Source: Planctomycetota bacterium (GTDB lineage: Bacteria > Planctomycetota > Planctomycetia > Pirellulales > UBA1268). From it: a stretch of DNA of 43,940 bases. The notes beneath the pieces are model-generated. The model saw only the letters and a program-made list of their open reading frames with translations. It was not told the origin of the DNA and searched no databases. The number at the start of each line of letters is the position of its first letter. Within the stretch, counting starts at the first letter, position 1. The translations under genes and the position numbers were made by a program. Positions 1 to 43,940 of this stretch are shown here, in pieces. The stretch lies in the NCBI GenBank assembly GCA_003671185.1, contig QWPN01000005.1, positions 1 to 43,940 on the forward strand, given 5' to 3'.

Positions 1-2
1 AG

Positions 3-413
3 CCGGCTGCGGGCCGCGCGGCCCTGCTTGCCCGAGCCGCGCTGCCGGGCAGCGGCGTGACACGCGTCGAGTGGACGCCGACGGACGACCCGGCCGCGGC
101 CGGTGTGTCCGGCGACGTGGTCTGGGACGACGACCGCCAGGAAGGCTACATGCGATTCACCGGCCTGGCCCGTAATGATCCCCGGCGCGAGCAGTACCAA
201 CTCTGGATCTTCGACGAACGTGGCGACGAGCGACACCCCGTCGACGGCGGCGTGTTCGATATCCCCGGCGCGGCGGGCGATGTGATCGTGCCGATCCAGG
301 CGAAATTGGCGGTGCGGCGGCCGGCCCTGTTCGCCGTCACCATCGAAAAGCCCGGCGGGGTGGTGGTGTCCTCCCGGGAGCGGCTGCCCCTGCTGGCCAA
401 GGTCGTGCGCTGA
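3..413 (+). CDS. Anti-sigma factor, RskA-like C-terminal domain (5'-truncated)
   Basis: The frame is open from the first bases of the window, so the true start lies upstream. About 136 C-terminal residues are visible. The sequence has the layout of the anti-sigma-K (RskA) extracytoplasmic domain: a GDVVWDDDRQEGYMRFTGL strand pair, the QYQLWIFDERGD core (compare the family's YQLWLID), a GVFDIP turn, and a final FAVTIEKPGGV segment. In this family the cytoplasmic N-terminus binds an ECF sigma factor and a single membrane helix precedes this domain; neither is visible here. The gene ends 148 bp before moxR and does not overlap it. A GTG at 57 could serve as a start, but upstream codons in the same frame remain open and the domain would then lack its membrane anchor. 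The domain call is fairly secure; the sigma partner is unknown. Confidence 0.7.
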   Translation, partial: PAAGRAALLARAALPGSGVTRVEWTPTDDPAAAGVSGDVVWDDDRQEGYMRFTGLARNDPRREQYQLWIFDERGDERHPVDGGVFDIPGAAGDVIVPIQAKLAVRRPALFAVTIEKPGGVVVSSRERLPLLAKVVR

Positions 414-426
414 CGCGTGCGGCCGG

Positions 427-460
427 CGGCCGTTTGGCCGTGATTCACCCCTGCCGGGTG
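427..460 (+). other. Two small hairpins between the anti-sigma gene and moxR
   Basis: CGGCC-gttt-GGCCG lies at 427-440 and CACCC-ctgcc-GGGTG at 446-460. Both stems are only five base pairs and neither is followed by a T tract. They could weakly separate the upstream gene from the moxR operon, but at this GC content such stems arise by chance. No convincing -35/-10 pair was found in 414-561. Confidence 0.2.
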
Positions 461-561
461 CGAAAGGCTTGCCGGTGCGCCATACTTGAGGCTGCCGCGA
501 CAGGGACCGAACGACCGCGGCGGCCCCGCCCTCCCCGCCTGCAACCCCGGAAGGACGCCCC

Positions 562-1593
562 ATGCCCGCCCCGCCCTCCCCCGCCGCGACCAGCCTCAAC
601 GACGACGACGTGGCGGCCCTCGACCGGCTGCGTGGCGTGTATGGCAGGCTGCGGCAGGAACTGGGCCGCGTCATCATCGGGCAGGAGGAGACGATCGAGC
701 GGCTCACGGTCTGCCTGTTCGCCCGCGGGCACGCGCTCCTGATGGGCGTGCCCGGCCTCGCCAAGACCCTGCTCGTCAGCAAGCTGGCCGAGACCGTGTC
801 GCTGAAGTTCAGCCGCATCCAGTTCACGCCGGACCTCATGCCTATGGACATCACCGGCACCGACATCCTCCAGGAAACGGCCGACGGCCGCCGCGAGTTC
901 CACTTCGTCCAAGGGCCGGTGTTCGCCAACATCGTGCTTGCCGACGAGATCAATCGCGCACCCCCCAAGACGCAGGCCGCGATGCTGGAGGCGATGCAGG
1001 AGCACAAGGTGACGGTGGTGGGCAAGACGTCGCGGCTGGAGCCGCCGTTCTTCGTGCTGGCCACGCAGAATCCCGTGGAGCAGGAAGGCACCTACCCGCT
1101 GCCCGAGGCGCAGCTCGACCGCTTCATGTTCCTGGTGGAGCTCGACTACCCGTCCGAGGAGGAGGAGGTGGCGATCGCCCGGACCACCACCGGCGAGGCC
1201 CCGCCCACGCTCGCCCAGGTGCTCGACGCCGCCGAGATCATCGAATACCAGCACCTCGTGCGCCGGGTGCCGGTGCCCGACCACATCTACCGCTTCGCGG
1301 CCAAGCTCGTGCGCAAGACGCGGCCCCGGGGCGAGACCGCGCCGGCCTGGCTCAAGCCGCTGGTGTCCTGGGGGGCAGGGCCGCGGGCCGTGCAGAACCT
1401 GGTGCTGGGCGCCAAGTCGCGGGCCGCGCTCACGGGCAGCTACATGGCCCGGCTTGAGGACGTGGAGGCGGTGGCGGCCCCGGTGCTCACGCACCGCCTG
1501 ATCACCACGTTCGCCGCGCAGGCCGAGGGGATCGACGCCAAGCAGATCGTCGGCCGGCTGGTGAAGGAGACGATCGACGAGCAGGCGGGCTGA
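562..1593 (+). CDS. MoxR family AAA+ ATPase
   Basis: This 343-residue MoxR-type AAA+ ATPase is a cytoplasmic chaperone-like enzyme. The family works with von Willebrand (vWA) proteins in metal insertion, complex assembly or envelope stress. Walker A is GVPGLAKT (about residues 62-69), Walker B is NIVLADEI (123-130) and sensor 1 is LATQNP (156-161). The family-specific EGTYPLPEAQLDRF follows at 165-178. The length is normal. The start is ATG 562, with GGAAGG about 7 bases upstream. It opens a run of ten same-strand genes. The next gene (DUF58/vWA) begins 29 bp downstream, which is the classical moxR-DUF58-BatA order. Family and likely partners are secure; the client complex is unknown. Confidence 0.96.
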   Translation: MPAPPSPAATSLNDDDVAALDRLRGVYGRLRQELGRVIIGQEETIERLTVCLFARGHALLMGVPGLAKTLLVSKLAETVSLKFSRIQFTPDLMPMDITGTDILQETADGRREFHFVQGPVFANIVLADEINRAPPKTQAAMLEAMQEHKVTVVGKTSRLEPPFFVLATQNPVEQEGTYPLPEAQLDRFMFLVELDYPSEEEEVAIARTTTGEAPPTLAQVLDAAEIIEYQHLVRRVPVPDHIYRFAAKLVRKTRPRGETAPAWLKPLVSWGAGPRAVQNLVLGAKSRAALTGSYMARLEDVEAVAAPVLTHRLITTFAAQAEGIDAKQIVGRLVKETIDEQAG

Positions 1594-1622
1594 CGGTCCG
1601 TCGCCCCCGCCCCGAGGATCAC

Positions 1623-2534
1623 ATGTTCAGCGACCGCCAGCCCCGCCGCTTCCTGGACCCGCAGGTGCTCTCGCGGCTGGCGGCGGTGCCGCTCGTGCCC
1701 CGCAAGCCGATGGTGGGCACGGTCTCGGGCCGTCACGCCAGCCCGCACCGCGGCTCGAGCGTGGAGTTCGCCGAGTACCGCAAGTATGTGCCGGGCGACG
1801 ACCTGCGCCGGCTCGACTGGCGGGCCTACGGCCGGTCGGACCGCTTCTACGTCAAGGAGTACGAGGCCGACACGAACCTGCGGCTCTGCCTCGTGCTCGA
1901 CACCAGCGGCTCGATGGCGTTTTCCGCGGCTGGCCCCGCCAAGATCGACTACGCGCGGCGGGTGTGCGGGGCGCTAGCCTACCTGGCGTCGCAACAGGGG
2001 GACGCCGTGGGCATCTCCTGCGCGGCCGACGGCATCGTGCGCACGCTGCCGCCGCGGCGCAACCCCACGCACCTGCGGCTGGTGTTCGACGTGCTGGAGG
2101 AGGCCGTTCCGGCCGGCCCCACGCGGCTTCCCGAGGTGCTCCACGAGATCGCCGAGACGATCCGCCAACGGGCGCTGGTCGTCGTGGTGTCGGATCTGTT
2201 CGTGGAGCCGGCGGCGCTGGGGCAGGCCTTCAGCCACCTGCGTTTCCGCAGGCACGACGTGGCGTTGTTCCACCTCCTCGATCCGCAGGAGATCGGCTTC
2301 CGGTTCCAGCGGCCCACACGCTTCCTCGACATGGAGGGGGGCGGGGCCATCTTCGCCGACCCCGTCGACATCGCCGACCGCTACCACCGGGCGGTGGCCC
2401 AGTACCTCGACGCCGTGCGGCAGCTCGTGCTTGAGTCGGGCATCGACTACCACCGGGTGCTCACCGACGAGCCCTATGAGCAGCTGCTGGCCCGGTTTCT
2501 CGTGGGTCGCGCCGCGGGGAGGGGCCTGCGATGA
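1623..2534 (+). CDS. DUF58 / von Willebrand A domain protein
   Basis: This 303-residue protein carries the DUF58 signature EFAEYRKYVPGDDLRRLDWR (about residues 48-67). It is followed by a vWA start with a DxSxS metal-site motif (LVLDTSGSM, about 89-97). No signal peptide is visible, so it is probably cytoplasmic. In MoxR gene clusters DUF58 proteins are the vWA partner next to the ATPase. ATG 1623 is preceded by GAGG at a suitable distance. Its last four bases overlap the next gene (ATGA at 2531-2534), which implies translational coupling. Function beyond the MoxR-vWA partnership is not known. Confidence 0.93.
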   Translation: MFSDRQPRRFLDPQVLSRLAAVPLVPRKPMVGTVSGRHASPHRGSSVEFAEYRKYVPGDDLRRLDWRAYGRSDRFYVKEYEADTNLRLCLVLDTSGSMAFSAAGPAKIDYARRVCGALAYLASQQGDAVGISCAADGIVRTLPPRRNPTHLRLVFDVLEEAVPAGPTRLPEVLHEIAETIRQRALVVVVSDLFVEPAALGQAFSHLRFRRHDVALFHLLDPQEIGFRFQRPTRFLDMEGGGAIFADPVDIADRYHRAVAQYLDAVRQLVLESGIDYHRVLTDEPYEQLLARFLVGRAAGRGLR

Positions 2535-4543
2535 CGTTCCTGCAGCCCTGGGTGCTGGCCGCGCTGCCGCTGGTGGCGCTGCCGCTGGTGATCCACCTCA
2601 TCAACCAGCGCCGGTTCCAGACCATGCCCTGGGCGGCGATGATGTTCCTGGCCTCGGCGCGGGCCCTGTCCCGCGGCTACTCGCGGCTGCGGCACTGGCT
2701 GATCATGATCCTGCGCATGGCCGCGGTGGCGGCAGTGATCCTGGCCGTGGGCCGGCCGCTGTCCCGCGGCTGGCTGGCACTGGCCGGCGGCGGCCGCCCC
2801 GATACGGCCGTCGTGATCCTCGATCGCTCGCCCAGCATGCTGCAGCGCGGATCGGGGGACGAAGCCAAGCTCGACGCCGGCCGGCGCCGGCTGGCCGCGA
2901 CGCTCACCACGCTGGCGCCGAACCGCTGCGTGCTGGTGGCCGACGCCGAGCGGCCGCCGCTGGAACTGGCCCGGCCCGCCGATCTGGCCGATGAAGCCGG
3001 ATCGCCGCCCCACGCGGCCCCGGCCGACATCCTGCGGATGCTGCAGCTCGCCTACGACCACGTCCGTGAAAACGCCGCCGGGTCGACCGAGGTGTGGATC
3101 TGTTCCGACCAGCGGTCGAACGACTGGGCGCTCGACGCCGGCGGCTGGGGCAGCCTCAGGGACGCGTTCGCGAAGCTGCCCCAACAGGTGCGCTTCCAGT
3201 TGCTGGCCGATCCGCTGCCAGCCGCGGGCAACGTGGCGGTGCGGGTCACGTCCGCCCGGCTCGAGACCCGGGGCGCCGGCCGCGACCTGCTTGTCACCGT
3301 GGCGGTGTCACGCCAGGAGGAGGCAACGCGGGTGACGTTGCCGCTCAAGTTCGAGATCGGCGGTGCCACGACGGTCGTGAACCTGGAACTGGCCGGTCGG
3401 GACGCGGTGCTGAAAAATCACGCCATCCCGCTCGAGCGGTCGGCGGCCACGCCGGGTTGGGGCCGGGTGTCGCTGCCCGCCGACGAGAATCCCGCCGACA
3501 ACGAGTTCTACTTCGCGTTCGACGAGCCCGCGGCCCGGCGGGCGCTGGTCGTGGCCGAGGATCCTGCCGCCCGCCGCGTGCTCGAACTCGTGGCCGGGAT
3601 ACCGCCCGACAAAAACGAGCGTGCCCTGGCCGACGTGGTCGACCTGGCGAGCCTGGTCGGCGCCGCCTGGGACGAGGCGGCCGTGCTGCTCTGGCAGGCC
3701 GATCTGCCCACGGGACGGGATGCGGAACTCGTGGCGGCGTTCGTGGCCCGCGGCGGTCAGGCGATCTTCTTTCCGCCCGAGGCTCCCACGCCGGGGCGGT
3801 CGTTCGCCGGCTTGGAGTGGGGGGCATGGACGGGCCACGCGCCGCCGGCCCGGCCGCAGTCCTGGCGGAACGATCAGGGATTGCTCGCCAACACGCTTTC
3901 CGGCGGCGCGCTGCCGCTGGGTGATCTGGAGATCCGGCGATCCTGTGCGCTCTCCGGCGACGGCGTGCCGCTGGCCACGCTTGCCGATGGCGTGCCCCTC
4001 GTGGTGCGGGCGGCGGGCCAGGACAACGCCTACTTCTGCGCCACGACGCCGGCCCCGCGAGACTCTTCGTTGGCCGCCGAGGGCGTAGTGCTCTACGCGC
4101 TTGTGCAACGGGCCGTCGATCGCGGCCTCGAGCCGCTGGGGCGGGCCCGGCAGATCGACGCGGGCTCCGCGGCGCTGCCGCTGGCGGCCGCGGGACCGTG
4201 GAGCCGGCTGGCCGGCCCCGCCGATGCGGCCTCGGGAGCGTTCGGACTGCATGCCGGCGTGTTCTCGGCGGGCGGGAAACTCGTCGCGGTCAACCGTCCG
4301 GCCGCGGAGGACGCGGGCCGGATCGTGGCCGACGACCGGATCGACGCGACGTTCCGCGGCCTGTCGTTCACGCGGATCGCACCCGGTGGCGCCGGCGCGG
4401 CCGATAGTCTCGTGCAGGAGATTTGGCGCGCCTTCCTCATCGCCATGCTCGTGGCGCTCGTCGGAGAGGGACTGCTCAGCCTGCCGCGCCGCGTCCGCGA
4501 GGCTGCGGTGAGTGGCTTCCCCGCAGCGGAGGCCGCCGCATGA
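2531..4543 (+). CDS. BatA-type membrane protein with vWA domain
   Basis: The protein has 670 residues. The N-terminus carries the BatA-type pair of hydrophobic segments (about residues 6-24 and 55-77) joined by HLINQRRFQTMPWAAMMFL, which is typical of the aerotolerance-related BatA N-terminal domain. A vWA domain follows, with DxSxS in VVILDRSPSML (about 94-104). The long middle resembles exported beta-sandwich segments. A final membrane helix, FLIAMLVALVGEGLLSL, lies near residue 640. The likely topology is a large soluble part anchored at both ends. It overlaps its neighbours by four bases on both sides, so it is translated with the DUF58 and next vWA genes. The family assignment is good; the ligand or partner is unknown. 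Confidence 0.9.
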   Translation: MTFLQPWVLAALPLVALPLVIHLINQRRFQTMPWAAMMFLASARALSRGYSRLRHWLIMILRMAAVAAVILAVGRPLSRGWLALAGGGRPDTAVVILDRSPSMLQRGSGDEAKLDAGRRRLAATLTTLAPNRCVLVADAERPPLELARPADLADEAGSPPHAAPADILRMLQLAYDHVRENAAGSTEVWICSDQRSNDWALDAGGWGSLRDAFAKLPQQVRFQLLADPLPAAGNVAVRVTSARLETRGAGRDLLVTVAVSRQEEATRVTLPLKFEIGGATTVVNLELAGRDAVLKNHAIPLERSAATPGWGRVSLPADENPADNEFYFAFDEPAARRALVVAEDPAARRVLELVAGIPPDKNERALADVVDLASLVGAAWDEAAVLLWQADLPTGRDAELVAAFVARGGQAIFFPPEAPTPGRSFAGLEWGAWTGHAPPARPQSWRNDQGLLANTLSGGALPLGDLEIRRSCALSGDGVPLATLADGVPLVVRAAGQDNAYFCATTPAPRDSSLAAEGVVLYALVQRAVDRGLEPLGRARQIDAGSAALPLAAAGPWSRLAGPADAASGAFGLHAGVFSAGGKLVAVNRPAAEDAGRIVADDRIDATFRGLSFTRIAPGGAGAADSLVQEIWRAFLIAMLVALVGEGLLSLPRRVREAAVSGFPAAEAAA

Positions 4544-6735
4544 GCCAGTTCGAGGGCCTGCGCTTCTTCACGACGCCCTGGACGCTCGGCCTGTCGGCCG
4601 TGCTCGTGGTCGCTGTGGCTGCGGTGGCCCTCCTCGCCTGGCGCCGCAGCGGCTTCGCCGCCGGCGTGGGGTTCCTCGAGGGCCTGCGGCTGGTGATCGC
4701 GGTCCTCGTGGCCGTGTTGCTCAACCAGCCGGAATGGGTGGAGGAGTACCGTCCCGACACGAAGCCGGTCGTAGCCGTGCTCTGGGACGCGTCGCGGAGC
4801 ATGGACACGCAGGACGTGATCGCGTCCGGAGCCGCGCCGCGCACGCGCCGCGACGCCGTGGCCCCGCTCACGGCCAGTGACTTCTGGCAGCCGCTCCTGG
4901 ATCGCTTCCAGGTGGTGGTGGAGCCCTTCTCCCCGGCGCCCCCCGGCGAAGGCACGAATCTGGGGGCGGCACTGGCCGGGGCCCAGGAGCGATTCGCCGG
5001 ATTGCGGGCCCTGGTGCTCGTCTCCGATGGCGACTGGAACAAGGGCGCGCCACCGGCGGAGGCCGCGCAGGGCCTGCGGCTGGCGCAGGTGCCGGTAATG
5101 GCCGTGCCCGTGGGCAGCGAAACGAGGCTGCCGGACGTGGAGTTCGTGAGCCTCGACTGCCCCACAGTGGGCGTGGCCGGCAAGCCCGTGCGGGTGCCGT
5201 TCACGATCGCGTCGTCGCTGGCCACGGAGCGGGTGGTGCCCGTCACCGTGCGCACCTCGACGGGCGAGACACTGCGCAAAGACGTGCGGCTGCCGGCCAT
5301 GGGCAGCGTCACCGACTGGATCTACTGGACGCCGACGGCGGTCGGCGACTACACGCTCACGGCGACGGCGCCGGCCCAGGAGGGGGAGTTGCTGCCCGAC
5401 AACAACAGCCGCACGGCGCCGATCGCGGTGCGGCAGGAGAAGTTGCGGGTGCTCGTCGTGGAGGGCGTGCCGCGCTGGGAATACCGTTACCTGCGCAACG
5501 CCCTGTCGCGCGATCCCGGCGTGGAGGTGTCGTGCCTGCTGTTCCAGCCTGGCCTGAGCAAGCGCGGCGGCGGCAATGCCGACTACATCCCGCGTTTTCC
5601 GGCCGGGCTCGAGGAACTGTCGCAGTTTGACGTGGTGTTCCTGGGCGACGTGGGCGTCGGTAATGGCCAACTCACGAGTGAGGACTGCCGGCTCCTCAAG
5701 GGGCTCGTCGAATATCAGGCCAGCGGGCTCGTGTTCATGCCCGGCTGGCGTGGCGAGCAGGCGTCGCTCGTGGACACGCCGCTTGAGGAACTCTGCCCCG
5801 TCGTCATCGACCCGCTGCACAAGGACGGCTTCGTGGTGGACGGCCCGCGGCGGCTGGTACTCACCGAGGCCGGCCGCAAGAGCCTGCTCACCAAGCTGGC
5901 CGACTCGGCCGCGGAGAACCTGGCCGTGTGGGAGAGTCTGCCGGGGGCGCAGTGGTATGGTCCGGTGCTGCGGGCCAAGGCCGGCAGCGAGGTGCTGGCC
6001 GTGCATGAGGACGCGGCCAACGAGTATGGCCGGATCCCGCTCCTCGTGACGCGCACGTTCGGTGCCGGCAAGGTGCTCTACATGGCCACGGACGGCGCCT
6101 GGCGCTGGCGCAAGGGGGTGGAAGACAAGTATCACTACCGCTTCTGGGGCCAGGTGGTCCGCTGGATGGCGTACCGGCGCAACATGGCCAAGGGCGAGCG
6201 GATGAGCCTCTCCTTCGCCCCCGAACAGCCGCAACTGGGGCAGTCGCTGGCGCTCGATGCCCGCGTGGCCGAGTCGGGTGGCGAGCCGCTGGTGCGGGGC
6301 GACGTGGCGGCCCGCATCACCGCCCCGTCGGGCGCCGTGGAGACGGTGCGGTTCGCGCCGCCGGCCGGCGACGGCGAGTGGGGCGTGTTCGCCGCCAGCT
6401 TTCTGCCCCAGGAGCCGGGTCGGCACGAGGTCGCGCTGGCCTGTCGGGAAACCGGCGACGTCCTCGAAGCCTCCTTCTTCGTGCAGGGCTCCTCCGGCGA
6501 GGCGATCGGCCGTCCGGCGCGTCCGGAGGTGCTGGCGGAGATCGCGCAGGCCACACGCGGCAGGGTGGTGCGGCCGGACGAGATCGCCGGCCTCGTGGCG
6601 GCGCTCGAGGAGTTGCCCGATCCGCCACCCTCGGTGCGCCGGCTGCAGGTGTGGTGCCATCCGCTGGCGGCCGCCACGCTCGTAGGATTGCTGGGGCTGT
6701 TTTGGGTGGGCCGCAAGCGGCAGGGCCTGGTCTGA
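4540..6735 (+). CDS. Membrane protein with vWA and glutamine-amidotransferase-like domains
   Basis: This is a 731-residue protein starting at ATG 4540 in an ATGA overlap with the preceding stop. In-frame codons reach further upstream but lie inside the previous gene. Two N-terminal hydrophobic segments (about residues 12-33 and 45-62) are followed by a vWA-like strand with DxSxS (AVLWDASRSM). About residues 300-400 (RVLVVEGVPRWEYRYLRNAL, then FDVVFLGDVG) look like the Rossmann-like class I glutamine amidotransferase fold found in many planctomycete proteins of this type; no catalytic Cys triad is evident, so the domain is probably structural. A helix near the C-terminus (LAAATLVGLLGLFWVG) ends the protein. 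It is the third DxSxS protein in a row after MoxR. Confidence 0.88.
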   Translation: MSQFEGLRFFTTPWTLGLSAVLVVAVAAVALLAWRRSGFAAGVGFLEGLRLVIAVLVAVLLNQPEWVEEYRPDTKPVVAVLWDASRSMDTQDVIASGAAPRTRRDAVAPLTASDFWQPLLDRFQVVVEPFSPAPPGEGTNLGAALAGAQERFAGLRALVLVSDGDWNKGAPPAEAAQGLRLAQVPVMAVPVGSETRLPDVEFVSLDCPTVGVAGKPVRVPFTIASSLATERVVPVTVRTSTGETLRKDVRLPAMGSVTDWIYWTPTAVGDYTLTATAPAQEGELLPDNNSRTAPIAVRQEKLRVLVVEGVPRWEYRYLRNALSRDPGVEVSCLLFQPGLSKRGGGNADYIPRFPAGLEELSQFDVVFLGDVGVGNGQLTSEDCRLLKGLVEYQASGLVFMPGWRGEQASLVDTPLEELCPVVIDPLHKDGFVVDGPRRLVLTEAGRKSLLTKLADSAAENLAVWESLPGAQWYGPVLRAKAGSEVLAVHEDAANEYGRIPLLVTRTFGAGKVLYMATDGAWRWRKGVEDKYHYRFWGQVVRWMAYRRNMAKGERMSLSFAPEQPQLGQSLALDARVAESGGEPLVRGDVAARITAPSGAVETVRFAPPAGDGEWGVFAASFLPQEPGRHEVALACRETGDVLEASFFVQGSSGEAIGRPARPEVLAEIAQATRGRVVRPDEIAGLVAALEELPDPPPSVRRLQVWCHPLAAATLVGLLGLFWVGRKRQGLV

Positions 6736-6761
6736 CGAGGGAAGGAAAGCGTGGTGCAACC

Positions 6762-9700
6762 ATGAACGAACCGATGCACGACGCCGCCGGCCGGGCGGCG
6801 CCCCTGACGCTGCCCCAGGATCTGCGGCAGCGGCTGGCCGCGTTCCGTCGCCTGGTGGCCCGGATCAAGCTCGCCGAAGCGACGTGTGGCGCGCTGTGCG
6901 GCGTGCTCGTGGGCTACCTCGTGGTGTTTGTGATCGACCGGCTCGGCGAGCCGCCCCGGGTCGTGCGGCTGGCGGCGTTCCTGGCGGCGGTCGGGGCCTG
7001 TGCCGCGGTGCCGCTCGCCTTCCGGCGCTGGGTCTGGAGGCAGCGCGCGCCCGAGCAGGTGGCCCGGCTCGTGGCCCGGCGCTTTCCCAGTATCGGCGAT
7101 CAGTTGCTAGGCATCATCGAGATCGTGCGCACCGGGACCGCGCAGGGCCGCTCGCGGGCGCTCTGTGCCGCGGCGGTCGCCCAGGTCGCCGACCGCGCGC
7201 GGTCGTACGATTTCCGGCAGGCTGTGCCACCGGCGCGGCTCGCGCTGTGGGCGGTGCTGGCAGCGCTGCCAGCACTTGCCGTCGTGGCCCTGGCGACGGC
7301 CTTTCCCGAGGCGGCGGGCAATGCCTGGCAGCGCTTCCTGGCCCCCTGGCGATCGATCGATCGCTTCACGTTCGCCCGCGTGGAGCCGCTGCCGCCGCGG
7401 CTGGTGGTGCCGCACGGCGAGCCCGTGTCGCTCGAGGTCGGGCTGCGCGACGACACGCGCACGAGGCCAGCGCGGGCCACGGCCCGGCTGGGCGGGCAGC
7501 GGCCGCTGGTCGCCGCGCTCGACGCCGACGCCTATTCGTTCTCGCTGCCGCCGCAGTTGCAGGCGACGACGCTGGCGATCACCGCGGGCGACGCCCGGCA
7601 ACGGACGCGGCTGGACCCGGTGTTCCGGCCGGAGATCGCCACGCTCGAGGCGGAGGTGACGTTGCCCGACTACCTGCAGCGGCCGGGGGTGCGGCGGCAG
7701 GACGTTCGCGGCGGCACGCTGGCGCCGGTCAAAGGCAGCACGGTGTCGATCCTGGCCACTGCCAGCCGGGAACTGGCCGCGGCGGAGGTGGACGGCGCGG
7801 CGGTCGAGCCCGAGGGCAAGGTCGTGCGCACGCCGCCGCGGGTCGTCACCGCGGAGGCCGCGCTGCGGCTCAGTTGGCGGGATGCCGACGGGCTGGCGGG
7901 GGCGCAGCCCCTGGCGCTGGCGATCGCGCCGCGCAGCGACGAGCCGCCGGTGGTCGTGGCCCTCGACATGCCGGCCAGCCGAGACGTGCTGCTCAACACC
8001 GACACGCTACGGTTCAAGGTCGCCGCCCGCGACGATTTCGGCATCCGCCGCGTGGGGCTGGAGTGGGAGGGCATGTCGGCCTGGGGCGACGCCGCCGATG
8101 CCGCGGCACCGGCCGAAAAGGGAGAGCGGCTGCTGCAGCCCGGGGGCAGTGACCGCGAGGCGCTCGAAGTGGCCGCCACGTTCTGCCCGGAGGCGCTGGG
8201 CATCCAGCCGCAGACGATCGTGCTCCGGGCCTACGCCGAGGACTACCTGCCGGGCCGGTCGCGGGCCTACTCCGCGCCGCTGGTGATCTACGTGGTGGAT
8301 CGCGCCGAGCACGCGCTCGTGCTCAACACGCGGCTGCAGCAGTTCCGGCAGCAGGCCAGCGAGGTCCGCGATCGGGAGATGGGCCTGCTGGCCGCCAACA
8401 AGGAGCTCCGCGGCCTGCCCGAGCAGCGGCTCCTGGACACGGATACCCGCGGCCGCATCGAGGCCCAGGCTGCCGCCGAGGAGGCCAATGCCCGACGGCT
8501 GGAGCGGCTCGTCGAGGAGGGCGGCAAGCTCGTCCGCGAGGCGCTCAAGAACCCGGAGTTCGAGGCCGGGACGCTCGAGCAACTCGCGGAGGACATCCAG
8601 TCGCTGGCCGACATCGCGGAGAACCGCATGCCTGGTGTGGCGGACCTGCTCGGACAGGCAGCGCGGGCGAGTCGGGCCACGCCGGCCGCGTCTGAAACCG
8701 GCAAGCCGAGCGGCGAGAAAAGTACCGCCGAGGCTGGCAGTGAACCCCCTGCCGGCGGCCAGCCCGACACGGCGCAGCAGGCTGCCGCGGAGAAGGGCGC
8801 CCAGGAGAGTGCAGCCGGCGAGAAGCCGCCGAAGGTGGGCGAGGAGCGCGGCAGCCAGTCGGGCGGCCAGGGTGGTGCCCCGGGCCAGCCGCCACCGCCC
8901 CCTGTGCCGCAGGTCGTGGATGTCGAGTCGTCACAGCAGCCGCCACATCAGGAGTCGGGCGCGGGCGAGCAGTCGGCCGCTGCTGGTGGTGGCCGGCTCG
9001 GCCTGCCTACGACCCAGGCCGGCGTGGCCCCGCCCCGGCCGGACAAGCCTGCCGCGGAACCGGCCGCCACGGAGGCGCTCGACGAGGCGATCGCGGCCCA
9101 GGAGGCCCTGCTCGCCGAGTTCGCCAAGGTGGCCGACGAGCTCGGAGCGGTGATGGCGCGGCTCGAAGGGAGCACGTTCGTGAAGCGGTTCAAGCTCGCG
9201 TCGCGCGAGCAGGGCACGATCGGCAGCCGCATCGCCGGCATGGCCGCCGACGCCTTTGGCAAGTCGGACAGGCAGCCCGCCGGGGTCAAGAAGGCGTTGG
9301 GCGAGGTCCGCGAACTCAACGCCCGCGAGACGGAGAAGGTCTCCGCGCTGCTGGATGACCTGCAGGCCTACTTCGACCGCCGGCAACTCCCTGCCTTCCG
9401 CACGGTGCTCGAGGAGATGAAGGAACTCGACGCGCTGGGGAGCCTGCGGCAGCTGTCGGACGACATCCCCAAGGAGGCGGGCATGTCGATCGCGCAGGCG
9501 GAGTTCTGGTCCGACACGTTCGACCGCCTGGCCGACGACCTCGTGCCGCCGCCGCAGTCCGGTGGCGGCGAGGCAGGCCAGGGGGGCAAGCCACGCGAGA
9601 GCGTGCCGCCCGAGGTCGTGCTCGAGTCCATGAAGATCCTCGAGGAGGAGGTGAACCTGCGCGAGGAGACGCGGGTCGCCGAGCAGACGCGGCCGGCGGC

Positions 9701-10199
9701 CGCCGACTTCGCCGCCGAGGCCGGGAAGCTCGCCGCCCGCCAGGAGGATCTGGCCGACCGCGTGGCGGAACTCGTCGACCGGCTGCTCGACGAGCCCGAC
9801 GGCGAGCAGGCGTTCGGCCCGGAGATCGGCCTGTTCGAAAAGGTCGAAGACGTGATGGCCGAGGCCGCCGGCATCCTGCGTACGCCCGATGCGGGTCCCA
9901 AGGCGATCGGTGCCGAAACGGAGGCCATCGAACTGCTGCTGGCGGCGCAGGCCGGTGGCGGCGGTGGCGGTGGCGGCGGGGGAGGTGGCGGTGGCACCGG
10001 AGGCGTCGCGCCGGGCGGTGGCGGCACGGGTTCGACGACCACGTCGGCCCTGGCCTTCGTCGGCCGCGGCAACCGCACGAAGGCGGAGGCGGGGGGCGAG
10101 AAAGAACAGGCCACGGGCGTGTCCGGCCGCGTGCTTCCCGAGGAGTTCCGGGCCGGTCTCGACGCCTACTTCAACCGCTTCGAAAAGGAGCGGCGATGA
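6762..10199 (+). CDS. Very large membrane/coiled-coil protein (DUF4175-like)
   Basis: The protein has 1145 residues. ATG 6762 is preceded by GAGGGAAGGA at a slightly long distance. Three hydrophobic helices occur near residues 37-58, 66-86 and 159-182. They are followed by beta-rich, Ig-like repeats (about 200-500) and then long charged helical stretches likely to be coiled coil (about 520-640 and 770-1060). A low-complexity Pro/Gly/Ala/Gln linker covers about 646-766. Near residues 1065-1088 there is an almost pure glycine tract encoded by GGC/GGT repeats (about 9951-10000). The layout resembles DUF4175-type proteins found after BatA-like genes in planctomycetes. It ends in a four-base overlap with the next gene. 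The role is probably structural or scaffolding at the envelope; this is inference. Confidence 0.8.
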   Translation: MNEPMHDAAGRAAPLTLPQDLRQRLAAFRRLVARIKLAEATCGALCGVLVGYLVVFVIDRLGEPPRVVRLAAFLAAVGACAAVPLAFRRWVWRQRAPEQVARLVARRFPSIGDQLLGIIEIVRTGTAQGRSRALCAAAVAQVADRARSYDFRQAVPPARLALWAVLAALPALAVVALATAFPEAAGNAWQRFLAPWRSIDRFTFARVEPLPPRLVVPHGEPVSLEVGLRDDTRTRPARATARLGGQRPLVAALDADAYSFSLPPQLQATTLAITAGDARQRTRLDPVFRPEIATLEAEVTLPDYLQRPGVRRQDVRGGTLAPVKGSTVSILATASRELAAAEVDGAAVEPEGKVVRTPPRVVTAEAALRLSWRDADGLAGAQPLALAIAPRSDEPPVVVALDMPASRDVLLNTDTLRFKVAARDDFGIRRVGLEWEGMSAWGDAADAAAPAEKGERLLQPGGSDREALEVAATFCPEALGIQPQTIVLRAYAEDYLPGRSRAYSAPLVIYVVDRAEHALVLNTRLQQFRQQASEVRDREMGLLAANKELRGLPEQRLLDTDTRGRIEAQAAAEEANARRLERLVEEGGKLVREALKNPEFEAGTLEQLAEDIQSLADIAENRMPGVADLLGQAARASRATPAASETGKPSGEKSTAEAGSEPPAGGQPDTAQQAAAEKGAQESAAGEKPPKVGEERGSQSGGQGGAPGQPPPPPVPQVVDVESSQQPPHQESGAGEQSAAAGGGRLGLPTTQAGVAPPRPDKPAAEPAATEALDEAIAAQEALLAEFAKVADELGAVMARLEGSTFVKRFKLASREQGTIGSRIAGMAADAFGKSDRQPAGVKKALGEVRELNARETEKVSALLDDLQAYFDRRQLPAFRTVLEEMKELDALGSLRQLSDDIPKEAGMSIAQAEFWSDTFDRLADDLVPPPQSGGGEAGQGGKPRESVPPEVVLESMKILEEEVNLREETRVAEQTRPAAADFAAEAGKLAARQEDLADRVAELVDRLLDEPDGEQAFGPEIGLFEKVEDVMAEAAGILRTPDAGPKAIGAETEAIELLLAAQAGGGGGGGGGGGGGGTGGVAPGGGGTGSTTTSALAFVGRGNRTKAEAGGEKEQATGVSGRVLPEEFRAGLDAYFNRFEKERR

Positions 10200-11038
10200 T
10201 CCTCGCGCCGCCGCCAGTGTCGATGCCATCCGCGGTCCGGATCCGGGCCGCGTGCGGCTGCGGCCTGATTGCCTGTCTGGCCGTGGCTGTGCCAATCCGT
10301 GCGGACCACCGGGAGAAGGCCTTCGCGGAGGTGGACGAGGTGCCGGAGGTCACGGTGGTACGGAATTCCTTCGCCCGGGTTTCTGGCCTGGAGCCGGGGC
10401 AGGAAATTGGCGACCCGTGGTGGGACGACGTCGAGACCGGTCATGTGGGGGAAGAGCCCAATCGCGACGAGGCCCGGGACACCGGCCCCGGTGACGGCGA
10501 CACCCGCCGCCCGAACGAGCAGATGCGTCGGCGCACGGCCCGCCAGCGCGGGCAGGCGGCGATGAACGCGTTGCGTGGCGACCTATCACTCGTCCGCCAC
10601 ACGAGTCCCGCGCTCGATGCGGCTGCCCGCGCGGAGGTTCTCGCCGCGGGTCAGCGGGCGGTCGACGAGATCGTCGCCGCCCCCTTCACGGCACCTCGCG
10701 CACATGTCCGCGCCGCACTGTCAGCCGCGCTCGAGGCCCATGCCGGAGCCGGGGCCGTGGCCGCCTGGAAGCATGAGATCGACCAGCGGTCCGAGCGCCG
10801 GCGCCGGGCAGCGATCGCGGTGATCGTCGAGGCCGTCGACCAGTCCCACGGCCTCGACGACGGCCAGCGTGCCGCCGTGGCGGAGGGGCTGGCGCGGGGC
10901 TGGCAGAACTCCTGGGAGATGGTGCTGGGGCACGCGCAGCGGCCCGGCCGCAGCCTGCCGTCCGGCGTCGCGGAATGCGTGGCGCAGGCGGTCGGCACCG
11001 CTGCCTCGTCCCAGCGAACGGGAGGCGGCACACCATGA
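10196..11038 (+). CDS. Unknown exported protein A1 (paralogue of the gene at 13175)
   Basis: This 280-residue protein has a hydrophobic stretch (about residues 18-35, CGCGLIACLAVAVPIRA) that looks like a signal peptide ending at A-D. I do not recognise a named family. The middle is acidic and probably disordered (about 75-110). Residues 145-156 (RAEVLAAGQRAV) and 198-240 (an Arg-rich start, then VDQSHGLDDGQRAAVAEGL and GWQNSW) match the A2 protein (13175-14305) at its 196-207 and 260-302. The pattern HGLDDGQRAAV resembles the helical LTxxQ motif of Spy/CpxP-like proteins, but the similarity is weak. The start overlaps the previous stop and the end overlaps B1, so it is translationally coupled on both sides. 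Confidence 0.82.
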   Translation: MILAPPPVSMPSAVRIRAACGCGLIACLAVAVPIRADHREKAFAEVDEVPEVTVVRNSFARVSGLEPGQEIGDPWWDDVETGHVGEEPNRDEARDTGPGDGDTRRPNEQMRRRTARQRGQAAMNALRGDLSLVRHTSPALDAAARAEVLAAGQRAVDEIVAAPFTAPRAHVRAALSAALEAHAGAGAVAAWKHEIDQRSERRRRAAIAVIVEAVDQSHGLDDGQRAAVAEGLARGWQNSWEMVLGHAQRPGRSLPSGVAECVAQAVGTAASSQRTGGGTP

Positions 11039-12078
11039 TGCGTTCGATCCTGCGAGGCTGCGTGTTGATGGTGACCGGGCTCGCCTGGTGGACGGCCGCG
11101 CCGGCCGCCGACGACCGGGTCGTGGACGCGATGACGGAGCCAGACGGGCCTGCCGGCAATTTCGAGGCCGTGCTGGTGTTCGACGACGTGGACATGGTGC
11201 ACTCCGCGGCGCTGTCAGCCGACGTAGTGCGGCTGTTCGATGCCGCGGTGTTCGCGGCGGCGGAAGCCACAGCGGTGCGGAGCCCCGTGAACATGATCGG
11301 CGGCGAGAACGTGGGCCGGGCCGTCGTGCTCGAGGTCGTCGGGTCCAGGGGTGCTATCCACGATGGCGCGCTCCCCAGGCTGGTGGGCGTGCGCCGGCAA
11401 GGGATGAAACGGATCGACCTCACGGTGCGGACCTGTGGCCTCAGCCATCCCCAGCGCCGCATGCTGGAGATGGCTCTGGAGTCGGACCTGCGCCGCGTGG
11501 CGGGTGAGATCGACGCCGTGCGCGACGGGTATATCGGCACCAGTGAGGAAGACATGGACATTGCAGCCTTTCAGGCCGACGTGGAGGGCTGCCGGCAGGT
11601 GATCGCCAGGGCACTCGGCCCCGGTTCGCTCCTGGCGCGCATGGTCGAGGACGTGCTCGAACCGGCGCAGGCGGAGGTCCGCCAGCGTTGGCAGCACGGG
11701 CGTCGTGAGAGCCGCTGGCGGGCGACCGTGGCCGCGGCGCTCGAGCCGCTGGACGAATCGCTGGCACTTTCCAGCAGCCAGTACGAGGCCGTGGAGGCGT
11801 TTCTTCTGGAAGCGATGCCGCCGCTGCGGGTCGATGCGGTGGGCGGGTCGCGGGCGCCGCTGCCCGTGCCGCTCGCGTACTACCGGCTGGCGTCCGCCGA
11901 GGCGGGGCGTCTGGAGAACGTGCTCGATGCACGGCAGTGGCGGGTGCTGCGCGCATGCGTGGAGCCCTGCCGCCGCGTCACGATCGGGCTCATGGACCAG
12001 GACCACGGAATCATTCATGCCGGGCCGCCGACGCCCGCCTGGGAGTCGGAACGGATGCCGATGGAGGAGGAACCATGA
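11035..12078 (+). CDS. Unknown exported protein B1 (paralogue of the gene at 14302)
   Basis: This 347-residue protein begins at the first ATG of ATGATG (11035), which overlaps the A1 stop; GGGAGGCGG lies just upstream. A signal peptide is likely (LRGCVLMVTGLAWWTAAPAA, then DDRVV). Two copies of a helical module are visible: about 123-165 (CGLSHPQRRMLEMALESDLR, then EIDAVRDGY) and 222-260 (ESRWRATVAAALEPLDESLA, then LSSSQYEAVEAFL). Both align with B2 (14302-15285), including the spaced FQxDVxxCR motif between them. No enzyme motif is seen. It ends in a four-base overlap with the toroid gene. The paralogy is clear; the function is unknown. Confidence 0.82.
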   Translation: MMRSILRGCVLMVTGLAWWTAAPAADDRVVDAMTEPDGPAGNFEAVLVFDDVDMVHSAALSADVVRLFDAAVFAAAEATAVRSPVNMIGGENVGRAVVLEVVGSRGAIHDGALPRLVGVRRQGMKRIDLTVRTCGLSHPQRRMLEMALESDLRRVAGEIDAVRDGYIGTSEEDMDIAAFQADVEGCRQVIARALGPGSLLARMVEDVLEPAQAEVRQRWQHGRRESRWRATVAAALEPLDESLALSSSQYEAVEAFLLEAMPPLRVDAVGGSRAPLPVPLAYYRLASAEAGRLENVLDARQWRVLRACVEPCRRVTIGLMDQDHGIIHAGPPTPAWESERMPMEEEP

Positions 12079-13178
12079 ATTCTCGGGCGATGCTCCGGGC
12101 GGTGGCCGCGGCCGCCGCCTTGGCCTTTGTGGCAGGCACGCTTGCAGAGCCGGCGCCGGCGGCCGAAGGGCCGCTCGTGCGCTATGGCGACCCGGTGCCG
12201 CGCGACGTGCGGGAGATGTATGACGCCGGCATCCGCTTTCTGCTCAAGACGCAGGATGCCTCCGGTGGCTGGAAGGATGGCCAGGCCGGCCCGGGTGTGA
12301 CCGGCATGGCCGTGATGGTGCTTTTGGCGTCCGGCGAGGACCCCAATCACGGGCCCTATCGCGAACCCATCCGCAAGGCGCTGCGGAGCATGATCCTCTC
12401 ACAGGACGCCAACACAGGGTTTCTTGGTGGTGGCCAGGGCCATGACAGCATGTACCAGCACGGCTTCGGCATGCTCGCCCTGGCGGAGGCCTACGGAGCC
12501 GTCGACGACCGGACGCTGTGGACCGAGTCCGGGGGCGGTGGCACCAAGGGTCGATCAATCGGGCAGGCACTTGAACTGGCGGCCCGCTGCGCGGCGACGA
12601 GCGGCAAGAACAATCCTCAAGGGGCGTGGCGGTATTCGCCCGAGGCCAGGGACGCCGACACGTCGGTGACGGGCGCCGTGCTGATGGGCCTGCTGGCCGC
12701 ACGGAACGCCGGCATCGAGGTGCCCGATGAGACGATCGACCGCGCCGTCCGCTATGTGGCCAGCATGACGGCGGCCAATGGGCAGGTGGGCTATTCCGGC
12801 AGCCCGGGCGGCGGCAGCGATGCGGTGACGAGCATCGGCGTGCTGGTCACCGCCATCGCCAGGCAGAAGGGCTTGCCGCACTACACCAAGTCACTCGCCT
12901 ACCTCAAGGGCCGCAGCCGCGATCCGCAGGGGGCGATGGAGGGCTATCCGACCTACACCCGCTACTACCGGGCGCAGGCCCTGTTCCAGGGGGACGTCGA
13001 GGCCTGGGAACGCTGGAATATCGGACTCGTCAAGGAACTCAAGGCGATGCAGTCGAAGGACGGCAGTTTCAGCGGCTTCGCCGGCCGCGGCGGCGGTTTT
13101 GGGGGCACGGTCGACACGTCGCTGGCGCTGTTGGCCCTGGCCGTAAACTACAAGTTCCTGCCGGTGTACGAGCGATGA
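12075..13178 (+). CDS. Exported prenyltransferase/squalene-cyclase-repeat (alpha/alpha toroid) protein
   Basis: This is a 367-residue protein with a cleavable-looking signal (about residues 1-32, ending PAPAAEG). Repeats typical of the terpenoid cyclase/prenyltransferase toroid follow: FLLKTQDASGGWKDGQAGPG, an LSQDANTGFLGG repeat, GAWRYSPEARDADTSVTGAV, and AMQSKDGSFSGFAGRGG near the C-terminus. The DADTS segment recalls the DxDD catalytic motif of squalene-hopene cyclase but lacks the last Asp, and the protein is about half the length of true cyclases. It is therefore probably a binding or scaffold protein and not a cyclase. It sits between the A1-B1 and A2-B2 pairs with four-base overlaps on both sides. 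Such toroid proteins are frequent next to MoxR-vWA clusters in planctomycetes. Confidence 0.88.
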   Translation: MNSRAMLRAVAAAAALAFVAGTLAEPAPAAEGPLVRYGDPVPRDVREMYDAGIRFLLKTQDASGGWKDGQAGPGVTGMAVMVLLASGEDPNHGPYREPIRKALRSMILSQDANTGFLGGGQGHDSMYQHGFGMLALAEAYGAVDDRTLWTESGGGGTKGRSIGQALELAARCAATSGKNNPQGAWRYSPEARDADTSVTGAVLMGLLAARNAGIEVPDETIDRAVRYVASMTAANGQVGYSGSPGGGSDAVTSIGVLVTAIARQKGLPHYTKSLAYLKGRSRDPQGAMEGYPTYTRYYRAQALFQGDVEAWERWNIGLVKELKAMQSKDGSFSGFAGRGGGFGGTVDTSLALLALAVNYKFLPVYER

Positions 13179-14305
13179 GCAGAAGCGAAAACCAGCCGCC
13201 GTCGCCGCACCACCGTTGCCGCCGAAAGCGCTGCGCCCTGATGCTCCTGGGCGCGGTGGCGGTGCTTGCGGTCGGCGCGGCGCCCGCCGATGACGATGCT
13301 CGCGACCCAGTGCCGGCTCCGGCCGTGCAGGTCGCGGAGGACGTGGAGGACGTGGAGGACATGGTTGACGCGTCTCTGGGAGCCGTGGAGATTCCGTTCC
13401 TCGAAGTGGACGAGGCGTTCGAGGCAGAAGAAGTGGACGTGCTCCCCGCAGGTGACGACTTGGTTCAGGAAGTGGTTCAGGATGCCGACCCCCGGGAGCC
13501 GACCCCGGTGGCGCCGGAGGAGGTGCTCGGTAGGCGGGATCTGCAGGTCATCGAGCGGCTGTTCGAAAACGGGCTGCGGGCCATGTTCCGCCAGCCGCCG
13601 GCAGCCGTGCCGGGCGACGTGCCGGCGGCGGTGGCCCGGGAGCGCCGCCGGCAGGTCGAGCAGCAGGCCAAGCAGATGGAGCAGTTCTTTCAGCCCACGC
13701 TGCAGACGGAACTGGAGATGATCCGCCAGTCCTGCTCCGGCCTCTCTCCCGAGGTGCGCCGCGAGATCCTGGCGGCGGGCCGACAGGCGGTCTCCAGGAC
13801 GGCGCTTGAGTTCGCCGCCCGGCAGATGAACGGCAACCTCGACCGCCGCGAGTTCGATCCCCGGCAGAGCATCCGCTCCCCGCTGGCCGGGCTCGTGAAG
13901 CAGCATGCCACGGCCGCCGAACTCGCCGCCTACGAACAGGAGCAGGCCCAGCGGCAGAAGCGTCGCGAGGCAGCGGCCCGCATCCGCATCGTCGCCAAGC
14001 TCGATCGGCAGCTCGACCTCTCCGCGGCGCAGCGCGAAGTCATCGCGGCGGACCTGGAGCGGAACTGGCAGCCGTCCTGGATCTGCGAACTCGACGACCA
14101 GGGCGGCATGGTGATCAACAACTACCGTCCGGCTCCGGACTACGCTCACGCCAGCATCGCACCGCATCTCGACGCCGCCCAACGGGCTGAGTGGACGAAG
14201 TGGCGGCAGGCGGCCGGAACGCAGATGGTGGGCCGGCAGATGGGCTGGAACTTCGACGGCCAGGGCCTCCAGCAGCCCGATCCCTGGTGGGGGAAGGACA
14301 AGTGA
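13175..14305 (+). CDS. Unknown exported protein A2 (paralogue of the gene at 10196)
   Basis: The protein has 376 residues. After a basic N-terminus, a hydrophobic stretch (about 20-38, ALMLLGAVAVLAVGAAPA) acts as a probable signal or anchor. Residues 40-120 are strongly acidic and Glu/Val-rich and are likely disordered. Residues 150-175 form a charged helix. The region matching A1 includes REILAAGRQAV (about 197-207) and a module at 260-302 with AKLDRQLDLSAAQREVIAAD followed by LERNWQPSW. The C-terminus is rich in W, G and Q. It is about 100 residues longer than A1, mostly in the acidic and helical parts. The ATG at 13175 overlaps the toroid stop; its own stop overlaps the GTG start of B2. 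Function unknown. Confidence 0.82.
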   Translation: MSRSENQPPSPHHRCRRKRCALMLLGAVAVLAVGAAPADDDARDPVPAPAVQVAEDVEDVEDMVDASLGAVEIPFLEVDEAFEAEEVDVLPAGDDLVQEVVQDADPREPTPVAPEEVLGRRDLQVIERLFENGLRAMFRQPPAAVPGDVPAAVARERRRQVEQQAKQMEQFFQPTLQTELEMIRQSCSGLSPEVRREILAAGRQAVSRTALEFAARQMNGNLDRREFDPRQSIRSPLAGLVKQHATAAELAAYEQEQAQRQKRREAAARIRIVAKLDRQLDLSAAQREVIAADLERNWQPSWICELDDQGGMVINNYRPAPDYAHASIAPHLDAAQRAEWTKWRQAAGTQMVGRQMGWNFDGQGLQQPDPWWGKDK

Positions 14306-15285
14306 TCCGAGTCCCACATTCTCGCGCCGGCACCCCACTGGCCCCCTGGTCCGCGGTCTGGCTGGCGATGGTCTGCGTCGTGACCTGTGGCGCCGTCCGG
14401 GCCGATGACGACCGGGTGGTCGAGGAGGCCGGGGCCGGTCCGGCCGCCGCGCAGGAGCCGCACTTCATCGAACTGGGCGCCAACTTCGACGCCAACCTCT
14501 TCGAGCAGTCTGGAAACGGCTGGGTGCTGCGCGGCGGCGGCGTACGCCTGGGCCGCAACGGCGTGGTGCTGCCGAACGGCGCCGGGGGGGTGCAGTCTTC
14601 CGAGTCGTCCGCCCTGCGGCAGGCCCGGGCCTTGGGCGAGAAGCGGCTGGCTCGCCTCGACGAGGCCTGCCGGCTCTCGGAGACGCAGCGGCAGGCGCTG
14701 CACCTGGCCATCGAGTCGGACATCCGTCGCTTCGTCGACGACGTGGATGCCGTCCGCAGCCGATATGACGGCCTGCGCATCAACATGAATGATCAGGCCG
14801 GCCAGAAGCAGTGGCACCAGTTCCAACAGGACGTGCAGCGCTGCCGCAACCAGCTCCGCGGCCTGTTCGACGAGCAGTCGCTGTTCGGGCGGGTGCTGGC
14901 CGGCACGCTCGACGAACAGCAGCTGGCCGGCGTGGTCAAGGAATCCCGGGCGCGGCGGTCGTTTCGCTGGCGGGCGATGGTGGCCGCGACGCTCGTGAAG
15001 ATGGACGACGCCCTGGGACTCAGCCAGCGGCAGCACGAATCAATTGAGCGGACCCTGCTGGCCCGCGAGCCGGCGCTGCGGACCGACGACCCGGCGGCCG
15101 AGCGGGATGACGCCCATCTGCAGATGAACCTCGTCTACATGGTGCTCTCCGAGGCCGACGCCGGTCCGATCAAGACGGAACTCAGCGAGCGGCAGTGGCG
15201 GACGCTGGCCCTGTTCATGAACCAGGGCAAGGCGATGCGGTCGTGGATCGAGCAGCAGGGCGTGCTCGAGTCGCGCAGGCCGTGA
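14302..15285 (+). CDS. Unknown exported protein B2 (paralogue of the gene at 11035)
   Basis: This 327-residue protein starts at GTG 14302, which overlaps the A2 stop (GTGA); GGGGGAAGGA lies about 5 bases upstream and supports this start. A signal peptide is likely at about residues 1-34 (AMVCVVTCGAVRA, then DDD). Like B1 it carries two copies of the helical module: about 112-154 (EACRLSETQRQALHLAIESD, then DVDAVRSRY) and 216-256 (FRWRAMVAATLVKMDDALGL, then SQRQHESIER). An FQQDVQRCR motif lies between them, as in B1. It is the last gene of the ten-gene unit and ends 12 bp from the convergent TolC-like gene. No terminator fits between the two stops. Function unknown. Confidence 0.82.
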   Translation: MIRVPHSRAGTPLAPWSAVWLAMVCVVTCGAVRADDDRVVEEAGAGPAAAQEPHFIELGANFDANLFEQSGNGWVLRGGGVRLGRNGVVLPNGAGGVQSSESSALRQARALGEKRLARLDEACRLSETQRQALHLAIESDIRRFVDDVDAVRSRYDGLRINMNDQAGQKQWHQFQQDVQRCRNQLRGLFDEQSLFGRVLAGTLDEQQLAGVVKESRARRSFRWRAMVAATLVKMDDALGLSQRQHESIERTLLAREPALRTDDPAAERDDAHLQMNLVYMVLSEADAGPIKTELSERQWRTLALFMNQGKAMRSWIEQQGVLESRRP

Positions 15286-15297
15286 GCCGGCGCGGCG

Positions 15298-17418
15298 TCA
15301 GGCCGGCGGCGTGGGCAGGAGTTCGGGGCCTGCCGGGCCGGGTGCGGATGGCGAGGCCGGCAGACCGGCCGGCGCGGGCTCCTCGCGGGTGGCCGGATCG
15401 CGGGGCGGCAACTGCATCGGCCGCGAATCGGCACCGAGCGCCTCGAAGCTCTGCGTGACCGAGCCACGGCTGAATACGCCGGGGCGCGAGTGACCGTAAT
15501 CGAGATAGATGCTCGCATCCCGCTGCCGGGCGCGGCGGTGGGCGTCGAAGTAGGCCTTGCCGGGCCAGGGTCCTTCGGAGAGGAACACGCCGTTGTATTC
15601 GAGCAGCGAGCCCTTGCGGAAATGGAGCTGCGCGATGGAGCGGTTGTAGTCGACGATGGACCGGTAATAGGAGCTCTCGGCCTCGGCCCGCCGGCGCTGG
15701 GCGTCGAGCAGCTGGTCGAGCGTGACGGTGCCGGCGTCGTACGCCGCCTGCACGGCCTCCACTTGCCGCTCCGCGGCCACGCGCCGGTTGAAGTTCGTCT
15801 GGGCGAGGGCGAAGTTCGTGTCCACGTTGCGGACCGCCTCCACGAGGGCGTGCGAGGCCTCCAGCTCCTCGTCCTGCAGCCGGGCCCGCTCGCGGGCGAG
15901 TTGCAGTTGGTGGTGACGGACCGTGGCCAGTTCGCGGCGGAAGCCGAGCGGCATGAGGAACTGGGCACCGGCCTGCCATTCCTGGAACTGGCCGCTGAAC
16001 AGCGTGGAGTAGGCGTCGGTGCCCCGCAGCGGATCAGCATTGTTCGACTCGTACGGGTTGTAGTTCTGGTTGACGAGTTCCTGGCCCATGCCCAGGAACC
16101 GGTAGCGGCCCACCATGTCGAGCCGGGGCAGGACGAGGTTCTTGGCGGCCACGAGTTCCAGTTCGCGCTGCTTGATCACCCACTTCTGCTTGCGCAGCTC
16201 AGCCGATCGCGACAGGGCCTCCACCAGCGACTGCTGCCAGTCGAAGGCGATGCGGGCCGTGGTGGGCTCGTCGGAGGGGCGGATCAGCCGGCCGTCGCTC
16301 GCCGAGATGCCCATCATGTAGCGCAGCCGATTCTCGCAGCGATACACGTCGGTGAGCGCCTGCTCCACCTCGCTGCGAAAGAAGAAGTATTGCTCGCGGG
16401 CCTGCGCCTCCTTGTCGGCCTCGCCGCCGCGGGACTGCTCCACGTACAGGGCATGCACCTTCCGCCAGGCCTCGAGGGCGCTGTCGCGGCCGGCCTTGCG
16501 GGCCTCCAGGTTGCGGTAGGCGAAGTACAGTTCCCAGTACGACTGCTCGGTGTCGCTGACCAGGTTGCGGACGCCGGCCTCGAAGTCGGCCAGCGAGATG
16601 TCGGCGCTGATGCGGGCCAAGAGCACGCCGCGGAAATTGGGCCGGCCGTACAGGTTGTCGAAGAAGTCAGGACCGGCGATCCGGTTGTAGGTCACGCCCG
16701 CGCCCTGGAGGAGCGGCTGGTTGAACGTGAAGTCGTAGTTCGTCTGCCAGGTGGACGGCACCTCGCGGGCTCTGACGTTGTTGTTGTCGTACAGCGTCTG
16801 GTTGCTGAAGCCCCACGTGGCACCGGTCGCCGTCCGCTTCGTGAGGCCGGTCGTCAGGTTGCTGGTTTCGCCCTGCAGGTTCTGCGGAAAGATGGGATTG
16901 ACGGACTGCTGAAAATTCTGCGGCCTGTTGATCCGCTCCCACGTCAGCGAACTGGAAAGTTGGGTATCGAACAGGGCCAGGGCGCTTTCCACGCCACGGA
17001 AGGGGTCGGTTTCCACGATCGACGGGTCGTAGATGGTCGGCGTCTGCACGGGGCTCGTGAGCAGCGACACGGCCGGCTCGCCCGTCTGCGGCCGGGGGCC
17101 GCCGAAGCTCGCGAACCGGCCGCCCAGGTTGCGTAGCACCTTGCCGTTCTCGAGCGACGTGCGGATCGCCTCCTCGAGTGACAGCTCCCAGACATTGTCG
17201 AAGCTGGGGTTCGAGAGCGTGAGCGGCTCGACGGCGCCGGCTGCCTCGTCGAGCGGCTGCTGGTCGGTGTCGGGATACTCGAGCTTCTGGATCGCCCCCA
17301 CGTAGTGCGACAGGTCGCCATCCTCGAAGAAGTAGAACGGCTGCCGCGGCGCACAGCCTCCCGCCAGGAGCGAGATGCTCGTCAGGCAGACCCAGAGTTG
17401 TCGGGCAAGTCGTGGCAC
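15298..17418 (-). CDS. TolC-family outer membrane efflux lipoprotein
   Basis: With the GTG at 17418 as start, the protein has 706 residues. The signal peptide then runs PRLARQLWVCLTSISLLAGG before a lipobox Cys, a typical length of about 21 residues. The frame stays open to a GTG at 17547, which would give an implausible leader of about 64 residues before the Cys. Neither start has a clear Shine-Dalgarno site. The long helical segments with two outer-membrane-efflux repeats (for example VRNLVSDTEQSYWELYFAYR and LVEAVRNVDTNFALAQTNFN) identify a TolC-like channel. Family members form trimeric outer-membrane exit ducts. No RND or ABC pump gene is adjacent, so its partner must be elsewhere. It lies 266 bp downstream of apbE on the same strand. 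Confidence 0.85.
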   Translation of the reverse strand: MPRLARQLWVCLTSISLLAGGCAPRQPFYFFEDGDLSHYVGAIQKLEYPDTDQQPLDEAAGAVEPLTLSNPSFDNVWELSLEEAIRTSLENGKVLRNLGGRFASFGGPRPQTGEPAVSLLTSPVQTPTIYDPSIVETDPFRGVESALALFDTQLSSSLTWERINRPQNFQQSVNPIFPQNLQGETSNLTTGLTKRTATGATWGFSNQTLYDNNNVRAREVPSTWQTNYDFTFNQPLLQGAGVTYNRIAGPDFFDNLYGRPNFRGVLLARISADISLADFEAGVRNLVSDTEQSYWELYFAYRNLEARKAGRDSALEAWRKVHALYVEQSRGGEADKEAQAREQYFFFRSEVEQALTDVYRCENRLRYMMGISASDGRLIRPSDEPTTARIAFDWQQSLVEALSRSAELRKQKWVIKQRELELVAAKNLVLPRLDMVGRYRFLGMGQELVNQNYNPYESNNADPLRGTDAYSTLFSGQFQEWQAGAQFLMPLGFRRELATVRHHQLQLARERARLQDEELEASHALVEAVRNVDTNFALAQTNFNRRVAAERQVEAVQAAYDAGTVTLDQLLDAQRRRAEAESSYYRSIVDYNRSIAQLHFRKGSLLEYNGVFLSEGPWPGKAYFDAHRRARQRDASIYLDYGHSRPGVFSRGSVTQSFEALGADSRPMQLPPRDPATREEPAPAGLPASPSAPGPAGPELLPTPPA

Positions 17419-17684
17419 GGCGGGGGTGGCTCGTGGTGGATCGAGGACCGTGGCAAATGCCGCCGCTGCGCCCAGGGGGAGCGCCGTCCTCAGTGAACGG
17501 CGATCCCGGCACGTCGCCCCCCGACTCCGTGCCCGCACCGCATGCACCGAGGCGCAGCGGCAGCACCGGAACTATCGGCCTCCGCCCCTGCAAACTTGGA
17601 GGAATCGTTACAGTCAGCCCAATCCGTTGGCAGCCTGGGCAAGGAGCGGCGGCCGGGGTGTTGTCGTGGGCCGTGTCAGCGGGC

Positions 17685-18710
17685 TCAGCGGTCTGCCGTT
17701 ACGCCCGGCCACGAACGCGTGACCGCCGTGCGCACCGCCCCACCGTCTTTCCAGGTGAACCGGGCCGCACACCCCGGCCTGCCCGCCACAGCTCGCAGGC
17801 CCGCCTCGGGCCCCAGCACGAGCGCCGCGGTGGCCAGCGCGTCGGCGGTCGTGCAGTCGGGGGCGATCACCGTCACCGCCGCCGGCCCGGGTACGGCCTG
17901 GCCCGTGCGCGGATCGATCACGTGGCCGTGCCGCTGACTGCCGATCTCGACGGCCTGGTACGCGTCGCCCGACGTGGTGATGGCGGCGTGCACGAGCATG
18001 ACGTGATCCTCGGCGCTGGTCCCCGCCGGGGCGACGGCGATGCGCCATCCAGCCGCACCCGGCGGGGCGGCCGACACGAGCACGTCCCCCGAGGCGTCGA
18101 TCAGCGCCGCGGCTATGCCCCGTCGCTCGAGCACCTCCATGGCCCGGTCCGCCGCGTAACCGGCGCCGATGCCGCCCGGATCGAGCCGCATGCCGGGCTG
18201 GATGAGCCGCACGGTGCGTCGGTCAGCATCGAGTTCGAGTGCCTGCCGGCCCACCGCATGCCGGGCCGCGGCGAGCCTGTCGGTGCCGGGGGCTACTCCC
18301 GTGCGGCGGGCCTGCCGCCACAGGCTCGTGAGCGGACCCACGGTGATGTCGAAGGCGCCGTCGGTGTCGGCCTGCAGGTCCGCGGCGCGGTGGAGCACCC
18401 GCCAGAGATCCTCGCTCACCGCCACCGCTGCGCCCATCGGCGCCTGGGCCGACAGCCGGCTCAACTCGCTGTCCGGATCGTAGTCGGAGAGTACCCTTTC
18501 CAACCGGGCCACTTCCGCAAAGCCGGCCGCAATGGCCGCGTGGCCGGCGGCCGGAGACGCCGCATGGACTGTGATCGACCAGGGCATGCCCATCAGCCGG
18601 CGCGTCACGGTGACGCGAACATCCGGGGCGGACTCCGGCCCGCCGGCGCAGCCGGCTGCAAAGGCGGCCGCGAGGACGGTGAACCGGGCGGCGCGATAGA
18701 CTTCTACCAT
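17685..18710 (-). CDS. apbE: FAD:protein FMN transferase (ApbE family), probable lipoprotein
   Basis: This 341-residue ApbE-type flavin transferase attaches FMN from FAD to Thr/Ser of target proteins outside the cytoplasm. Visible motifs are SDYDPDSELSRL, GAFDITVGPLTSLW, DPGGIGAGYAADRAMEVL (the family's GGIxKGYAxD region), ASGDVLVS, and ITTSGDAYQ with the Mg/FAD-binding S-G-D. HVIDPRTG follows. The N-terminus from ATG 18710 (MVEVYRAARFTVLAAAFAAG then Cys) reads as a lipoprotein signal. Longer in-frame starts would run into the opposite-strand gene. Its start codon shares CATG (18708-18711) with the divergent gene at 18709. No flavoprotein target such as Nqr/Rnf is present in the window. Confidence 0.92.
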   Translation of the reverse strand: MVEVYRAARFTVLAAAFAAGCAGGPESAPDVRVTVTRRLMGMPWSITVHAASPAAGHAAIAAGFAEVARLERVLSDYDPDSELSRLSAQAPMGAAVAVSEDLWRVLHRAADLQADTDGAFDITVGPLTSLWRQARRTGVAPGTDRLAAARHAVGRQALELDADRRTVRLIQPGMRLDPGGIGAGYAADRAMEVLERRGIAAALIDASGDVLVSAAPPGAAGWRIAVAPAGTSAEDHVMLVHAAITTSGDAYQAVEIGSQRHGHVIDPRTGQAVPGPAAVTVIAPDCTTADALATAALVLGPEAGLRAVAGRPGCAARFTWKDGGAVRTAVTRSWPGVTADR

Positions 18711-19200
18711 GAGCGAACCCGCTTTCCGTCCGGCCGTCGCCATCACCTTCGACTGTACGCCGCTGCGCAGCGTGCCGCGGCTCGACATCCCGCTCGACGC
18801 CTCGCCGGTGTACCGCGCGCGGCTGGAACGGATGCAGCAGGCGGTGGCCCAGCACGGGCTGCGGAACACGTATTATCTCATGAACGGCTCCTGCACGTTC
18901 TCGTTCACGAACGATCCCGCCGCGGGCTGGGTGCGGTACTCGTTCCAGGGCACGCTGATCACGGACGACGCCGATCTGCGCACGATCGGCTCGGATCTGA
19001 CCGTGGTCCTGGACAGGGAAACCTGCGACTGGCTGACGCAGCCGGCCGTGGACTGGCTGGCGAATTCCGTGCGCCGGGCCGTGGAGATCGAGTTCAACCG
19101 CTTCATCGCCGCCGGCGACCTGTCGCGGGCCCTGGAGCGGCTGGCGCGGGAACAGGCCGCCAGCGACGCGGCCGGCGGCTTCCTGGGGATGAATCTCTGA
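18709..19200 (+). CDS. Hypothetical protein, 163 residues
   Basis: I do not recognise a family with a known role. The protein is soluble-looking, with no signal peptide or membrane helix. Notable stretches are AVAITFDCTPLRSVPRLDIP near the N-terminus, NTYYLMNGSCTFSFTNDP, and an internal strand pattern VRYSFQGTLITDDADLRTIG. A mostly helical C-terminus follows (WLANSVRRAVEIEFNRFIAA). Codon use and GC-rich third positions match the neighbours, which supports a real gene. The ATG at 18709 overlaps the apbE start on the other strand, so any promoter for it must lie inside the 5' end of apbE. It is convergent with rsmG, 143 bp away. Confidence 0.75.
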   Translation: MSEPAFRPAVAITFDCTPLRSVPRLDIPLDASPVYRARLERMQQAVAQHGLRNTYYLMNGSCTFSFTNDPAAGWVRYSFQGTLITDDADLRTIGSDLTVVLDRETCDWLTQPAVDWLANSVRRAVEIEFNRFIAAGDLSRALERLAREQAASDAAGGFLGMNL

Positions 19201-19214
19201 GCCCGCCCGCAGGA

Positions 19215-19232
19215 CCGACCTGACGCGGTCGG
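19215..19232. terminator. Weak hairpin between convergent genes
   Basis: CCGACC-tgacgc-GGTCGG forms a six-base-pair stem 14 bp after the stop of the 163-residue gene. No T run follows. It could act as a bidirectional terminator for the convergent pair (the hypothetical gene and rsmG). The rest of 19201-19343 holds nothing recognisable. Confidence 0.3.
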
Positions 19233-19343
19233 CCTGGGCGACCGCAGCTGCAGGCTCGGCGCGGAACCGGTTCGCGGCCGGGGACGACGAGCGTGGCGCT
19301 GTGGCGTGCGTCCCGGCGCAGTGGTCGCGGTCGTGAACGTGGG

Positions 19344-20015
19344 TCACGGGCTCGCGCGGCGCAGAATCTCGATCAGCACGCTTTCGTTGTCGCGGCCGCG
19401 GATCGGCCAGCCGGCGACGCGGCGGATCGTCAGCTTGTGGGTCAGGCCGCGAAAGCGGGCATCATCCCGCTCCTCCTCCCACCGCGGTCCCTTGATCACG
19501 AGCATTCGGCCATAGGCGTCGGCGATCGGCTCGAACCAGCCGAGGAGCTTTCCGAGCGGGGCCACGGCGCGGACCACCAGCGTGTCGAAGCGACCGGGAC
19601 CCGCGGGCCGGCTGGCGACCAGGGCCTGCGCCGCCCCGGCATGCACCGGCACGTCGAGCCCGGACTCGCGGACGATCTCGGTGACGGCGCGGGCCTTCTT
19701 GGCGACGCTCTCGGCCAGTTCCACCCGCAGGTCGGGCCGCAGGATCGCCAGGAGCACGCCCGGCACCCCGCCGCCCGTGCCCACGTCGAGCACCCGCTCG
19801 CCGCGCGCCAGGTGCGGCGCGATCGCCGCCGCGTCGGCGACGTCCCGCGACACGAACGTCTCCACATCCGTATGCCGGGTGAGGTTGAGCCGCTCGTTCC
19901 AGGCCCACAGGCTGGCCGCATACGCGGCGAGGGCCGGGAGTGCCGTCGCCGGCACGTCCAGGCCGAGCCGGCCGCACTCCGCCGCGAGCGCCGCGTCGAG
20001 GCCCAGGTGACTCAC
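19344..20015 (-). CDS. rsmG: 16S rRNA (guanine527-N7)-methyltransferase RsmG
   Basis: This 223-residue GidB/RsmG methyltransferase makes m7G527 in 16S rRNA using S-adenosylmethionine. The SAM-binding motif is [20 protein letters not shown], followed by the acidic [17 protein letters not shown]. The N-terminal [20 protein letters not shown] matches the family's N-x-x-x-N-L-T region. The GTG at 20015 overlaps the stop of the glutamine synthetase gene (GTGA), so it is probably translated from the same transcript. The length is normal. In many bacteria rsmG sits with mnmG or parAB near the origin; here it follows glnN instead. Confidence 0.95.
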
Positions 20016-22186
20016 TTGATGAACAACATCTCGCGGTACGTCGGCAGCGGCCAGGTGTCGTCGGGCAGCACGGTCTCGATCTGGTCGGCCGTCTCGCGCA
20101 GGGCCACCATCGCGGGGATCACGTCGTCGTGGAAGTGCTTGACCTCCGACCGCAGGTCGCCGCCGCCGTGGTGGCCGAGGTGCTTCTCCAGGGCCTCGAT
20201 CCTGCTCTCGAACTCGCCCACCAGCTTCGTCAGCTTCTCGAGGGTGCCCATGTGAACGGACTGCCCCAGGCTCTTGAGCTTGGTAGCCGTGTCGACGAGC
20301 TCACCCTGGTAGCGATAGCCGGCCGGCAGAATCATCGTCTTGGCGATCTGCAGGGCCGAGTTGGCCTCGGTGTTGATGTCCTTGCAGTAACGCTCCATGT
20401 AGATGTCGTAGCGGCTCTCCATCTCCCGCTTGGAGAGCACGCCGTACTTCTCGAAGAGGGCGATGTTCTTCGGGGCCACGAGCACGTCGAGCGCCTCGGG
20501 CGTGGCCTTGAGGTTCGGCAGGCCGCGCTTCTTCGCCTCCTCGTGCCACTCCTGCGAGTAGCCGTTGCCGTTGAAGATCACCGCCTTGTGCTCCGACACG
20601 ATCTTCTGCAGCAGTTTCTCCACCGTCGTGGCGAGCTTGGACGAGTCGCCGCCGATGGCCTTCTCCAGTTCGGTGGCGATGTAGTCGAGGCTCTCGGCCA
20701 TGATCGTATTCAGGGCCACGAGCGGCCCGGCGATCGACTGGCTCGAGCCCACCGCACGGAACTCGAACTTGTTGCCCGTGAAGGCGAAGGGGCTGGTGCG
20801 GTTGCGGTCGCCGGCGTGCTTGGGGAGCGTGGGCAGCGTATCCACGCCCACGGTCAGCGTGCCGGTCGACTTGGAGCTCGTGGCCTTGCCCTTTTCGATC
20901 TGCTCGAACACGTCGGCCAACTGGTCGCCGAGGAAGATCGAGATGATCGCCGGCGGCGCCTCGTTGGCGCCCAGGCGATGATCGTTGCCGCTGGCGGCGA
21001 CGACGGCCCGCAGCAGGTCGGAGTGCAGGTGGACCGCCCTGATCACGGCGGCGCAGAACACCAGGAACTGCATGTTGGCGTGCGGCGTCTCGCCCGGCTC
21101 GAGCAGGTTGCCCAGTTTGCAGCCCAGCGACCAGTTGACGTGCTTGCCCGAGCCGTTGATGCCCGCGAAGGGCTTCTCGTGGAGCAGGCAGGCCATGCCG
21201 TACTTCTGGGCCACGCGGGTCAGCGTCTGCATGATCGTCTGCTGGTGATCCGTGGCGATGTTGGCGTTCTCGTAGATCGGGGCGATCTCGTACTGGCTGG
21301 GGGCCACCTCGTTGTGCCGGGTCTTGACCGGCACGCCCAGCTTGAAGAGTTCCCGTTCGCCCTCCAGCATGCAGGCCAGCACCCGCTCGGGAATGGCCCC
21401 GAAGTACTGGTCCTCGAACTCCTGTCCCTTGGGCGGCTTGGCCCCGAACAGCGTCCGGCCGGTCATCAGCAGGTCGGGCCGCGAGAAGTAGAAGTTGCGG
21501 TCGATGAGAAAGTATTCCTGCTCCGGACCGGCCGAGGCGCTGACCTGGCCCACGTCCTTGTGGCCGAACAGCGCCAGCACGCGGCGGGCGTGCTTGTCGA
21601 CCGCCTGCATCGACCGCAGCAGCGGCGTCTTCTTGTCGAGCGCCTCTCCTGTCCAGGAGCAGAACGCCGTGGGGATGCAGAGCGTGGTGCCGTTGGGGTT
21701 GTCGAGGATGTAGGCGGGGCTCGTCGGATCCCAGGCGGTGTAGCCACGGGCCTCGAACGTGGCCCGCAGGCCGCCCGACGGGAAGCTGGACGCGTCGGGT
21801 TCGCCCTGGATCAACTCCTTGCCGGAGAACTCGGCGACGGCGTCTCCATCACCCGTGGGCGAGAGGAAACTGTCGTGTTTCTCGGCGGTGATCCCGGTGA
21901 GTGGGTAAAAGACGTGGGCGTAGTGCGTGGCCCCCTTCTCGATGGCCCAATCCTTCATGGCCAGCGCCACCGCGTCGGCGATGTTCGGGTCGAGCGGCTT
22001 GCCCTGCTTGATCGTGGCCTGCAGCGCCTTGTAGACGCTCTTCGGCAGGCGGTCCTTCATGACCGCGTCACTGAACACGTTGGAGCCGAAGATCTCGCTG
22101 GTGGGCGTCTCGCGGAAGTTCCACGCCTGACCGTTCGACTTGTAGTTGTTGATGGCGGCGATGGCGCTGGAGCGGGCGGTGGTCAT
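20012..22186 (-). CDS. glnN: Glutamine synthetase type III
   Basis: This 724-residue GSIII forms glutamine from glutamate, ammonia and ATP in the cytoplasm. The length and the order of motifs separate it from the roughly 470-residue GSI: the type-specific N-terminus ([19 protein letters not shown]), the ATP/glutamate-site segments [15 protein letters not shown] and [15 protein letters not shown] (about residues 340-355), and a C-terminal helical region. ATG 22186 is preceded by AAGGA seven bases upstream, which decides the start over a longer in-frame extension. A candidate promoter lies at 22354-22382. The stop overlaps the start of rsmG. No PII or amt gene is next to it. Confidence 0.96.
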
Positions 22187-22353
22187 GACGAGATCCTTCT
22201 TGCTTCTGGGGTGAAGACGACGGGCTGGACAACACTGGCGTCCGGGCGCGAAGACACGCACACTGTGCGGAGAAACCGCACCGCGTCCGTGTCGGATCGC
22301 GGTTCCCTCGCAGCCAGAAGAAGAATTCAGCGGGGGATCGGATCGACCGGGTC

Positions 22354-22382
22354 AGACTAGCGGTGGCCCGAGCCGAGTTCAA
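22354..22382 (-). promoter_or_regulatory. Candidate sigma-70-type promoter for glnN
   Basis: Read on the minus strand, TTGAAC (22382-22377) is separated by 17 bases from TAGTCT (22359-22354). The -35 box matches four of six consensus positions and the -10 box matches T, A and the final T. Use of this site would give a leader of about 160 bases before ATG 22186. No separate regulator site or riboswitch was recognised in 22187-22411. Confidence 0.35.
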
Positions 22383-22411
22383 GTAGACCACGGCGACCCG
22401 CGGGGGGCCAT

Positions 22412-24058
22412 TCAGCGGGCTGCGGCGCTGTGGCCGGCGGGCCGGGCCGCGGGCCGCGGTGTCGTCCGCCGCGCTGCGTCGACGGCGGCCGCGAGCGTTA
22501 CGTCGTTGTCCGGTTCGGCCGCCACGCGCTCGCCATCCACCGGCCGGGCCGTCACGTGCACGGCCACGTCCGGATCCACGCCCACACCGCTGTAGGCAAG
22601 GCCCTTGGGCGAGAAGAACTTGGCCGTGGTGAGCCGCATGCCCACGCCCGCCGCGTCCAGGGGGAAGATGCCCTGAATCGACCCCTTGCCGTAGCTGCGT
22701 GCGCCCACGATCGTGCCGCGGCCGTGGTCGCGGATGGCCCCCGCGAAGATCTCACTCGAGCTGGCCGAGTCGCCGTCGATCATCAGCACGAGCGGCATGC
22801 GCCAGGTGCCGGGACGGCCCGCCGAGTAGTTGAAGTCCTCGTCGGGGCTGCGGCCCCGGGTGGCCACCACGAGGCCACGCTCCAGGAACAGGTCGGCCAC
22901 GTCCACCGCCGCGGAGAGCAGTCCACCGGGATTACCCCGCAGGTCGATGACCAGCGACCGCATGCCGGCCGCGTCGAGCCGGCGCAGCGTGGCCTCCAGA
23001 TCGGCGGCCGTCGTCTTTTGGAAGCTCGTCAACTTGAGCGCGGCCACGCCCGCCGCCCGGTCGACGATCCGGGCCTGCTCCACGCTGGGCACCTCCACGT
23101 GTTCGCGCCGCACGGTCACCGCCCGCGCCGGCGCCGGATGCCGCAGGATGGCCAGCGTGACGAGCGAACCCTCGGGACCCTGCAGCAGGTGGGCCGCCTC
23201 GTCGACGGTCATGCCCCCCAGCGACCGGCTGCCCACACCCACGAGGTGGTCGCCGGCACGGATGCCCGATCGCTCCGCCGGACTGCCGGGGATGACGTGC
23301 ACGACGAGCAGGCCATCGGCCGCGCTTTTCAGCTCCACGCCCAGGCCCACGAAGTTGCCCTCGATCTGTGCGTAGAGGTCGTCGAGCTGCCCGTTGGTGA
23401 GGAAGGTCGAGTACTCGTCGAGGCCGCCCACCGCCGCCGCCGACATCTCCATCAGGGACACGGCTGGCGGGATGCCCAGGATCGAGTGGGCCGCCCGGGC
23501 GATCCATATCCCGGTCATCTCGGCGTCGTGCTGCGTGGCCACCGGCCGCGAGGCCACGATCCGCTCCACCTGCTCGCGATACACCGCGCGGCGGTCGGGT
23601 GTGGCCTGCGTGGCGTGAAGCGCGGCGAACGTGGGCTCCTCGAGGGCCACGTCGACGGCCAGACGGCCTCGATTCGCGAGTCGGGCGTAATCGGGATTCT
23701 CGACGTGGTGGGAGCCGATGCGGGCCAGCACCTCGGCGTAGACGCGGCGCGCGGTGGCTTCATCGAGCTGACCGAGCTGCCGGCGGAAAGACGGTTCGGC
23801 GTGCCGCCTCGCGATGTCACAGTGCAACTTGGCCAGGTCGTACTGGCGGGCCAGCGTCGGGGCCAGCGTGCCCTTGCGGGCGGCCGTCTCGCAGATGCTG
23901 ACGACGTCGGCCCAGCGGCCCTGGTGAGCCAGCGCCGTGGTGCGGGATGCCAGGTCGTCGTGCGTGGCGGCCGGCGGGGCATCCGTGGGCAGTTGCGGCG
24001 GCTCGACCGCGCGGGCGGCCCCCAGCAGCAGAAGGAACGCCGCCGTGGTGCGAAACAT
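22412..24058 (-). CDS. S41 family (C-terminal processing) peptidase with PDZ domain
   Basis: This 548-residue exported protease starts at ATG 24058. A short signal (FRTTAAFLLLLGAARA) follows; an in-frame TTG at 24148 would bury it. After a helical N-terminal region, a PDZ domain begins at FVGLGVELKSAADGLLVVHV and includes SPAERSGIRAGDHLVGV. The S41 core follows with LRGNPGGLLSAAVDVADLFL, the serine nucleophile region DGDSASSSEIFAGAIRDHGR and the catalytic Lys in GARSYGKGSIQ. The family cleaves protein C-termini in the periplasm, as Prc/CtpA do. The gene ends 225 bp upstream of glnN and is divergent from the sigma-factor gene. Its substrate is unknown. Confidence 0.94.
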   Translation of the reverse strand: MFRTTAAFLLLLGAARAVEPPQLPTDAPPAATHDDLASRTTALAHQGRWADVVSICETAARKGTLAPTLARQYDLAKLHCDIARRHAEPSFRRQLGQLDEATARRVYAEVLARIGSHHVENPDYARLANRGRLAVDVALEEPTFAALHATQATPDRRAVYREQVERIVASRPVATQHDAEMTGIWIARAAHSILGIPPAVSLMEMSAAAVGGLDEYSTFLTNGQLDDLYAQIEGNFVGLGVELKSAADGLLVVHVIPGSPAERSGIRAGDHLVGVGSRSLGGMTVDEAAHLLQGPEGSLVTLAILRHPAPARAVTVRREHVEVPSVEQARIVDRAAGVAALKLTSFQKTTAADLEATLRRLDAAGMRSLVIDLRGNPGGLLSAAVDVADLFLERGLVVATRGRSPDEDFNYSAGRPGTWRMPLVLMIDGDSASSSEIFAGAIRDHGRGTIVGARSYGKGSIQGIFPLDAAGVGMRLTTAKFFSPKGLAYSGVGVDPDVAVHVTARPVDGERVAAEPDNDVTLAAAVDAARRTTPRPAARPAGHSAAAR

Positions 24059-24227
24059 GGCCGCGAGCCGGCCAGGCCACGACGTCGGAAGGCAGACGCC
24101 TGTCACGAGGGCAATCCGTTTGCGGGAGGCCGCGCAAGGGGGCGGCAACCAGCGGTCGCTCCGTTGACCGCCGGCGATTATGGATCACGTTCCGGCGCCG
24201 GGCAAAAATGCCGACGCGGAAAAATGT

Positions 24228-24254
24228 GCCGGCCCTGCGGGCCGCCGGGCCGGC
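24228..24254 (-). other. Strong hairpin with T run facing left in the divergent intergenic region
   Basis: GCCGGCCC (24228-24235) and GGGCCGGC (24247-24254) form an eight-base-pair stem with an 11-base loop. Read leftwards, the stem is followed by ACATTTTTCC and, a little further, another five-T run. That is the layout of an intrinsic terminator for minus-strand transcription, yet the only minus-strand gene here (the S41 peptidase) starts further on at 24058. It could be a leader attenuator, a terminator against antisense transcription from the sigma gene, or chance. The remaining 293 bp between the two genes show no clear promoter boxes. Confidence 0.4.
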
Positions 24255-24351
24255 CGGCGCCCGCGGCATGACGGGCGCAACCGGCAGCGCCCCGGGCAGG
24301 ACGACACATTGGTAGGATCAGGGTCGGCCCTGCATCCCCGGCACGACCCCC

Positions 24352-25047
24352 ATGACCAGCACGCCCGGATTCCCCGGTGCTCCCTCGGCTGCCGATTCCG
24401 GCGCGGCCCAGCCCACGGTCGAGTTGCTCGACCGGGTGCGCGGCGGGGACGCAGACGCGGTCAATCGGCTCCTGGAACGGCACCGCGGGGCGCTGCGGCG
24501 GATGATCGACCAACGCATGGACCGCGTCATCGAGCGTCGCGTGGATGCCAGCGACATCGTGCAGGACGTCCTGCTCGAGGCCAACCGCCGGCTGGGCGAC
24601 TACCTGGCCAACCCCACGATGCCGTTCCGGCTCTGGCTGCGGCACATGGCCCGCGACCGGCTCATCGACGCCCACCGCCGGCACCGCGTCGCCGCCAGCC
24701 GCAGCCTCGATCGCGAGGTGCCGCTGGTCGCCGGCGACGGAGAGCGGTCCGGAGCCGACGTGATCGGCCAGGTGGCCGACCGCGAACTCACGCCCGCCGC
24801 CGCCGCCACGTGGCACGAACTGGAGCGGCGTTTCGCGGCCGCGGTGGAACTGCTCGACGATGCCGATCGGCAGATCGTGCTCCTGCGGCACTTCGAGCAC
24901 CTTTCCACCGCCGAGGCGGCCGAGGTGCTCGGCCTCACGAAACCGGCCGTCGGCATGCGCTACCTGCGGGCGATGCGCCGGTTGCGCACCCTGCTCGACG
25001 GCGGGACGGGTGCCGATCCACGGTCCGCGTTGCCGGCCGGCGGCTGA
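24352..25047 (+). CDS. ECF-like RNA polymerase sigma factor
   Basis: The protein has 231 residues. The region-2 core is visible at about residues 25-110 (DASDIVQDVLLEANRRLGDY, then FRLWLRHMARDRLIDAHRRH). Region 4 follows at about 160-215 (LLDDADRQIVLLRHFEHLST, then AAEVLGLTKPAVGMRYLRAM). There is no region 1 or 3, as in the ECF group. The order of an ECF-type sigma gene followed by a membrane Ser/Thr kinase is characteristic of planctomycetes, where the kinase often replaces an anti-sigma factor. The kinase starts 93 bp downstream. An intergenic hairpin lies upstream at 24228-24254. Its target genes cannot be read from the sequence. Confidence 0.92.
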   Translation: MTSTPGFPGAPSAADSGAAQPTVELLDRVRGGDADAVNRLLERHRGALRRMIDQRMDRVIERRVDASDIVQDVLLEANRRLGDYLANPTMPFRLWLRHMARDRLIDAHRRHRVAASRSLDREVPLVAGDGERSGADVIGQVADRELTPAAAATWHELERRFAAAVELLDDADRQIVLLRHFEHLSTAEAAEVLGLTKPAVGMRYLRAMRRLRTLLDGGTGADPRSALPAGG

Positions 25048-25140
25048 CGTGCCGCGGCCGGCCCGACTCCCCGCCGGCGACGCCTGCCTATCATGTGGAA
25101 GGTGGAATGACGCGGTGTTGCCCCGGGGACAGGTCTTCGC

Positions 25141-26859
25141 ATGACGCCGTCGACGCAGGACCGGGTGCGGGCCGTCGAGGAACCGCTGCCGCCGGACCAA
25201 GAGGAGCTGCTGGCCGATCTTGTCGGGGCCCTCTCCGAACAGCGTGGCTCGGCGGCGACGCAGCTCCTGGACACGATGGCTTCGGCCCACCCCGCGCTGG
25301 CCGGCCAGTTGCGTGAGCTGTTCGCAGCCATGTCGGTGGCCGATGCGGTGGCCGACGAATCGACGATCCTCGAGCGGCGCAGCGCCACGCCGTGGCCGCC
25401 GCCGTCTCGGCCGCGGCACGATGGCTTCCTGCCCGGCGGTGCGTCGTTGCCGGCCGCATTCGGGGACTACGAACTGCTCGAGGAGATCGGCCGCGGCGGC
25501 ATGGGGGTCGTGTACCGGGCCCGGCAGCAGAGCCTCGATCGCGTCGTGGCCGTGAAGATGCTCCTGCGCCGCGACCTGGCCAGCCAGGCGGACCTGGCCC
25601 GGTTTCGCAGCGAGGCGGAGGCTGCGGCACGCCTCGACCACCCGGGCATCGTCTCGATCTTCGAGGTCGGTGAATACGACGGACATCCCTTCTACAGCAT
25701 GCAATTCGTGGAGGGGACGACGCTGGCGCGCAAACTCGCCGCCGGCCCGCTGCCGCCGCGCGAAGCGGCGGCACTGCTGGCCAGCGTGGCCGAGGCTGTG
25801 CACGTGGCCCACGCCCGCGGGGTGCTGCACCGCGACCTGAAGCCGTCGAACATCCTCATCGATGCCAGCGGCACGCCGCACGTCACGGACTTCGGCCTCG
25901 CCAAACGACTGGAGGGGGACGAATCGGTGACGCACACCGGCGCCATCCTGGGCACCCCCTGCTACATGTCGCCGGAGCAGGCCGCCGGAAGCCGCGGTGA
26001 CGTGGGGGCCGCGAGCGACGTGTGGAGCCTGGGTGCGATCCTCTACCAGGTGCTCACCGGCCGCCCGCCCTTCCAGGCGTCGAATCCCATGGACACGCTG
26101 CTCGCGGTGCTGGAGACCGATCCGCCGGTGCCGCGGTCGATCACGCCGCAGGTGGACCGTGACTTGGAGATGATCGCGCTCAAGGCCCTGCAGAAACCAC
26201 AGGATCTCCGCTACGCCACGGCCGCCGAACTGGCTGCGGACATGCGTTCCTACCTGGCGGGCGAGCCAGTGGCTGCCCGACGCGGCGGTTTTGCCGACGT
26301 GGTGTCGCGGATCTTCCGTGAGACGCACCACGCCGTCGTGCTGGAGAACTGGGGCCTGCTCTGGATGTGGCACTCGGTGGTGATCCTCGGGTTGTGCGTG
26401 ACCACCGACGTGCTGGCCTGGCAGGGCGTGGCCAGCCGCTGGCCCTACGTCGTGCTCTGGGGCGGCGGCCTGGCGCTGTGGGCGCCGATCTTCTGGGCAC
26501 TGCGGCACCGCACGGGGCCGGTCACGGCCGTGGAGCGGCAGATCGCCCACGTCTGGGGAGGCAGCGTGATCGCCAGCGTGCTGCTGTTCTGGGTCGAGGC
26601 GTTGCTCCACGACGACGGCGGAGAGCTCAAGGTGCTTACGCTATCGCCGGTGCTGGCGCTGCTGGCCGGCCTGGTGTTCTTCGCCAAGGCGGGCATCCTC
26701 TCCGGCGTGTTCTACGTGCAGGCCGCCGTGCTCTTCGCCACGGCGCTGGTGATGTGCCTGGTGCCTGATTACCAGCACGTGATCTTTGGCCTGGTGAGCG
26801 CCGCATGCTTCTTCGTGCCTGGCCTCAAGTATTTCCGCCAGCGGGGCCGCGCGACGTGA
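25141..26859 (+). CDS. Membrane Ser/Thr protein kinase with polytopic C-terminus
   Basis: This 572-residue Hanks-type kinase starts with an approximately 108-residue helical region without known motifs. The kinase domain runs from about 110 to 375 with every key residue present: glycine loop GRGGMGVV (117-124), Lys139 in [12 protein letters not shown] (230-237), DFG (250-252) and MSPEQA in the activation segment. No extracellular sensor such as PASTA or WD repeats follows. Instead the C-terminal 180 residues contain about six hydrophobic helices (for example [14 protein letters not shown] and [16 protein letters not shown]). The preceding gene is an ECF-type sigma factor, a likely functional partner. 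The propeller gene follows after 56 bp. Confidence 0.94.
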
Positions 26860-26915
26860 CGTGCTGTCAGGGCCGACTCCGGGGCGACGGACGCGGCCGC
26901 GCTGGGCCGGTGGCG

Positions 26916-28181
26916 ATGCTCGCGCGGCCGGGACTCTGCCGGGTGGCGCGTGTGATGCTCTGCTGGGCCACGCTGGTATCCGCGGCGGCCGCCGGCGACT
27001 GGCCGCAGATCCTCGGTCCCACTCGCGACGGCGTGGCCGCCGCAGACGAGAAACTCGCCCACTCCTGGCCTGCCGAGGGGCCGCTGGCCGAGTGGCGCCG
27101 GCAGGTGGGCTCGGGCTACGCCGGGGTGGCGGTGGCCGGCGGCCGCGTGTTCCTCTTTCATCGCGTCGGTGACAGCGAGGTGCTCGAGGCCCTCGACGCG
27201 GCCACGGGCGAGACCCTGTGGCGCGATTCGCACCCCACCACGTTCGTGCCGCAGGTGGGCGGCGGCGACGGGCCCCTCTGCGTGCCGGCCGTGCACGGTG
27301 ACCGCGTGATCGTTTTCGGCGCCCAGGGCGTGCTGGCCTGCGTCGATGCGGCCAGCGGTCGGCGGCTTTGGTCGCGACGCACGCACCGCGAGTTCGACGC
27401 AGCGGAGGGCTACTTCGGCGCCGGTTCGACGCCGCTGGTCGTGGCGGGCCGCGTGATCGTCAACGTGGGTGGCCGCAAGGAGGCGGGCCTGGTGGCCTTC
27501 GCGCTCGACACCGGGGCCACCGCGTGGAAGGCGACCGGAGACGCCGCCGGCTACTCGGCGCCGGTGGCGGTGGACGTGGCCGGTAAGCCGCATGTGCTGG
27601 CGGTGACGCGGTCGTCATGCCTGCTCATGGCCGCCGCCGATGGTGCCGTGCGCTGGAGCTTTCCCTTTGGCAAACGCGGGCCCACGGTCAACGCCGCCAC
27701 GCCGCTCGTGTTTCCCGACGGCCACCTGCTGGTGACGGCGTCGTACGGCGTGGGTGCGGTCTATGCGGCCTTCGACGATCGCGCCGCGCGGCCGCTGTGG
27801 CAGGGAGAGCGGCCGCTGGCCACGCAATACTGCACGCCGGTGGCCGTGGCCGGACTGCTGTATGCCATCGATGGCCGGGATGACGTGCCCCCCGCGAATT
27901 TCATCTGCTTCGAGCGGGGCGCGGGCACCGTGCGCTGGACAGCCGCCGACTTCGGCTACGGCACGCTCCTCGCCGCCGACGGCAAACTCGTCGTCGCCAA
28001 GACCGACGGCGAACTGCTGCTCGTCAAACCCGCTCCTGACGAACTGCGGATCCTGTCCCGGGCCCGGCCCTTCGCCGCCGGGCCGCAGGCCGGAGCGGTC
28101 CGCGCCTTGCCGGCGTTGTCCGGCGGCCGGCTCTACGTGCGGGATGATTCCAGCCTCACGTGCCTGCGCGTGGCACCGTGA
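26916..28181 (+). CDS. Exported PQQ-like beta-propeller repeat protein (1)
   Basis: From ATG 26916 the protein has 421 residues with a signal peptide ending SAAAAG. It then begins DWPQILGPTRDG, the usual opening of planctomycete PQQ-type propellers (compare DWPQWRGP in the gene at 41054). Blade motifs are visible as repeated ATGETLWR, ASGRRLWSRR, TGATAWKATG and AADGAVRW segments. An alternative start is ATG 26955, inside the hydrophobic stretch; neither has a strong ribosome site. These proteins resemble BamB or quinoprotein dehydrogenase propellers but lack quinone-site residues, so an enzymatic role is not supported. Its last 26 bases overlap the convergent cdd gene. Confidence 0.87.
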   Translation: MLARPGLCRVARVMLCWATLVSAAAAGDWPQILGPTRDGVAAADEKLAHSWPAEGPLAEWRRQVGSGYAGVAVAGGRVFLFHRVGDSEVLEALDAATGETLWRDSHPTTFVPQVGGGDGPLCVPAVHGDRVIVFGAQGVLACVDAASGRRLWSRRTHREFDAAEGYFGAGSTPLVVAGRVIVNVGGRKEAGLVAFALDTGATAWKATGDAAGYSAPVAVDVAGKPHVLAVTRSSCLLMAAADGAVRWSFPFGKRGPTVNAATPLVFPDGHLLVTASYGVGAVYAAFDDRAARPLWQGERPLATQYCTPVAVAGLLYAIDGRDDVPPANFICFERGAGTVRWTAADFGYGTLLAADGKLVVAKTDGELLLVKPAPDELRILSRARPFAAGPQAGAVRALPALSGGRLYVRDDSSLTCLRVAP

Positions 28182-28602
28182 CCCCGGCGCCGAAAGGCCG
28201 GGGCAGAAAGTCGCGGATGCGGAACGTGCCGGCCCCCTCGATGACGATCTCCGTGTCGGGTCCGCCGAACTCCGTCATCACCTGCAGACACGCGCCGCAG
28301 GGCACGATCTCCGGCACCGCGGCACCGTCGCGGTCACGGCACACGAGTGCGACCCGCCGCAGTCTCCTGGCCCCGGCCACCACGCCCGCGAAGATGGCCG
28401 TGCGTTCCGCACAGATCGTGAGCCCGTAGGAGCCGTTCTCCACGTTGGCGCCGCGGTGCACAGCGCCGGGCTGGTCGGCGAACTCCGCCGCCGCACCGAC
28501 ACGCCAGCCGGAATAGGGGGCATGGGCGTGGCCCGCCGCCCGCAGGGCCTCGGCGATGAGCGCGGCGACGGGATCGGTGGTGGCGTGGTCGGGTGTCGTC
28601 AT
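28156..28602 (-). CDS. cdd: Cytidine deaminase
   Basis: This 148-residue small-type cytidine deaminase converts cytidine and deoxycytidine to uridine and deoxyuridine. The zinc and catalytic motifs are ANVENGSYGLTICAERTAIF (Cys ligand and proton-shuttle Glu) and PCGACLQVMTEFGG (two Cys ligands). YSGWRVGAAAEF near the N-terminus matches the substrate region. The start is ATG 28602; a longer open frame upstream runs through the upp promoter and is not used. It is divergent from upp and belongs to the same salvage locus. A candidate promoter lies at 28635-28663. Its 3' end overlaps the propeller gene by 26 bp, tail to tail. Confidence 0.95.
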   Translation of the reverse strand: MTTPDHATTDPVAALIAEALRAAGHAHAPYSGWRVGAAAEFADQPGAVHRGANVENGSYGLTICAERTAIFAGVVAGARRLRRVALVCRDRDGAAVPEIVPCGACLQVMTEFGGPDTEIVIEGAGTFRIRDFLPRPFGAGVTVPRAGT

Positions 28603-28634
28603 GGGGAGGCGCCGTTGCCGGGGGTGATGCAAGG

Positions 28635-28663
28635 GGTATAGCCCGTTGGCGACGGCCACACAA
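28635..28663 (-). promoter_or_regulatory. Candidate promoter for cdd
   Basis: On the minus strand TTGTGT (28663-28658) is followed after 17 bases by TATACC (28640-28635). The -10 box matches TATA of the consensus; the -35 box matches only TTG. The start codon of cdd is 33 bp further on. This is a moderate candidate. Confidence 0.35.
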
Positions 28664-28693
28664 TCATCACACATTTCCGGAAGCGGGCTTCGG

Positions 28694-28721
28694 TCGACAG
28701 GGCCGGCTGCGACCGTATGAT
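28694..28721 (+). promoter_or_regulatory. Promoter for the upp-deoA-transporter unit
   Basis: TCGACA (28694-28699) and TATGAT (28716-28721) each match five of six sigma-70 consensus positions and are 16 bases apart. The predicted transcript would start near 28728, about 26 bases before the GTG of upp. This is the best-looking promoter in the window. Confidence 0.5.
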
Positions 28722-28753
28722 CAGCAGTCCATCGGAATTGAAAGGTTATCGCC

Positions 28754-29386
28754 GTGCCGGGCCTCCGTGTCTCCAGCCATCCGCTCGTGGCACACCATGT
28801 GGTAACGCTGCGCGACCCGGCCACGCAACCGCCGGCCTTTCGACGCGTCGTCCGCCAACTCACGAGACTCCTGGCCGTGGAGGCCACGGCGAGCCTGCCT
28901 ACGGCCGAGGTGCAGGCCGTCACGCCGCTGGGCGCGGCCCCCGGCCGGCGCATCGCCGAGCGGATCGCCATCGTGCCCATCCTGCGGGCCGGACTGGGGA
29001 TGGCCGACGGCCTCCTGGAGTTGATCCCCGACGCCGAGGTCTGGCACATCGGCCTGTACCGCGACGAAACCACGCTGCAACCGCAGGAGTATTACAACAA
29101 ACTGCCACGATCCTGCGGCGCCACCCTCGCCATCGTGGTCGACCCCATGCTCGCCACGGGCGGCTCGGCGGTGCGCACCTGTGAGATCCTGCGGGCGGCC
29201 GGCATCCCACGCATCGTGTTCGTGGCCCTGATCGCGTCGCCGCAGGGGGTGGCCTGCCTGCAGCAGGCCATGCCCGACGTATCGATCCACGTGGCCGCTC
29301 TGGACGAGGGACTCAACGACATGGGCTTCATCGTGCCGGGACTGGGCGACGCCGGCGACCGCCAGTTCGGCACGGCGCAGCACTGA
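28754..29386 (+). CDS. upp: Uracil phosphoribosyltransferase
   Basis: This 210-residue enzyme makes UMP from uracil and PRPP in the cytoplasm. The N-terminal SHPLVAHHVVTLRDPATQPP, the central IVPILRAGLGMADGLLELIP and the PRPP-binding loop VDPMLATGGSAVRTCEIL are all typical of Upp. The C-terminal ALDEGLNDMGFIVPGLGDAG closes the uracil site. GTG 28754 is preceded by AAAGG eight bases upstream, and a good promoter lies at 28694-28721. deoA follows after 32 bp, so uracil released by the phosphorylase can be used directly. Confidence 0.97.
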   Translation: MPGLRVSSHPLVAHHVVTLRDPATQPPAFRRVVRQLTRLLAVEATASLPTAEVQAVTPLGAAPGRRIAERIAIVPILRAGLGMADGLLELIPDAEVWHIGLYRDETTLQPQEYYNKLPRSCGATLAIVVDPMLATGGSAVRTCEILRAAGIPRIVFVALIASPQGVACLQQAMPDVSIHVAALDEGLNDMGFIVPGLGDAGDRQFGTAQH

Positions 29387-29418
29387 CAGCCGCCCCATCC
29401 GGGCAGGAAGGCTTCCCG

Positions 29419-30729
29419 ATGCGCGCCGTCGACCTGATCCGCCGCAAGCGCGACGGCGGCGCCCTGTCGAGCGACGAGATCGGCTTCCTGGTGGGAGGCA
29501 TCGCCTCGGGGGAGGTGCCCGAGTACCAGTGGGCGGCACTCTTGATGGCGATCGTGTGGCGCGGGATGGACCCCGCCGAGACCGCGGCCCTCGTCGCGGC
29601 GATGCTGCATTCGGGCACGGTCATCGACCTCTCCGACATCCCGGGACCCAAGGTCGACAAGCACTCCACCGGTGGCGTGGGAGACAAGACGAGCCTGATC
29701 CTGGCGCCCATCGTGGCGGCCTGCGGCGTCACGGTGCCGATGGTGTCGGGCCGCGGCCTGGGGCACACCGGCGGCACGCTCGACAAACTGGAGAGCATTC
29801 CCGGCTTCCGCGTCGGCGTCGATCTGGCCGCCTACCGGCGCATCGCCCGGGACTGCGGGCTCGTGCTGGCGGGACAGACCGCCGAAATCGCCCCGGCTGA
29901 CCGCGTGCTCTACGCACTGCGCGACGCGACGGCCACGGTGGAGTCGATCCCGCTGATCACGGCCTCCATCCTTTCCAAGAAACTGGCCGAGGGGATCGAC
30001 GCGCTCGTCCTCGACGTCAAGACCGGCGACGGCGCCTTCATGTCGCGGCCCGAGGATGCCCGGATGCTGGCCGGCAGCATGACCACGATCGGCCGCGCCC
30101 TGGGGAAGCCCGTCCGCGCCCTGCTCACGAGCATGGACGAACCGCTGGGACTCACCGTGGGCAACGCGCTCGAGGTCCGCGAGAGTATCGACTGCCTGCG
30201 CGGCGCCGGCCCGGCCGACCTGATGGAGGTGTCGCTGGAACTGGCGGCCGAGATGCTCCTGGCCGCCGGAGTCGCCGAGGGCCGCTATGAGGCACTGGCG
30301 AAATGTCGCCACACCGTGGCCGACGGGTCGGCACTGGAGCGGTTTCGGCGCGTGATCGTGGCCCAAGGAGGCGATCCCCGCGTCTGTGACGATCCCCAGA
30401 ACGTGCTGCCTCGGGCCGCCCGCATCGAGCCCTTTCCAGCACCCGCAACCGGCTATCTGAAGCGGCTCTGGGCCTGGTCGGTGGGGCAGTCGTCGATGCT
30501 CCTGGGCGCGGGGCGCAGCACGGTGCAGTCGCCCATCGACCACGCCGCCGGCATCGTCTTCCTGCGCAAGGTGGGTGACCCGGTCGTGGCCGGGGAACCG
30601 ATCGCCGAACTGCACTACAATCCCGGCCATGCCGCGGCCCTGCCCGCGGCCCGGGAGATGCTGCGACAGGCGCTGGAGATCGGGTCCGAGCCCGTGCCGC
30701 GACAGCCGCTCATTCTGGAACGCCTCTGA
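29419..30729 (+). CDS. deoA: Thymidine / pyrimidine-nucleoside phosphorylase
   Basis: This 436-residue homodimeric-type phosphorylase splits thymidine, deoxyuridine or uridine with phosphate to a base and (deoxy)ribose 1-phosphate. The family signature is intact: KHSTGGVGDKTSLILAPIV and SGRGLGHTGGTLDKLESIPG (about residues 80-125). The catalytic-region DVKTGDGAFM and a C-terminal domain ending with GDPVVAGEPIAELHYNPG follow. The length is normal. The sequence alone does not separate thymidine-specific DeoA from broad pyrimidine phosphorylase (Pdp). It lies between upp and the nucleoside transporter (18 bp gap), consistent with uptake, cleavage and reuse of pyrimidines. Confidence 0.95.
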   Translation: MRAVDLIRRKRDGGALSSDEIGFLVGGIASGEVPEYQWAALLMAIVWRGMDPAETAALVAAMLHSGTVIDLSDIPGPKVDKHSTGGVGDKTSLILAPIVAACGVTVPMVSGRGLGHTGGTLDKLESIPGFRVGVDLAAYRRIARDCGLVLAGQTAEIAPADRVLYALRDATATVESIPLITASILSKKLAEGIDALVLDVKTGDGAFMSRPEDARMLAGSMTTIGRALGKPVRALLTSMDEPLGLTVGNALEVRESIDCLRGAGPADLMEVSLELAAEMLLAAGVAEGRYEALAKCRHTVADGSALERFRRVIVAQGGDPRVCDDPQNVLPRAARIEPFPAPATGYLKRLWAWSVGQSSMLLGAGRSTVQSPIDHAAGIVFLRKVGDPVVAGEPIAELHYNPGHAAALPAAREMLRQALEIGSEPVPRQPLILERL

Positions 30730-30747
30730 TTCACCTGCGGACGATCC

Positions 30748-31986
30748 ATGGATCACCTCGACCATTACCGTGGGTTGTTGGGCATGATCGCGATTCTGGC
30801 CGTGGCCTGGGCCTGCTCCGAGAACCGGCGGGCGATCTCGCCGCGCATGGTGCTCGGTGGCCTGGCCCTGCAGTGGGCCTGCGGCGCCGTCCTGCTGCGC
30901 TTCGAGGCCGGGCGGACGGCGCTGGGCTGGGCCAGTACGTGGGTGGAGAGCGTGCTGGCCTGCGCCGAGGAGGGGGCCCGGTTCTTGTTCGGCTCCAAAC
31001 TCGTCGACGCCGGCGGTCCGGTGGGCTTCGTGTTCGCCTTCCGCGTCCTGCCCACGATCGTATTCGTGGCGGCGCTGTTCGCCGTGCTCTATCACCTGGG
31101 CATCATGCAGGTGGTGGTGCGCGGTTTCGCCTGGGTGACCGCCAAGGTGCTGGGCTCGAGCGGCGCCGAGACGCTCAACGCCGCCGCCAGCATCTTCCTC
31201 GGACAGACCGAGGCGCCCCTCGTGGTGCGGCCATACCTGTCCCGCCTGACGCGGTCCGAACTGGCGGTCGTGATGGTGAGCGGCATGGGCCTGGTGTCGG
31301 GGGGCGTGCTCGGGGCCTACATGGCTTTCGGCTGCCGGTCGCAGGACCTGCTCACCGCCATCCTCATGACCTTTCCGGCCACGATCTACCTGACCAAGAT
31401 CTTCATCCCCGAGACCGGCCGCCCCGAGACGCTGGGCAGGCTGGAGGTGAGCGGGGAGCGGATCGACGCCAACGTCATCGATGCCGCGGCCCGCGGCACC
31501 CGCGAGGGGATGATCCTGGCGGCCAACGTGGGTGCAGTGCTGATCGCCTTCATCGCCCTGGTGGCACTGGTCAACATGGCGCTGTCCTGGATCGGAGGCT
31601 GGTGGGCCGACCCCGACCTGTCGCTGCAGCGGATTCTGGGTGCGTTACTGGCGCCGGTGGCCTGGCTGATCGGCGTCCCCTGGGCCGAGTGCGGCACTGT
31701 GGGCGGGCTATTGGGCACGCGCACGGTGCTCAACGAGATGGTGGCCTACGAGTCGCTGGGAGCGCTGGCCCGGGGCGGGGCGCTGGGACCGCGGTCGGTG
31801 TCGCTGGCCACGATCGCGATGTGCAGCTTCGCCAACATCTCCAGCATCGGCATCCAGGTGGGCGGTATCGGCGCGCTGATTCCCGAACGGCGTGGCGAAT
31901 TGGCCCGGCTGGGCGTGAAGATGCTCATCATCAGCACGCTGGCCACCGCCCTGTCGGCAGCCATCGCCGGCGTGCTCATGCCGTAG
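30748..31986 (+). CDS. Concentrative nucleoside transporter (NupC/CNT family)
   Basis: This 412-residue inner-membrane protein has about ten hydrophobic helices. CNT signatures are present: SIFLGQTEAPLVVRPYLSRL, VVMVSGMGLVSGGVLGAYMA, WAECGTVGGLLGTRTVLNEM, and the C-terminal CSFANISSIGIQVGGIGALI. Family members import nucleosides with Na+ or H+. The substrate is probably pyrimidine nucleosides, given deoA and upp just upstream and cdd nearby; this is inference from context. The gene ends 3 bp from the convergent phosphate-transporter gene, so no separate terminator is visible. Confidence 0.94.
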   Translation: MDHLDHYRGLLGMIAILAVAWACSENRRAISPRMVLGGLALQWACGAVLLRFEAGRTALGWASTWVESVLACAEEGARFLFGSKLVDAGGPVGFVFAFRVLPTIVFVAALFAVLYHLGIMQVVVRGFAWVTAKVLGSSGAETLNAAASIFLGQTEAPLVVRPYLSRLTRSELAVVMVSGMGLVSGGVLGAYMAFGCRSQDLLTAILMTFPATIYLTKIFIPETGRPETLGRLEVSGERIDANVIDAAARGTREGMILAANVGAVLIAFIALVALVNMALSWIGGWWADPDLSLQRILGALLAPVAWLIGVPWAECGTVGGLLGTRTVLNEMVAYESLGALARGGALGPRSVSLATIAMCSFANISSIGIQVGGIGALIPERRGELARLGVKMLIISTLATALSAAIAGVLMP

Positions 31987-31989
31987 CCG

Positions 31990-33564
31990 TCAGCCGGTCA
32001 CGCACGTGGCCAGCCAGTACAGGCCGCCTGCCAGCGACATCGCCACGGGGAGCGTGAGCACCCAGGCCAGGGCGATCTCGCGGACGGTTTCCGGCTGGAT
32101 GCCCGACTTATTGGCCCACATCGTGCCGGCCACGCCCGAGGAAAGCACGTGCGTCGTGCTCACGGGCATGCCCAGCGAGTCGGCCAGCCCGATCGTTGTG
32201 GCGGCGACGAGTTCCGCGGCGCCCCCCTGGGCGTAGGTGAGATGCGTCTTGCCGATCTTCTCGCCCACGGTCTTCACGATCCGCTCCCAGCCGAACATCG
32301 TGCCGATCCCCAGGCACAGCGCGACGCCCATCACGACCCACTCGGGGACGTATTCCACCGGCTTGGACAATTGCCCGGCGAGGCCCTTGAGCACCTTGCG
32401 GCGGTCTTCGGCGAGATTCTCGCCAAACTGCCGCAATAGCGTGCGGACCGAGGCCCCCAACTCGACCAGGTCCGTGCGCAACTTCCAGCGGTCATCCACA
32501 TGAAGGTCCTTGAAGCTGGTGCGGCCGTCCAGCCGCTGCACAACCGACTGGGCCAGCGGCAACGGATCGAGCATGCAGAGCACGGCGTCGTTCTTTGGAA
32601 ACGGATCGAACATCCTGTCCACCCAGGCGTCCATCAGCGCCGCATCGGACGTTTCCAGCACCTCCTCGGCCGCCACGGCCGCGGACCGCGAGATCCTCTC
32701 GACCCGTGACGAGGCCAGGTGCTGTTCACGCAAGGCGCTCATCATCATTGTCAGCCTCGGATCGGTGAGCTCCGTCTCCAGGGCTCGTGCCGCCTGCAGG
32801 GTGGCCGTGATGTCGTGCGCCGACGTGTTCATGTTGAGCGCGTAGGACGCCGGCACGATGCCGATGAGCACGAGCATGATCAGGCCCATCCCCTTCTGCC
32901 CGTCGTTGGAGCCGTGCGCGAAGCTGACCCCGGTGCAGGTGCCGACGAGCAGGGTGCGGATCCACCAGGGCGGCGGCCGGTCGCCGTGCGGCGGCTCGTA
33001 GAGCTCCCGGGCGGGCACGAATTTCTTGCAGAGCAGCAGCAGTACCGCCGCCAGCCCAAAGCCGATCACGGGCGAGAGGATCAGCGCCATCCCTACCTCC
33101 GAGGCCTTGTGCCAGTTGATCCCCTTCCAGGCCGAGCCGTGCTCCATCCAGGCATTCATCATGCCCACGCCCATGATCGAGCCGATCAGGGAGTGGGAAC
33201 TGGAGGCGGGCAGCCCCCGATACCAGGTGGCGAAGTTCCAGATGATCGCCGCCCCGAGCAGGGACAGCACCATCGCCAGCCCGCGGCCTGACTTGATGTC
33301 GACGAGCAGATCGACCGGCAACAGGTGCACGATGCTGAAGGCCACGCCGATACCGCCCGCGTGGACGCCGATGAAGTTCCAGAGTCCCGACCAGATCACC
33401 GCCGGCGTGGGCCGCATCGACTTCGTGTAGATCACCGTGGCCACGGCGTTGGCCGTGTCGTGGAAGCCGTTGATGACCTCGAAGCCGAAGGCGACCGCGA
33501 GCGCGGCCAGAAGCAGAAACACCTGCCCGGTGGAAAGTGCCGCGAAACCGTCGAAATAATCCAC
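31990..33564 (-). CDS. PiT family inorganic phosphate transporter
   Basis: This 524-residue transporter takes up phosphate with H+ or Na+. Start GTG 33564 is chosen because AAGGAGG stands six bases upstream and the first helix begins soon after (VDYFDGFAALSTGQVFLLLA); the frame stays open much further upstream without a signal. Both PiT half-repeats are visible: GFHDTANAVATVIYTKSM with ASSSHSLIGSIMGVG, and GLADSLGMPVSTTHVLSSGV near the C-terminus. A charged central loop of about 170 residues (near 250-415) separates the membrane halves, as in E. coli PitA. No PhoU or pho regulator is adjacent. Confidence 0.95.
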   Translation of the reverse strand: MDYFDGFAALSTGQVFLLLAALAVAFGFEVINGFHDTANAVATVIYTKSMRPTPAVIWSGLWNFIGVHAGGIGVAFSIVHLLPVDLLVDIKSGRGLAMVLSLLGAAIIWNFATWYRGLPASSSHSLIGSIMGVGMMNAWMEHGSAWKGINWHKASEVGMALILSPVIGFGLAAVLLLLCKKFVPARELYEPPHGDRPPPWWIRTLLVGTCTGVSFAHGSNDGQKGMGLIMLVLIGIVPASYALNMNTSAHDITATLQAARALETELTDPRLTMMMSALREQHLASSRVERISRSAAVAAEEVLETSDAALMDAWVDRMFDPFPKNDAVLCMLDPLPLAQSVVQRLDGRTSFKDLHVDDRWKLRTDLVELGASVRTLLRQFGENLAEDRRKVLKGLAGQLSKPVEYVPEWVVMGVALCLGIGTMFGWERIVKTVGEKIGKTHLTYAQGGAAELVAATTIGLADSLGMPVSTTHVLSSGVAGTMWANKSGIQPETVREIALAWVLTLPVAMSLAGGLYWLATCVTG

Positions 33565-33724
33565 GCCCTGCCTCCTTGCGGCCCGTGCCCGCCGGCCGCA
33601 AGGGCAACCTACGCTCGCCGCGGGGTCCGAACAAGGAAGTCTGGCCGGCGTCATGGAAATCTCATACTGTGAGCGGCGTCGAACCGGCAGTCGGCGGCGT
33701 GCGTAGGAGCATCGGGAGGTGGGC

Positions 33725-34489
33725 ATGGGCCGGGGGAACAGGCTTGTCGTGGAGCACAAGGTGGCCGGGTCGGCGGTCACGTATCTGCACCACGGCATCG
33801 ACGTGGGTGACGGCACCGTAGTGCATGCCCGCCCCGACGACTTACGCCGGCCCTTCGGCGGCGGCCGCGTGGTGCGCACGAGCCTGGCTGAATTCGCCGG
33901 TAGTGCGGCGGTGCGCGAGGTCGACGAGCCGCCGGCCGTGTTTCCTCCGGCCGAGGTGGCAGCCCGCGCCCTGCGATACCAGGGCCGGCCCGGCTACTGC
34001 CCGGTCGTGGACAACTGCGAGCACTTCACGACCTGGTGCGCCACGGGCCTGCGCCAGAGCCGGCAGGTGGATATCGTTGTGTCCCGGCTGCACGCGGCCG
34101 CGGCACGAACGTCCGGTGCGCTGGCAACGCGGATGGCCGCGCGTGGTGCCGTCGGCTCGGTGCTGTGCACGGTCGTGGGCGCCGGCGTGCGCGGGGGAGT
34201 GCGGACGCTCGTGCCCGCGGCGCTCGCGGCCGAGGCCGCGGCTTTGGCCGTCGAGTGGCGGTTGCATCAGCACGGCCACTCCGCGCTGGCCAGTCGCCGG
34301 GCCGGCGAGTCGGCCGGGCTCGTCACGAGCGCCGCGGTGTTCGCCGTGTCGGGGCTGCCCGCCGGCCCGCTTGGCGTGCTCGCTGGAGCCCTGGCCGGTG
34401 CGGCGGCGTGGGCGGTCGGATCGGCCGCGTCGGCCTTCAGCGGTAGTCGGTCAGCGCACCCGGCCGCCACGCCACCCGCAGCGCGTTGA
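33725..34489 (+). CDS. LRAT-domain (lecithin retinol acyltransferase-like) protein
   Basis: This 254-residue protein starts at ATG 33725 with GGGAGG six bases upstream. The N-terminal half has the permuted NlpC/P60 fold of the LRAT family: [18 protein letters not shown] carries the candidate catalytic His (22/23 and 34), and [12 protein letters not shown] (97-108) holds the nucleophile Cys98 in the family's NCEHF motif. The C-terminal half is Ala/Gly-rich with two or three hydrophobic stretches, suggesting membrane association. Family members act as acyltransferases or phospholipases; bacterial ones are mostly uncharacterised. The 3' end overlaps the convergent metal ATPase gene by 53 bp. Confidence 0.85.
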
Positions 34490-36392
34490 GCACCGCCACG
34501 ACGTCGATCGCCTCCTGCATGAGCGCGCCTGCGGCCGGTGGCAGATAACCCGCCGCCGCGAAGCCCATCCCCACCAGGCTCGCGGCCATCCCCCCGACGG
34601 CGCTTTGCAGCGCTACGCTGCGCAACCGCCTGCCGATGTGGAACAACTCGTCCACCCGTTCGAGCGCCGAGTCCATGACCACGGCACCAGCCGCTTCGCT
34701 CGTCACGTCGCTGGCCGTGCCCATCGCGATCCCCACCGTGGCCGCGGCCAGTGCAGGGGCGTCGTTGATTCCGTCACCCACGAACACCGTGGGCGCCTCG
34801 GCCGTCGCCCGCTCGACGAGCGTGAGCTTGCCCTCCGGCTGGATGCCGGCATGCACCTCGGTGATGCCGACGAGGTCGGCCAGCCACTTCACCTCACTCT
34901 CACGGTCACCCGAGACGAGCATCACCCGGGACAGGCCGTGGGCGGGCGAGAGATGCTCCACGAAGGATCGGCCGTCGGCCCGAGGCGTGTCGCGGAACCG
35001 CAGCACGGCAGCCGTGACGCCGTCGACGACGACAATGCATTCGAGCCCGCCGGCCACGGCGGGCAGGCGGTCAAGTCCGGCCGGGTCGACCGTCGCGAGC
35101 TTCTGTCGGCTCGTGATCGCCACGTCTTGCCCCTCGGCGCCGTCGTCGAGACGCTTGACGCGGCCTGTGAGGCCCTGCCCCGGCTTCTCGGCGAGGGCCT
35201 CGACCTCCAGCAGCCGCAGCGAGCGATTCGCGGCGGCCTGCACGACGGCGGCGGCGAGCGGATGCTTGGAGTAGCCCTCCAGGCTCGCGGCCAGCGCCAG
35301 CACTTCGCCCTCGGAGAGCCGCCCCATGAGGATCACGTCGGTGAGTTTCGGAGTTCCGTAGGTGAGTGTGCCGGTCTTGTCGAAGATCGCCGTGCGGCAG
35401 GTGTCGAGCCGTTCCAGGATGGCGGGATCGCGGATCACGATCCCGCGCTTGGCCGCCAGCGAGACCGCGCCGATGATCGCCACCGGGATCGCGATCAGGA
35501 GCGGGCAGGGCGTGGCGACGACGAGCACCGCGAGAAACCTGGTGGGGCTGCCGCTGACGAACCAGGCCGCCGCGGCGACGGCCACGGCCAGGGGCGTGTA
35601 GAGGGCGCCGAGTGAATCGGCCAGCCGCCGCAGTTGCGGCCGCCGCTCCTCGCTCGAACGCAGCACGTCCATGATCTTGGCGTAGCGGCTGTCGCCGGCG
35701 ACGCGGTCGGTGCGGACTTCGAGGGCCGCCTGGCCGTTGATGGCGCCCGAAAGCACGTTCGATCCCGGTGCCTTCGCCATCCGGTAGGGCTCGCCCGTGA
35801 GGTAGCTTTCATCCATCGAGCCCCGGCCGCTGACCACCTCTCCGTCCACCGGACAGATCTCGTGGGGCAGGACGACGATCACGTCGCCGACGGAGATCCC
35901 CGAGAGGGCGACATCGGTGAGTCCGGCGGCCGACTTCTTGTGGGCCAGGGTCGGCATCCGCCGGGCCAGGGCGTTGAGCACGTCGCCGGCCCGGCTCACA
36001 GCCCGCGATTCGAGCGCCTCGCCGCCCGACAGCATGAGCACCACGAGCACGCCGGCCAGATACTCGCCGAGCAGGATACTCGTCAGGATGGAGATGCCGG
36101 CCAGCAGGTCGGAGCCGAACGTGCCGGCGAGGAGCTTGCGCAGCAGGTCCCAGACCAGCGGCAGGCCGCCGAGGATGAGCAGCGCCACCAGCGGCACGTC
36201 GGCGAGGACGAGGCCGCGGCCCGGAAACCAGCGGCCGGGATCGAGGCCGCCCAGCACGACCGGACGTCCGCCGACACCCGACCACACCAGCACTCCCCAA
36301 GCGGCCAACGCCACGATCGCGGCCAGCGCGATCAGTTCGGTGACGGGCAGACGCCGGGCGGCGGGCCCGGCGTCACGATGGGCGGAGTGCAT
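34437..36392 (-). CDS. P1B-type heavy-metal-translocating ATPase with TPC motif
   Basis: This 651-residue P-type ATPase exports or moves metal ions across the inner membrane. The actuator motif TGEP lies at 199-202, DKTGTLT near 338-344, and [10 protein letters not shown] near the C-terminus. The membrane metal-site motif is TPCPLL (294-299) in place of the usual CPC. There is no N-terminal metal-binding domain (no GMxCxxC), only a short His-containing leader. The TPC signature is found in minor P1B groups whose metal is not firmly assigned, so I give no substrate. The start is ATG 36392, 25 bp after miaE on the same strand. It is well conserved and looks functional. Confidence 0.92.
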
Positions 36393-36417
36393 GTGCGGGC
36401 CTGCGGGAGTGGGGCCG

Positions 36418-36993
36418 TCAACTGTGCATTCGTGGCTCGGGATCACCGCGGTCGATGATCGCGGCTTCCGCGGCGGCGAGTTCCTGGAGCCGGGTCCGCA
36501 CATCCTCTTCCGGCGCGAAGCCGCAGGCCAGGCGCACGTAGGTGGCGTGGTGCCGGGCCTCCGACTCGAACAGGCCGCCGTAGAAGGCCCGCAGTTCCGC
36601 GTCCGGGGCGTGGTCCCGCAGCAGGGCGAACCGCTCACAACTGCGGGCCTCGATCAGGCCCGCCACCAGCAGCCGGTCGACGGCCCGGCCCGGCTCGGCG
36701 CGGCGGATCAGCTCGTGGAGCCTTCTCCCGTAGGAACTCGGCGCCAGCCTGCGGAAGCGGATGCCACGGCGGTCGAGCAGGTCGAGGACGAGGTGGAAGT
36801 GCTCGAGCTCTTCGTTCACGATCTCGGTCATGGCCCGCGCCAGCTCGACACTGTCGACATAGGCGAACAGCAGATTCATCGCCACGCCGGCCGCCTTCTT
36901 CTCGCAGTGGGCGTGGTCGACGAGGATGTCCTCGAGGTGCGCCTCGGCCTGGGCCAGCCAACGGGCGGCGGACTCGGATTGCAGGCTGAGCAT
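36418..36993 (-). CDS. miaE: tRNA-(ms2io6A)-hydroxylase MiaE
   Basis: This 191-residue di-iron oxygenase hydroxylates ms2i6A37 in tRNA. The ferritin-like four-helix motifs are present: [56 protein letters not shown] and [14 protein letters not shown], which together supply the Glu/His iron ligands. ATG 36993 is the chosen start. It lies upstream of the metal ATPase with a 25 bp gap, so the two may be cotranscribed, and is divergent from the DUF2237 gene. miaA and miaB are not in the window. Confidence 0.93.
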
Positions 36994-37132
36994 CGCGTCA
37001 CCAGGTCCGGCGTCGGAAAACGCGTCCGCCTGCGGCGGCCGCTTGCCGGCGGTGTGCCGACGACGACATCATACTCACGTCGCCGCGCCGTCCGGCGTGG
37101 CAGCCCCGGAGCCGGCACGAGCCGGAACGCGT

Positions 37133-37540
37133 GTGATCGCCTTCGACAGCCCCCGGGACGGTGACGCACGGCCAACGGAGCGGAACGTGCTCGGCGGCCC
37201 GCTCGCTTCCTGCTCGACAGATCCGCTCACCGGCTTCTTCCGGGACGGCTGCTGCCGCACCGGTGACGATGATGCCGGCACGCACACGGTGTGCGCCGTG
37301 ATGACGGCGGAGTTCTTGGAATTCACGGTGCGGGCCGGCAACGACCTGGTCACGCCCCGGCCGCAGTGGGGCTTCGCGGGCCTCGTGGCTGGCGACCGCT
37401 GGTGCCTCTGTGCCGCGCGTTGGCTGGAGGCGGCCGAGTCGGGCCGCGCACCCCCCGTGGTGCTCGAGGCCACCCACGAGAAGACGCTCGCCATCGTGCC
37501 GCTGGACCTGCTCACGCGGCATGCCGTGACGCCGGCATGA
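37133..37540 (+). CDS. DUF2237 family protein
   Basis: This 135-residue protein of a conserved uncharacterised family is recognised by NVLGGPLASCSTDPLTGFFR, DGCCRTGDDDAGTHTVCAVM, VTPRPQWGFAGLVAGDRWCL, and PPVVLEATHEKTLAIV. It has many conserved Cys and looks cytoplasmic. The start is uncertain: GTG 37133 leaves a short leader before the conserved part, and GTG 37097 would add 12 residues; neither has a good ribosome site. The stop overlaps the ATG of the TauE/SafE gene (ATGA at 37537-37540), so the two are translationally coupled. No function is established for the family. Confidence 0.9.
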   Translation: MIAFDSPRDGDARPTERNVLGGPLASCSTDPLTGFFRDGCCRTGDDDAGTHTVCAVMTAEFLEFTVRAGNDLVTPRPQWGFAGLVAGDRWCLCAARWLEAAESGRAPPVVLEATHEKTLAIVPLDLLTRHAVTPA

Positions 37541-38283
37541 ACCCGCTCGTGCTGCCACTCGTGATCGGGCTGGTGGCCCTGCTCTACGCATCGGTGGGGC
37601 ATGCCGGCGCCACCGGGTACATCGCGGCGATGTCGCTGCTCGGGCTGCCGCCGGATGTGATTCGGCCCACGGCGCTGGTGCTCAACGTGGTCGTGGCGGC
37701 GATCGGCAGCGCCCAGTTCTTCAGGGCGGGCCACTTTCGCCGCCGGCTGTTCCTGCCGCTGGTCGCGGGCAGCGTGCCCTGCGCGGCGCTCGGCGGCACC
37801 GTGAAGCTCCCCACGGCCGTGTTCGAAACGCTCCTCGGCGGCGTGCTGCTCATGTCGGCGACGCGGATTGTCATCGAATGCTGTCGCCGGGGAGCTGCGG
37901 AGCCGGCCGCGAATCCCGACGGCCCCGTCGCCCCGCTGCCGCTCGTGATGCTGGGCGGGTCGATCGGCATGCTCTCCGGATTGACGGGCGTGGGAGGTGG
38001 CGTGTTTCTCACGCCGGTGTTGCTCGCGCTGCGGGCGGCGCCAGTCAAGCAAGTGGCCGCGGTCACGGCGCCCTTCATCCTCGCCAACTCGCTGGCGGGG
38101 CTGGCGGGAGGGCTGGCAGCCGGTGGCACGCTGCCGGAGGTGCATCTGTCACTCGTGGTCGCCGCCATCGTCGGCGGCACGATCGGAGCCCAGTTGGGCG
38201 CCTTCCGGTTGCCGGTTCGTGTCCTGCGGCTGCTCATCGCCGCGGTGCTCGCGGTGGCGAGCGTCAAGCTGCTGGCGATCTAG
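37537..38283 (+). CDS. TauE/SafE family membrane exporter
   Basis: This 248-residue protein has about eight hydrophobic helices in two repeats: VGHAGATGYIAAMSLLGLPP in the first and GGSIGMLSGLTGVGGGVFLT in the second, the family's glycine-rich hallmark. Family members are linked to export of sulfite, sulfoacetate or related organosulfur anions, though many are unassigned. It is coupled to the DUF2237 gene by a four-base overlap. The stop codon TAG (38281-38283) is formed by the TA target site of the IS630 element plus the first G of that element. The reading frame still ends at a natural position because the sequence beyond the right IS end also supplies TAG. Confidence 0.92.
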   Translation: MNPLVLPLVIGLVALLYASVGHAGATGYIAAMSLLGLPPDVIRPTALVLNVVVAAIGSAQFFRAGHFRRRLFLPLVAGSVPCAALGGTVKLPTAVFETLLGGVLLMSATRIVIECCRRGAAEPAANPDGPVAPLPLVMLGGSIGMLSGLTGVGGGVFLTPVLLALRAAPVKQVAAVTAPFILANSLAGLAGGLAAGGTLPEVHLSLVVAAIVGGTIGAQLGAFRLPVRVLRLLIAAVLAVASVKLLAI

Positions 38284-39700
38284 TGTCTTGAGTTATACGG
38301 ATCACACCTGATCCGCAGGCGTGCTGGCGTGCCGGGGTCGCCCGTGCCGTCTCGCCGGACGTTCGCTACGGGCTTCCTGCCCTGCGCTCACTCGGGGGAA
38401 ACCGCGCTTCGCCTTCGTGGCTGCGCTCGGTTTCCCACGCCGCTCGACTGGCACGGGCTACCCCTCGCACAATCGATGGTCAGGAAACCCGTACGCGCGA
38501 GTTTCACGTGTGATCCGTATTAGAAGTGCGTTGACTACTCTTGCGCCTTCCGCCGGGCGGCCCTACATTCCTTACAGGAACCCGTTGTCCTGCAAGGAGG
38601 TGGTGGATGGCGAACGGCCGACCGATGGCGGTGCTGGAAGTCAGCGACGCGGAGCGTCGCGAACTCGAGTCGTTGGCGCGGCGACGCAAGACCGCGCAGG
38701 CATTGGCTTTACGTGCACGGATCGTGCTGCATTGCGCCGAGGGGCTGACGAACATCGAGGTGGCGACGCGCCTTGGCGTGGCGCGGCCGACGGTGGGCAA
38801 GTGGCGGCAACGGTTCGTCAGCCATCGGCTCGACGGCCTGCATGACGAGCCTCGGCCGGGAGCTCCTCGATCGATTACCGACGACCACGTCGCCAAGGTG
38901 GCGACGCTGACGTTGGAATCAAAGCCCAAGAACGCCACTCATTGGAGCACCTGCTCTATGGCGGAGCGAGCGGCCCTTCCCAGACGGCAATCAGCCGGAT
39001 TTGGCGGGCTTTCGGCCTCCAGCCCCATCGCGAGAGCACGTTCAAGATCAGCGAAGACCCACAGTTCGTCGACAAGGTTCGTGACGTCGTCGGCCTGTAC
39101 ATGAGCCCGCCAGACCATGCTCTGGTGCTCTGCGTTGACGAAAAGAGCCAGGTGCAGGCACTCGATCGCTCGCAGCCGCTGCTGCCTTTGCAGCCCGGCT
39201 CTCCGGAGCGGCGGACGCACGACTACTACCGTCACGGCACGACAAGCCTCTTTGCCGCCCTCGATGTCGCCACCGGAGCCGTGATCGGCAAGTGCCTCCG
39301 GACGCACCGGCACCAGGAGTTTCTCGCCTTCCTGCGGCATCTCGATAGGACGCTCGACACGCAGCCCGGGCAGGAGATTCACCTCGTGATGGACAACTAT
39401 GCCACGCATAAGACCCCGGCTGTGCGGCGCTGGTTCCAGCGCGACCCCGATTACCACGTTCACTTCACGCGCTACGAGCGCCAGTTGGCTCAACCAGATC
39501 GAACGGTTCTTCGCCGAGATCACGACGCGGTGAATTCGCCGCAGCGCCTTCCACAGTGTCGCTGCCCTCGAACAGGCGATCCGCGACTACCTCGACGAGC
39601 ACAACAAGAAACCCAAGCCGTTCGCCTGGACGGCCACGGCAGATACGATCCTTGAGCGTGTCGCGAATGTTTGCAAACGAACTTCCAGTTCAGGACACTA
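38281..39700 (+). mobile_element. IS630-family insertion sequence (decayed) flanked by TA
   Basis: The element runs from 38283 to 39698 with TA at 38281-38282 and 39699-39700, as expected for IS630/Tc1-type insertion. The left end reads TAGTGTCTTGAG and the reverse complement of the right end TAGTGTCCTGAA. After removal of the nested palindrome (one TTA copy kept), the first 25 bases of the two ends agree at 20 positions. Length without the nested insert is about 1.19 kb, normal for the family. It holds one transposase gene, now broken. It lies directly after tauE. Confidence 0.88.
38296..38519. repeat. 224-bp nested palindromic element inside the IS630 left end (MITE/REP-like)
   Basis: The outer arms TACGGATCACAC (38296-38307) and GTGTGATCCGTA (38508-38519) are perfect inverted repeats flanked by TTA on each side (38293-38295 and 38520-38522). 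The middle arms at 38334-38348 and 38450-38464 match 14 of 15. The inner arms GGGAAACCG (38396-38404) and CGGTTTCCC (38428-38436) are perfect. The left end also folds on itself (CGGATC-acacct-GATCCG, 38298-38315). No open reading frame of note is inside. It interrupts the IS630 terminal repeat, so it inserted after the IS. The source and mobilising enzyme are unknown. Confidence 0.8.
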
Positions 39701-39701
39701 G
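38607..39701 (+). pseudogene. IS630-family transposase, frameshifted and interrupted
   Basis: ATG 38607 has AAGGAGG six bases upstream. The N-terminal helix-turn-helix part is intact (LTNIEVATRLGVARPTVGKW). A one-base deletion near 38970 (expected A-L-S-Q-T-A) shifts the frame. The DDE part then continues well, with ALVLCVDEKSQVQALDRSQP and HLVMDNYATHKTP giving two catalytic Asp. A one-base insertion near 39474 within the expected TPTSAS restores the first frame, where SWLNQIERFFAEITTR is followed at once by an in-frame TGA (39531-39533). The remaining reading frame (AFHSVAALEQAIRDYLDEHN) runs through the right terminal repeat to TAG 39699. Three lesions make activity unlikely unless frameshifting and readthrough both occur. 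Confidence 0.9.
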
Positions 39702-39706
39702 CTGTC

Positions 39707-39739
39707 CGTGGACAAAGTCATCCCTGACCGTTGTCCACG
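39707..39739 (+). terminator. Hairpin just beyond the IS, possible original tauE terminator
   Basis: CGTGGACAA (39707-39715) and TTGTCCACG (39731-39739) form a perfect nine-base-pair stem with a 15-base loop. Before the IS inserted, this stem would have begun six bases after the tauE stop codon. It lacks a T run. The following 39740-39944 holds no gene I can support. Confidence 0.4.
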
Positions 39740-39944
39740 TGGTCAATCGGTGGAACACCGAGGGTTTCCCGGTCGACGAACCTCGCATCCTGCTCCGGCA
39801 GACGTGTTCCACAGGCTGCCAGGGGCGCCGCTCGGTCGGCGGCCGCCTTCGGGGCGAGAGCAGCCCGAGAACGACCCCCCCGGGCGACGGCGTGCCGCTC
39901 GGGAACGAGCATGGGCCGCACTCGGTGGCCGCGGCCCGCGGCCA

Positions 39945-41036
39945 TCAGGACCGCAGTCCCAGGCCGATGATGTCGCGGCAGTGACGGATGCTGCGTGCGA
40001 GTTCGGCCAACTGGTAGCCTTGCTCGGCCTCCTCTCGGGCCACGCCTGGGGGTGGCTGGAAGGGCGCAAGCGCGCGGCCCTTCTTCGCCAGTGCCAGGAA
40101 GGCGGCCAGTTCGTCGGCCCGGCCATCGGGAAACGTGCTCCAGAAGTCACGCCTCCAGAGCGGAAACGGCCGCGCGAAGCCGGAGATCGTCTCGATGTGG
40201 ACGGTGACTCCGGGGCAGCGCTTCTCGAACAGGTCGAAGAACGCGGCCAGGTCGGTGCAGCCCTCGCCCATGGCCGTCCATTGCACGGAGACGCCGGTGT
40301 CGGTTTCCCAGACCATCGAGTCGCGCAGGCTCGTCGTCAGCACGTGCGGCGCCAGCGTGTCGAGGGCCAGGACGGGATCCTCGAGCGTCCAGCAGGCGTT
40401 CCCAGAGTCGAAGTTCACGCCCACGAAGTCGGGACCCGCCTCCTCCACGAGGCCGAGCAATTCCCGCGACAGCATGTCGCCGGCATGGTTTTCCACGGCG
40501 ATCTTCACGCCGGCGTCGAGGGCCCGGTTCCGCGCCGCTTTGAGCACGGCGACGGTGTCGGCGATGCGGGCCGCGATGCCCCCCTCGGTGCCCCGGTCCT
40601 CGTGGCTGCCGAGGATCACCCGGAAGGCCTTCGACCCCAGGGCCCGCGCCATGCGGATGCCGGTCGCCAGGTGGTCGTCCGCCGTACCCCAGTCCTGCTT
40701 GAAGGTCTTCGACGTGGGGCAGATGCTCCACGAGCCCAGCGTGATCCCCACGCCCCGGTCGGCGGCGTAGCCGCGGATGTCGGCCAGCGAGGCGTCGTCG
40801 ACACGGCCCCCGAAGGGGCCGAAGTCGCTGATGAACAGCGAGTCACAGCCGAGTGTCAGGGCATGGTCGATGAGTTGCCGGGCATTCCACTTCATGCCGC
40901 GCACGGCGAAGTTGTCGAACCCCAGGCGGATGCCGCGTCGGCGCACCTCGGCGCCGGCGACGGGCGCGCCGCCCGCAGCCAGCACCGTCATGCCGGTGGC
41001 CAGGAACCTGCGACGGGAGAGTGTGGCGGGGCGCAT
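39945..41036 (-). CDS. Tat-exported sugar phosphate isomerase/epimerase-like TIM-barrel protein
   Basis: This 363-residue protein starts at ATG 41036. Residues 7-15 are SRRRFLATG, a twin-arginine signal, followed by MTVLAAGGAPVAGA. The rest matches the xylose-isomerase-like TIM barrel (AP endonuclease family 2 fold), with RLGFDNFAVRGMKWNARQLI, IAVENHAGDMLS (metal-site Glu) and FVGVNFDSGNACW (metal-site Asp region). HIETISGFARPFPLW comes near the end. Planctomycetes encode many such exported isomerase-like proteins, generally tied to carbohydrate breakdown; the substrate here is unknown. It follows the propeller gene by 17 bp on the same strand, suggesting cotranscription. Confidence 0.9.
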   Translation of the reverse strand: MRPATLSRRRFLATGMTVLAAGGAPVAGAEVRRRGIRLGFDNFAVRGMKWNARQLIDHALTLGCDSLFISDFGPFGGRVDDASLADIRGYAADRGVGITLGSWSICPTSKTFKQDWGTADDHLATGIRMARALGSKAFRVILGSHEDRGTEGGIAARIADTVAVLKAARNRALDAGVKIAVENHAGDMLSRELLGLVEEAGPDFVGVNFDSGNACWTLEDPVLALDTLAPHVLTTSLRDSMVWETDTGVSVQWTAMGEGCTDLAAFFDLFEKRCPGVTVHIETISGFARPFPLWRRDFWSTFPDGRADELAAFLALAKKGRALAPFQPPPGVAREEAEQGYQLAELARSIRHCRDIIGLGLRS

Positions 41037-41053
41037 GCCGATGGCGCATCCTG

Positions 41054-42412
41054 TCAGGGTGTCGCGCCGGCGGCTGGCGTCTCGATCCGGTACAGCGCCT
41101 TGTCGGTGCGCAGGTAGAGCGCCCGCCCCACGGCCGCGGGCGTGGCGAAGATCTGACCGTCGAGCCGGTTCGTGGCCAGCAGTTCGAACGTCGTGCCGGG
41201 CCTGATCACGAACGTGTCGCCGTCGCGGTTGCCCACGTAGATCCGGCCGTCGGCCAGCAGCGGTGACGAGGAGAAGTTGCCCCCCAGCCGTTCGGTCCAC
41301 ACCGGCCGGCCACTGCGGGCGTCGAGGCAGGTGGCCACGCCCTTGTCGCTGACGACATACAGCTCGTCACCCACGATCAGCGGCGAGGACATGTTCGGTG
41401 CGCCCTTCTTCTCCCGCCAGGCGATGGCGGGGGCGCCACCCGCCTCCGGCAGCCGCACGGCCAGCAATTCCGGCTGCATGAAGCTCGTGCTCATGAACAC
41501 CAGGCCGTGGGCCGTCACCGGCCTGGGCACGATGGAAAAGCCGAGCACGCCGTAGGACAGCCGCCACAACTCCTCACCCGTCGCGGCGTCGTAGGCATAG
41601 ATCCAGTCGGCGGCCGGCGAGACGAGCACGTCGCGGCCATCCCGTTCGATCACCAGCGGCGTGCCGTAGGCCTTCTTGAGCTGGGTGTCGGCCCGCAGTT
41701 CGCCGCTGCGCGCGGTTTTCCAGGCCACCGTGCCGGTGGCTGCGTCGAGGGCCACGATGTACTGCACGTCGCGGCCGTCACAGTGCACGATCAGCTTGTC
41801 ACGCCAGAGCACCGGCGTGCTGCCGGGGCCGTTCTCGTGGTCGAGCCGCAGTTCGCGGTGCGACCACACCACCCTTGCGGCAGCCGTGTCGACGCAGGCC
41901 GTGCCGAAGTCCCCGAAGTGGCAGTACAGCCGGCCGGTGGCCAGCACCGGCGACGGGGAGGCGTAGGAGTTGAGTGAATGGATGGGCTGGGGATCGGAGA
42001 TTGTGAACAGCTCGATGTCGTGCAGCAGCCGGCCGGAGGTGCGGTCGACGCACAAGGCACGGAGCTGCACTGGTCCCGAGACGACGAGCGAGTTGCCAGG
42101 ATGAGCCTTCAGCCGGGCTGCCTTTTCTTCGGCCGAGATCTCGCTCTCCACGGCGGTCGTCAGCCAGATCCGCTCGGCGTCGATCACGGGCGACGACCAG
42201 CCCCTGCCCGGCAGCGGCGTCTTCCAGGACACGTTCTCGGTCTCGCTCCAGGTGAGCGGCAGGTCGTGGGCGTCGCCGGCATGTCCCTGGCCGCCTGGGC
42301 CGCGCCACTGCGGCCAATCCGCGGTGGCGCTGGAGGCCTGCGCGAGCAGCGCCGCGAGCGTCGTCAGCGCGGCCCATGTGCCTCGGGGGAAAGGACGTCG
42401 AGCGACGTTCAT
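41054..42412 (-). CDS. Exported PQQ-like beta-propeller repeat protein (2)
   Basis: This 452-residue protein starts at ATG 42412, with a signal peptide ending QASSATA and then DWPQWRGPGG, the typical mature N-terminus of planctomycete PQQ-like propellers. Repeated blades are visible, for example DAATGTVAWKTA, YDAATGEELWRLSYG, LDARSGRPVWTERL and LLADGRIYVGNRDGDTFVI. It is BamB-like in fold; there is no sign of a quinone-dependent catalytic site. It shares its mature N-terminal motif with the propeller at 26916, but the two are divergent elsewhere. The Tat-exported isomerase-like gene follows directly and the antiporter gene lies 66 bp upstream, all on the minus strand. Confidence 0.9.
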   Translation of the reverse strand: MNVARRPFPRGTWAALTTLAALLAQASSATADWPQWRGPGGQGHAGDAHDLPLTWSETENVSWKTPLPGRGWSSPVIDAERIWLTTAVESEISAEEKAARLKAHPGNSLVVSGPVQLRALCVDRTSGRLLHDIELFTISDPQPIHSLNSYASPSPVLATGRLYCHFGDFGTACVDTAAARVVWSHRELRLDHENGPGSTPVLWRDKLIVHCDGRDVQYIVALDAATGTVAWKTARSGELRADTQLKKAYGTPLVIERDGRDVLVSPAADWIYAYDAATGEELWRLSYGVLGFSIVPRPVTAHGLVFMSTSFMQPELLAVRLPEAGGAPAIAWREKKGAPNMSSPLIVGDELYVVSDKGVATCLDARSGRPVWTERLGGNFSSSPLLADGRIYVGNRDGDTFVIRPGTTFELLATNRLDGQIFATPAAVGRALYLRTDKALYRIETPAAGATP

Positions 42413-42478
42413 GGGGAGAAGTTCCTGTGGGGATTTTTCTCGCAGGAACGCAGGATACCAGACGGTGTCGCGCATCCC

Positions 42479-43940
42479 TCAGCCGCCGCCGACATCGGTT
42501 CCGAGCAGCCGCCGGGCAGCCGCCTGCTGCGTGGCCGAGCCCACCAGCGCCACGTCGTCGCCTGCCTGGAGCACGAAGTCGGGGCCCGGGTTGGGACAGG
42601 TCCGGCCGGTGCGTCGCACGGCGATCACGGTGGCGCCGGTCGCCGAGCGGACCGCCAGTTCGCCGATCGAGCGGCCTACCGCTCCGCCACCGCTCGGTAC
42701 GCGGCAGGAACCCACGTCGGCCGCACTCGGCAGCGCCGGCGCGGCGCGGCGCGGTGCGGAACGCAGGAAGCCGTAGTTCTCCAACCGCATGCGGTCGACG
42801 AGGCCGTCGACGGTGTCCTCGGGGACTTCATAGAGGGTCAGCACCCGCTCGAACAGCGACAATGCGGTTTCGAACTCCGCGGGGATCACCTCGTCGGCGC
42901 CCAGCGACTCGAGCTCGTCGACCTCCGAGACATGCTCCGTGCGCACGAAGATCCGCGCGTCGGGTGCCAGTTCGCGGGCCACCCGCACGCTGCGGCGGCT
43001 GCTGGCCGGATCGGAGATCGCCACCACGAAGGCCCGGGCCCGCTCGATGCCCGCGTGGGCGAGCACGGCCGCGCGTGTGCAGTCGCCGTAACGGATGTCG
43101 AGGCCCAGTGCCCGCTCCCGGCGCACGGTTTCGGGATTCATTTCCAGGACCACGTGGGGCACGCCGAATTCGGTCAGCGCCTTGGCCAGGTTGCGGCCGT
43201 TGAGGCCGAAGCCGGCGATGATCACGTGGTCGGCGGGGCCGTCCGCATCCGTATGGGGACGCGGCTCGTCGAACCAGTGGCCGCATGACCGCGACCGTGC
43301 CAGGCGATCCAGCCAGGCCGGCATGCCGGCGGTGAGGAGCGGCGTGGCTGCCATCGTGGTCACCGCCGCGGCCAGGAACGTCTGGTAGTCGGCCGCATCG
43401 AGCAGTCCCGCCTGGGCGCCGCGGGAGCCGAGCACGAAGGAGAATTCCCCCACCTGCGCCAGGGCCGTTCCGGCCAGCAGGCTGGTGCGCAGGGGGAAGC
43501 CAGCCGCGCGGGCAGGCAGTGCGGTGGCCAGCACCTTGGCAGCGATGATCCCCAGCACGGTGGCCGCCACGAGCCCCGCGTTGGCCACCAGGAAACGCAC
43601 GTCGAGCAGCATTCCCACCGACACGAAGAACAGGCTCGCCAGGGTGTCGCGAAAGGGCAGCACCTCAGTGAAGGCCTGGTGGCCGTACTCGCTTTCGGCG
43701 AGCGCGAGCCCCGCCAGGAACGCCCCCAGGGCCAGTGACAAACCGACCTGGGCCGTGATCGCCGCCGTGCCTAGGCAGACCAGCACGATCGTCATCAGGA
43801 ACAGTTCCCGGTTTCGCAGCCGCACCACCTCGTGCAGCACGCGCGGCACGACCAGCCGACCCGCCAGCAGCACTCCGGCCAGCACGGCGCCGCCCGCCGC
43901 CACCGCGGCCAGCGGATGCGCGAACGGCGGCTGGGTGTGG
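42479..43940 (-). CDS. KefB-like cation:proton antiporter with TrkA-N and TrkA-C domains (5'-truncated)
   Basis: The frame stays open to the window edge, so the N-terminal membrane helices are missing; about 487 residues are visible. The membrane part ends with helices such as LALGAFLAGLALAESEYGHQ and SLFFVSVGMLLDVRFLVANA, typical of the CPA2 family. An RCK/TrkA-N domain follows with the nucleotide-binding HVIIAGFGLNGRNLAKAL (GxGxxG), LEMNPETVRRERALGLDIRY and YGDCTRAAVLAHAG. The last 80 residues form a TrkA-C domain (GRSIGELAVRSATGATVIAV). The family exchanges K+ or Na+ for H+ and is gated through the RCK domain. A GTG at 43903 is only an internal codon. Confidence 0.92.
   Translation of the reverse strand, partial: HTQPPFAHPLAAVAAGGAVLAGVLLAGRLVVPRVLHEVVRLRNRELFLMTIVLVCLGTAAITAQVGLSLALGAFLAGLALAESEYGHQAFTEVLPFRDTLASLFFVSVGMLLDVRFLVANAGLVAATVLGIIAAKVLATALPARAAGFPLRTSLLAGTALAQVGEFSFVLGSRGAQAGLLDAADYQTFLAAAVTTMAATPLLTAGMPAWLDRLARSRSCGHWFDEPRPHTDADGPADHVIIAGFGLNGRNLAKALTEFGVPHVVLEMNPETVRRERALGLDIRYGDCTRAAVLAHAGIERARAFVVAISDPASSRRSVRVARELAPDARIFVRTEHVSEVDELESLGADEVIPAEFETALSLFERVLTLYEVPEDTVDGLVDRMRLENYGFLRSAPRRAAPALPSAADVGSCRVPSGGGAVGRSIGELAVRSATGATVIAVRRTGRTCPNPGPDFVLQAGDDVALVGSATQQAAARRLLGTDVGGG

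What the first reader, a model, noticed from the sequence alone, without database searches (positions are those of the whole stretch)
38283..38530. Palindromic 224-bp element nested inside the terminal repeat of an IS630 copy
The left IS end looks poor until the 224-bp palindrome and one TTA copy are removed. Then the first 25 bases agree with the right end at 20 positions (GAAGT and CGTT line up). This dates the palindrome after the IS and shows a 3-bp TTA target duplication. The element has three nested inverted-repeat tiers and no coding capacity, so it looks like a MITE or REP-type element mobilised in trans. I do not recognise it as a named family.
Basis: partly seen in the sequence, partly recalled or inferred. 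Interest (0 to 1): 0.72.

Follow-up and report, generated by a model that had tools for sequence, protein, structure and literature searches.

The report
Mini-transposon carrying a widespread bacterial palindrome
A 224-base, gene-less mobile element has jumped into the end of an older transposon in a planctomycete-type bacterium; it carries inside it a second folded repeat found in most sampled genomes of that bacterial family, and its relatives lie mostly between the tail ends of facing genes, often exactly on a stop codon.

Summary
Confirmed: a 224-bp palindromic element (38296-38519), flanked by TTA on each side, sits in the left end of a decayed IS630 copy; without it and one TTA, 20 of 25 end bases match the right end. 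It is a MITE: 13 matches here cover most of it, and its end motif occurs in 33 places against 0 for the reversed motif. Of 38 end pairs, 22 carry the same 3-bp TNA on both sides, 0.6 expected. The likely driver is another IS630 lineage with similar ends in congeners, not found in this 85%-complete genome. The two inner palindrome tiers are a separate 136-bp core with strong covariation: 52 copies here, matches in 60 of 72 family genomes and 0 of 74 others. Related IS copies have captured cores too. Elements favour convergent gene ends (18 of 25; 22% expected) and often sit on a stop codon, though given the gap the stop excess is weak (p 0.07). Verdict: new variant of a known kind (RUP-like IS630 MITE); the TNA duplication is unusual for IS630, and the core fits no family tested.

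The parts
38283..39698 (+). host IS630-family copy, transposase split over two frames (38541-39104 HTH part; 38942-39655 DDE_3 part)
   Evidence: NCBIfam transpos_IS630: 144.5 bits for the DDE part (cut-off 100), 75 bits for the HTH part (below cut-off).
38293..38295 (.). left copy of the TTA target duplication
   Evidence: 3-bp TNA rule.
38296..38519 (.). 224-bp MITE
38296..38324 (+). left MITE end, like the transposase C-terminal-side end of an IS copy in G003 (27 of the first 29 bases)
   Evidence: Counted by eye on the sequences printed; 20 of 26 against the N-terminal-side IS end.
38333..38468 (+). 136-bp palindromic core found across the family
38334..38464 (.). outer stem of the core (arms 38334-38348 and 38450-38464)
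   Evidence: in the alignment 11 of 13 pairs of this helix have changes on both sides.
38361..38391 (.). first inner hairpin of the core
   Evidence: Helices 2-3; positions converted by hand from alignment columns.
38393..38439 (.). second inner hairpin of the core
   Evidence: helix 4 lies inside it.
38494..38519 (-). right MITE end, like the transposase N-terminal-side end of the IS (22 of 26)
38520..38522 (.). right copy of the TTA target duplication

Best explanation
The 224-bp element is a MITE of an IS630-family insertion sequence that duplicates 3 bp, TNA, on insertion. SHOWN: terminal repeats shared with transposase-bearing elements of congeners; 3-bp TNA direct repeats; many copies; nesting inside an older IS630 copy of a different lineage. 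SHOWN: its inside is a separate 136-bp repeat, found across the family and mostly without these ends, with base pairs kept through double changes. INFERRED: the MITE arose when an IS copy that had picked up a core lost its transposase gene, and was then moved in trans by the IS630-like transposase, which is now lost from this genome or missing from its assembly. SHOWN: elements sit mostly between convergent genes, often with a predicted stop codon as the TNA, so that the duplicated stop leaves the gene intact. INFERRED: this comes mainly from tolerance of, or preference for, short convergent gaps rather than from recognition of stop codons.
For: Copies: 13 matches spanning at least query 15-220 of 246. 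TIR motif in 33 places in this genome against 0 for the reversed motif; 50 in G002, 74 in G013. TSD: 22 of 38 TIR pairs identical at exactly 3 bp, 0.6 expected; of 27 pairs with TNA on both sides 22 agree, 10.5 expected from composition, p 7e-6, and 3 are inverted matches. Host IS end: TNA model 20 of 25, TA model 13 of 25. Driver: IS630 transposase in two frames (DDE part 121 and 136 bits, cut-off 100; HTH part 83 bits, below it) between such ends; L099 (1378 bp), L398 (549 bp) and L383 (763 bp) have TCA/TCA. Both IS end types, CGCGCG and CAGGCG, are in the MITE, one per end. Capture: a core between end and transposase frame in L099, and beside a transposase remnant in L398. Sites: 18 of 25 pairs convergent, 22% expected, p 2e-7; 40 of 69 TGA/TAA-side ends abut a predicted stop codon.
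Against: No transposase of this kind at E 1e-10 in G000 (85% complete) nor in G013, which has the most TIRs (97% complete). 5 of 27 two-sided TNA pairs disagree, among them two transposase-bearing copies (L096 TGA/TAA, L240 TGA/TCA). Empty sites are not decisive: in 6 diverged relatives the TNA model aligns best in 4 (margins 1-3 points), no duplication by 1 point in L354, TA by 2 points in L329. For a G000 copy the only orthologous pair seen (L204/L002) differs by more than the MITE. The core in the G000 MITE has the opposite orientation to that in L099 and L398, so at least two captures must be assumed. The convergent-gap test compares elements of several genomes with a background from G000 alone.
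Confidence: 0.88

Rival explanations
1. REP- or BIME-like element moved by a RAYT (Y1) transposase.
For: Palindromic, intergenic, high copy; Y1_Tnp matches occur in 26 of 72 family genomes.
Against: No Y1_Tnp match in this genome; no core at E 10 in 8 fetched RAYT-like loci, out of matches in 26 genomes; terminal inverted repeats with a 3-bp TSD do not fit the recalled behaviour of RAYT elements.
Confidence: 0.04
2. The element duplicates TA, the classical IS630 way; the TNA is only flank.
For: The classical duplication of Tc1/mariner relatives is TA (PMC7386202, passages); the element ends start with TA; at one diverged empty site (L329) the TA model aligns best by 2 points.
Against: 13 of 25 matches at the host IS end against 20; flanking TNA is directly repeated in 22 of 27 cases; the TA model is not best at the other 5 of 6 diverged empty sites.
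Confidence: 0.06
3. The MITE recognises stop codons, or a DNA feature at them, as its target.
For: 40 of 69 TGA/TAA-side ends abut a predicted stop against 21% of non-disrupting TNA sites, p 3e-11; 13 of 22 TSD-matched elements, p 1e-4; conservation in congeners stops exactly at several junctions.
Against: Given the gap each landed in, 16 of 25 at stops against 13.4 expected, p 0.07: short convergent gaps hold little else that is TNA. In the own genome alone 8 of 19, p 0.03.
Confidence: 0.15
4. Core covariation is neutral, made by hairpin-templated correction of quasi-palindromes rather than by selection.
For: A palindrome can be corrected arm by arm (recalled mechanism); no orientation bias of cores in tandem gaps, 22 against 25.
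Against: Columns outside the predicted helices are also nearly invariant over 43 diverse cores, for instance around TCGCCGGACG.
Confidence: 0.35

Closest known systems
RUP of Streptococcus pneumoniae (MITE of IS630-Spn1)
   Same: Short, no genes, ends shared with an IS630-family IS, about a hundred copies, reported by its discoverers to land in other IS elements (passages of PMC2229807 and PMC3049150; the latter finds no support for an IS preference)
   Different: RUP inserts at TA, is AT-rich and 107 bp; here a 3-bp TNA duplication, GC-rich sequence and a second independent palindrome inside
ERIC and Correia/NEMIS
   Same: Intergenic palindromic repeats with TIR and TA at the termini (table in PMC2229807, passages)
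   Different: Other sequences and phyla; no second family-wide core known to me inside them (recalled)
GTAG/CGTC-tagged REPs
   Same: Dispersed palindromic repeats, GTAG ones also reported from the PVC group that includes Planctomycetes; mostly downstream of coding regions (PMC3733652, abstract and passages)
   Different: Those are 20-40 bp; the core is 136 bp with several helices, and no RAYT association was found here
Fot elements (pogo, IS630-Tc1-mariner group)
   Same: A 3-bp duplication within this transposase supergroup
   Different: TAA in the Fot elements, TNA here in bacteria (passages of PMC7386202)

Membership tests
MITE of an IS630-family IS | Short, no need to encode a protein, terminal inverted repeats | tested here: met
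   224 bp, 33-nt arms 76% complementary
MITE of an IS630-family IS | Ends shared with an IS that encodes an IS630 transposase | tested here: met
   Against one IS end 22-24 of 26 bases for three of four MITE ends compared, 20 of 26 for the left end of this copy, which is closer (27 of 29) to the other IS end
MITE of an IS630-family IS | Driver present in the same genome | tested here: not met
   None at E 1e-10 in G000 (85% complete); present in 8 of 22 genomes of the genus. This weakens a claim of present mobility, not of origin
MITE of an IS630-family IS | TA target duplication, usual for the family | tested here: not met
   3-bp TNA. Three transposase-bearing copies show it too (L099, L398, L383), two do not (L096, L240); so I call it a variant lineage
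MITE of an IS630-family IS | Transposition in trans | not testable with these tools
   Needs an assay
REP/BIME | RAYT in the genome, or repeats flanking a RAYT | tested here: not met
   (8 loci); Y1_Tnp in 26 of 72 family genomes
Rfam RNA families | Match at gathering score | tested here: not met
   Window 37900-39900: 4 matches up to E 1, all below gathering score
IS5-type elements with TNA target | IS5-type transposase between these ends | tested here: not met
   The transposase found with these ends is DDE_3/IS630. No separate search for IS5 transposases was made; TNA as an IS5-subgroup trait is recalled

The most novel reading that the evidence does not exclude
An IS630-family lineage has evolved a 3-bp TNA integration reaction and settles on the stop codons of convergent genes, duplicating the stop so that genes survive; its MITEs ferry an unrelated 136-bp palindrome with several helices that has its own way of spreading and a selected function (for example a two-way terminator or structured transcript) throughout one planctomycete family.
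Probability: 0.25. Interest if true: 0.78.

Novelty: new variant of a known kind. Interest (0 to 1): 0.6.

Why it matters
It gives a dated nesting (MITE inside an older IS) and a visible path from IS, to IS with passenger, to MITE. It shows a 3-bp TNA duplication in a bacterial IS630 lineage; in the listings and passages I saw there was no report of that. It uncovers an abundant covarying palindrome, 52 copies in 2.75 Mb, not found outside one family in the genomes searched (with few candidates scored per genome), whose spread and function are open. Frequent insertion at the stop codons of facing genes is a simple, testable example of a mobile element sitting where it does little harm.

Tried and rejected
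Rfam: nothing above gathering in window 37900-39900. RAYT/REP: rejected for the MITE, not supported for the core. TA duplication: disfavoured, but diverged empty sites do not settle it (TNA model best in 4 of 6, no duplication in L354, TA in L329). Palindrome as normal IS end: rejected on one relative. Strong claim of stop-codon targeting: the spike (40 at distance 0, at most 3 at any other distance up to 60) shrinks to p 0.07 when conditioned on the gap, so it is not my main reading. Core-poor MITEs L255 and L260 looked like pre-insertion sites but keep the left arm of the core, so I read them as deletions; likewise L122 against L207. No duplication could be defined for the core alone. Searches over other genomes scored few candidates each (5, 8), so absence outside the family is an indication, not proof. 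Gene calls come from a home-made codon model trained on G000. From the 38 pairs one chance pair (L011, 965 bp) was dropped before the conditional test; of the other 37, 25 were scored, 9 had no gene on one side and 3 lay inside a predicted gene. The covariation structure was derived from the same alignment it was counted on. Papers: searches. Read: PMC3733652 (outline with abstract, passages), PMC3049150, PMC2229807 and PMC7386202 (passages); all others listing only (for instance the other 17 listed of 24, and the four). Recalled, from no call: that RAYT elements lack target duplications, that IS5 subgroups use TNA, quasi-palindrome correction.

Full report
OBSERVATION. Re-reading the window and a script place an IS630-family copy at about 38283-39698 between TA duplications in CTAG. 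Its left end is interrupted by 224 bp (38296-38519) flanked by TTA on both sides. Removing the 224 bp and one TTA gives 20 of 25 matches with the other IS end; a TA-duplication model gives 13 and no removal 14. The nested inverted repeats are real and the stretch folds better than all 200 shuffles. The host IS matched once in this genome; of 25 genomes searched two others hold a relative, a 93% copy in G003 that matches only query 460-1181, and a 68% relative in G074 whose left end has no palindrome. So the element came after the IS.

IT IS MULTI-COPY. In the own genome (G000, 2.75 Mb, 166 contigs, 85% complete) 71 matches at E 10 or less were reported, down to chance level; 13 of them span at least query 15-220 of 246. 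Many others cover only query 49-184, the 136-bp core. The end motif TACGGATCACACRTGA (up to 2 mismatches) occurs 33 times in G000, where the motif read backwards occurs 0 times; 50 in G002, 74 in G013, 17 in G009, 13 in G005, 9 in G003, and 0-2 in the other 16 of 22 genomes, where the backward control also gives 0-2.

TARGET DUPLICATION. Among the 288 loci then held, fetched largely because of end-motif or core matches, 38 pairs of ends lie 60-1600 bp apart; 22 have identical flanking 3-mers, 0.6 expected; identity at exactly 2 bp is seen once (2.4 expected), at 5 bp once, at other lengths from 1 to 9 never. All 22 are TNA. One of the 38 (L011, 965 bp) is a chance pair. Where both flanks are TNA, 22 of 27 agree against 10.5 expected from composition (p 7e-6), and 3 are inverted matches, so TNA is a duplication rather than part of the inverted repeat. 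Diverged empty sites do not settle the length: with 6 relatives the TNA model aligned best in 4, by 1-3 points, no duplication by 1 point in one (L354), TA by 2 points in one (L329).

DRIVER. In G003 the end motif lies 99 bp upstream of a reading frame. A search with its first 33 residues led to elements in relatives with two overlapping frames: an HTH part (166 aa) and a DDE_3 part (193-208 aa); NCBIfam IS630 121.5 and 135.9 bits for the DDE part (cut-off 100), 82.8 for the HTH part, below it. Elements with both ends and transposase sequence: L096 1157 bp, L099 1378 bp, L398 549 bp, L383 763 bp, L240 773 bp; L099, L398 and L383 have TCA/TCA, L096 (TGA/TAA) and L240 (TGA/TCA) do not match. The frames meet at a run of C and T, suggesting a frameshift, not tested. 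The N-terminal-side ends mostly read ...CGCGCG and the C-terminal-side ends often, not always...CAGGCG; the 224-bp MITE has one of each, and its left end matches the C-terminal-side end of a G003 copy at 27 of 29 bases. The DDE part is found at E 1e-10 in 8 of 22 genomes of the genus, not in G000 and not in G013.

THE CORE. A query of the element matched 60 of 72 genomes of the family (own included; 22 of 22 of the genus), mostly over the 136-bp core (38333-38468), and 0 of 74 genomes outside the family (in the relatives 5 candidates scored per genome). A covariance model gives 52 matches at E 0.001 in G000, 150 of 5922 candidates scored, one match partial at a contig end and three weaker than 1e-7. 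In 392 genomes drawn over the phylum it matched the own genome only (8 candidates scored per genome). Forty-three diverse cores, cluster representatives of 148 (mean identity 74%), give a consensus of an outer stem and inner hairpins: 21 of 28 pairs have changes on both sides, 134 such cells against 38.8 in shuffles; 93.8% of cells are paired against 82.4% in shuffles and 35-52% when slid. The structure came from the same alignment, which favours it. Of 111 full cores with at least 700 bp on each side, 89 have no MITE end within 400 bp. Cores also match inside transposase-bearing loci: in L099 (and L375, the same place) upstream of the transposase frame, in L398 (and L400) between the end and a transposase remnant, and in L390 and L396 (with L402), not looked at further. 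This shows how a core can enter the lineage, but the core in the 224-bp MITE lies the other way round, so it is a separate capture.

WHERE IT LANDS. In 273 kb of G000, 172 of 813 non-disrupting TNA sites are predicted stop codons (21%). Of 22 elements with exact TSD, 13 are at a predicted stop, 9 intergenic, 0 in genes. Of 69 TGA/TAA-side ends, 40 abut a predicted stop (p 3e-11); in the own genome 8 of 19 (p 0.03). But 18 of 25 usable pairs lie between convergent genes (22% expected from G000, p 2e-7), and given the gap each landed in, 16 of 25 at stops is only slightly above the 13.4 expected (p 0.07). I therefore claim a convergent-gap preference, with stop-codon insertion as its frequent consequence. 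In one search, matches of 16 joined sites in 22 congeners often stop exactly at the junction, as expected if the gene ends there. Cores without MITE ends also avoid divergent gaps: 36 convergent, 47 tandem, 2 divergent of 85, against 31, 131 and 33 gaps in the G000 sample.

KNOWN AND NEW. It works like RUP with IS630-Spn1 (passages): non-autonomous, shared ends, IS630-type driver. It differs by the 3-bp TNA duplication and by the second repeat inside. 3-bp duplications exist in the supergroup (Fot, TAA; PMC7386202 passages). In what I saw no bacterial IS630 with TNA was reported, and searches gave nothing on this core. The core is not a REP in the sense of PMC3733652 (20-40 bp, tagged), and no RAYT link was found. 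Its mode of spread remains unknown; I think it most likely moves partly as a passenger of IS630 elements and partly by a mechanism of its own, not shown.

Noticed in passing
L121, L130, L169, L082, L145, L227: Other dispersed hairpin modules sit next to cores: GTAGCACAGGTTTTCAACCTGTG, CCGACCGGCCGTAAGGCCGCGGGC, GCCCAATCGCGTAAGCGATGGGG; some elements look like mosaics of palindromes.
   Followed up: no
window 39520-39540 and L062: The sequence ACGACGCGGTGAATTCGCC, with a TGA that looks in frame near the end of the host IS630 transposase, is the same in the G000 and G003 copies.
   Followed up: no
L290-L296: Several RAYT-like genes of relatives have AAGGTGCCAGCCACCAAATCTGG or GGTGTCAGGAACC in their flanks.
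   Followed up: no
L042, L048, L156: Truncated left parts of the core lie beside full cores.
   Followed up: no
L255, L260, L122: Cores that seem deleted between short similar stretches of the two arms, leaving 10-17 nt of the left arm.
   Followed up: partly
L117, L118, L161: Records titled Candidatus Kuenenia stuttgartiensis and Planctomicrobium piriforme carry the core; they may be misnamed members of this family.
   Followed up: no
L266 left flank: About 80 bp ending exactly at the insertion site is repeated at 79-90% identity in many places of many congeners, perhaps a repeated C-terminal domain.
   Followed up: no
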